34,384 nt of DNA from Candidatus Gastranaerophilales bacterium (GTDB taxonomy: Bacteria > Cyanobacteriota > Vampirovibrionia > Gastranaerophilales > Gastranaerophilaceae): the NCBI GenBank assembly GCA_944323615.1, contig CALUTG010000014.1, positions 1-34,384 of the forward strand, given 5' to 3'. Within the stretch, counting starts at the first letter, position 1. Every line of letters begins with the position of its first letter. This document shows, in pieces, positions 1 to 34,384 of this stretch. The translations under genes and the position numbers were made by a program. The notes under the pieces were generated by a model. The model saw nothing but the letters and a program-made list of their open reading frames with translations, ran no database searches and had not been told where the DNA came from.

Positions 1-15
1 TTCTTTTTTCTTTTC

Positions 16-64
16 GTACTTTTCTTTTTTTCTTTTCTTCGCAAAAAAGAAAAAAGAAAAGTAC
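16..64. terminator. Long pyrimidine/purine hairpin, terminator-like
   Basis: Arms 16-30 and 50-64 are perfect 15-base reverse complements. The 19-base interior can pair four or five more bases around a TTCG-containing turn. The left arm is T-rich and the right arm A-rich, so the structure could end transcription on either strand. It probably terminates a gene lying outside the window to the left. The pairing is read directly from the sequence; the role is inferred. Confidence 0.5.
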
Positions 65-158
65 AATTAAAATTAAACAAAAATATATCGAATATTTACT
101 CTACCACACCCAAAGCGGGATTTCCTCCCCCCTCTGCCCTCCTCGCATGAAAGGACAG

Positions 159-194
159 ATAAATGCACCATTTTATGTAAAATGGTGCATTTAT
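159..194. promoter_or_regulatory. Perfect 17-bp inverted repeat upstream of the CooC-like gene
   Basis: Arms 159-175 and 178-194 are perfect reverse complements separated by only two bases (TG). The repeat ends 38 bases before the TTG start at 232. A candidate extended -10 (TG, one base, TAAAAT) lies at 203-211, so the repeat covers the expected -35 region. It could be an operator for a dimeric regulator or, less likely without a T-run, a terminator. Symmetry is seen; function is inferred. Confidence 0.5.
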
Positions 195-202
195 AAAGTT
201 TA

Positions 203-211
203 TGCTAAAAT
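203..211 (+). promoter_or_regulatory. Candidate extended -10 promoter for the CooC-like/folD operon
   Basis: TG at 203-204 is followed one base later by TAAAAT at 206-211, an extended -10 arrangement. No good -35 is visible; that region is occupied by the 159-194 inverted repeat. Transcription would start near 218, immediately upstream of the GAGGT ribosome-binding site at 221-225. Confidence 0.4.
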
Positions 212-231
212 AAACAAAAAGAGGTATTATT

Positions 232-987
232 TTGACTATAAAAATAGCTGTTACAGGAAAAAGCGGAAGCGGGAAAACAACAATTACCAAAGCTCTTCTA
301 TCCGTAATTAAAGAACATTTCCCTGAAAAATCAATACTTTTATTTGATAACGATTTGACAGGCGAATTAGGTCACACCTTTGGGCTTGATATCAGGAATA
401 CTATTTATGGTATAAGAAGCGGAAAACACGAGTACAGAACCGGTATTCCTCAGCATATGACAAAACAGGAGTATATTGAGTGGGCGATGGAAGATATTAT
501 TGTCTCTTTAGATGATAATGTCGATATTATAGTTTCCTGGCTTGTTGGTTCTAAGGATTGCAGATGTCCGGTTACAGGTCAGATTAATGTCGCTCTGCAA
601 AGACTTTTTGAGAGATACGATTTTGTTATTTTTGACTGCGAGTTCGATTTAAAATATTTAAATCAGCTTGTCGATGTTGATATTGATTTAACACTGGTGA
701 TAGCAAATCCTATGATTGAATCAATTAACCTGGCTAAACGTATTGATGAATATTCAGCTAAATATGCCGCAGGCGGACAGCTGGGTATTGTAATTAATAA
801 AGCAGAAAATAAAGATATGACCGAAGTTTATAATCTGATTAAAGAATCTGATATGGAAATTTTAGGCTCTATTCCATTTGATTCTGAACTTGCGAAGGGA
901 TCATTAAGCAGAGAATCTGCTGTAGTAAATGAGGCTTTAAACCACCTGTATTTTAGACTTAATCTGCCGCAGGAGAATAAAAAATGA
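232..987 (+). CDS. CooC-like metal-insertion ATPase (MinD/ParA-type P-loop NTPase)
   Basis: A 251-residue cytosolic P-loop ATPase of the SIMIBI/MinD class. The deviant Walker A spans residues 9-17 (GKSGSGKTT), with the signature lysine K10 and the P-loop lysine K15. A CxC pair at C110 and C112 is followed by a segment matching the CooC family, where the two cysteines at the dimer interface bind nickel. FVIFD near residues 132-136 is the Walker B strand. CooC proteins deliver nickel to carbon monoxide dehydrogenase. The start is TTG at 232, chosen because GAGGT at 221-225 sits six bases upstream. The stop overlaps the folD start by 4 bases, so the two are translationally coupled. No CODH gene is in the window, so the client protein is unknown; another metalloenzyme is possible. 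Confidence 0.7.
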   Translation: MTIKIAVTGKSGSGKTTITKALLSVIKEHFPEKSILLFDNDLTGELGHTFGLDIRNTIYGIRSGKHEYRTGIPQHMTKQEYIEWAMEDIIVSLDDNVDIIVSWLVGSKDCRCPVTGQINVALQRLFERYDFVIFDCEFDLKYLNQLVDVDIDLTLVIANPMIESINLAKRIDEYSAKYAAGGQLGIVINKAENKDMTEVYNLIKESDMEILGSIPFDSELAKGSLSRESAVVNEALNHLYFRLNLPQENKK

Positions 988-1802
988 TTTTAGACGGAAA
1001 ATCTTTATCAGCAAAAGTTTTAGAAGGGGTAAAACTTAGAGTTGAAAAACTTGAAAGGAAGCCGCATCTTGTTGTTATTTTAGTGGGAGAGGATCCCGCA
1101 AGTAAAATTTATGTCAGAAATAAGCAAATTGCGGCAGAAAAAGTCGGCATTAAATCTACTGTTTTAGAATTGCCAAATTCTGTGACGGAAGAGGAATTAT
1201 TAAATAAGGTTGAGTATTATAATAACGATCCTGATGTTACAGGTATTTTAGTTCAATTGCCTTTACCGAAGCATATTGATAAAAATAAGGTAACAATGGC
1301 AATATCTCCTAAAAAAGATGTTGACGGCTTTACTCCTGAAAATGTGGGCAAACTTGCTATAGGATTGGAACCTTATTTTTATCCGGCAACTCCGCAAGGT
1401 ATAATTATGCTTCTTGATGAATATAAAATCCCTATAGAGGGAGCAGATGCAGTTGTAATAGGACGGTCAAATATAGTTGGAAAGCCTGTGGCTCAAATGC
1501 TTTTAAAAAGAAATGCAACGGTGACAGTCTGCCATTCCTACACAAAAGATATAGAAAGCAAAATAAAAACCGCTGATATTGTTATATCTGCGGTTGGAAA
1601 AAAAATTGTAAGATGTAAGATGGATAAGAAAAATTCTGTTGTGGTCGATGTAGGAATCTTTAGAGATTCAAATAATCGACTTACCGGGGATGTGGATTTT
1701 GATTTGGTTTCAAGTTCTGCGGGTTATATATCTCCTGTTCCCGGCGGGGTTGGTCCAATGACCATAGCTTCTTTAATGTACAATGCTTCTAAGGTTTATT
1801 AG
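984..1802 (+). CDS. folD: Bifunctional methylene-THF dehydrogenase / methenyl-THF cyclohydrolase
   Basis: FolD interconverts 5,10-methylene-, methenyl- and 10-formyl-tetrahydrofolate with NADP(H), supplying one-carbon units for purines and formyl-Met-tRNA. At 272 residues it is near the usual family length. The catalytic Y43 and K47 lie in the segment SKIYVRNK. QLPLPKHI (about 91-98), the DVDGF segment, the Rossmann motif VIGRSNIVGKP and the C-terminal PGGVGPMT block are all conserved. The ATG overlaps the upstream stop by 4 bases (ATGA), indicating coupled translation with the CooC-like ATPase. The glycine cleavage genes at 10027-12757 would feed methylene-THF into the same pool. Nothing in the sequence suggests degeneration. 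Confidence 0.97.
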   Translation: MILDGKSLSAKVLEGVKLRVEKLERKPHLVVILVGEDPASKIYVRNKQIAAEKVGIKSTVLELPNSVTEEELLNKVEYYNNDPDVTGILVQLPLPKHIDKNKVTMAISPKKDVDGFTPENVGKLAIGLEPYFYPATPQGIIMLLDEYKIPIEGADAVVIGRSNIVGKPVAQMLLKRNATVTVCHSYTKDIESKIKTADIVISAVGKKIVRCKMDKKNSVVVDVGIFRDSNNRLTGDVDFDLVSSSAGYISPVPGGVGPMTIASLMYNASKVY

Positions 1803-1830
1803 GGTGGAATACCTCCTCTATTTACCCCTA
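1803..1830 (-). other. G-rich tail directly after the stop of the 143-residue gene
   Basis: Read on the minus strand, the TAG stop at 1830-1828 runs straight into GGGTAAATAGAGGAGG and ends in an ACCC that can pair with the leading GGGT. The 11-base string TAGGGGTAAAT recurs just after the stop of the uridine-kinase-like gene at 24560-24570. It may be a short terminator or RNA 3' end element; the stem is too weak for a firm call. Confidence 0.3.
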
Positions 1831-2259
1831 TGACTGAAGTAATCCGGTGTCTCGAGCAGCTGTAGAAGTTGCAGTTTTTTCGGATTCTTGCTGTGCTCTC
1901 AATTCTTCAAGCATCACATCATACATGGATTTCATTGTATCGTATTCAATATCAAGGTCTGCAAGTTCAAGTGAAAGTTCTTCGTCATATTTTGCAACCT
2001 TAGCGTGAGCATAAGCATCAGCAATTTGTTCGTTTCTGTTGCCTTCAGCTACTGTTATGCCGCCTGCTGATAATGATTTGGTATTGTCGATGGCATCTTC
2101 AAATGCATCCTGCCATTTTTCTTCATATTTAACTTGTTCTTCCAACTTAGCGCTGTTAGCTTCATACTTAGCGTTCCAATAAATTGACTGCTGAGTATAG
2201 TAATTGATGTCTGCGTTAGTTGCTAATAAATTTCCTAATAAAGCTGCTGTGTTTGCCAT
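1828..2259 (-). CDS. Uncharacterised 143-residue helical protein
   Basis: I do not recognise this family. The protein has no signal peptide, transmembrane segment or cysteine. It is alanine- and glutamate-rich, with long stretches of helix and coiled-coil character (about residues 35-60 and 85-130). A serine/threonine/alanine-rich C-terminal tail follows. The start ATG at 2259 is supported by AAGGT eight bases upstream on the minus strand. It is transcribed towards folD and ends 25 bases from it, so the two are convergent. Composition resembles secreted or filament-forming helical proteins in a general way only. It may be lineage-specific. Confidence 0.75.
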   Translation of the reverse strand: MANTAALLGNLLATNADINYYTQQSIYWNAKYEANSAKLEEQVKYEEKWQDAFEDAIDNTKSLSAGGITVAEGNRNEQIADAYAHAKVAKYDEELSLELADLDIEYDTMKSMYDVMLEELRAQQESEKTATSTAARDTGLLQS

Positions 2260-2332
2260 TTTCTTATACCTTTTTTTATCTTACGTATATATAAAGTATT
2301 TAAAAAATATCGAATTTCACGACTTATTTATT

Positions 2333-2362
2333 TTGTTACAATTCTTAATATTCATTTATTAT
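2333..2362 (+). promoter_or_regulatory. Candidate sigma70-type promoter for the 306-residue membrane-associated protein
   Basis: TTGTTA at 2333-2338 and TATTAT at 2357-2362 are separated by 18 bases. The predicted start near 2369 leaves a leader of about 29 bases containing the GGAG at 2389-2392. This is a motif call by eye. Confidence 0.4.
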
Positions 2363-2397
2363 AAAATTATTAGACCAGTCGAAATTAGGAGATTAAG

Positions 2398-3318
2398 GTG
2401 AAATTAACTGCTGTAACCTGCGAAAATATTTTTCAAGCAGATCGCAAAGCCGTTAATAATGACGGTAGTTATAAGGATCCATTAATGAAATGGCCTCTTA
2501 GAGGGGCTGCATATACAAGTGAGGTTGGTGAAGCATTAAGACCTTTGATAGGCAGTGCTGCAACTCTATTTTGGGCGCCTGTATTTTTGTATATCGGAGC
2601 AGATGTTTATGACAAATACAAAAATGACAAAACTGAATACAGCCCTGATTCAAAGCGCTGTTTAAAACAGGCTATTTTTCAAGGTATTGCAAGCCTTATT
2701 TTACCGGTAGTTGCTATTAAAATCGGTCAAAATTTTGTTTCAGGGCTGGGAAGATTCAATAATGAGAAAATAAGTATTAATGGTCAGGAAAAAATATCTA
2801 AATTAGCTATGGATTTTATTGCTAACGGTAAGATGCATGCTTATCACGGCAGAGACAAAGAGTGTTCAGAAGAATTTTTAAGTATTGTAAGAAGTCGTAC
2901 TGATTATAGGAAACATCGCAATCTTTCCGGAAATTTATTTAAAAGAAATTTTCAGAAATTTAAAGATGAGCTGAAGCTTAATAAAGAAGAATATGTCATA
3001 CAATATGCGGAAAATACAATCAATGACCTGATATCGAAAAGGAAGAAACTGCTTAATCCTTCTGATAGTACAAAATCTACAAAACAATATATACAATATC
3101 TTAAATATATGGAAGCCGGGCAAACGTCCAACGTAGCTGTAAAATCCGTATTAAGTAAATACCAGAGCGGCAAAACTTTAAAAGGTAAATTTATTAAAAC
3201 TATTGGTGGGTTTATTTCTATAGGTCTTGCAATAAAGCCTATAGATGATTTTGTAGAGCATGTTATTATTGATAAATATGTAGAACCCAGATTATACAAA
3301 ACAAAAGACCCGAACTAA
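2398..3318 (+). CDS. Uncharacterised 306-residue protein with two hydrophobic segments
   Basis: Not recognised. The GTG start at 2398 is supported by GGAG five bases upstream; no ATG fits better. Two hydrophobic stretches, about residues 50-66 (ending LFWAPVFLYIGADVY) and 93-115, could be a membrane hairpin. A third, weaker one is at 265-280. The central region (140-235) is basic and helical, rich in lysine and arginine. There is no signal peptide. The last codons form the left arm of a strong terminator, so the gene is probably monocistronic. A role in a membrane or in host-directed functions cannot be judged from sequence alone. Confidence 0.75.
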   Translation: MKLTAVTCENIFQADRKAVNNDGSYKDPLMKWPLRGAAYTSEVGEALRPLIGSAATLFWAPVFLYIGADVYDKYKNDKTEYSPDSKRCLKQAIFQGIASLILPVVAIKIGQNFVSGLGRFNNEKISINGQEKISKLAMDFIANGKMHAYHGRDKECSEEFLSIVRSRTDYRKHRNLSGNLFKRNFQKFKDELKLNKEEYVIQYAENTINDLISKRKKLLNPSDSTKSTKQYIQYLKYMEAGQTSNVAVKSVLSKYQSGKTLKGKFIKTIGGFISIGLAIKPIDDFVEHVIIDKYVEPRLYKTKDPN

Positions 3319-3328
3319 CGGGTCTTTT
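3303..3328. terminator. Intrinsic terminator shared by convergent genes
   Basis: Arms 3303-3312 and 3319-3328 are perfect 10-base complements with a CCCG/CGGG core and a 6-base loop that contains the TAA stop of the 306-residue gene. The right arm ends in TTTT and the left arm begins with AAAA, so it can act in both directions. It serves that gene and the 67-residue minus-strand gene ending at 3350. Confidence 0.85.
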
Positions 3329-3349
3329 ATTAATTATCTTTATTAAATC

Positions 3350-3553
3350 TTAGTTATTGCTTAATACAAGTCTGAACGTAGCCAGATTTTTAATAGAAAG
3401 CATTTTGTGTTTATTGCCCTGCTGTTCAGAAATGTTGAATATTCTGCAAATACGTTGAATTTCTTCTACGTCTTTTCTTGAATTTATTTTATAAACATTA
3501 TTAATAGGATCTGCAATTACGGACATTTTAGCATTTAATTCTTCTTCTTTCAT
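3350..3553 (-). CDS. Uncharacterised 67-residue protein
   Basis: A small soluble protein that I do not recognise. ATG at 3553 is preceded by a good ribosome-binding site (AAGGAG, about six bases upstream), which makes it a credible gene despite its size. It is lysine-, asparagine- and isoleucine-rich with predicted helices, and has no cysteines or membrane segment. It is convergent with the 306-residue gene and shares its terminator. The upstream region also holds the start of the HEAT operon on the other strand, so the two are divergent across about 167 bases. Confidence 0.65.
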   Translation of the reverse strand: MKEEELNAKMSVIADPINNVYKINSRKDVEEIQRICRIFNISEQQGNKHKMLSIKNLATFRLVLSNN

Positions 3554-3685
3554 TGTATGCTCCTTAAATAATCTGCTGATATATATATAAAGATTATGTG
3601 TATTTGAAAATTGCCTTTTTGCTTAGATTATATTAAGAAATGTTAACAATATTGAATTAAACTTCGGTTTGAAGCTCAAGTATAA

Positions 3686-3714
3686 TTGCTAAAAAGAGAC
3701 TTTTATAGTATCTT
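3686..3714 (+). promoter_or_regulatory. Promoter placing the HEAT-protein GTG at the transcript 5' end
   Basis: TTGCTA at 3686-3691, a 17-base spacer, and TATCTT at 3709-3714 lie six bases before the GTG at 3721. The same geometry recurs at five other genes in the window. A competing promoter (TTAAAC at 3657-3662, 18-base spacer, perfect TATAAT at 3681-3686) would give a leader of about 28 bases without a ribosome-binding site. Both are motif calls. Confidence 0.4.
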
Positions 3715-3720
3715 TTTTGT

Positions 3721-4656
3721 GTGAGCAATAAGGTTCTTGATTATAAGTCTATACTTGAAAAATGCGGGGTCGGAAGTGCTTCCCTTTCTTATGTTGTTAA
3801 GAATATTGCAAATCTGGAAAAGTTCTATGATTCATCAGAGCTGGTAGAAATATATAATTATTGCTTACAAAACATCACAGATCCTGTTATATTGCTCAAT
3901 GTGGTTCGTTTTTCAAATGATTATAAATCTGTATCAACGATGAATATACTGCTGGATATGCTGATAAGTAAAGCATATGATGGGGAAGCTGATAGTGACG
4001 ATATTATTAATTTACGTGTAATGTGTGCCAAGGCAGTTTCAAGTTATAAGGATACTGCTGCATTAGGTGCTTTATTATATTGCTTAAATAATAAAAAAGA
4101 GGATTACAAGGTTCGATTAGCTTGTGCGGATGCCCTGGGAAGAATCGGGGACAGATACGCTGTAGAACCACTTATTGATGTTGTAAAGGATGAAGAAGAA
4201 AAGTCTGTTTATCTTAAAGAGTCTGCAACTTCCGCATTAGGGATGATAGGGGATACTTCCGCAATTGATCCGTTAATTTCCATATTAGAATCCAAACAGG
4301 CATTTTTAGATAAATTTACTTTTTTAAAGGAAAAGATTGTTGAAGCATTAGGAAAGCTTAATATTAATAATAAAAAAGTAATTAAAGCTTTAAAAACCTC
4401 GCTTATGGATCCATCTCCTATTGTAAGAATAAATGCCATTGAAGCCATTATGAACAGCGATGATGAGGATGCTTACAATTTAATCAAGCCTTGTTTAGCT
4501 GATGAAGATGAAGATGTCAGAAAAAATGCCTTAATAGCATTATACAATATTAATGGCAGAGAAATACTTGATGAAGTGAAAACAGGGAGTTATCCGGTAT
4601 CACTTAAAGAAGAAGCCGCAGAACTGCTGGAAGAATACGAGGATGAGGATGAGTAA
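3721..4656 (+). CDS. HEAT-repeat (PBS-lyase-like) scaffold protein
   Basis: A 311-residue helical-repeat protein. Clear HEAT/PBS-lyase-type units run from about residue 115 to 290, with recurring patterns such as RLACADALGRIGDRYAVEPL, SATSALGMIGDTSAIDPL and VRINAIEAI...DEDVRKNALIALYNI. The N-terminal third is helical but less regular. The C-terminus is very acidic. Such proteins usually bind other proteins; a phycobilin-lyase role is not implied, because no pigment genes are present. The GTG start has no Shine-Dalgarno sequence, and a promoter ends six bases before it. The gene overlaps queC by 8 bases and heads the HEAT-queC-DUF366-SPOR operon. Confidence 0.85.
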   Translation: MSNKVLDYKSILEKCGVGSASLSYVVKNIANLEKFYDSSELVEIYNYCLQNITDPVILLNVVRFSNDYKSVSTMNILLDMLISKAYDGEADSDDIINLRVMCAKAVSSYKDTAALGALLYCLNNKKEDYKVRLACADALGRIGDRYAVEPLIDVVKDEEEKSVYLKESATSALGMIGDTSAIDPLISILESKQAFLDKFTFLKEKIVEALGKLNINNKKVIKALKTSLMDPSPIVRINAIEAIMNSDDEDAYNLIKPCLADEDEDVRKNALIALYNINGREILDEVKTGSYPVSLKEEAAELLEEYEDEDE

Positions 4657-5329
4657 GTCTGTTATATTATTATCCGGAGGTTTAGATTCTCTTGTTACAC
4701 TCGGATATTCGAAGAGACATACAGATTATAATGTAGAACTGGCATTGACTTTTGATTACGGACAGAAGTCTGCGGAAGCAGAGATTGAATATTCCGGAAA
4801 AGCCGCTGAATATTACGATATAAAGCATAAGACAATTAATTTGGATTGGCTGAAAGAAATTACTCAAACAGCACTGGTTTCAGAAAAAAATATTCCGGAG
4901 ACAGGATTAAATACAAACGAAAGTGCTGCTCTTGTATGGGTGCCAAACAGAAATGCTCTTTTTCTGAATATTGCTGCCGCCTTTTGTGATTCATACGGAT
5001 ACGAGTACATTTTATACGGCGCTAATAAAGAGGAGGGAGAAACATTCCCGGACAATACAGAGTTATTTAGAGCTTCTGTTACTGAGGTTTTTAAGACTTC
5101 TACCCTTGTGCATCCCCAGGTTATAGCCCCCTTGATTAATTATAACAAGGATGATATAGTTAAAATTGCAGTCAGGGATAATATACCTCTGGAGTATGTC
5201 AGAAGCTGTTATAATTCGGGGGATAAGCACTGCGGTAAATGTGAATCCTGCAGGCATTTAAAGCAGGCTCTTATAAATAACAACTGTTATAATTATATTA
5301 ATATATTATTTGGGGAAAATGAAAACTAA
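4649..5329 (+). CDS. queC: 7-cyano-7-deazaguanine synthase (queuosine precursor)
   Basis: QueC makes preQ0 from 7-carboxy-7-deazaguanine, ammonia and ATP, on the route to queuosine in tRNA. The adenylating PP-loop SGGLDS is at residues 9-14. The FDYGQ and VPNRN motifs follow. The C-terminal zinc site SCYNSGDKHCGKCESC supplies four cysteines. ATG 4649 is preferred because GAGG (4639-4642) lies six bases upstream. An in-frame ATG at 4643 would add two residues. The gene overlaps the HEAT gene upstream and the DUF366 gene downstream. No queD, queE or queF is in the window. Confidence 0.96.
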   Translation: MSKSVILLSGGLDSLVTLGYSKRHTDYNVELALTFDYGQKSAEAEIEYSGKAAEYYDIKHKTINLDWLKEITQTALVSEKNIPETGLNTNESAALVWVPNRNALFLNIAAAFCDSYGYEYILYGANKEEGETFPDNTELFRASVTEVFKTSTLVHPQVIAPLINYNKDDIVKIAVRDNIPLEYVRSCYNSGDKHCGKCESCRHLKQALINNNCYNYINILFGENEN

Positions 5330-5873
5330 GTTTATAGAAGAAGAGATTAAATATATTGGTTCGCAGCTTGCACCTCATTGGATATATAAAAATTTCCATA
5401 TTCAAGGAGATGCAATTGTTTCGTTTATAGGCGAATGCGAAGTTCAACTAACAGAGATGGTTGATATTGAGGATGTTATTAATAATGAACCTATATACAG
5501 TAAATTAATGTTAAGCTTTATTTCCGAGCAATTTGGAATAGGTCTGACAGAAGGGGTACTTAGACAAAGGCTTTTAATGAGTATAATAAAAGAGCTGTTG
5601 GAAGAAAAAGGTGTTTTTGTTGTTAGAAACGGAGATGATTTGTTAATCAACGGAGGAAAACTTTCCGTATCAATTGCTACAAAATCAGTAACTTCAGTAT
5701 TGATTCATACAGGATTAAATATTCTTTCCGAAGGCGCTCCGGTAAAAGCTTGCGGTTTAAAAAGCGAGCTGGGTATTGAAAATATTAAAGAATTTGCGCT
5801 TGAAGTTATGAAAAGATATTCGGAAGAATTAGATGATATAATTTTAGCAGGGACAAAAGTTCGCGGAGTATAA
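5319..5873 (+). CDS. DUF366 family protein
   Basis: 184 residues from ATG 5319, which follows GGGGAAA. A TTG at 5310 would add three residues. The sequence matches my recollection of the DUF366 pattern: GSQLAPHWIYKNF near the N-terminus, IVSFIGECEV, MVDIEDV, a middle RQRLL segment, RNGDDLLINGGKLSVSIAT, SVLIHTGLNI and a final KVRGV. The family occurs in archaea and scattered bacteria and its biochemical role is unknown to me. It overlaps queC by 11 bases and is followed 2 bases later by the SPOR gene, so it is cotranscribed. A link to queuosine metabolism is only suggested by the coupling. Confidence 0.8.
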   Translation: MKTKFIEEEIKYIGSQLAPHWIYKNFHIQGDAIVSFIGECEVQLTEMVDIEDVINNEPIYSKLMLSFISEQFGIGLTEGVLRQRLLMSIIKELLEEKGVFVVRNGDDLLINGGKLSVSIATKSVTSVLIHTGLNILSEGAPVKACGLKSELGIENIKEFALEVMKRYSEELDDIILAGTKVRGV

Positions 5874-5875
5874 AA

Positions 5876-6481
5876 ATGGCTAAGTGTGGTTATAAAAAGT
5901 ATATGAAACAGACTAATGAAAAGGACTACGGGTTACTTAAACTCTTTGCAGTTTCATTTTTCGGAATGCTTTTGGTTTTTACTTTTATAATAAAATCGTT
6001 TACTCCATCAGTAGATGTTTCTATTGGTGATTATCAGCAGGAACCTAATATTGAAATGGAGGAAGAGACCAAAAATAATGTAGATAACAGGCTTGCTATG
6101 ATTCAGGATGAGGATCAGGGCAGGAGCTTTTCAGAATTAATGAAAAAAGCTGAGGAACCTGTAAAAAAACAAGAAACACAGCCGGAGACGGTAAGTCAAA
6201 CACCGGAACCTGTTGATTCCGTCGCCGAAGCCCTTGCACCCCCTCCGGCTGAGCCGATTTATAAAGTTTTTATAGGGACTTATACTTCTGCAGAACAGGC
6301 TAAGGTAGCGAAAGATATTATTCAGGAGACAGGTTCCGGCTTGAATCCTATTGTTAAATGTATAGGTTCCAATAATTATACCCTGCAGGTTGGAATCTTT
6401 AAGAATAAAAACAGTGCCGAATCCTTATTATACACAATTCAGCAAAACCATCTGCCGGGAAGAATTGTTCAAGATTATTAA
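5876..6481 (+). CDS. SPOR-domain envelope protein
   Basis: 201 residues. A cytoplasmic basic N-terminus leads to one transmembrane helix (about 22-41). A charged and proline-rich periplasmic linker (50-125, with APPPAEP) follows. A C-terminal SPOR domain (about 127-200) shows the usual pattern KVFIGTYTSAEQAK ... LQVGIFKNKNSAESLL. SPOR domains bind glycan strands lacking stem peptides and usually localise to the division septum, as in FtsN, DamX and DedD. The architecture is that of an FtsN-like protein, but sequence alone does not show essentiality. It is last in the HEAT-queC-DUF366 operon. Confidence 0.9.
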   Translation: MAKCGYKKYMKQTNEKDYGLLKLFAVSFFGMLLVFTFIIKSFTPSVDVSIGDYQQEPNIEMEEETKNNVDNRLAMIQDEDQGRSFSELMKKAEEPVKKQETQPETVSQTPEPVDSVAEALAPPPAEPIYKVFIGTYTSAEQAKVAKDIIQETGSGLNPIVKCIGSNNYTLQVGIFKNKNSAESLLYTIQQNHLPGRIVQDY

Positions 6482-6525
6482 GCTTTGAAAAGAAATCTTT
6501 ACATCGTGAAATATTTTGATAAATT

Positions 6526-6556
6526 TTGAGTATTTTATGATAAATTATATTATAAT
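6526..6556 (+). promoter_or_regulatory. Candidate promoter for the winged-helix/DUF262 cluster
   Basis: A perfect TATAAT at 6551-6556 is preceded by TTGAGT at 6526-6531 with a longer than ideal 19-base spacer. The predicted start near 6563 leaves a leader of about 50 bases before the ATG at 6616. The flanking DNA contains two near-copies of ATTTTGATAAATTTT (about 6512-6526 and 6533-6549). Confidence 0.45.
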
Positions 6557-6615
6557 AAAGAAATCCATTAGGGGAATTAAGTTAGACTATCATAGGTGAA
6601 TATAGGAGATATTTG

Positions 6616-7257
6616 ATGCCTAATTATTTGACAAAGGAAGAGATAAGACAGTGGAGAAGTTCTTTGGAAAAAATTACGCTGGAAGAGTTTGCAGCAAGAT
6701 TAGGAAAAACTGTTGAAGAGAGCAAGCCTACAAATGATGTTGTTGATATAGTAATGTCAAAAGGCACTTCTTCTAATACTAATACTGAAATTAGCGACAG
6801 TTTTTCAGCTATTGCGGAAAGAGCTTTTAAAAGAGAGCGTCAAATTTCACATACACCGTTTTCTATTACTAAAAAAGATTTACAGGAAAGTGCTGCAAAG
6901 CCTGCTCAAAAATCAAATAAGAAAGAGGAAGATTCTCTTAGAGCTCTTGTAGGTAAAACTTTAAGCGAAAATGCACCATCTTCCTTTGGTAAAGAGTCTT
7001 TACTTGATAAAGTGGAAGAGTTTTCTGCGCATTCAGATATAAATATTGTGCTGAAGAAATCCTTAACAGACAGAGAGCAGTTAGTTTTTGAATATTTTCT
7101 CAATAACATAGGTAAAACTGTTTTCGCTAAAGATTTAGCTGAATTATTAGAATTACCTAGAGACTATGTTTATAAGTATATTAAGAATTTAAGAGCAAAA
7201 ATTGAAGGAGACAAGCTGAAAAATGTTCCTTCCGGCGGATTTGTTCTTACAGAGTAA
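6616..7257 (+). CDS. OmpR/PhoB-type winged-helix protein without a receiver domain
   Basis: 213 residues. The C-terminal about 65 residues (148-213) read as an OmpR/PhoB-type winged helix: LTDREQLVFEYFLNN, then VFAKDLAELLELP, a recognition helix DYVYKYIKNLRAKI, and the wing VPSGGFVL. There is no receiver domain. The N-terminal 30 residues (LTKEEIRQWRSSL...EEFAARLGKT) are helical, and a Ser/Lys-rich, probably disordered linker spans about 45-145. ATG 6616 is chosen over TTG 6613 because GGAG is seven bases upstream. It is 3 bases before the DUF262-like gene, so the pair is an operon. Probably a DNA-binding regulator; targets are unknown. Confidence 0.75.
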   Translation: MPNYLTKEEIRQWRSSLEKITLEEFAARLGKTVEESKPTNDVVDIVMSKGTSSNTNTEISDSFSAIAERAFKRERQISHTPFSITKKDLQESAAKPAQKSNKKEEDSLRALVGKTLSENAPSSFGKESLLDKVEEFSAHSDINIVLKKSLTDREQLVFEYFLNNIGKTVFAKDLAELLELPRDYVYKYIKNLRAKIEGDKLKNVPSGGFVLTE

Positions 7258-7260
7258 TTG

Positions 7261-8352
7261 ATGGAAATAGTAAATTTACTTGAATTTTTACATAATACAA
7301 AGGATTTTTGTGAAGTTGAGTATGCCGGATTTAATAATAATCTGGTAAATATTCTTGACCTGCTTGATGTTGATGAACAATTTACACAGAAGATTCCATT
7401 AGGAATTATTTATTATTCTCCATTAACACTTGATCAATATGCAATAATTGATGGCTTAAACAGGCTGGTTTCTTTGTCTCTGCTTTTGCATGCCGTATGC
7501 GAATGCTACAAGAAAACATCCGTAAGGAATGATAAAGCTATTAAAACCATTCGCTCCAAATACCTTTTAAACGGGAATAAGAGTAAGCTGAAGCTTTCTG
7601 CCAATAATCAGATTCTATATGATAAAATTATCAATGGAGAACGCCTTTCAGGTAAAGAAAAAGAATCAAAAATGTTCCAGCTGCTTCACAGATATTGGAC
7701 TCAAATAAAAGAAAATAAGCTGCAGGCGGCACATATTTTTAAAATGCTTCAGAAATTTTATGTTATAACGGCTTCTGTTGAACCGGAAATTCAAAGAAAT
7801 GTTTATTATTCTTTAAAGAAAGATTCTGCTGATTTAGATCAATTCGCTTTAATTTCGGATTACTTAAAAAATATTGGAATTTTAGATGAGTGGAATAATT
7901 TATGCAAAATATTTGGCAGCAGAGCTGATTTGCAGATGTTTTTTAAGGATTTTTTTGTTACAAAATTCAGTCTGGCGCATTTTAATGAAAATAAATTATA
8001 TGAGAATTTTGTTAATTATTTTGAAACAATGCTGCAATATGCGCCGGAAGATATTTTGATTGCTAAAATGATTCATTCTGCTTGCAATTATAGAGATTTA
8101 TTAAACGTAAATATTGACAGTGAAAATATAAGAAAAGCTTTAATTCAGGTAAAAATGCATAACGGAGAGGATACTTTTGCCTATTTACTGAATATTTATG
8201 AGGACTATCTTGATAATAATTTATCAGAATCAACTTTTGTTGAAATACTTTCTACAATTGACGAATATCTTAAAAAAAGGCTTAAAACCCCTAATAATGT
8301 TGGCTTTAATGAACTGATTCAGTATTTAAATGCTTTTATAACATGTAAATAA
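7261..8352 (+). CDS. Divergent DUF262 (GmrSD/ParB-like) domain protein lacking DUF1524
   Basis: 363 residues. The segment PLGIIYYSP ... AIIDGLNRLVSLSLLLHAV (46-79) aligns by eye with the DUF262 core, where IIDGQQRLTTLxLLL is standard; here D64, G65 and R68 persist but QQ is LN. The later NVYYSLKKDSADLDQFALISDYL matches the FxxxNxxGxxLxxxDLIxxxL region. The C-terminal TFAYLLNIYEDYLDNN ... IDEYLKKRL matches the helical part after DUF262. The DUF1524 HNH nuclease half found in GmrSD-type enzymes is missing. DUF262 proteins include type IV restriction enzymes and SspE. The altered motif suggests lost or changed nucleotide hydrolysis. No ribosome-binding site is visible; translation probably continues from the upstream gene (3-base gap). 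Confidence 0.65.
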   Translation: MEIVNLLEFLHNTKDFCEVEYAGFNNNLVNILDLLDVDEQFTQKIPLGIIYYSPLTLDQYAIIDGLNRLVSLSLLLHAVCECYKKTSVRNDKAIKTIRSKYLLNGNKSKLKLSANNQILYDKIINGERLSGKEKESKMFQLLHRYWTQIKENKLQAAHIFKMLQKFYVITASVEPEIQRNVYYSLKKDSADLDQFALISDYLKNIGILDEWNNLCKIFGSRADLQMFFKDFFVTKFSLAHFNENKLYENFVNYFETMLQYAPEDILIAKMIHSACNYRDLLNVNIDSENIRKALIQVKMHNGEDTFAYLLNIYEDYLDNNLSESTFVEILSTIDEYLKKRLKTPNNVGFNELIQYLNAFITCK

Positions 8353-8394
8353 TTTTTTAATTGGAAAATATATTAAATTTATTTTTTATGGTCT

Positions 8395-8403
8395 TGGTAT
8401 ACT
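8395..8403 (+). promoter_or_regulatory. Candidate extended -10 promoter for the 88-residue gene
   Basis: TG at 8395-8396, one base, then TATACT at 8398-8403. There is no recognisable -35, as is common with extended -10 promoters. Transcription would start near 8410 and include the AGGAGG at 8446-8451. Confidence 0.5.
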
Positions 8404-8456
8404 ATTATTATAAGGAATTAAGAATAGATAGTAAAACCATAACACAGGAGGCTATT

Positions 8457-8723
8457 ATGGAGAAAGACCATAGGAAAGTTTTGTCATGTTTTCAAACAAC
8501 GTTTGATGAATTATTTTTGCTGGAAAGTATCATTAAATTAACAAAAGAAGCATGCTTGGATCGGGAAGTCAGCTCACAATACTATAACCTTCCGGAAGAA
8601 AAGAAAAAGCATCTAAGCGAAGAAAGAAATAATTATATTAATATGCTTTCAATTGCGCTTGACAGAGTAAAGAATCTCAAAGATATAAATACTATTATAG
8701 AGGAAGAGATTGCATATTTATAA
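8457..8723 (+). CDS. Uncharacterised 88-residue helical protein
   Basis: Start ATG 8457 is fixed by a perfect AGGAGG five bases upstream. A longer reading from TTG 8361 is unlikely because it would run through the promoter. The protein is charged and helical throughout, with two likely helices (about 5-35 and 43-85), and has no membrane segment. It ends in EEEIAYL. I do not recognise it. It has its own promoter but lies 104 bases after the DUF262-like gene in the same direction. It overlaps the convergent transporter gene by 6 bases at its 3' end. A small adaptor or antidote-like role is possible but unsupported. Confidence 0.7.
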   Translation: MEKDHRKVLSCFQTTFDELFLLESIIKLTKEACLDREVSSQYYNLPEEKKKHLSEERNNYINMLSIALDRVKNLKDINTIIEEEIAYL

Positions 8724-9986
8724 TAAAACACCGACAATTGCAGCAGAGAGATAGCAGCTCAAAGTTCCGCAAATCAGAGCTCTGAGTCCTAACCGTGCAA
8801 GATTTTTTCTTTGGTTAGGTGCAAGTTCACCTATACCGCCAATTTGAATTGCAATTGAACCGAAGTTACCAAAGCTGCATAATGCAAAACTTGCTATCAT
8901 AAAACTCTTAGGATCAAGGGTACTTGATATATGTGACAACTGAACATATGCAACCATTTCATTAAGAACAAGTTTTGTTCCCATAAGTGCGCCAACCGTG
9001 GATGCATCATGTAAAGGTACGCCTAAAACTACAGCAAATATAGCAAAAATCTTTCCAAGAATAAATTTTAGTGATAAATGCGGTAAAAATCCGAAGTGTG
9101 AAAATCCCGGAATGTAGTTATAGAAAAATATTCCAGACAGTTTTAAAATCCAGTCGATGAAGGCAACAAGAGCTACAAGTGCTAAAATCATGGCTGTAAC
9201 ATTAATTGCAACTTTCATCCCTTCGGAAGCGCCGTTTGAGATTGCTTCAAATACATTGGTAAATGTTTTTCTTTTCGATATTCTTATATTATCTCTTGTC
9301 TCCGGTTCGCCGGTTTCAGGATAAACAATTTTAGTTAAAATAAGCGCACCCGGAGCTGCCATAACGGAAGATGCAAGCAAATAGGTTGCAGGAATACCCA
9401 TTCCGATATAAATAGGCATTATTGCACCGGAAATACATGCCATACTTCCCGCCATTGATGCCAGCAGTTCAGAGCGGGTAAGTTTTTCTAAATAAGGTTT
9501 AATCATGATTTGAGCTACAATTTGACCTACAAATGCGCTTGCAACATTAGAAAGAGCCTCTGCCCCCGATACGTGCATAAATTTATTCATTGCTTTACCA
9601 AGAACTGCAACTATGCGCTGCATAATACCGTAATAGTAAAGTATATTAACAAGCACCATCATAAATATACTTGAGCATATAAGCTGAATTGTAAAAATAC
9701 TGCTGTTTTTTCCAAAAAGCTCCGCCAGTCTTCCGTTATTAATCAGAGGTCCAAATACAAAACTTCCTCCTTCATAGGCAAATTCAAGAATCTTTCTTAT
9801 GAATTCACCTATAAACATAAACATTTTCTGTCCCACAGGTACTTTAAAAATAAAGAAAGCTAATAATATCTGTAGTAAAAATCCCATCCCTATAGTTTTA
9901 TAGTTGATGGCTTTTTTGTTATTTGACATTGCATACGCTATACCAAAAATTACTGCTATACCTATTAAACCAATAAATCTTTCCAT
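8718..9986 (-). CDS. Concentrative nucleoside transporter (CNT/NupC family) with atypical base-binding motif
   Basis: 422 residues, polytopic. CNT hallmarks are present: a Nucleos_tra2_N-like start, the gate-like repeat around residues 140-170, KIVYPETGEPE (219-229), LNEMVAY (341-347; standard NEFVAY), and ALCSFGNFGSI (369-379; standard ALCGFANFxSI). The ribose-binding residues N342/E343, N374 and S377 are kept. The first half-site, usually GQTEAPL and contacting the base, reads GQIVAQI (154-160). The family couples nucleoside uptake to H+ or Na+. The start has a GGAG site. It lies 40 bases after gcvPA on the same strand with no terminator between, so it is possibly cotranscribed with the glycine cleavage genes. 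Confidence 0.9.
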   Translation of the reverse strand: MERFIGLIGIAVIFGIAYAMSNNKKAINYKTIGMGFLLQILLAFFIFKVPVGQKMFMFIGEFIRKILEFAYEGGSFVFGPLINNGRLAELFGKNSSIFTIQLICSSIFMMVLVNILYYYGIMQRIVAVLGKAMNKFMHVSGAEALSNVASAFVGQIVAQIMIKPYLEKLTRSELLASMAGSMACISGAIMPIYIGMGIPATYLLASSVMAAPGALILTKIVYPETGEPETRDNIRISKRKTFTNVFEAISNGASEGMKVAINVTAMILALVALVAFIDWILKLSGIFFYNYIPGFSHFGFLPHLSLKFILGKIFAIFAVVLGVPLHDASTVGALMGTKLVLNEMVAYVQLSHISSTLDPKSFMIASFALCSFGNFGSIAIQIGGIGELAPNQRKNLARLGLRALICGTLSCYLSAAIVGVLL

Positions 9987-10026
9987 TTAAGCTCCTTTAT
10001 TTTGTGTTTAATAATTATATCAGAAA

Positions 10027-11265
10027 CTAAAGCGTATTTATATAATCATTAATCTCTTCTTCTGTATTCATTTCTGTTGCGCATACTAAAACTCTGTTTT
10101 TATCGAGTTTTATACCGCCTAGTATGTTATTTTCTTTTAATTTTGCTAAAAATTCATCAGCGTCATTAACCTTAATTACAAACTCATTAAAGAAGGTCTT
10201 ATTTAGAGTCGGAATTCCTTTTTTAGCAAGTTCTTGAGATAATTTATGGGCATTTTGTGCACAAAGCATACCTGTCTGTTTGAAGCCCTTTTCTCCTACA
10301 AGACTTAAGTATAATGTAGCAGAAAGCGCAATAAGAGACTGATTAGAGCATATATTGCTTGTAGCTTTTTCTCTTTTAATATGCTGTTCTCTGGTTTGGA
10401 TTGTAAGTGTATATGCGGTATTTCCATCAGCATCTACAGTTCTTCCTACCAGTCTGCCAGGCATTTGTCTCATATAAGCTTCTTTGCAAGCCATATATCC
10501 CGCATGTGGTCCTCCAAATTCCATGGATATTCCAAGCGGCTGAATATCGCCTACTACAATATCAGCCTCAGAAGGAGGTTTTAAGATCGATAAAGCGGAT
10601 AAATCCGCACATACAATAAGAATTGTATCCAGCTTTGTAATTTCTCTAATTTCACCGTAATAATCAGGGTTTTGGATTAAAACACAACAATAATCTTCAC
10701 ATTTTTCAGGAAGTTCATCAAACCATTCTATTTCAATGTTTTGTGCCCAGCAGTATGTTTTTACAACTTCTTTGTATTCTGGATTAAGCTTGTTAGATAT
10801 AAGCGCAGTGTTTTTCTTCCCTCTTGCAATTCGGTGCGCCATAAGAACGGCTTCAGCACAAGCAGAACCGGCATCATACATTGAAGCATTGGCAATATCC
10901 ATTCCTGTTAATCTGGAAATCATTGTCTGATATTCATAAATTACCTGCAATGTTCCCTGTGAGACTTCCGGTTGATAAGGCGTATAAGCAGTCAAGAACT
11001 CAAACCTTTGTGCTACATAGTTAACACAGGCCGGTATAAATTTGTTATAAACACCTCCGCCGATAAAACAGGCATACTCCGTTTTATTCTTTCTTGCGAG
11101 TGATTTAACCTGCCTTTGAGTTTCCATTTCACTTAAAGGATTACCTATATTAAAATCTTTAAATTTAACAGGTATCTGCTTAAATAAACCGTCAATGTCA
11201 GTGCAGGAAATTTGATTTAACATTTCCTTTCTTACATCATCAGTATGTGCTATAAAATTTTTCAT
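10027..11265 (-). CDS. gcvPA: Glycine decarboxylase P-protein subunit 1
   Basis: 412 residues covering the N-terminal half of the glycine cleavage P protein, in the split (PA/PB) form. Family blocks visible are FIGGGVYNKFIPACVNYV, FLTAYTPYQPEVSQGTLQ, the MYDAGSACAEA region, GDIQPLGISMEFGGPHAGYMA, and TREQHIKREKATSNICSNQ. The PLP-binding lysine belongs to the PB subunit, so this chain alone is not catalytic. Its ATG overlaps the gcvH stop by one base (TAATG). gcvPB is not next to it: the following gene is a nucleoside transporter. PB must be encoded elsewhere for the pathway to work. Slightly shorter than typical PA (about 440-450). Confidence 0.96.
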   Translation of the reverse strand: MKNFIAHTDDVRKEMLNQISCTDIDGLFKQIPVKFKDFNIGNPLSEMETQRQVKSLARKNKTEYACFIGGGVYNKFIPACVNYVAQRFEFLTAYTPYQPEVSQGTLQVIYEYQTMISRLTGMDIANASMYDAGSACAEAVLMAHRIARGKKNTALISNKLNPEYKEVVKTYCWAQNIEIEWFDELPEKCEDYCCVLIQNPDYYGEIREITKLDTILIVCADLSALSILKPPSEADIVVGDIQPLGISMEFGGPHAGYMACKEAYMRQMPGRLVGRTVDADGNTAYTLTIQTREQHIKREKATSNICSNQSLIALSATLYLSLVGEKGFKQTGMLCAQNAHKLSQELAKKGIPTLNKTFFNEFVIKVNDADEFLAKLKENNILGGIKLDKNRVLVCATEMNTEEEINDYINTL

Positions 11266-11639
11266 TATTCCATTTCTTCTTTATAATCTGAGTAGTCCAA
11301 TAAATCCGCAAATTCAACTTGATCCGCAGATGATTCAATCTTAACAAGCCATTTTTCTTCAAAAGACTCATCATTCAAGAGTTCAGGACTGTTAACAAGC
11401 TGCTCATTAATTTCAACAACTTTACCTGAAATCGGCATATAAATTTCAGAAGCTGCTTTTACAGATTCTATAGTCGCAAAAACTTCATCCTTAGCGAATT
11501 CTGAATCAACTTCCGGCAGTTCTATAAATACAATATCACCCAATTGTTCAATGGCATAATCAGTTATGCCGACTTCGTACTGCTTTCCTTGTTCAAGTAC
11601 GTATTCATGCGTTTTTGTGCATAATGCGTTTTCATTCAT
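11265..11639 (-). CDS. gcvH: Glycine cleavage system H protein (lipoyl carrier)
   Basis: 124 residues, the usual length. H protein carries the aminomethyl group between the P and T proteins on a lipoyl arm. The lipoylated lysine is K61 in ESVKAASEIYMP. Other conserved features are THEY near the N-terminus, GITDYAIEQLGDIVFIELP, and the C-terminal EEKWLVKI. It sits 14 bases after gcvT and shares a base with gcvPA, which fits a single transcript. No anomalies seen. Confidence 0.97.
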   Translation of the reverse strand: MNENALCTKTHEYVLEQGKQYEVGITDYAIEQLGDIVFIELPEVDSEFAKDEVFATIESVKAASEIYMPISGKVVEINEQLVNSPELLNDESFEEKWLVKIESSADQVEFADLLDYSDYKEEME

Positions 11640-11653
11640 CTGGCATTCTCCTG

Positions 11654-12757
11654 TTATTTATTTTCTTTATTACGTTTTTCTACAAAAGGTTTTTTCACAA
11701 TTTCGGCATTGTGTAATTTATCTCTTATCAATATTTGAATTGTAGAGCCTACAGCCAAATTGTCAAGAGGTTTTATATAAGCAAGGGCAATATTATCTCC
11801 TCTTATGGGAGAAATTCCTCCGCTTGTTACAATTCCGATCTTTTCATTATTGTAATATACGTCATAACCATGACGAGCAATGTTACGGTCGAGCATTTTT
11901 AAACCGATAAGTTTTTTTCTGCCGCCATTTTTTAGTTGTTCTTCAATTACTTGTTTTCCGTTATAATCATCAATTTTATTTTTAGGAACTGACCAGGAGA
12001 GCCCGGCCTCTATAGGTGTCGTATCTTCATCCAGATCATTACCATATAGATGAAGGGCTGCTTCAAGACGTAAAGTATCTCTTGCTCCGAGTCCTATAGG
12101 CTTAATACCATATTCCTGACCGGATTCCATTAGTTTATCCCACAAATACTCGGAAAATTCATTTCTGACAAGAATTTCAACTCCGTCCTCCCCTGTGTAG
12201 CCTGTTCTTGAAATCCAAACATTGATATTAAATAATTCCCCTCTTTTTATGTGGAAAAACTCAGGCAGCTCCTGAACTCCGAGAGACTGCATTAAAGCTT
12301 TTGTTTTTGGACCCTGTACCGCGAGAAGTGAATAGTTATGGGATTCATTAACTATTGATACTTCAAATCCCGCTTTATTTCTGACCATCCAGTTTAAGTC
12401 CTCGTCAATCCTTGAAGCGTTTGCAATAATTAAATATTTCTTTTCCTCTAATTTATAAATAATAAGGTCATCTATAATGCCTCCATTTTTATTTGTTAAT
12501 TGGCAGTAAACAGCCTTTTTATCAATTAATTTAGAAATATCCTGGGGAACAATCTTATTTAAAAAAGGCAGAGAGTCTTCTCCGGAGACAATTATTTCGC
12601 CCATATGGGAAACATCAAAAATTCCTACGGCATTTCTTACAGTCTTATGTTCTTCAATAATTGATGAATATTGCACAGGCATATGCCAGCCAGCAAAATC
12701 AACCATCTTAGCGCCCAGTTTAACATGTGTATCATGCAAAAAAGTTTGTTTTGTCAT
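11654..12757 (-). CDS. gcvT: Aminomethyltransferase (glycine cleavage T protein)
   Basis: 367 residues. GcvT transfers the methylene group from aminomethyl-lipoyl H protein to tetrahydrofolate and releases ammonia. Recognisable blocks are FAGWHMPVQY, FDVSHMGEI, NGGIIDDLIIY (with the catalytic aspartate region), LLAVQGPK, SRTGYTGEDGVEI, GLGARDTLRLEA and the C-terminal barrel SGGISP. The start ATG at 12757 follows GAGGAG. It is the first gene of gcvT-gcvH-gcvPA. Its product methylene-THF is the substrate of the FolD encoded at 984-1802. The leader is short, leaving no room for a glycine riboswitch. Confidence 0.97.
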   Translation of the reverse strand: MTKQTFLHDTHVKLGAKMVDFAGWHMPVQYSSIIEEHKTVRNAVGIFDVSHMGEIIVSGEDSLPFLNKIVPQDISKLIDKKAVYCQLTNKNGGIIDDLIIYKLEEKKYLIIANASRIDEDLNWMVRNKAGFEVSIVNESHNYSLLAVQGPKTKALMQSLGVQELPEFFHIKRGELFNINVWISRTGYTGEDGVEILVRNEFSEYLWDKLMESGQEYGIKPIGLGARDTLRLEAALHLYGNDLDEDTTPIEAGLSWSVPKNKIDDYNGKQVIEEQLKNGGRKKLIGLKMLDRNIARHGYDVYYNNEKIGIVTSGGISPIRGDNIALAYIKPLDNLAVGSTIQILIRDKLHNAEIVKKPFVEKRNKENK

Positions 12758-12783
12758 CTCATCTCCTCAAGTACTCTCTTACA

Positions 12784-12812
12784 ATTTTCGTAATAATTAG
12801 CAGTGTTGTCAA
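12784..12812 (-). promoter_or_regulatory. Promoter of the gcvT-gcvH-gcvPA operon
   Basis: On the minus strand a perfect TTGACA (12812-12807), a 17-base spacer, and GAAAAT (12789-12784) are found. Transcription should start near 12777, giving a leader of about 20 bases with GAGGAG before gcvT. The -10 is only a 4/6 match, so activation or alternative -10 choice is possible. Confidence 0.6.
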
Positions 12813-12941
12813 GTGTATTAATATAAGTAAATATACCTGTTTTTGTAAATATTTGTAACAAAATACAACATTATATTAAAGTTTAAAAAATAAATGCCGA
12901 TAAATAAAGTAACTAATATTAATTTTAAGGAGACGAAATTT

Positions 12942-14789
12942 ATGGATTTTTCAGGGATTAATCAATTTGGGAGTTTAACTACACAAAACGGTTATAAACT
13001 TTCATTTAAGGATTTGGATGTTAATGGTGATGGAAAAATTACAGAATCAGAATACAAGTCTGTATTAGAAAAAACTGAAATAGACAGTGTTGAATTGTCA
13101 ACGACGAAAAATCCAGAAGAATTAAAGCTCACAGATGAGCAACTTTTAGATTACGAACTAGATGCACAAATTTATCAGGAGTTAAATGGTTTAAACGCTC
13201 AGATATCAAAAGATTTTATAGGGACAAATGCTATTTATTCAAGCGAAATAAAAGATGAATTAAAAAACTTTGCGGAGACTTTTAAAGCAGAATACACCGG
13301 TAATACTACAGAGTTAGTCACAGATTTTAAAGTAGCACTGTTAGAAAAGTATGAAGCATTAAAATCTGAAAAGTTAATTAATATTTCTGCAGAAATAAAA
13401 TCGGAAGTACTTGATGATATTCTTTCACATAGCCAATTTATGCTGGATATCACAGATTCATCTCTTACAGATGATATGCTTAAATCAATTACAAATAACC
13501 TTGGAAAAAAATTAGAGGCACTTGCCGATAAATTTATAAGTTCATATCAAGGGAATAATTTAAAAAATGATTTAACAAATTATCTTAATAATGCTCTTAC
13601 CCAGAGTGATTCGCAGAAAATGTCCGATGCGGTTAGCAATTATAAAAACAGTTATAACGAACTAGGTGTTTATATTGATTCAGGAGAACTCAATACACTT
13701 AAAGACGCTGTTAAAGAGTTTTTTAATGAAGCTCTTAATAAAGGCATGATATTGAGAATGAATGGTGTTAATGTTGCCAGTGAAGCAGCAATTGAAACAT
13801 TACTAAATAAATATACTGATGCAGAAAAGCTAAGTGCTGATATGGATACTTTAATCTCTTCATTATCAACTGATAATCTTTTGCAATCAGTTGTAAAAGA
13901 AGAAAAGTTAGAATATGAAACAAAAGTGGAATCAGCATTACAAAATTTAACAGGGGATGATGTTAAGATTGATACTTCAGAAGCAGGTATAAATTACAAT
14001 ATGGTTCCTGGCTATTATTCAAATTCTACAATGCATTCTGGTATTTGGGGGCGCAATAGTTTGGCAGATGCCAAGAGAATGGCGACAAGACTTCTTGATA
14101 GCTCTTTAAAAGAACAATTTAAGGCTCAACTTACAAATAATCTTGAGGCAAAAGGTATTCCTTTTGATAAAATAGAAACTATTTTTGAATCAGCATTCGC
14201 ACAGGCATCATCAAATGCAGTATCAGCATGTGTTACAAATACTACTTATTTGCTGCTGTTTTTACAAAGAGCATCATTTAATGTTCAGGATTTGGTTAAT
14301 ACTTTTTGTGCTCAATTTAACCAAATAATTTCAATGATGGTTAATGTGATGAATATCTCAAATACAGACATGGACCTACAGGACATTGACTATTCTCAGA
14401 CTATTAAAGATGAATATGGCAATACAAATTCATATCTGCAAGAAGCTCTTGATTCTGGTTCAACTATTACCTCTCCGGCATTAAACAGAAATGCTGATAA
14501 ATATGAAAATCTTGCAAAAGAAATGATTAATAAACTAAAATCAACCATGCTGGCTAAATCAATGGCTATGTGTGATGCCAATGGTATTGAATTTGACAAT
14601 GAGACTTTTAATACAGTATTTGATAATGCTCAAGCAGTTGCCATTGACTCTTCGACTTCTCAATCAGATATTTTCTTGGGTTTAATAAAAGAAATTTCAT
14701 TTAATCCACAAAACTGTTTAAACACCTTTACAACTGAATTTAAAGTATCTTATTCAAGCTGGGTTGAGTCACAAAAATATAATTTATAA
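12942..14789 (+). CDS. Large uncharacterised EF-hand protein
   Basis: 615 residues from ATG 12942, chosen because AAGGAG (12927-12932) lies nine bases upstream. An in-frame ATG at 12894 would add 16 residues but lacks such a site. A canonical calcium-binding EF-hand loop occupies residues 26-37 (DVNGDGKITESE). The rest is helical, Asn/Ser/Thr-rich and without recognised domains. Two related-looking segments recur: ...SLKEQFKAQLTNNLEAKGIPFDKIETIFESAF and ...KLKSTMLAKSMAMCDANGIEFDNETFNTVFDNA (about 395-430 and 530-570). There is no signal peptide. I do not recognise the family; lineage-restricted and possibly surface or secreted by a leaderless route. Confidence 0.8.
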   Translation: MDFSGINQFGSLTTQNGYKLSFKDLDVNGDGKITESEYKSVLEKTEIDSVELSTTKNPEELKLTDEQLLDYELDAQIYQELNGLNAQISKDFIGTNAIYSSEIKDELKNFAETFKAEYTGNTTELVTDFKVALLEKYEALKSEKLINISAEIKSEVLDDILSHSQFMLDITDSSLTDDMLKSITNNLGKKLEALADKFISSYQGNNLKNDLTNYLNNALTQSDSQKMSDAVSNYKNSYNELGVYIDSGELNTLKDAVKEFFNEALNKGMILRMNGVNVASEAAIETLLNKYTDAEKLSADMDTLISSLSTDNLLQSVVKEEKLEYETKVESALQNLTGDDVKIDTSEAGINYNMVPGYYSNSTMHSGIWGRNSLADAKRMATRLLDSSLKEQFKAQLTNNLEAKGIPFDKIETIFESAFAQASSNAVSACVTNTTYLLLFLQRASFNVQDLVNTFCAQFNQIISMMVNVMNISNTDMDLQDIDYSQTIKDEYGNTNSYLQEALDSGSTITSPALNRNADKYENLAKEMINKLKSTMLAKSMAMCDANGIEFDNETFNTVFDNAQAVAIDSSTSQSDIFLGLIKEISFNPQNCLNTFTTEFKVSYSSWVESQKYNL

Positions 14790-14794
14790 TGATC

Positions 14795-14826
14795 AAAAAA
14801 GGCTTCATAATTATGAAGTCTTTTTT
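14795..14826. terminator. Intrinsic terminator shared by convergent genes
   Basis: Arms 14795-14808 and 14813-14826 pair over 14 bases with one G-T wobble, around an AATT loop. The right arm ends in a T-run continuing past 14826, and the left arm starts with six A's, so it can work in both directions. It lies between the EF-hand gene and the DnaJ-like gene, overlapping the latter's last codons. Confidence 0.85.
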
Positions 14827-15848
14827 TGAATTTCTTTGTATAAGTCAATAATTTCTTTTGAATAATTCTTAGGAATTACTATTTTAATTTTTGCATTTAA
14901 ATCTCCGTATCCGCCTGAAGAAGGAAGACCTAAGTTTTTAAGTCTTAAGGATTGTCCGCTTGATACACCGGCCGGTATTTTTATATTAATTTTTCCGTGA
15001 AGGGTTTCTATTTCTTTATGACATCCAAGAACAGCTTCCGGAGGGGTAATATCTACTTCTTTGGTCAAGTTAGTTCCGTCTATTTCATATTCGGAATCTT
15101 TAAAGTGGACTACAAGATATAAATCCCCCTTGTTGCCGTAAGCATCAGTTTTACCTTCGCCTTTCAGGCGGACTTTCTTGCCTTCCTGTATATCTTTGGG
15201 AAGTTTAACTTTAACTGTTCTTGGAGTTGATAATATGCCTGTTCCTCCGCAATGAGAACAGTACCCTCCCCCGTTACAGTACCCGCATTTATCCATTTGG
15301 GTATATGTTACAGATATCGGTTTGCTGTCAAAAAGTTCTTTAGCTGTAACATTAAGAGTCTTAGTTACATCTAAATCCTCTGAAGATTTTTTAGCAGAAG
15401 TTGAGGAGCTTCTTGAGGAAGATCTAGGGCTTTGAGTAAAGTCAAAACCGCTGAACCCTCTTGTTGACCCAGCACCCATCATATCGCCAAACAATGACGC
15501 AAAGAAGTCAGAGAAACCTCCGGCATTACCTCCAAAGTCAAAGCTTTGAGCGCCGCCACCCTGATTGAAATTAAAGCTAAAGTTTTCAAATCCTGGAGGC
15601 GGTGTATAATCTGCTCCACCCTGCCAGTTAGAGCCTAAGCTGTCATAACGGTTTCTTTTCTGCTTATCAGAAAGTACTTCATAGGCTTCATTTATATCTT
15701 TAAACTTCTCTTCAGCTTCTTTTGTTTTATTTACATCCGGATGATATTTACGCGCGAGTTTTCTGTAAGCTGATTTAATTTCAGCTTCAGTAGCATCACG
15801 TTTTACACCTAATGTTTCATAATAGTCTTTGTATTTCATAATATTCAT
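14811..15848 (-). CDS. DnaJ-like co-chaperone with a single zinc-binding module
   Basis: 345 residues from ATG 15848. An alternative ATG at 15839 (342 residues) has AAGGA upstream, but the predicted promoter would exclude that site from the mRNA. The J domain (about 5-70) has the HPD motif at residues 36-38, which stimulates DnaK ATPase. A Gly/Phe-rich (77-137) and Ser-rich (138-155) linker follows. The zinc region has only two CxxC pairs (C188/C191 and C197/C200) instead of the four of DnaJ. Two C-terminal substrate-binding beta domains follow ([35 protein letters not shown]). It is intermediate between DnaJ and CbpA. No dnaK or grpE is nearby. Confidence 0.9.
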
Positions 15849-15854
15849 TCCTTT

Positions 15855-15883
15855 TATATAAATTTTAATATAAAAAATTACAA
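15855..15883 (-). promoter_or_regulatory. Promoter placing the DnaJ-like ATG at the transcript 5' end
   Basis: On the minus strand TTGTAA (15883-15878), a 17-base spacer, and TATATA (15860-15855) lie six bases before ATG 15848. If used, the mRNA is leaderless and the AAGGA at 15854-15850 is upstream of its 5' end. No CIRCE-like heat-shock operator was seen. Confidence 0.5.
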
Positions 15884-15924
15884 ATCTTAATAAAGTTAAT
15901 TTTTTTTTAATTATGATTTGTCTG

Positions 15925-15933
15925 TGATAAAAT
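15925..15933 (+). promoter_or_regulatory. Candidate extended -10 promoter of the pseudo-kinase/ABC/AsmA operon
   Basis: TG at 15925-15926, one base, then TAAAAT at 15928-15933. The -35 region is a T-run without a clear hexamer. The predicted start near 15940 leaves a leader of about 22 bases that keeps the AAGGA site before ATG 15962. Divergent from the DnaJ-like promoter. Confidence 0.45.
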
Positions 15934-15961
15934 ACAAGCAAATGTTGGTAAGGAATAAAAA

Positions 15962-17059
15962 ATGGATATAAAGAAAATATTATTTAGAACAAGTACTATA
16001 GATGTTGAAAAAGCTCTTCCTGATGCTGTTGTATTTTGTAATAGAGACGGTAAAATTTTATGGGTTAATGATAAAGCTGCCGAGATATTTGAAACCTCTA
16101 AAATGCATCTTTTAACTTCAAATATTTCAGATTTTATAGAAAATGCGCTTAATCTAATCTCAACCTCTGTTATTTTAAATAAAGCTGTAATAACAAAGCT
16201 TACAGATAAAGAAATATATTTTGATATGACTTCAAAAGAAATAGAAGAAGGCTATGTCATGGATTTTAGGGATTCAGTGCCGGCAGAAGAGATTTCCGGA
16301 GAAGTACGAGAGATTGAAGATTGTACTGAAATTAACCGAAATAAGAATAACTTTTTACTAAAATTAGCCAATGATTTTAAATCTCCTCTGCAGTCTATTA
16401 TAGGCTTTTCTCAAGCTATGGCCGACGGTCTTGGAGGTAAAGTATCCGAACAACAGGAAAAGTATATTAGGATAATAAAGAAAAATTCATCAGAATTAAT
16501 GTATTTTGTATCAAAACTTCTTGAACTTTCACAAACAGAATCCTATTTGCCTCTGCCAGAGTATAAAACCTTTGATATATTAAATCTTATTAATTCTCTT
16601 ATAAGATTTAATGAGCAGTTATATAAAGATAAAGAAATTCGATGGAATGTTAATGTTGATGACGGTGTAAAAACAGCGATTGTTTCTGATGAAAATATGG
16701 TAAAAACAATTTTTCAAGATATTTTAGAAGTTATTTTAAAAGCTGTAGAGATGGGAGAGGTTGGAATTCATATTTTAATACCAGATTCAGAGTATATTCA
16801 CTCAATTAATTTTCCAGAAAGGGAGTATATACAACTTTCTGTTTCAAGCAGTGCATTGCTTCTTTCAGAAAATGACCTTGATGCTATGTTTGATCCGTAT
16901 AAAATTCTTGAAACTTCAAACAGAAAGAATATTTTAAGAGCTATTGTTTTATCCAGTGTTAAGAATATAATTCAGGCATTAGACGGATATATTTGGGTAG
17001 AATCTAAAATCCTTAAAAATACCAGCTTTAATATCATTCTTCCTGTGGACAAAAAATAA
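15962..17059 (+). CDS. PAS-domain pseudo-histidine kinase
   Basis: 365 residues, soluble. A PAS-like domain (about 17-100; [25 protein letters not shown]) precedes a region with histidine-kinase layout. In the dimerisation helix, [23 protein letters not shown] aligns with the usual SHELRTPLxxI, but the phosphoacceptor histidine is N137. In the ATPase half the N-box asparagines are absent ([18 protein letters not shown]). The DxGxG motif is replaced by [21 protein letters not shown], and the GLGL loop by [16 protein letters not shown]. The C-terminal [20 protein letters not shown] keeps the fold. It cannot be a normal kinase and is probably a sensor or scaffold. It is 8 bases upstream of the ABC ATPase gene. 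Confidence 0.8.
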
Positions 17060-17067
17060 GAGGATTT

Positions 17068-18102
17068 ATGAGCAAAGTCATTTTAAAAAATCTTATAAAG
17101 AGCTATGACGGCAAAAAAAACGTTATTGACGGAATTAATCTGGAAATAAAAGATAAAGAATTTATTGTCCTTGTCGGATCTTCGGGCTGTGGAAAATCTA
17201 CCATTTTAAGACTAATTTCCGGGCTTGAAGATATAACATCCGGCGAAATTTATATAGATGACAAACTTGTAAATAATACTCATCCGAAAGACAGAGATAT
17301 AGCATTTGTCTTTCAAAGTTACGCACTTTATCCGCATATGAATGTATACGAAAATATGTCATTTGGGCTTAAAATGCGTAAATTTGATAAGAAAACTATT
17401 GATGAAAAGGTCAAAACTGCCGCAAAGTCTCTTAATCTGGAAGAATTACTTGATAGAAAACCAAAACAGCTTTCAGGCGGGCAAAGACAGCGTGTTGCTT
17501 TAGGGCGTGCAATTGTAAGAAACCCTAAGGTGTTTTTGATGGATGAGCCGTTATCGAATCTTGATGCGAACTTGAGAGTTCATATGAGAGCTGAGATTAA
17601 GCGCTTGCACAGGAATTTGGAAACCACGTTTGTATATGTTACCCATGACCAGACAGAAGCTCTTACTATGGGAGACAGGATTGTAGTTCTTGACAATGGT
17701 GTTATTCAGCAGGTAGCAAGCCCGGAAGAAATATATAATAACCCTAAAAACAAGTTTGTGGCAGGTTTTATAGGACAGATGAATTTTATTGATGCAGCTG
17801 TTAATGAGGGGAAATTCTTCATAGAAGATAAAGAATTCTATGATTCAAGACTTGAGGACGTAAAAGAAGTTGTAATCGGCATAAGAGCTGAAAAAATGAC
17901 ATCCGGAAATATCCCGGTTATGGCAAAAACGGATATTGTAGAAATGAGCGGAGGGGAGAGAAACGTTTATTTCTCCTTAAATAATTGTAAATGTTCTGCA
18001 AAATTTCCTCTTGAGTACAAATTTAAGGATTATGTTGAATTGAAATTATCAACTGATAATATGTATTTCTTTAATAAAGACAATGGTGAAAGAATATTAT
18101 GA
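17068..18102 (+). CDS. ugpC: CUT1-family (MalK/UgpC/MsmX-type) ABC transporter ATPase
   Basis: 344 residues. Walker [10 protein letters not shown] (38-46), Q-loop [11 protein letters not shown], signature [14 protein letters not shown], Walker [14 protein letters not shown] and switch histidine in YVTHDQTEA are all intact, so it should hydrolyse ATP. The C-terminal 100 residues form the OB-fold (TOBE-like) regulatory domain typical of sugar and glycerol-phosphate importers. There is no permease or binding protein here. MsmX-like ATPases are known to serve several transporters encoded elsewhere, which may apply. AGAGGA precedes the ATG. It overlaps the AsmA-like gene by 4 bases (ATGA), tying both to the pseudo-kinase gene. 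The symbol ugpC indicates family, not proven substrate. Confidence 0.88.
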
Positions 18103-21100
18103 AAAAATATGGAAAGATTATAATTGTTATATTAGCTATTTTAGCTGCTCTTGTTGCAGTTTGTTTTATTCCTATAAACGCTTCCCGATTAATTCCTACA
18201 GTAGAAGCACAAGTTGCTAAAGATTTAGGAATAGATATTCATATAGAAAGGCTTATCTTAAGGGTTGGACCTTTTATAAAGGTTAAAGCTCCGGTTATGC
18301 ATATGATGTATAAAGACGGGCAGAAATTTGCACAGTTTGATAATGTAAAATTCTATATTTCATGGCTGTCTTTACTAAAGAAAGATAAACTGACTATTGA
18401 TAAATTATATGCAAACAAATTAATCGTAAGGGTAAATTCCGATGATAAGTATTTGCCGGTCTTCTTGAATAAGCTAGAAAAAAAAGATATAAAAGACCTG
18501 CCAAATGTGCAGATAAAGACATATAACATTTCATATTTAAATAAAAATATTAATGACAGATATATTTTGGAAGGTTCTGTATTAAGTCTTGAAAAAATCC
18601 CTAATTTTAAGAACTTTAAGCTTAATACAGTAGGCTCATTCAGCATAAATGATAGAAAGTATACAAGTTACGATATAGCCTATCTTCCTAAAATGGATAT
18701 GCCGGCACTTAATAAAAAGATTGATATTGAAGAATTCTTCTCGCAAATGAAGGAGCTGGATTTTTATGCGGATATTATAGCCGATTTAAAAGTATACAAA
18801 AATCAGAATGATATATTGCAAGGCTCCGGATTTATTAATATTGATAATATTTCAGTGCTTGATAAAACTAAAAAAAGCCCTAAGAGCTTTGTATATTTGA
18901 CACTATGGGGGGATAAAGCAAGTATTTTGTCTAATATTTACACCTCGCCGAATAAAAAAGTTTACATTGAAGGTATGGTCAATAATTCAAAAAAACCGAT
19001 TCTGGATATTAAAGTCAAGACGGATGAAATTAATCTAAATGACCTTTACAGAAAGTTAAAGCTACTGGCTGATTTTTCTAAAATAAAAGGTATAAAGAAG
19101 ATAGATGGAACTTTAAATGCCAATTTTACTTTAAAAGGAGATCTTAACAAAATAAAATCTAACGGTTTTATGAAGGTTTCTAATGCCGGTATAAAAGCCA
19201 GCGGGCTGAATGTTGAAAGGATAAACGCTGATATTGATTTTTCAAATAATATTATAAATATAGTAAACGCCGTGGGATATGTTAATAATGCTCCCATTAT
19301 GGCAAAAGGAAGTATTGATAAAACTATCAATGTTGAGCTTTTAATGAATAAAGTTGAGCTAAAATACCTTTGCCCGGCTTCATTTGGAATAAAAAGCGGT
19401 ATTGCTTCTTTAGTTGCTAATATAAACGGAACTATTGACAATATCTCACATCAGGAAAACTTACAAATAGAGAATTTACAGCTGACTAATAACGGGGTAG
19501 AGCTTGGTTTTGAAAATTTAAAAATTGATACAAATAAAAATAAATCAGCATATATTACCAATATTATTTGTAAAACCCCCGAAACAGAACCTATAAAGAT
19601 TCCGTCTCTTCGGTTAAATATAGAAAGAGAGACTATTACAATTCCTGAAACTAATATTTTTATGCCAAATTCAAAACTTACTGCAAAAAGTGAAATAACA
19701 AACTACAATACAGGAAATATTACATTTACAACAAAAATTAATGGTTTTGTAAACTCTAAAGATTTAAAACGGTTAAATAACTATTCTTCAAGATATCCTT
19801 TTAAGCTTGTATTTAACGGAAATAAGGAGATTCAAAATCTAAATGCACAGGTTCAGCTCGAAAGGGCTACTATACTTGATGAACCTGCGATTATTAATTT
19901 AGCATCCAAAATTGAAAAGAATAATATAAAATTAGAAGACTTAAGTGTATTGTCATTTAGTGGAAAGCTGTCTGACGATTTTAAATCAAATTTAAAAGGA
20001 CAGAAAAAAGTTATAGTAACTGGTAATTTTGATAATTTAACTAATCCGGTAATGAAAAATATGAGAGTATTCTTTCCTCAACAGTTAAATATTAATATTT
20101 ATGATACAATTGCGCAAATTAGAGGGGACTTGTTCTTAAACGGAACTCCTCAAAAACCGGATATTGTAGGGCAACTATCTATTCAAAATTTATTTAATCA
20201 GACTTTACAGCTTAGTGTGTCAAACTGTACTCTTGACTTCAATAAAAATAATGTTATCATTAATGCTCCGCAGGTAAAACTAGCTGATTCCTCTATGCGT
20301 GTTGATGCAACTGCCTCTACTGATATATCAGAAGCTGTTATTATTAAAAACATTAACGTAAAATCAAAATATTTAAATACAGATACTCTTCTAATGTATA
20401 AAGATAATCCGCTGGTTAAACTTTATCCGTTCGTGGTTGAAGGAGGAAAATTCTATTCTGAAAAAGTTCTTGCAAATGTTTATGATTCTCCGTTATATCT
20501 ATCTGCTTTTGCTACAGACTTAAATCTTAAGGATGATAATCTTATCCTTTCTAATATTTCTTCTGAGATATTTAATGGAAAACTTGCAGGTTCACTTGAA
20601 TATAACCTGAAAGATGAACACTTTATTTCAAATATTATGGCTCGAGGAGTAAGCGCGGCTCCTATATTTGATGTAATATCAACAAGGGAAGACACAATAA
20701 GCGGGATTATGGATTTTGATATGGCTCTAAAAGGAGAGCTTACCTCTAAGCAATCCTTAAACGGAGATATTAAATTTGTGGTTCGTAATGGCAGAATGTC
20801 TACCTTAGGAAGATTGGAACACCTGCTGTATGCCCAGAATGTTGTAGCTGACAGCATGTTAAGAACCTCTTTGAGTGTTGTAACAAAGGCTATAACATTA
20901 AAAGATACCGGACTGTTTAAGTATCTCAGAGGGGATGTTCAATTAGTTAACGGTATTGCTAATATAAGAATGCTTCAATCACAAGGTCCTTTGATGGCAT
21001 TATTTATCAAAGGCGAGTATAACCCTGTTAATGATAATGCACGATTAATTGTCTTAGGAAGACTTTCTAATGAAATTGTAGAAGGTTTAGGAGCTTTCGG

Positions 21101-21365
21101 AGACTTTTCCTTTAATAAACTTATGGTGATGCTGACAGGTGAAGACAATAAGTATAATATACTTCCTGAAGATTTTGAAAAACTGCCTCAGCTTACAGCG
21201 AAGTATACAAAAGAGTTTCGTTCAATAATTAACGGGAATATCGATAAACCAAGTTCAGTTTTATCTTTTAATTGGATATCATATACTCAAAAATCCTTAA
21301 AACAAAAAGATGTACCAATGACAAATATAAAAGTTCCGTCTTTTGTTGACGAACTCCCATACTAG
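18099..21365 (+). CDS. AsmA/TamB-like envelope protein
   Basis: 1088 residues. An N-terminal signal-anchor helix (about 5-25) is followed by the AsmA-type start [24 protein letters not shown] very long beta-strand-rich region with repeated short strands forms the body. The C-terminal AsmA-like block spans about 870-1045 ([25 protein letters not shown] ... GNARLxVLGRLS-type ending). AsmA/TamB/YhdP proteins bridge inner and outer membranes and move phospholipids, or affect outer-membrane assembly. This supports a diderm cell plan. It is translationally coupled to the ABC ATPase gene, an unusual partner. Length is in the range of the YhdP/TamB group; exact subfamily is unclear. Confidence 0.85.
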
Positions 21366-21394
21366 TTGTCTTTTTGAATTCCTTTATTTATAAT
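21366..21394 (+). promoter_or_regulatory. Promoter placing the PilZ-like ATG at the transcript 5' end
   Basis: TTGTCT at 21366-21371, a 17-base spacer, and a perfect TATAAT at 21389-21394 lie six bases before ATG 21401. It begins directly after the AsmA-like stop. The expected start site coincides with the ATG, and no ribosome-binding site exists upstream. Confidence 0.65.
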
Positions 21395-21400
21395 TTAAAT

Positions 21401-22009
21401 ATGGATTTAATTAAAGAAGGGCAGAAGCTTACATTATATTTTCAAAAAGGTTCTTATATGGTTGAAATGTCCTGTGCAATTGAAGAAGTTTTTGAAGATC
21501 GCTTAGTGTTAAATTTGCCACAGTATTTTATGAGATATATAGAATATCTTCAGGTTGGGAAGTCTTTGACAGCAAAAGTATTTACCAAATTAGGCACTAT
21601 TGATTTTAATACAGTTGTAATTACTTCTCCTCTGGAAGATGCTTTTTCAATCGAAATTGATCCTAGTGCGATGATGCTTACTCCTGGTAATGAAATACCG
21701 GTAATTGAGGCTATAGAGCCTATTGATATTATAAGAGAATCAGGAGTCGTTAAACTTAAAACTTTTAAAATTTCAACTGAATATCTTAAATTTTATTCGG
21801 ATATTTCATTTAATGTCGATGAACTTATTGACTGCAGCTTAAATCTTCCAAAAGATTATGGTATAATAAAGTTTAGAGCAATAATTTCAGAGATTGACCC
21901 TGTATTTGATAATGAATATACTATAAAATATTTAAATCTAACAGAGGACGATATCCAAACTTTATTGTATTATATGTATATGTATAGCAGTACCACTGAT
22001 CAGGATTAA
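21401..22009 (+). CDS. Degenerate PilZ / YcgR-like protein
   Basis: 202 residues from ATG 21401; an in-frame TTG at 21374 would lie inside the promoter. The first half (LIKEGQKLTLYFQKGSYMVEMSCAIEEVFEDRLVLNLP ... GKSLTAKVFTKLGTIDFNTVVI) resembles the YcgR N-terminal beta barrel. The second half (about 115-195) ends like PilZ domains: LNLPKDYGIIKFRAIISEIDPVFDNEYTIKYLNLTEDDIQTLLYYMYMY. The RxxxR and (D/N)xSxxG residues that bind cyclic di-GMP are not apparent, so ligand binding is doubtful. The gene precedes the TPR gene by 2 bases. Assignment rests on pattern only and could be wrong. Confidence 0.5.
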   Translation: MDLIKEGQKLTLYFQKGSYMVEMSCAIEEVFEDRLVLNLPQYFMRYIEYLQVGKSLTAKVFTKLGTIDFNTVVITSPLEDAFSIEIDPSAMMLTPGNEIPVIEAIEPIDIIRESGVVKLKTFKISTEYLKFYSDISFNVDELIDCSLNLPKDYGIIKFRAIISEIDPVFDNEYTIKYLNLTEDDIQTLLYYMYMYSSTTDQD

Positions 22010-22011
22010 AA

Positions 22012-23607
22012 ATGAAGAAACTTATTGATGAAGACAATACTAAATCTATAACAAGAAAAAAGAATAAAGTGTATGACCAAATCGAAAGGTGCCGTCTTGA
22101 TTTGCAAAAGGATCCTACAAATCCTGCTTTGCATGTAAGACTTGGTGATTTATATATGAAATGGCATTTGGATATTTTTAATGCCGGTCAGTACATTGAT
22201 GAAGCTATTACTGAATATCAGCTAGCTTTGGAATCTCTAATAGATTCATATGAAATTTATTATAAGATAGGTGTGGCATTTTATCACAAGGGGGATCTTG
22301 ATAAAGCTATAAATTATCTTACAATGGCTCTTGAGAAGAAAAATGACTATTATGATGCATATTATATGCTTGCAGAAACATTTGTAAAAAAAGCACACTT
22401 TACGGATGCTATAGATGCAGCTACGGCTGCTATCCAATGTTCAAGATTAGGTTCTTCAAGTGCACACTATCTTCTTTACAAGCTATATGATGCATCTTCT
22501 TTCAAAAATACTAAGACTAAATTGAAAGCTTTACTTGAAAGAATAGCTTCCTTTATACTTATACCTTTTGATAAGCAGGCTATAAAAAATATTCTTAAGT
22601 CTGTGTCATACTTAAGATTTTTACCTTTATTTATTAAAGGGTTTTATATAATACAAATTAAAGATTATGCAAAAGCAATAGAATTGTACAAAAAGGCTAC
22701 GGACAAAGCTCCCGGCTTTGCACCTTTATATTGTGTCTTGGGAGATATTTATCTTTCTACCGGATATTTTGAAGATGCTATAACAGAGTATAAAATGGCA
22801 ATTTGGCTGGATTCTTTTAATATTGCAGCTTACAGACATTTATGCCGAGCCTATGAAGAACAAGGAGATTATAATCAAGCTATTGAAATTTATAATAAAT
22901 TAATTTCTATGGCTCCGAATATACCGGATTTATACTCCAATTTGGCTAATATTTACTATATTAAAGGTGAATTTGACTTAGCTATTTCAAACTACCAAAC
23001 AGCTATAACTCTTAATCCGAACAGAACTTGGACAAGCGTTATAGCTCAGACAATGGGATTTGTTTATCAGGAAAATAAAGCTGATCCGGATGCCGCAATT
23101 TCTGCTTATCAGACAGCATATGTCTTAACTCCGGAAGATATTGATATTTATGTAAACTTGGGCAGTGCCTTCTATGATAAAGAAGATTATAATAACGCGC
23201 TGGCTGTATACAGACAAGCCCTTGAATTGCAGCCGCATAATCCTAAAATTCATTGTAACCTCGGATTCTTATACTGGGGTAAAAATGATACCGAAGAAGC
23301 AATGAAATCATACGAATTAGCTATTAAATATAATGCAAACTATGATATTGCTTATAATAACCTAGGAGTAATCTACCTTGATGATTTAGGCAGGGTAAAT
23401 AAGGCTATAGAGTTGTTTAGAAAAGCTGTTGAATCTAATCCAAGTTATGCTCTGGCATACTTCAACCTTGCAAGAGCAACTTCCATAGTCGGTGATAAAG
23501 TTGAAGCAGCTAAACTCTATCAAACAGCTCAAGACATTAATAAAGTTACTCAGGAAATAGATCCTAGAGATATTGCAGATAAAATCAGCGAACTCTTTGA
23601 ATCATAA
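22012..23607 (+). CDS. Tetratricopeptide-repeat protein
   Basis: 531 residues with about ten TPR units. Clear ones include LYCVLGDIYLSTGYFEDAITEYKMAIWLD-type, AAYRHLCRAYEEQGDYNQAIEIYNKLI, PDLYSNLANIYYIKGEFDLAISNYQTAI, IDIYVNLGSAFYDKEDYNNALAVYRQAL, PKIHCNLGFLYWGKNDTEEAMKSYELAI and the final ALAYFNLARATSIVGDKVEAAKLY. A stretch around 170-215 (IASFILIPFDKQ ... LRFLPLFIKGFYI) is more hydrophobic and may be a helical linker rather than a membrane segment. There is no signal peptide. TPR proteins assemble complexes; the partner may be the PilZ-like protein with which it is coupled. Confidence 0.93.
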   Translation: MKKLIDEDNTKSITRKKNKVYDQIERCRLDLQKDPTNPALHVRLGDLYMKWHLDIFNAGQYIDEAITEYQLALESLIDSYEIYYKIGVAFYHKGDLDKAINYLTMALEKKNDYYDAYYMLAETFVKKAHFTDAIDAATAAIQCSRLGSSSAHYLLYKLYDASSFKNTKTKLKALLERIASFILIPFDKQAIKNILKSVSYLRFLPLFIKGFYIIQIKDYAKAIELYKKATDKAPGFAPLYCVLGDIYLSTGYFEDAITEYKMAIWLDSFNIAAYRHLCRAYEEQGDYNQAIEIYNKLISMAPNIPDLYSNLANIYYIKGEFDLAISNYQTAITLNPNRTWTSVIAQTMGFVYQENKADPDAAISAYQTAYVLTPEDIDIYVNLGSAFYDKEDYNNALAVYRQALELQPHNPKIHCNLGFLYWGKNDTEEAMKSYELAIKYNANYDIAYNNLGVIYLDDLGRVNKAIELFRKAVESNPSYALAYFNLARATSIVGDKVEAAKLYQTAQDINKVTQEIDPRDIADKISELFES

Positions 23608-23615
23608 ATAATTAC

Positions 23616-23643
23616 TTTACCTTTAATATTTTACGGGTATAAT
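23616..23643 (+). promoter_or_regulatory. Promoter for the uridine-kinase-like gene
   Basis: TTTACC at 23616-23621, 16-base spacer, perfect TATAAT at 23638-23643. The predicted start near 23650 leaves a short leader containing GGAAG before ATG 23666. Confidence 0.55.
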
Positions 23644-23665
23644 AAGAAAATATCGGAAGTAAAAT

Positions 23666-24550
23666 ATGTTTGAAGATGATAAGAATGGTATTTACCATTT
23701 AATAGAAAAAGAACTCAATTCGACAGATAAAATATTAAAGCCTGACTTTACACAAAAAACAGGTCGTGAGTTACTTGCGTTTTATCTTCAATCTAAGTTT
23801 AAACAGGTTCTTTCTTATGATAGCAAAGTCAAAGAGCCTATATTTATTGATGTTAAATATGATTTTATTCAAAAATTCTCAAGAAGGCTCATTTCAAACC
23901 CTTCAAAAAGGATTATGATAGGGATTACAGGGGAATCCGCCTCCGGTAAATCAACAATTTGCAAGGAAATTTCAAATGTAATAAAGCGTTTCAATATGCC
24001 TGTAACAATCCTGACAACGGATAATTATTTTAACGATATTTCAGAATTAATAAAAATATACGGAAGTTTTGATGCTCTCAGAGATAACGGTTATGATGTG
24101 GATTCTCCTGAGAGCTTTCAATTAGATATACTTAGAGAGGATTTGAATAAAATTTCTCAAGGCGAAGATGTTTATTCTCCGGAATACCTTCCAAACGGAA
24201 CCGGAGTCTCAATTCCGCACTCAAAGTTCGTTCCTTCAAATAAAATTGTTATTGTGGAAGGGATGGCTTCTATGTATAAAGATTTAAAAGATATCTTTGA
24301 TATAAAAGTTTATGTTGAAACAGATCTTGATATCAGAAGAGACCGCTTTATGACAAGGGCATACACAGAACGTAATCAGGATCTGGAAAATGCTAAAAAA
24401 CACTGGGATTACATTCTTGTTGCGGGTGAAAAATATGTAAAACCTGCCAGAGAAGAAGCTGATATTATATTAAACGGTGACTCTAACCTTCTTTATTTCA
24501 GTCAAATTCTTGAATACATTCATACAATTACCAATAACTTTGAAGGCTAG
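23666..24550 (+). CDS. Uridine kinase / phosphoribulokinase-family P-loop kinase
   Basis: 294 residues. Walker A GESASGKST is at 89-97, preceded by RIMIGIT. A TTDNYFND segment is typical of the uridine-kinase/PRK family, as is the strand VIVEGMASMY and the basic lid region DIRRDRFMTRAYTERNQDLENA. These enzymes phosphorylate uridine/cytidine or related sugars with ATP or GTP. The first 80 residues are an extra N-terminal region absent from standard Udk (about 210 residues). Because of that extension the substrate is uncertain; a nucleoside substrate fits with the CNT transporter in the window. Monocistronic, with its own promoter and a G-rich tail. Confidence 0.75.
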   Translation: MFEDDKNGIYHLIEKELNSTDKILKPDFTQKTGRELLAFYLQSKFKQVLSYDSKVKEPIFIDVKYDFIQKFSRRLISNPSKRIMIGITGESASGKSTICKEISNVIKRFNMPVTILTTDNYFNDISELIKIYGSFDALRDNGYDVDSPESFQLDILREDLNKISQGEDVYSPEYLPNGTGVSIPHSKFVPSNKIVIVEGMASMYKDLKDIFDIKVYVETDLDIRRDRFMTRAYTERNQDLENAKKHWDYILVAGEKYVKPAREEADIILNGDSNLLYFSQILEYIHTITNNFEG

Positions 24551-24555
24551 GAGTA

Positions 24556-24586
24556 GGGGTAGGGGTAAATTAGGGGGGAATTTGGG
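24556..24586 (+). other. G-quadruplex-capable tract after the kinase stop codon
   Basis: Four G-runs (24556-24559, 24562-24565, 24573-24578, 24584-24586) are separated by loops of 2, 7 and 5 bases. That satisfies the standard G3+N1-7 rule, on the coding strand six bases after the TAG stop. In such AT-rich DNA it is conspicuous. It may act in the mRNA 3' end or as a transcription barrier. Folding is predicted, not shown. Confidence 0.6.
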
Positions 24587-24587
24587 A

Positions 24588-24615
24588 TAATGTAAATGCG
24601 CTAATGTAAATGCGC
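24588..24615. repeat. Perfect 14-bp tandem duplication
   Basis: TAATGTAAATGCGC occurs twice head to tail (24588-24601 and 24602-24615). It is in the 70-base gap between the convergent kinase and FAD oxidoreductase genes, just after the G-quadruplex tract. No protein binding or mobile function is evident. Confidence 0.9.
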
Positions 24616-24620
24616 GTTTA

Positions 24621-25886
24621 TCATGCAAGATTTGCAAGATATTTAGCTAAGCCTTCACCCATTGAAAAGCAGGAAGGGATTATTCTTAAAGCAGCCTGCG
24701 ACTTAAAATCAGCAGAAATACATCTTCCTGCTACATATAAATTATCATAATCCGCCGACATTAAAGACTCTATAGGGAGCTGATATTCTTTGTAAACTTT
24801 CTGTAGTGTAGAAGAATCCTTCTTTTCGGAATGAATATCTACAGGATAATTAGAAATTACGACAGGATTTTCAAATGTTTTTGAAGACAGTAAATCTTCA
24901 ATAGTATAAACATATTTTCCCTTAACTCTATTTGAAACCCTTATGCCTATTGAATTTGCGATAGATGAAATATATGAGTTTTCAAATCCTTTTAGATACC
25001 TTTTACAGAAATTTGAAATCCTTAAAACACGCTCTCTGGCTTGCATGTAGCCTTCGTTATTTAACAACCTCGGGGCGTTAAAGGCTATAGAATCTGACGT
25101 TCCGGCTACTGAAAACAGCTGAAAATAGTTCATATCTTCAGATGTAACCGCATTATCTTTTATAGCTCTGTCTACAATAGGCTTTAATGCCCAATTTGAG
25201 CCTTCATCCCAGGTATATGCTGTAGAGCAGTATGTGTAACCATCTGCGCAGCATGAGGTAGTAACGTCTCTGTCTTTATCCAATTCCATAATCCAGGAAG
25301 AAAATTCTTTAACATTAATACCTGACATAATAAAACGCAAACTTGCCGGCTGAGTTTTAGAATTATCATTTAAAAATTCACAATTTAATTTTTGAAAAAT
25401 TTTTGCGTCACCTGTTGCATCTACAAGATATCTCGTTTCGATTGGTGACAATAACTCATTTCGAATATCCGCAACATTATTGCTACCAATCGTATCGATA
25501 GATACTGATAAGATTTTACTGTTGTTTGTCTTTATATCAGCTATACATGATTCAAAAAGAACATCAACATTAACTTCTGTCATCATTTTATCTAAAACAA
25601 TTTTTGTAAGTTCCGGATTGAACCAGCCTTTATTACCGTCACAATAAGTAATTGCACCGCCTAATTCAGATAAATTATCATATAATTCATTGAAAAAATC
25701 TGTATTAATAGCATTATCAGAAGTCTTCATTGCAGGAATAACAAGTGAAGAGGTTATTGACCCGCCTAAAAAGGTGTTTTTTTCTATAATTAGAACCGAA
25801 AGTCCCGCCTTCGCTGCAGTATATGCGCAGCTCACGCCCGCAGTGCCCCCGCCTGCTATAATTAAGTCATAATTATTCTTCATCAT
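24621..25886 (-). CDS. FAD-dependent oxidoreductase (FAD_oxidored type)
   Basis: 421 residues. The N-terminal dinucleotide fold is DLIIAGGGTAGVSCAYTAAKAGLSVLIIEK, with GGGTAG at 12-17, followed by LGGSITSSLV. A middle YLVDATGDAKIF is typical of the FAD-dependent oxidoreductase family PF12831. The C-terminus NLYVAGRCISADFKSQAALRIIPSC is the family's FAD-contacting tail. Substrate is unknown. It is not the DAO-type domain of MnmC. Start ATG 25886 or 25883 follows AAGGG; the gene begins inside the last 14 bases of the MnmC-like gene, so the two are translationally coupled. Confidence 0.88.
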   Translation of the reverse strand: MMKNNYDLIIAGGGTAGVSCAYTAAKAGLSVLIIEKNTFLGGSITSSLVIPAMKTSDNAINTDFFNELYDNLSELGGAITYCDGNKGWFNPELTKIVLDKMMTEVNVDVLFESCIADIKTNNSKILSVSIDTIGSNNVADIRNELLSPIETRYLVDATGDAKIFQKLNCEFLNDNSKTQPASLRFIMSGINVKEFSSWIMELDKDRDVTTSCCADGYTYCSTAYTWDEGSNWALKPIVDRAIKDNAVTSEDMNYFQLFSVAGTSDSIAFNAPRLLNNEGYMQARERVLRISNFCKRYLKGFENSYISSIANSIGIRVSNRVKGKYVYTIEDLLSSKTFENPVVISNYPVDIHSEKKDSSTLQKVYKEYQLPIESLMSADYDNLYVAGRCISADFKSQAALRIIPSCFSMGEGLAKYLANLA

Positions 25887-27282
25887 CTATCCCTTCTGCA
25901 AGCCTATCTTTCCTATATTTTAAGTATTTTGAAGAAGACATCAAATCGCTCGATTTAAATTCTATTTCACGTCTTTTTAAAATGTTCTCTTTAGTAGCAC
26001 TTAGCGTTTCATCATGATAAGGGATTCCGGCTTTTGTTGAACACAATCCCATTTCATAGTTGCTAAGCGGATGTTCTATCATTGATTTTTCTTTTGCCGC
26101 AATTGTCCCTATAAATTTTCCGGTCTTATTATCCAATATTTTCCCGACATAAAAATTGTTTTCTAAAAATGTATTTCTGACCAGTGCAGAGTTTGAATAT
26201 GTCATTACCAATCCGGTCGGAGATAAATGCCGGTATAGTTCAGCAATAAATTCTACCGTCCAAAGCTGGGGAGATTTAGAGAATGTAAAGGCATCCAAGT
26301 ATATATAGTCATATTCGCCATTTAACTCTAAAATAGACTTTCTTGCATCATTTACATAGAAATTAAGCTTAAACAGTCTCTCAATATCCTTAGATTTAAT
26401 CTTTTTATACCGTTTCGATAAATGGTCATAATATATATTATGTAAGAAGGTCGATAAATTGAATCTTGATATAAAATTATACCTAAAATCCTGCTTAAAT
26501 TTAGCATATTTTATCAAAGAACGATCAAAATACTTGCGAAACTTTTTATCTTTAACAAATTTTTGGAGGTCATCATTAAAATAATTATTCTTGTAATGAT
26601 TAATAAGAGAATCTACAATAATAAAATTGGTCAGAGTATTAATTCGATATTCATTTTCTATTTCATCATAATCATTATTAAATCTTAAATCTAATAGTTC
26701 TCTAATTTCTTTCCTGTTTTTCGGGGCAAAAATTTTTGAATGCTTCCCTATGAATTTTTTAATTTTCCAATATGTATCAAAGCAGTCAAAAATTTTTGGA
26801 ATAATTTTTGTATAAACTTCTTGAGGGGTAATAATTGTTTTTAAAAGCGGGGAAATTTTTACAAGCTTACTATCTATCTCCAGGCAGTCTATAGAAATTT
26901 TACTATATATCGTTTCGTTAGGGTTTAATAATTCTTCTCTATAGCTGCAAATGTTATCATCACCTCTCGATACGATATTATTAATTAGAGATTTTATTTT
27001 TTTAAAATTTTTTTTTAAAAATTTTTCTTTTTTAAAAAAATTTTCATCACAATTTATAACATAACTCATTAAAGCTTTTGTGTTATACCCGATCCCGTAG
27101 CAGACATCAAGAACCCTTATTCTCTCTACTGTATTAAGCTTCTTATCAATACCTGAAGGAAGTACAAATTTCTCCCATGCTTCAGTCAATGCTCCAAACT
27201 TAGAGTGGTACACATCGTGGTCTTCATATGAATAAAGCCCTATAGAGCCGTCTTGTGTATAATAGAACTCATAATCCCTCAT
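25873..27282 (-). CDS. MnmC/MnmD-like tRNA-wobble-uridine methyltransferase domain protein with large inserts
   Basis: 469 residues. The start YEFYYTQDGSIGLYS...DHDVYHSKFGALTEAWEKFV and the SAM site VLDVCYGIGYNTKAL (57-71) match the MnmC methyltransferase domain. So do IDCLEID (131-137) and the C-terminal block YDYIYLDAFTFSKSPQLWTVEF ... GLVMTYSNSALVRNTF (324-372). That domain normally methylates nm5U to mnm5U34 in tRNA. Here Lys/Asn/Phe-rich inserts at about 78-127 and 155-305 nearly double the length. Part of the first is encoded by a run of A/T homopolymers. The ATG has no ribosome-binding site but a promoter ends six bases before it. The neighbour is an unrelated FAD enzyme, not MnmC1. 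Confidence 0.75.
   Translation of the reverse strand: MRDYEFYYTQDGSIGLYSYEDHDVYHSKFGALTEAWEKFVLPSGIDKKLNTVERIRVLDVCYGIGYNTKALMSYVINCDENFFKKEKFLKKNFKKIKSLINNIVSRGDDNICSYREELLNPNETIYSKISIDCLEIDSKLVKISPLLKTIITPQEVYTKIIPKIFDCFDTYWKIKKFIGKHSKIFAPKNRKEIRELLDLRFNNDYDEIENEYRINTLTNFIIVDSLINHYKNNYFNDDLQKFVKDKKFRKYFDRSLIKYAKFKQDFRYNFISRFNLSTFLHNIYYDHLSKRYKKIKSKDIERLFKLNFYVNDARKSILELNGEYDYIYLDAFTFSKSPQLWTVEFIAELYRHLSPTGLVMTYSNSALVRNTFLENNFYVGKILDNKTGKFIGTIAAKEKSMIEHPLSNYEMGLCSTKAGIPYHDETLSATKENILKRREIEFKSSDLMSSSKYLKYRKDRLAEGIDDEE
26991..27044. repeat. A/T homopolymer cluster inside the MnmC-like gene
   Basis: Over these 54 bases only one base is not A or T. It includes T7 (26997-27003), T9 (27008-27016) and A7 (27034-27040). 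It encodes the Lys/Phe-rich insert around residues 80-97. Runs of nine are slippage-prone, so the reading frame may vary among cells. Confidence 0.7.
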
Positions 27283-27288
27283 AAGCCC

Positions 27289-27317
27289 ATTATATCAAGG
27301 CTTTAGGCATATATCAA
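27289..27317 (-). promoter_or_regulatory. Promoter placing the MnmC-like ATG at the transcript 5' end
   Basis: On the minus strand TTGATA (27317-27312), a 17-base spacer, and a perfect TATAAT (27294-27289) lie six bases before ATG 27282. No ribosome-binding site lies between. Strong consensus; leaderless mRNA expected. Confidence 0.7.
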
Positions 27318-27346
27318 CATGTTATTTTATGTAACAGTTCTAATTT

Positions 27347-27376
27347 TTGACTTTAATAATAAATGCCGTATATAAT
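27347..27376 (+). promoter_or_regulatory. Promoter of the secreted HExxH protein
   Basis: TTGACT at 27347-27352, 18-base spacer, perfect TATAAT at 27371-27376; a second TATAAT at 27378-27383 overlaps downstream. The leader of about 20 bases carries GAGGG before ATG 27406. Divergent from the MnmC-like promoter. Confidence 0.65.
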
Positions 27377-27405
27377 ATATAATATAGAGATTTGAGGGAT
27401 ATGGT

Positions 27406-28074
27406 ATGAAAAAGATTATACTGTCAGTATTAGCTTTATCACTTACATTGCCGCCCGTATTGGCAGCAAAGTTGGAGCCTGTTCCAATAGGAGTGAAATT
27501 ACCGGCAAAATATACTCAGGAATACGTTGACAGCCTGGCTGACGAATACAAAAAAGTCTCAAATGAGCAAATTTTTCATGTCGCTCTAGACATGCTCAAA
27601 GGCACAACCGGTGATTTCTCAAGAAAAGCTATCCTTGGATATAATCTTACTCAAGAGCCTGTAAAAATTGAGTTTAAAGACCTTTCTGAACTAAATCAGG
27701 CTTATGCAAGCTATGATGCAGTAGGCTGGAAGAAAAAAGGAAAGCTTTATATTTATATTAACCCGAAACACAAAGATGCACCTCCGGGAGCATTAGCTGC
27801 CCTACTTTCACATGAGGCACTGCATCAGGATGAATATAATTCTTTAAGTGAAGAAACTTATGCTTGGACAATGGAAGCCACGGTATGGTGCGACATTCTT
27901 AAAATGTATCCGGAATCTAATAATGCAGACTCGGCCCTTGTGACAAGAGAAAATGTGTTAAAACAACTGCTTGAAAAGGGGAATTACACAAATAAATATA
28001 TAAAGAAAACCGTATATGCTAATGAGGGCTATAAAAATCTTCCCCTCACATCGCCGGGATATGATTATCAATAA
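27406..28074 (+). CDS. Secreted putative zinc metallopeptidase (HExxH)
   Basis: 222 residues. A signal peptide with basic start, hydrophobic core (4-18) and probable cleavage after PVLAA exports it. The zinc motif HEALH is at 136-140, with downstream acidic residues (E149, E150, E157) as candidates for the third ligand, which is the gluzincin arrangement. There are no other recognised domains. Substrate is unknown; it could process envelope proteins in the periplasm. GAGGG precedes the ATG. It lies just upstream of the Ctp-type protease gene but that gene has its own promoter. Confidence 0.75.
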   Translation: MKKIILSVLALSLTLPPVLAAKLEPVPIGVKLPAKYTQEYVDSLADEYKKVSNEQIFHVALDMLKGTTGDFSRKAILGYNLTQEPVKIEFKDLSELNQAYASYDAVGWKKKGKLYIYINPKHKDAPPGALAALLSHEALHQDEYNSLSEETYAWTMEATVWCDILKMYPESNNADSALVTRENVLKQLLEKGNYTNKYIKKTVYANEGYKNLPLTSPGYDYQ

Positions 28075-28109
28075 TATTATAATTAGCATGTTGAGGTCTT
28101 AGTTGTATA

Positions 28110-28138
28110 TTGATTAGTAACTTTAGTTGATGTTAAAT
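28110..28138 (+). promoter_or_regulatory. Promoter placing the Ctp ATG at the transcript 5' end
   Basis: TTGATT at 28110-28115, a 17-base spacer, and TTAAAT at 28133-28138 lie six bases before ATG 28145. This favours 28145 over the upstream TTG (28127) and ATG (28130), which lie in the promoter. Confidence 0.5.
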
Positions 28139-28144
28139 AGTCAT

Positions 28145-29377
28145 ATGAAGACGAAGCATATACTAATACCGTTACTATTAATATTAATTTTGGTAATTTT
28201 TAACAGAGTTTTTCTGACCGCATTTACCAAAGCAAATAATTATTTTTCAGATCAATCTATATATAATAATGAACAGGTTCAACCTCAAAAACTTTTTGAT
28301 AAAACTTGGAAAGTCTTGTATAGAGAATACTATGAACCGACATTAAACCATCAGGACTGGTATAGGTGGAAATCCCGCTATCATGGCAAACTTAAGACTG
28401 AAGATGATGCTAAAGTTGCTATTGATACAATGATAGCAAGCCTTGATGAACCTTACACAAGATTTATGAACAAAAAGGATTTTGAAGACCTTACAACCTC
28501 TATTACATCAAAAATCTATGGTATTGGAGTTAATATTTACTCTAATTCTGGGAAAATTGAAGTATTTAACGTTATACCGTCAACTCCGGCAGACTTTGCT
28601 CAAGTTAAACAAGGAGACATAATTACGGCTGTTGACGGAAAAGATACAAACGGAATGAATATTTCGGATGTAGCGGCCCTTGTAAGAGGACCTGAAAACA
28701 GTGTTGTTGAACTTACATTACTAAGGAACGGCAAAAAGCTTACAAAAAAGATTAAGCGTAAAGAAATTAAGATTAAAAACGTTAAAAGTTCTGTAATAGA
28801 CAACCATATAGGATATATTCAAATTATTAGTTTTATGGGCGGGACGACTCCGAGCGAGTTTGTAGAAGCTCTTGAAAATACAAAGAATACCGATTCTATG
28901 ATTATTGATCTTAGAGGAAATACCGGAGGATTATTAGATAATGCTGTTTTTATAGCAAATATGTTTATTCCTCAGGGTGAAATTGTTGAAATAATATACC
29001 GTAACGGCTACAAAAAATCTATACAGGCAAATACAGCACAGCCTATTCTTACTAAACCTGTTGTAGTTCTGGTTAACGGTGCAAGCGCAAGCGCAAGCGA
29101 GATTCTATCAGGTGCCCTGAAAGACTATCATAAAGCCACTCTTGTCGGCAGAAAAACTTTTGGAAAAGGGCTTGTACAAAAAGTTGTGCCGCTTCCGAAC
29201 AGAACCGGCTTAAATGTGACTATTGCAAGATATTTAACCCCAAACGGAACGGATATTAATAAATTAGGGATAAAACCTGATGTTGAAGTCGGAAATGAAT
29301 TTGATTTCAATTTGAATACAAGCAAAAAAGATGTTCAGCTTGAAAAAGCAAAAGCTATATTAAATGAAATGGAGTAA
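28145..29377 (+). CDS. C-terminal processing peptidase, S41 family
   Basis: 410 residues. An N-terminal membrane anchor (5-24) leads to the periplasmic S41A fold: a helical N-domain with DEPYTRFM, a PDZ domain (about 125-200, with GIGVNI and PADFAQVKQGDIITAVDG), and the peptidase core. The catalytic pair is predicted as S316 in NGASASASEI and K341 in RKTFGKGLVQ, at the 25-residue spacing of Prc and D1 protease. The Ala-Ser run is encoded by three exact GCAAGC hexamers (29090-29107). These enzymes trim C-termini of envelope proteins. The stop overlaps the bioF start by one base (TAATG). Confidence 0.92.
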   Translation: MKTKHILIPLLLILILVIFNRVFLTAFTKANNYFSDQSIYNNEQVQPQKLFDKTWKVLYREYYEPTLNHQDWYRWKSRYHGKLKTEDDAKVAIDTMIASLDEPYTRFMNKKDFEDLTTSITSKIYGIGVNIYSNSGKIEVFNVIPSTPADFAQVKQGDIITAVDGKDTNGMNISDVAALVRGPENSVVELTLLRNGKKLTKKIKRKEIKIKNVKSSVIDNHIGYIQIISFMGGTTPSEFVEALENTKNTDSMIIDLRGNTGGLLDNAVFIANMFIPQGEIVEIIYRNGYKKSIQANTAQPILTKPVVVLVNGASASASEILSGALKDYHKATLVGRKTFGKGLVQKVVPLPNRTGLNVTIARYLTPNGTDINKLGIKPDVEVGNEFDFNLNTSKKDVQLEKAKAILNEME

Positions 29378-30519
29378 TGTTGGGCAGTATTGAAGAAGAT
29401 TTAATTACATTAAAAAATAACGGTCAATTCCGGCAAATTCCGGATATAGAATATAAAACTGATGGAAAAGTCATTATTGACGGAATTGAATACGTTAATT
29501 TTGCTTCAAACGATTATCTGGGAATAAGCACCAAAACATGTCTAATGGATGAATTCTTGGTAAAATTGGATTGTAAGCATGAGCTATTTTCTTCTGCTTC
29601 TGCCAGACTCCTGAGCGGCAGTTCAAAAGAATTTAAAGAACTGGAGGCTACTTTAGCTGCTATGTTTAACAAGGAGGCTGCTTTAATCTTTAATACCGGT
29701 TATCAGTGCAATTTAGGAGTAATATCTGCTCTTATTAAAAAAGGAGATGTTGTATTCTCAGACAAACTTAATCATGCAAGCATTATTGACGGAATGAGGC
29801 TAGCAGAAGGGGAATTTATAAGATACAGACACTTTGACTATGAACAGCTTGAAAAAATACTTCAGGAAAAGCGCAATAACTATAATAAAGCCCTCATCGT
29901 TACAGAATCTGTTTTTAGCATGGATGGAGATATCGTTGATTTAGACAGACTAATAGAGCTAAAAAACAAATACAACTGTCTGTTAATGGTAGATGAAGCG
30001 CATGCTTTCTGCGCTTGCGGAGATACCCTCGCTGGAATAGGGTACGGAAAAGATATTGATATAGTTACGGCTACTTTTGGTAAAGCCGTCGGCGCATTTG
30101 GAGCTTTTTGTGTATCATCAAGAGAAATTATTGATTATTTAATAAATAAAGCTCGTTCCTTTATATTCTCAACATCAATCCCGCCAATTAATATTGCATG
30201 GACAAATTGGCTTCTTACAGAAAAAAGAGGATACTTAGAAGAACGGAAAAAACTTCTTGAGGATATTGTATATAATGCACACCGTATTATGCAATTAAAA
30301 GGGCTTGAAACAGTTTCTAAGTCTCAGATTATCCCTGTAATAACCGGCACAAATAAAAAGACTCTCGAGGTTTCTGAAAAGCTAAAGGCTCAAGGGTATT
30401 ATATACCGGCAATACGTCCGCCTACAGTACCGGAAGGCACTTCACGGCTTAGGATTTCTTTAACAGCAGACTCTAAGGTTGAAGATTTTGAAAAGGTACT
30501 TAATATAGTAAAATCCTAA
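29377..30519 (+). CDS. bioF: 8-amino-7-oxononanoate synthase (BioF/KBL family)
   Basis: 380 residues, a PLP enzyme of the alpha-oxoamine synthase family. It contains FASNDYLGIS, SARLLSGSSKEFKELE, LNHASIIDG, ESVFSMDGDIVDL, DEAHAFCACG (206-215) and the PLP lysine K236 in TFGKAVGAFGAF. BioF condenses pimeloyl-ACP with alanine in biotin synthesis. 2-amino-3-ketobutyrate CoA ligase is the closest alternative; the length and SARLLSG block favour BioF. No other bio gene is in the window. It is translationally coupled to the Ctp protease gene (GGAG two bases before ATG), and its 3' end overlaps ybaK by 4 bases convergently. Confidence 0.85.
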   Translation: MLGSIEEDLITLKNNGQFRQIPDIEYKTDGKVIIDGIEYVNFASNDYLGISTKTCLMDEFLVKLDCKHELFSSASARLLSGSSKEFKELEATLAAMFNKEAALIFNTGYQCNLGVISALIKKGDVVFSDKLNHASIIDGMRLAEGEFIRYRHFDYEQLEKILQEKRNNYNKALIVTESVFSMDGDIVDLDRLIELKNKYNCLLMVDEAHAFCACGDTLAGIGYGKDIDIVTATFGKAVGAFGAFCVSSREIIDYLINKARSFIFSTSIPPINIAWTNWLLTEKRGYLEERKKLLEDIVYNAHRIMQLKGLETVSKSQIIPVITGTNKKTLEVSEKLKAQGYYIPAIRPPTVPEGTSRLRISLTADSKVEDFEKVLNIVKS

Positions 30520-30980
30520 CTGCAAACATCAATCCATTCAAGACTGTTTGAGTACTTAAATAACTCTTCGCAGGTTAATTCTATGGCTGAATTACTGCTT
30601 CCGCAGGCAGGATAGATTGTTTGGAATCTTTTTAAAGAATTGTCCAGATAGATTTTTACATTATTATTTTCTATTCCGAAAGGACAAACCCCGCCGATAG
30701 AGTGTCCTGTAAAGGCTAGAGCTTCTTCCGAAGAAAGCATTCGCGCTTTGGTATGAAAATACGATTTGTACTTTTTATTATCAACCCGCACATCACCTGC
30801 ACAAACAATTAAAATACAATGATCATCCTGTTTAAAAGATAGGGTTTTCGCAATTCTTGCAGGTTCTACATTCAAAGCTTTTGCTGCCAGCTCAACAGTT
30901 GCACTGGAAACATCAAATTCAAGAATCCTATTTTCAATACCTAATTTATTAAAACACTCTCTGACTTTTTCTATACTCAT
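30516..30980 (-). CDS. YbaK/EbsC-type aminoacyl-tRNA deacylase
   Basis: 154 residues. The fold and motifs fit YbaK/ProX editing proteins: ATVELAAKALNVEPARIAKTLSF (with the conserved Lys before TL), VRVDNKKY, and GHSIGGVCPFG. Such proteins hydrolyse misacylated tRNA, commonly Cys-tRNA(Pro), after release from the synthetase. The exact specificity is not visible. GAGGT within the end of dxr precedes the ATG, and only 2 bases separate the genes, so they are cotranscribed. The 3' end overlaps bioF on the opposite strand. Confidence 0.88.
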   Translation of the reverse strand: MSIEKVRECFNKLGIENRILEFDVSSATVELAAKALNVEPARIAKTLSFKQDDHCILIVCAGDVRVDNKKYKSYFHTKARMLSSEEALAFTGHSIGGVCPFGIENNNVKIYLDNSLKRFQTIYPACGSSNSAIELTCEELFKYSNSLEWIDVCS

Positions 30981-30982
30981 AG

Positions 30983-32101
30983 CTACCTCAATTGTAAAAA
31001 GGATTCTTTCGTTTTTATTCTAATTTCATTATCTATTTCAAAAATTTCTTCCAGTGACGGATTGAATACAGGATTATGTTTGTATATCATCTTTTCAACG
31101 GTATCTATAATATCGAATAATTTAATTTTACCTTGCAGGAAAGCAAATACAGCTTCTTCATTAGCAGCATTCATGCAAACAGGCACCGAACCGCCTAATC
31201 TACCGCTATTGTATGCAATTTTTAATGCTTTGAACTTATCCCAGTCCGGTTCCTCAAAATCAAGTCTTGCTATTTCTGAAAAACTAAAACTCTTTGATTT
31301 AATACCTTCGTAGCGTTCAGGATAAGTAATAGCATACTGTATAGGTATATGCATGCTTGGAAGTCCCAGCTGCGCAATCACACTTCCGTCAACATACTCA
31401 ATAGCAGAGTGAACAATACTTTGCGGATGAACAACAACCTGAATCTTATCATAATCCATATTAAACAGATGATGAGCTTCTATAACTTCCAGACCTTTAT
31501 TCATAAGAGTAGCACTGTCGACCGTAATTTTCTTTCCCATATTCCATCTCGGATGGTGCAAAGTTTCTTCAACAGTAGCATTTTTCATATCTTCTACTGT
31601 TTTATGTAAAAACGGACCGCCGGAAGCTGTAATTATTAACTTATCTACCTGAGAAATATCTTTAATACATTGATGAATGGCGCAATGTTCACTGTCTACA
31701 GGTATTATATTAACCTTCTTTGCTCTTGCTAAAGGCATAACAATATCACCTGCCATAACAAGAGTTTCTTTATTTGCAAGAGCTATATCAATACCGTTGT
31801 TTATAGCGGTAATCGTAGGCTTGAGTCCGACTCTTCCGGAGACGGCAACCAGTATTATATCATTTTCTTTATTTGAACAGATTTCTTCTAAAGAAGTATG
31901 CCGAGCGCCCTCTACTTCATTGATATTATTTGCACAAGCATACTTAGGACGGAATTTGCGGATTTGTTCGTTTAAAAGGTCTGTATTACTCCCTGCAGCC
32001 AGTGCAATTATTTCAAACTTATCTGTAAGTTTTTCAATAACTTCCAGAGCCTGCCTTCCTATAGAGCCTGTTGAACCTAATATGCTTATTTTTCTCTTCA
32101 T
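30983..32101 (-). CDS. dxr: 1-deoxy-D-xylulose-5-phosphate reductoisomerase
   Basis: 372 residues. Dxr makes 2-C-methyl-D-erythritol 4-phosphate with NADPH, the committed step of the MEP isoprenoid pathway. The NADPH motif GSTGSIG is at 9-15. Other conserved blocks are NKETLVMAG, PVDSEHCAIHQ with metal ligands D and E, ASGGPF, HPRWNMGKKITVDSATLMNKGLEVIEAHHLF and the final NAANEEAVFAF. The ATG has no ribosome-binding site; a perfect TATAAT ends six bases before it, suggesting a leaderless mRNA. It is first in dxr-ybaK and divergent from the sugar transporter. Confidence 0.97.
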   Translation of the reverse strand: MKRKISILGSTGSIGRQALEVIEKLTDKFEIIALAAGSNTDLLNEQIRKFRPKYACANNINEVEGARHTSLEEICSNKENDIILVAVSGRVGLKPTITAINNGIDIALANKETLVMAGDIVMPLARAKKVNIIPVDSEHCAIHQCIKDISQVDKLIITASGGPFLHKTVEDMKNATVEETLHHPRWNMGKKITVDSATLMNKGLEVIEAHHLFNMDYDKIQVVVHPQSIVHSAIEYVDGSVIAQLGLPSMHIPIQYAITYPERYEGIKSKSFSFSEIARLDFEEPDWDKFKALKIAYNSGRLGGSVPVCMNAANEEAVFAFLQGKIKLFDIIDTVEKMIYKHNPVFNPSLEEIFEIDNEIRIKTKESFLQLR

Positions 32102-32107
32102 AGGAGT

Positions 32108-32113
32108 ATTATA
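32108..32113 (-). promoter_or_regulatory. -10 element of the dxr promoter
   Basis: Perfect TATAAT on the minus strand (32113-32108), six bases before ATG 32101. The -35 is not recognisable. Geometry matches five other genes here. Confidence 0.55.
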
Positions 32114-32142
32114 TTACAAAAAACAGTAAAATATTATATAAT
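32114..32142 (+). promoter_or_regulatory. Promoter of the sugar transporter
   Basis: TTACAA at 32114-32119, a 17-base spacer, and perfect TATAAT at 32137-32142. The -35 is a weak match. Expected start near 32149, before AGGAG at 32167-32171. It overlaps the dxr promoter region on the other strand. Confidence 0.5.
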
Positions 32143-32178
32143 AGAATAAGAGTTGTGTATTATTTTAGGAGCTTAAGT

Positions 32179-33537
32179 ATGAAGTATCTATGGCTTTATA
32201 TAGTTGCGATAGTAGCGTCTCTGGGAGGACTTCTTTCCGGATATGATACCGGTGTAATTTCCGGAGCATTATTATTTATTAATGAAACCTGGAATTTGAC
32301 CGACTATACTCAGGGAATTTTAGTCAGTTCGGTATTAATTGGTGCCGTTATTGGAGCCGGAACAAACGGCATATTGGCAGATATTTTTGGCAGAAAAAAG
32401 ATTATTATAGCAACGGCGCTAATCTTTATTATAGGTTCTGTTGCATGCGCATTTGCTCCTAATATTATTGTCCTGATATTATCCAGACTTTTCGTGGGCT
32501 TTGCGGTAGGTATAGTTAATTTCGTTATTCCACTCTATCTATCCGAGATATCGCCTAAACATATTAGAGGTACACTTGTTTCTCTTTACCAGTGGGCAAT
32601 AACTTCAGGCATATTGTTCTCATACTTTATAAACGCAGTATTTGCACATGCTGTATATAATTGGCGCTGGATGCTTTTTGCAGGAGTAGTTCCTGGACTT
32701 ATATTATTAATAGGAATGCTATTTATGCAGGATACTCCAAGATGGCTTGTATCAAAAGGGCGAGAAGATGAGGCAAAAGCTGTATTTAAGAGAATTGAAC
32801 CGGACACAGATCCGGATAAAGAAGTAAGGCAAATTAAAGCTCTCATCAAATGCCAAGGTAAAGCTTCGGATAAATTTAAATTCCAAAAATGGATGATTAT
32901 GCCTTTTGTTGTAGGTATTGGCGTAATGTTTGCCCAAATCTGCACAGGAATAAACACTATTATATATTACGCACCAACAATATTTAAAATTGCAGGGTTC
33001 GACAGTAATATTAATGCTATTTATGCCACAACCGGAATAGGCTTAATTAACTTTATAATGACAATTGTTGCAGTATTTTTCACGGACAGGGTCGGCAGAA
33101 AACCTCTTTTATACGTTGGTTTAACGGGTGTTATGCTAAGCTTGTTTGCTCTTTCATCCGCATTTGTATTTGAAACACAGCTTGGGGATAATCTTAAGTG
33201 GGTAGCACTGGGAAGCCTCATATCTTATATTATCTGTTTTGCTATGAGTCTGGGGCCTGTAGGCTGGATACTGGTTTCAGAAGTTTTTCCGCTAAAAATA
33301 CGCGGTATTGCAATGAGCGTCTGCACAGTTTCAAACTTTGCATTTAATTTCTTTGTAGTGGCAAGCTTTCCTATTCTTATGAACAGACTTGGCGGAGGGT
33401 TCACATTTGCCATGTTCGGGATAGTGTCGCTTATATGTATAATCTTTGTTTACTTTGCTATTCCTGAAACTAAAGGTATTTCTCTTGAGACAATAGAATC
33501 AAATTGGCTCAAGGGGGTAAAACCAAGAGATTTTTAA
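32179..33537 (+). CDS. MFS sugar porter (sugar/H+ symporter)
   Basis: 452 residues from ATG 32179, which has AGGAG seven bases upstream; an upstream GTG at 32155 lacks one. It has twelve predicted membrane helices. Sugar-porter signatures: GYDTGVISGALL in helix 1, ADIFGRKK after helix 2, SRLFVGFAVGIVNFVIPLYL, YQWAITSGIL, QICTGINTIIYYAPTIF (the QxxGxNxxxYY motif of helix 7), DRVGRKPLL and the terminal IPETKGISLETIE. This is the XylE/GalP/AraE group; the exact sugar cannot be told. Divergent from dxr. Confidence 0.93.
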   Translation: MKYLWLYIVAIVASLGGLLSGYDTGVISGALLFINETWNLTDYTQGILVSSVLIGAVIGAGTNGILADIFGRKKIIIATALIFIIGSVACAFAPNIIVLILSRLFVGFAVGIVNFVIPLYLSEISPKHIRGTLVSLYQWAITSGILFSYFINAVFAHAVYNWRWMLFAGVVPGLILLIGMLFMQDTPRWLVSKGREDEAKAVFKRIEPDTDPDKEVRQIKALIKCQGKASDKFKFQKWMIMPFVVGIGVMFAQICTGINTIIYYAPTIFKIAGFDSNINAIYATTGIGLINFIMTIVAVFFTDRVGRKPLLYVGLTGVMLSLFALSSAFVFETQLGDNLKWVALGSLISYIICFAMSLGPVGWILVSEVFPLKIRGIAMSVCTVSNFAFNFFVVASFPILMNRLGGGFTFAMFGIVSLICIIFVYFAIPETKGISLETIESNWLKGVKPRDF

Positions 33538-33560
33538 GAATCATAACTCAGTATGCGCAA

Positions 33561-33604
33561 ATTTTAGTTTTACAAGTTTTATAATCAAAGTAAAATGCTA
33601 AAAT
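33561..33604 (+). promoter_or_regulatory. AT-rich hairpin with a TATAAT in its loop
   Basis: ATTTTAG-TTTTAC (33561-33573) pairs with GTAAAA-TG-CTAAAAT (33590-33604), 13 pairs with a 2-base bulge. The loop holds TATAAT (33580-33585), a possible -10 for the gene at 33617, whose AAGGAG follows. It may be a weak terminator for the transporter, a promoter region, or both. Confidence 0.35.
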
Positions 33605-33616
33605 AAAGGAGCAACT

Positions 33617-34216
33617 ATGAGAATAAATACAGAAACAACTGTTTCTAATAATACAGCTTTTCAATCATTAATAGTAAAACCTTCCGCAAAAAAAATATTA
33701 TTAAAGCTTGATGTCAAAGAACTGGAAAATCTTAAAAAAGAAGCTAAAGAATTAAATAAAACAAAATTTTATGATTTAAAGTTATTTGGTTATGAATCGG
33801 CGGGAGTGGAAAAATTGGGTTATATTGCTTCAAAAAAAGACCCTAATTCTATTCTTCCGAACCTTCACGGTCCATTCTCATATTCTCATAACGGCAAATT
33901 TATAACTGTCATGGAAGGAGGGTGCAGCCCCGACCGAATCAGTGTATTTTACAAAAATGAAGCAGAGGCTTTAAAAAAATATAAATCGCTTGATAATACA
34001 AAATCTCCAATTGAGAAAGCAATTAAACTGACAAAAATGATAGATCGCCAAATATCTGATGAACAGTATTTTATGATGACACCTGCCGATCAAATTACGA
34101 AAAAAAGTTCTAAAGAATTGCAAAAAGAGCTTGATATATTTTATGAATCACCTATGGAAGAAATGAAAATAAAATCAAATATTATTGATGAGTTAATTTC
34201 CAAATCTAAGAATTAA
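33617..34216 (+). CDS. Uncharacterised 199-residue soluble protein
   Basis: Start ATG 33617 is supported by AAGGAG. The protein is lysine-rich and has no signal peptide or membrane segment. The N-terminal 20 residues (with FQSLIVKPS) look like an unstructured leader, followed by a helix (30-47). The middle (50-120) appears to be a mixed alpha/beta domain, including GPFSYSHNGKFITVMEGG. The C-terminal 75 residues are helical and charged. I do not recognise it. It may be one of the lineage-specific proteins of this group, like those at 2398 and 12942. Confidence 0.75.
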   Translation: MRINTETTVSNNTAFQSLIVKPSAKKILLKLDVKELENLKKEAKELNKTKFYDLKLFGYESAGVEKLGYIASKKDPNSILPNLHGPFSYSHNGKFITVMEGGCSPDRISVFYKNEAEALKKYKSLDNTKSPIEKAIKLTKMIDRQISDEQYFMMTPADQITKKSSKELQKELDIFYESPMEEMKIKSNIIDELISKSKN

Positions 34217-34220
34217 TATG

Positions 34221-34356
34221 CGCTTGGCGCGATTGTCTTGCTCACTCGCGTTGAACAGCAATTCCGTATTTTGCTTCTGTATTTACATACATCGCAAAAT
34301 ACTCCAGCCTCCGCTCGTTCGCGCTCGAACGCAAAAACGTTCAAATCCCTGACAAT
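34221..34356. repeat. Structured GC-richer intergenic element (REP/MITE-like candidate)
   Basis: This gap is visibly richer in G and C than its surroundings. It holds nested inverted repeats: outer ATTGTC (34232-34237)/GACAAT (34351-34356) and TTGAAC (34251-34256)/GTTCAA (34339-34344). Inside are a 9-bp stem GTATTTTGC (34266-34274)/GCAAAATAC (34294-34302) with a 5-bp stem in its loop, and a tight hairpin CGTTCG (34316-34321)/CGAACG (34326-34331). It could be a dispersed repeat or a structured leader RNA for the gene at 34381. No coding sequence seen. Confidence 0.5.
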
Positions 34357-34380
34357 AAGCAAAATAAAAGAGGACAAGAT

Positions 34381-34384
34381 ATGT
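34381..34384 (+). CDS. Start of a further gene, cut by the window edge
   Basis: An ATG at 34381 follows AGAGGA about six bases upstream, the same kind of ribosome-binding site as elsewhere here. Only the first codon is visible, so nothing can be said of the product. Confidence 0.4.

Follow-up and report, generated by a model that had tools for sequence, protein, structure and literature searches.

On the forward strand of the window (the 34,384-nucleotide stretch of Gastranaerophilales DNA analysed here), three open reading frames at 6616–7257, 7261–8352 and 8457–8723 encode a winged-helix (wHTH) protein, a DUF262-like protein and a small protein. The initial annotation had placed such a trio at 6616–8723, and the three frames are indeed found there in an arrangement conserved across the genus; because order, strand and spacing are kept in nearly all same-genus loci, the trio is, by this comparison, far beyond chance. 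The wHTH gene starts at ATG 6616, behind a Shine-Dalgarno-like AGGAGA (6604–6609). The DUF262-like gene starts at ATG 7261, 3 nt beyond the wHTH stop, and no clear Shine-Dalgarno was seen for this second gene of the pair; this short gap and the lack of a clear ribosome-binding motif suggest that the two genes would be co-transcribed and translationally coupled.

Upstream, directly after QueC, a DUF366 protein (PF04017, 5310–5873) is a genus-wide conserved neighbour. Elsewhere in the window, a 306-residue frame (2398–3318) is 99% identical in one other genome (G015, locus L027), where its neighbours are 79–92% identical; among the other genus members fetched, none has a match at this locus, and the frame looks like a recent transfer.

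The wHTH protein and its promoter

The wHTH protein (213 residues, 6616–7257) carries an N-terminal motif, YLTKEEIRQWRSSLEKITLEEFAARLGK, that is invariant or nearly so over ~45 residues, followed by a variable, disordered linker and a C-terminal winged helix of OmpR/PhoB type. This C-terminal domain matches Trans_reg_C in Pfam at E 1.7e-4 and 22 bits, below the cut-off of 26.2, and in the structure model, which is of low confidence outside the domain, the winged helix superposes on DrrB, DrrD and PhoP at 1.7–2.2 Å over ~70 residues (Foldseek E ~0.02). A sequence search of solved structures with the wHTH profile returned a weak DrrD match (E 0.27); a weak match over the linker to archaeal RNA polymerase subunit F (E 0.0085 in a sequence search of solved structures) was set aside as composition noise. 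No Response_reg match was found in Pfam, the N-terminal half consisting of the short motif and the low-confidence linker, and the protein is thus the receiver-less OmpR-type DNA-binding protein that had been described from the sequence. The recognition-helix region, PRDYVYKYIKNLRAKI, is nearly invariant, and dN/dS is ~0.05–0.17. With profile matches in 234 of 241 genomes and 47 of 50 genera of the order, and in 0 of 69 genomes from a phylum-wide sample outside it, the wHTH gene is, as judged by profile search, an order-wide and order-restricted core gene of Gastranaerophilales.

Upstream of the gene, a conserved promoter/operator region (CTTTACATCGTGAAATATTTTGA ... TTTTATGATAAATTA; 6497–6553, forward strand) emerges from an alignment of 50 species of the genus, with the pattern ATTTACrT..yGAAAyATTTTG ... 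TTTATGnTAaATTA. Its conservation exceeds that of the flanking coding DNA, and it is recognisable in ~20 other genera, 82–144 nt before the start codon and beside differing neighbouring genes; at 3 of 24 loci (L107, L109 and L111) the match is no better than to shuffles. An Rfam search gave nothing above threshold. A regulon search of this genome with the pattern recovered its own copy only, and since the promoter occurs once in the genome, the simplest inference is that it is dedicated to the wHTH gene and self-controlled; another regulator could read it. Between two loci that are otherwise ~98% identical (L144 and L145), a mosaic tract at ~2550–3850 that spans SPOR and wHTH falls to 52–55% identity in 150-base steps, and the wHTH promoter within that tract stays ~94% identical.

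The DUF262-like protein and its altered motifs

The DUF262-like protein (363 residues, 7261–8352) matches GmrSD_N/DUF262 (PF03235) at E 1.7e-5 and 25.5 bits (31.7 in the genome search), short of the curated cut-off of 33.2, and the PADLOC DUF262-DUF1524 model Orf5 matches residues 51–342 at E 2.2e-19. An AlphaFold model built on 52 orthologues has high confidence along its whole length (pLDDT 90.7, pTM 0.83) and consists of a ParB/Srx-like N-terminal domain with eroded motifs and a helical C-terminal domain. Among solved structures it matches DndI best (Foldseek E 1e-7 to 5e-7), aligning over 347 of 363 residues at VIA-align Z 17.7 and rmsd 6.7 Å; SspE (Z 14.6) and BrxU (Z 5.8) are further structural matches, and a sequence search of solved structures gave a weak SspE match alone (E 0.05). 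From the predicted model and these matches, the protein keeps both DUF262 domains and lacks DUF1524 only: it ends after the helical domain, and neither it nor the neighbours scanned contain that nuclease. The assignments to DUF262 and the missing DUF1524 nuclease, both proposed earlier, therefore hold, with a Pfam score that is sub-threshold.

The same is true of the altered motif that had been read from the window, where residues 64–68 are DGLNR in place of the canonical DGQQR, and by comparison of 28 eroded relatives with 6 canonical DUF262 sequences of the same order the erosion extends to the other signature motifs of the family. IPxFQR is missing in 28 of 28 eroded relatives and present in 6 of 6 canonical sequences, DGQQR is altered in all 28 and intact in all 6, and the LNSTG loop, kept in the 6 canonical proteins, is replaced. 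Within the genus the site reads DGLNR, DGVNR, DGLSR, DGLRR and similar, mostly DG[LV][NSG]R with D, G and R kept; in sister genera it reads DGLQR, DGKRR (g41), EGIQK (g43), DGVSR or DGLKR. In SspE, GTP hydrolysis and defence both require the DGQQR arginine (PMC13251355), and GmrSD proteins have a nearly invariant DGQQR (PMC4619093); together with the motif erosion, this makes it likely that the ordinary activity of the DUF262-like protein has been lost.

The protein may retain some nucleotide binding or hydrolysis, since D64, G65 and R68 are kept in most of the genus. Among 52 aligned proteins, which share 33 invariant positions overall, G65 never varies, and D64 and R68 are conserved to 90% or more. 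This pattern, with the essential role of the equivalent SspE arginine, speaks for a modified but active NTPase sensor whose DG[LV][NSG]R site would bind or hydrolyse nucleotides through D64 and R68 and signal to the wHTH protein. We consider such a sensor improbable, as neither IPxFQR nor the QQ pair survives anywhere and the NSTG loop has changed, and as GGLSG in L179, EGIQK in g43 and DGKRR in g41 indicate that the site tolerates further erosion. The GGLSG protein (L179:186–1274, genome G004) is the exception within the genus and its frame is still open. It is 57% identical to the protein of the window, and the wHTH, small and NupC proteins of that locus are 86–98% identical to theirs. Replacement by a foreign allele, suggested by this disparity, was rejected because the tree places L179 beside the window clade (98/94), a position with its own clade that accelerated vertical evolution fits better.

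Conservation of the locus and of the wHTH–DUF262 pair

The wHTH–DUF262 pair is carried by ~57 Gastranaerophilales loci, nearly always between SPOR and NupC, and the gene order HEAT-QueC-DUF366-SPOR-wHTH-DUF262-small-NupC is kept wherever contigs reach, except at a few loci where no small gene was detected. The neighbours are housekeeping genes (QueC, DUF366, SPOR, NupC and Gcv). The DUF262-like gene is single-copy in its own genome and, of 21 further genus members searched, in 19; the remaining 2 have no wHTH either, although it is otherwise ubiquitous, and assembly gaps are therefore suspected there. Its dN/dS of 0.08–0.22 in most pairs indicates purifying selection, and no relative is encoded on viral contigs. 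We therefore regard the DUF262-like gene, on its distribution and synteny, as a core gene of the genus that does not lie in a defence island; a defence-island reading of the locus is ruled out by synteny and ubiquity, the housekeeping neighbourhood being the same throughout the genus.

The initial annotation had offered a defence sensor as one option and conserved presence without a variable neighbourhood as an argument against it, and the latter is what we find across the genus. A phage-defence sensor or toxin-type module under wHTH regulation would agree with the families from which DUF262 proteins are mostly known, GmrSD, BrxU, SspE, Menshen and Dazbog (PMC10952713), and PADLOC's top match is to a defence-candidate model. 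Against it stand the lack of a nuclease domain and the eroded active-site motifs, and the option fails on single copy, conserved presence, an invariant housekeeping neighbourhood and the absence of viral relatives; we rate it as very improbable, and a canonical NTPase or defence role for the DUF262-like protein as unlikely. Elsewhere in the order, a canonical DUF262-DUF1524 protein of 584 residues (L125:7510–9264; PADLOC Orf5, E 1e-167) is probably a real defence gene; a second genome, G071, has an open frame of the same length.

That the DUF262-like gene is instead what remains of a decaying defence gene is scarcely credible. Motif loss, the accelerated change in L179 and internal stops at two loci would be expected of such a remnant, but the frames are full-length in nearly all ~57 loci, the 33 invariant positions persist, the predicted two-domain fold is confident, and a decaying pseudogene is ruled out by the dN/dS values and the purifying selection they indicate. 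The two stops, one near the C-terminus of the frame in L135:4001–4969 and the other a TAG within the frame in G152:C28:10870–11958, reflect either a pseudogene or an assembly error, and L135 and G152 are possibly the same genome.

Across the order, genera g1, g28, g32, g41, g43 and g47 and three further MAG loci (L184–L186) have a full-length eroded DUF262 protein immediately downstream of wHTH. The flanks of the pair vary among genera and include FtsH, RmuC, SLT and 4-alpha-glucanotransferase, among others, and adjacency in six genera and three MAGs despite these different flanks argues that in part of the order wHTH and DUF262 form a conserved unit. The trees of the two proteins show similar branching, with g47 nearest the outside and g41, g28 and g1 nested together, which fits vertical inheritance of the pair as a unit. 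In the wHTH tree the partnered genera do not form one clade, and three label changes are needed. We found no report of the pair in the literature.

Many genera that carry wHTH have no detected DUF262 relative (g15, g16, g20, g24 and others), so the partner is evidently not needed for the basic role of wHTH. Proteins of ~190–240 residues that correspond to the C-terminal half of DUF262 only occur in g27, g29, g31, g36, g38, g39, g45 and, weakly, g30, and are not beside wHTH wherever their position was checked; stand-alone examples (L117, L118, L119, L120 and L121) are single-copy in several genera. Families f5–f7 have a canonical DUF262-only protein, with no wHTH within the stretches fetched around it. 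Part of this distribution speaks for a reading in which wHTH and the DUF262-like protein are neighbours with no functional link, the latter having a separate housekeeping role (for example in DNA or nucleotide binding) and riding the wHTH promoter: wHTH occurs without a partner in many genera, and the C-terminal-half proteins elsewhere in the genome (g27, g29, g36, g38 and others) imply that proteins derived from DUF262 can function when encoded away from wHTH. Co-transcription of functionally unlinked genes is the chief alternative to the interpretation given below, and we think it unlikely to an extent that still leaves it real weight, given that same-strand direct adjacency is kept in six genera and three MAGs where the other neighbours all differ, and that the two trees branch alike.

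The small protein at 8457–8723 is less firmly attached to this pair. Its mechanical reading frame starts at 8361, and a likelier start is ATG 8457, behind AGGAGG (8446–8451), which gives 88 residues. A conserved promoter at 8361–8403 (forward strand; alignment of 51 loci) comprises TTGGAAAATATATTAA (8361–8376) and a -10-like TATACT (8398–8403); conservation of the start and of this TATACT across ~50 species supports a promoter of the small gene's own, as had been suggested for this small orphan. A regulon search with TTGGAAAATATATTAA at up to 2 mismatches gave 25 matches and its reversed control 17, and hence no clear regulon. A near-copy with 1 mismatch lies upstream of a 75-residue GerE-type orphan regulator (L191, G000:C2:56347). 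The protein is predicted to be helical and evolves fast in a conserved position; it is present in most loci of the genus with a mean pairwise identity of 38% and a dN/dS below 0.5 where measurable, and Pfam returned sub-cutoff coiled-coil noise only. L150 lacks the gene and has a spacer too short to hold it, and no copy was detected next to wHTH in other genera. In g28 (L115:9031–9237, L123 and L124), a ribbon-helix-helix-like protein of 68–71 residues occupies its place downstream of the DUF262-like gene. On this distribution, the small protein is best seen as a genus-level addition outside the conserved pair. The earlier proposal that the trio forms a system is accordingly narrowed: its regulatory-derivative and housekeeping options are supported for the wHTH–DUF262 pair, and its third member, seen in this genus only and missing in L150, falls away.

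A proposed regulatory pair and its relation to known systems

We propose, with about even confidence, that the locus encodes a core regulatory pair in which a defence-type NTPase scaffold has been domesticated as a non-canonical partner for a core transcription factor that probably regulates itself. The wHTH protein would be expressed from, and would control, a promoter that accompanies its gene when the surrounding genes change. Its co-expressed DUF262-like partner would no longer run the NTPase-to-nuclease cycle of GmrSD and SspE and would act for wHTH as a scaffold, co-sensor or co-regulator and could still hold a ligand via the retained D64, G65 and R68. In this genus, the small protein would be an addition under its own promoter. 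Somewhat more tentatively, at a little below even confidence, we suggest an evolutionary course in which a restriction-type DUF262 scaffold lost its nuclease, its NTPase site eroded and it became a core co-regulator of the order-specific, self-controlled wHTH protein, while a parallel branch reduced the family to its C-terminal half.

DUF262 is taken as a marker of defence. The locus is a well-supported case in which this fold is a core component and its active site has eroded, and DUF262 homology alone should therefore not be called defence. In gut Gastranaerophilales, a defence-type part has seemingly been turned into a core cell component. For an order known mainly from metagenome-assembled genomes, the wHTH protein, with its restriction to the order, its near-invariant N-terminal motif and its unusually conserved promoter, offers an entry point to regulation.

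The wHTH protein has the C-terminal winged helix of OmpR/PhoB response regulators in common with them; unlike them it has, in place of a receiver, the ~45-residue invariant N-terminal motif and the variable linker, which were not found outside the order. The DUF262-like protein shares its fold of ParB/Srx-like and helical domains with DndI and SspE, the DUF262-DUF1524 effectors of phosphorothioate-sensing defence, but it lacks DUF1524 and IPxFQR, has DGLNR for DGQQR and sits in a core locus with no Dnd or Ssp genes adjacent. The GmrSD_N domain of GmrS, the DUF262 component of GmrSD type IV restriction enzymes, is recognisable in it at E 1.7e-5; its score lies below the Pfam cut-off, its DGQQR is altered and it has no GmrD partner. 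The DUF262-only partners described from Menshen and Dazbog likewise have no DUF1524 and work with other genes (PMC10952713); those are defence systems, whereas the DUF262-like protein of this core locus is paired with an order-wide protein that resembles a transcription factor.
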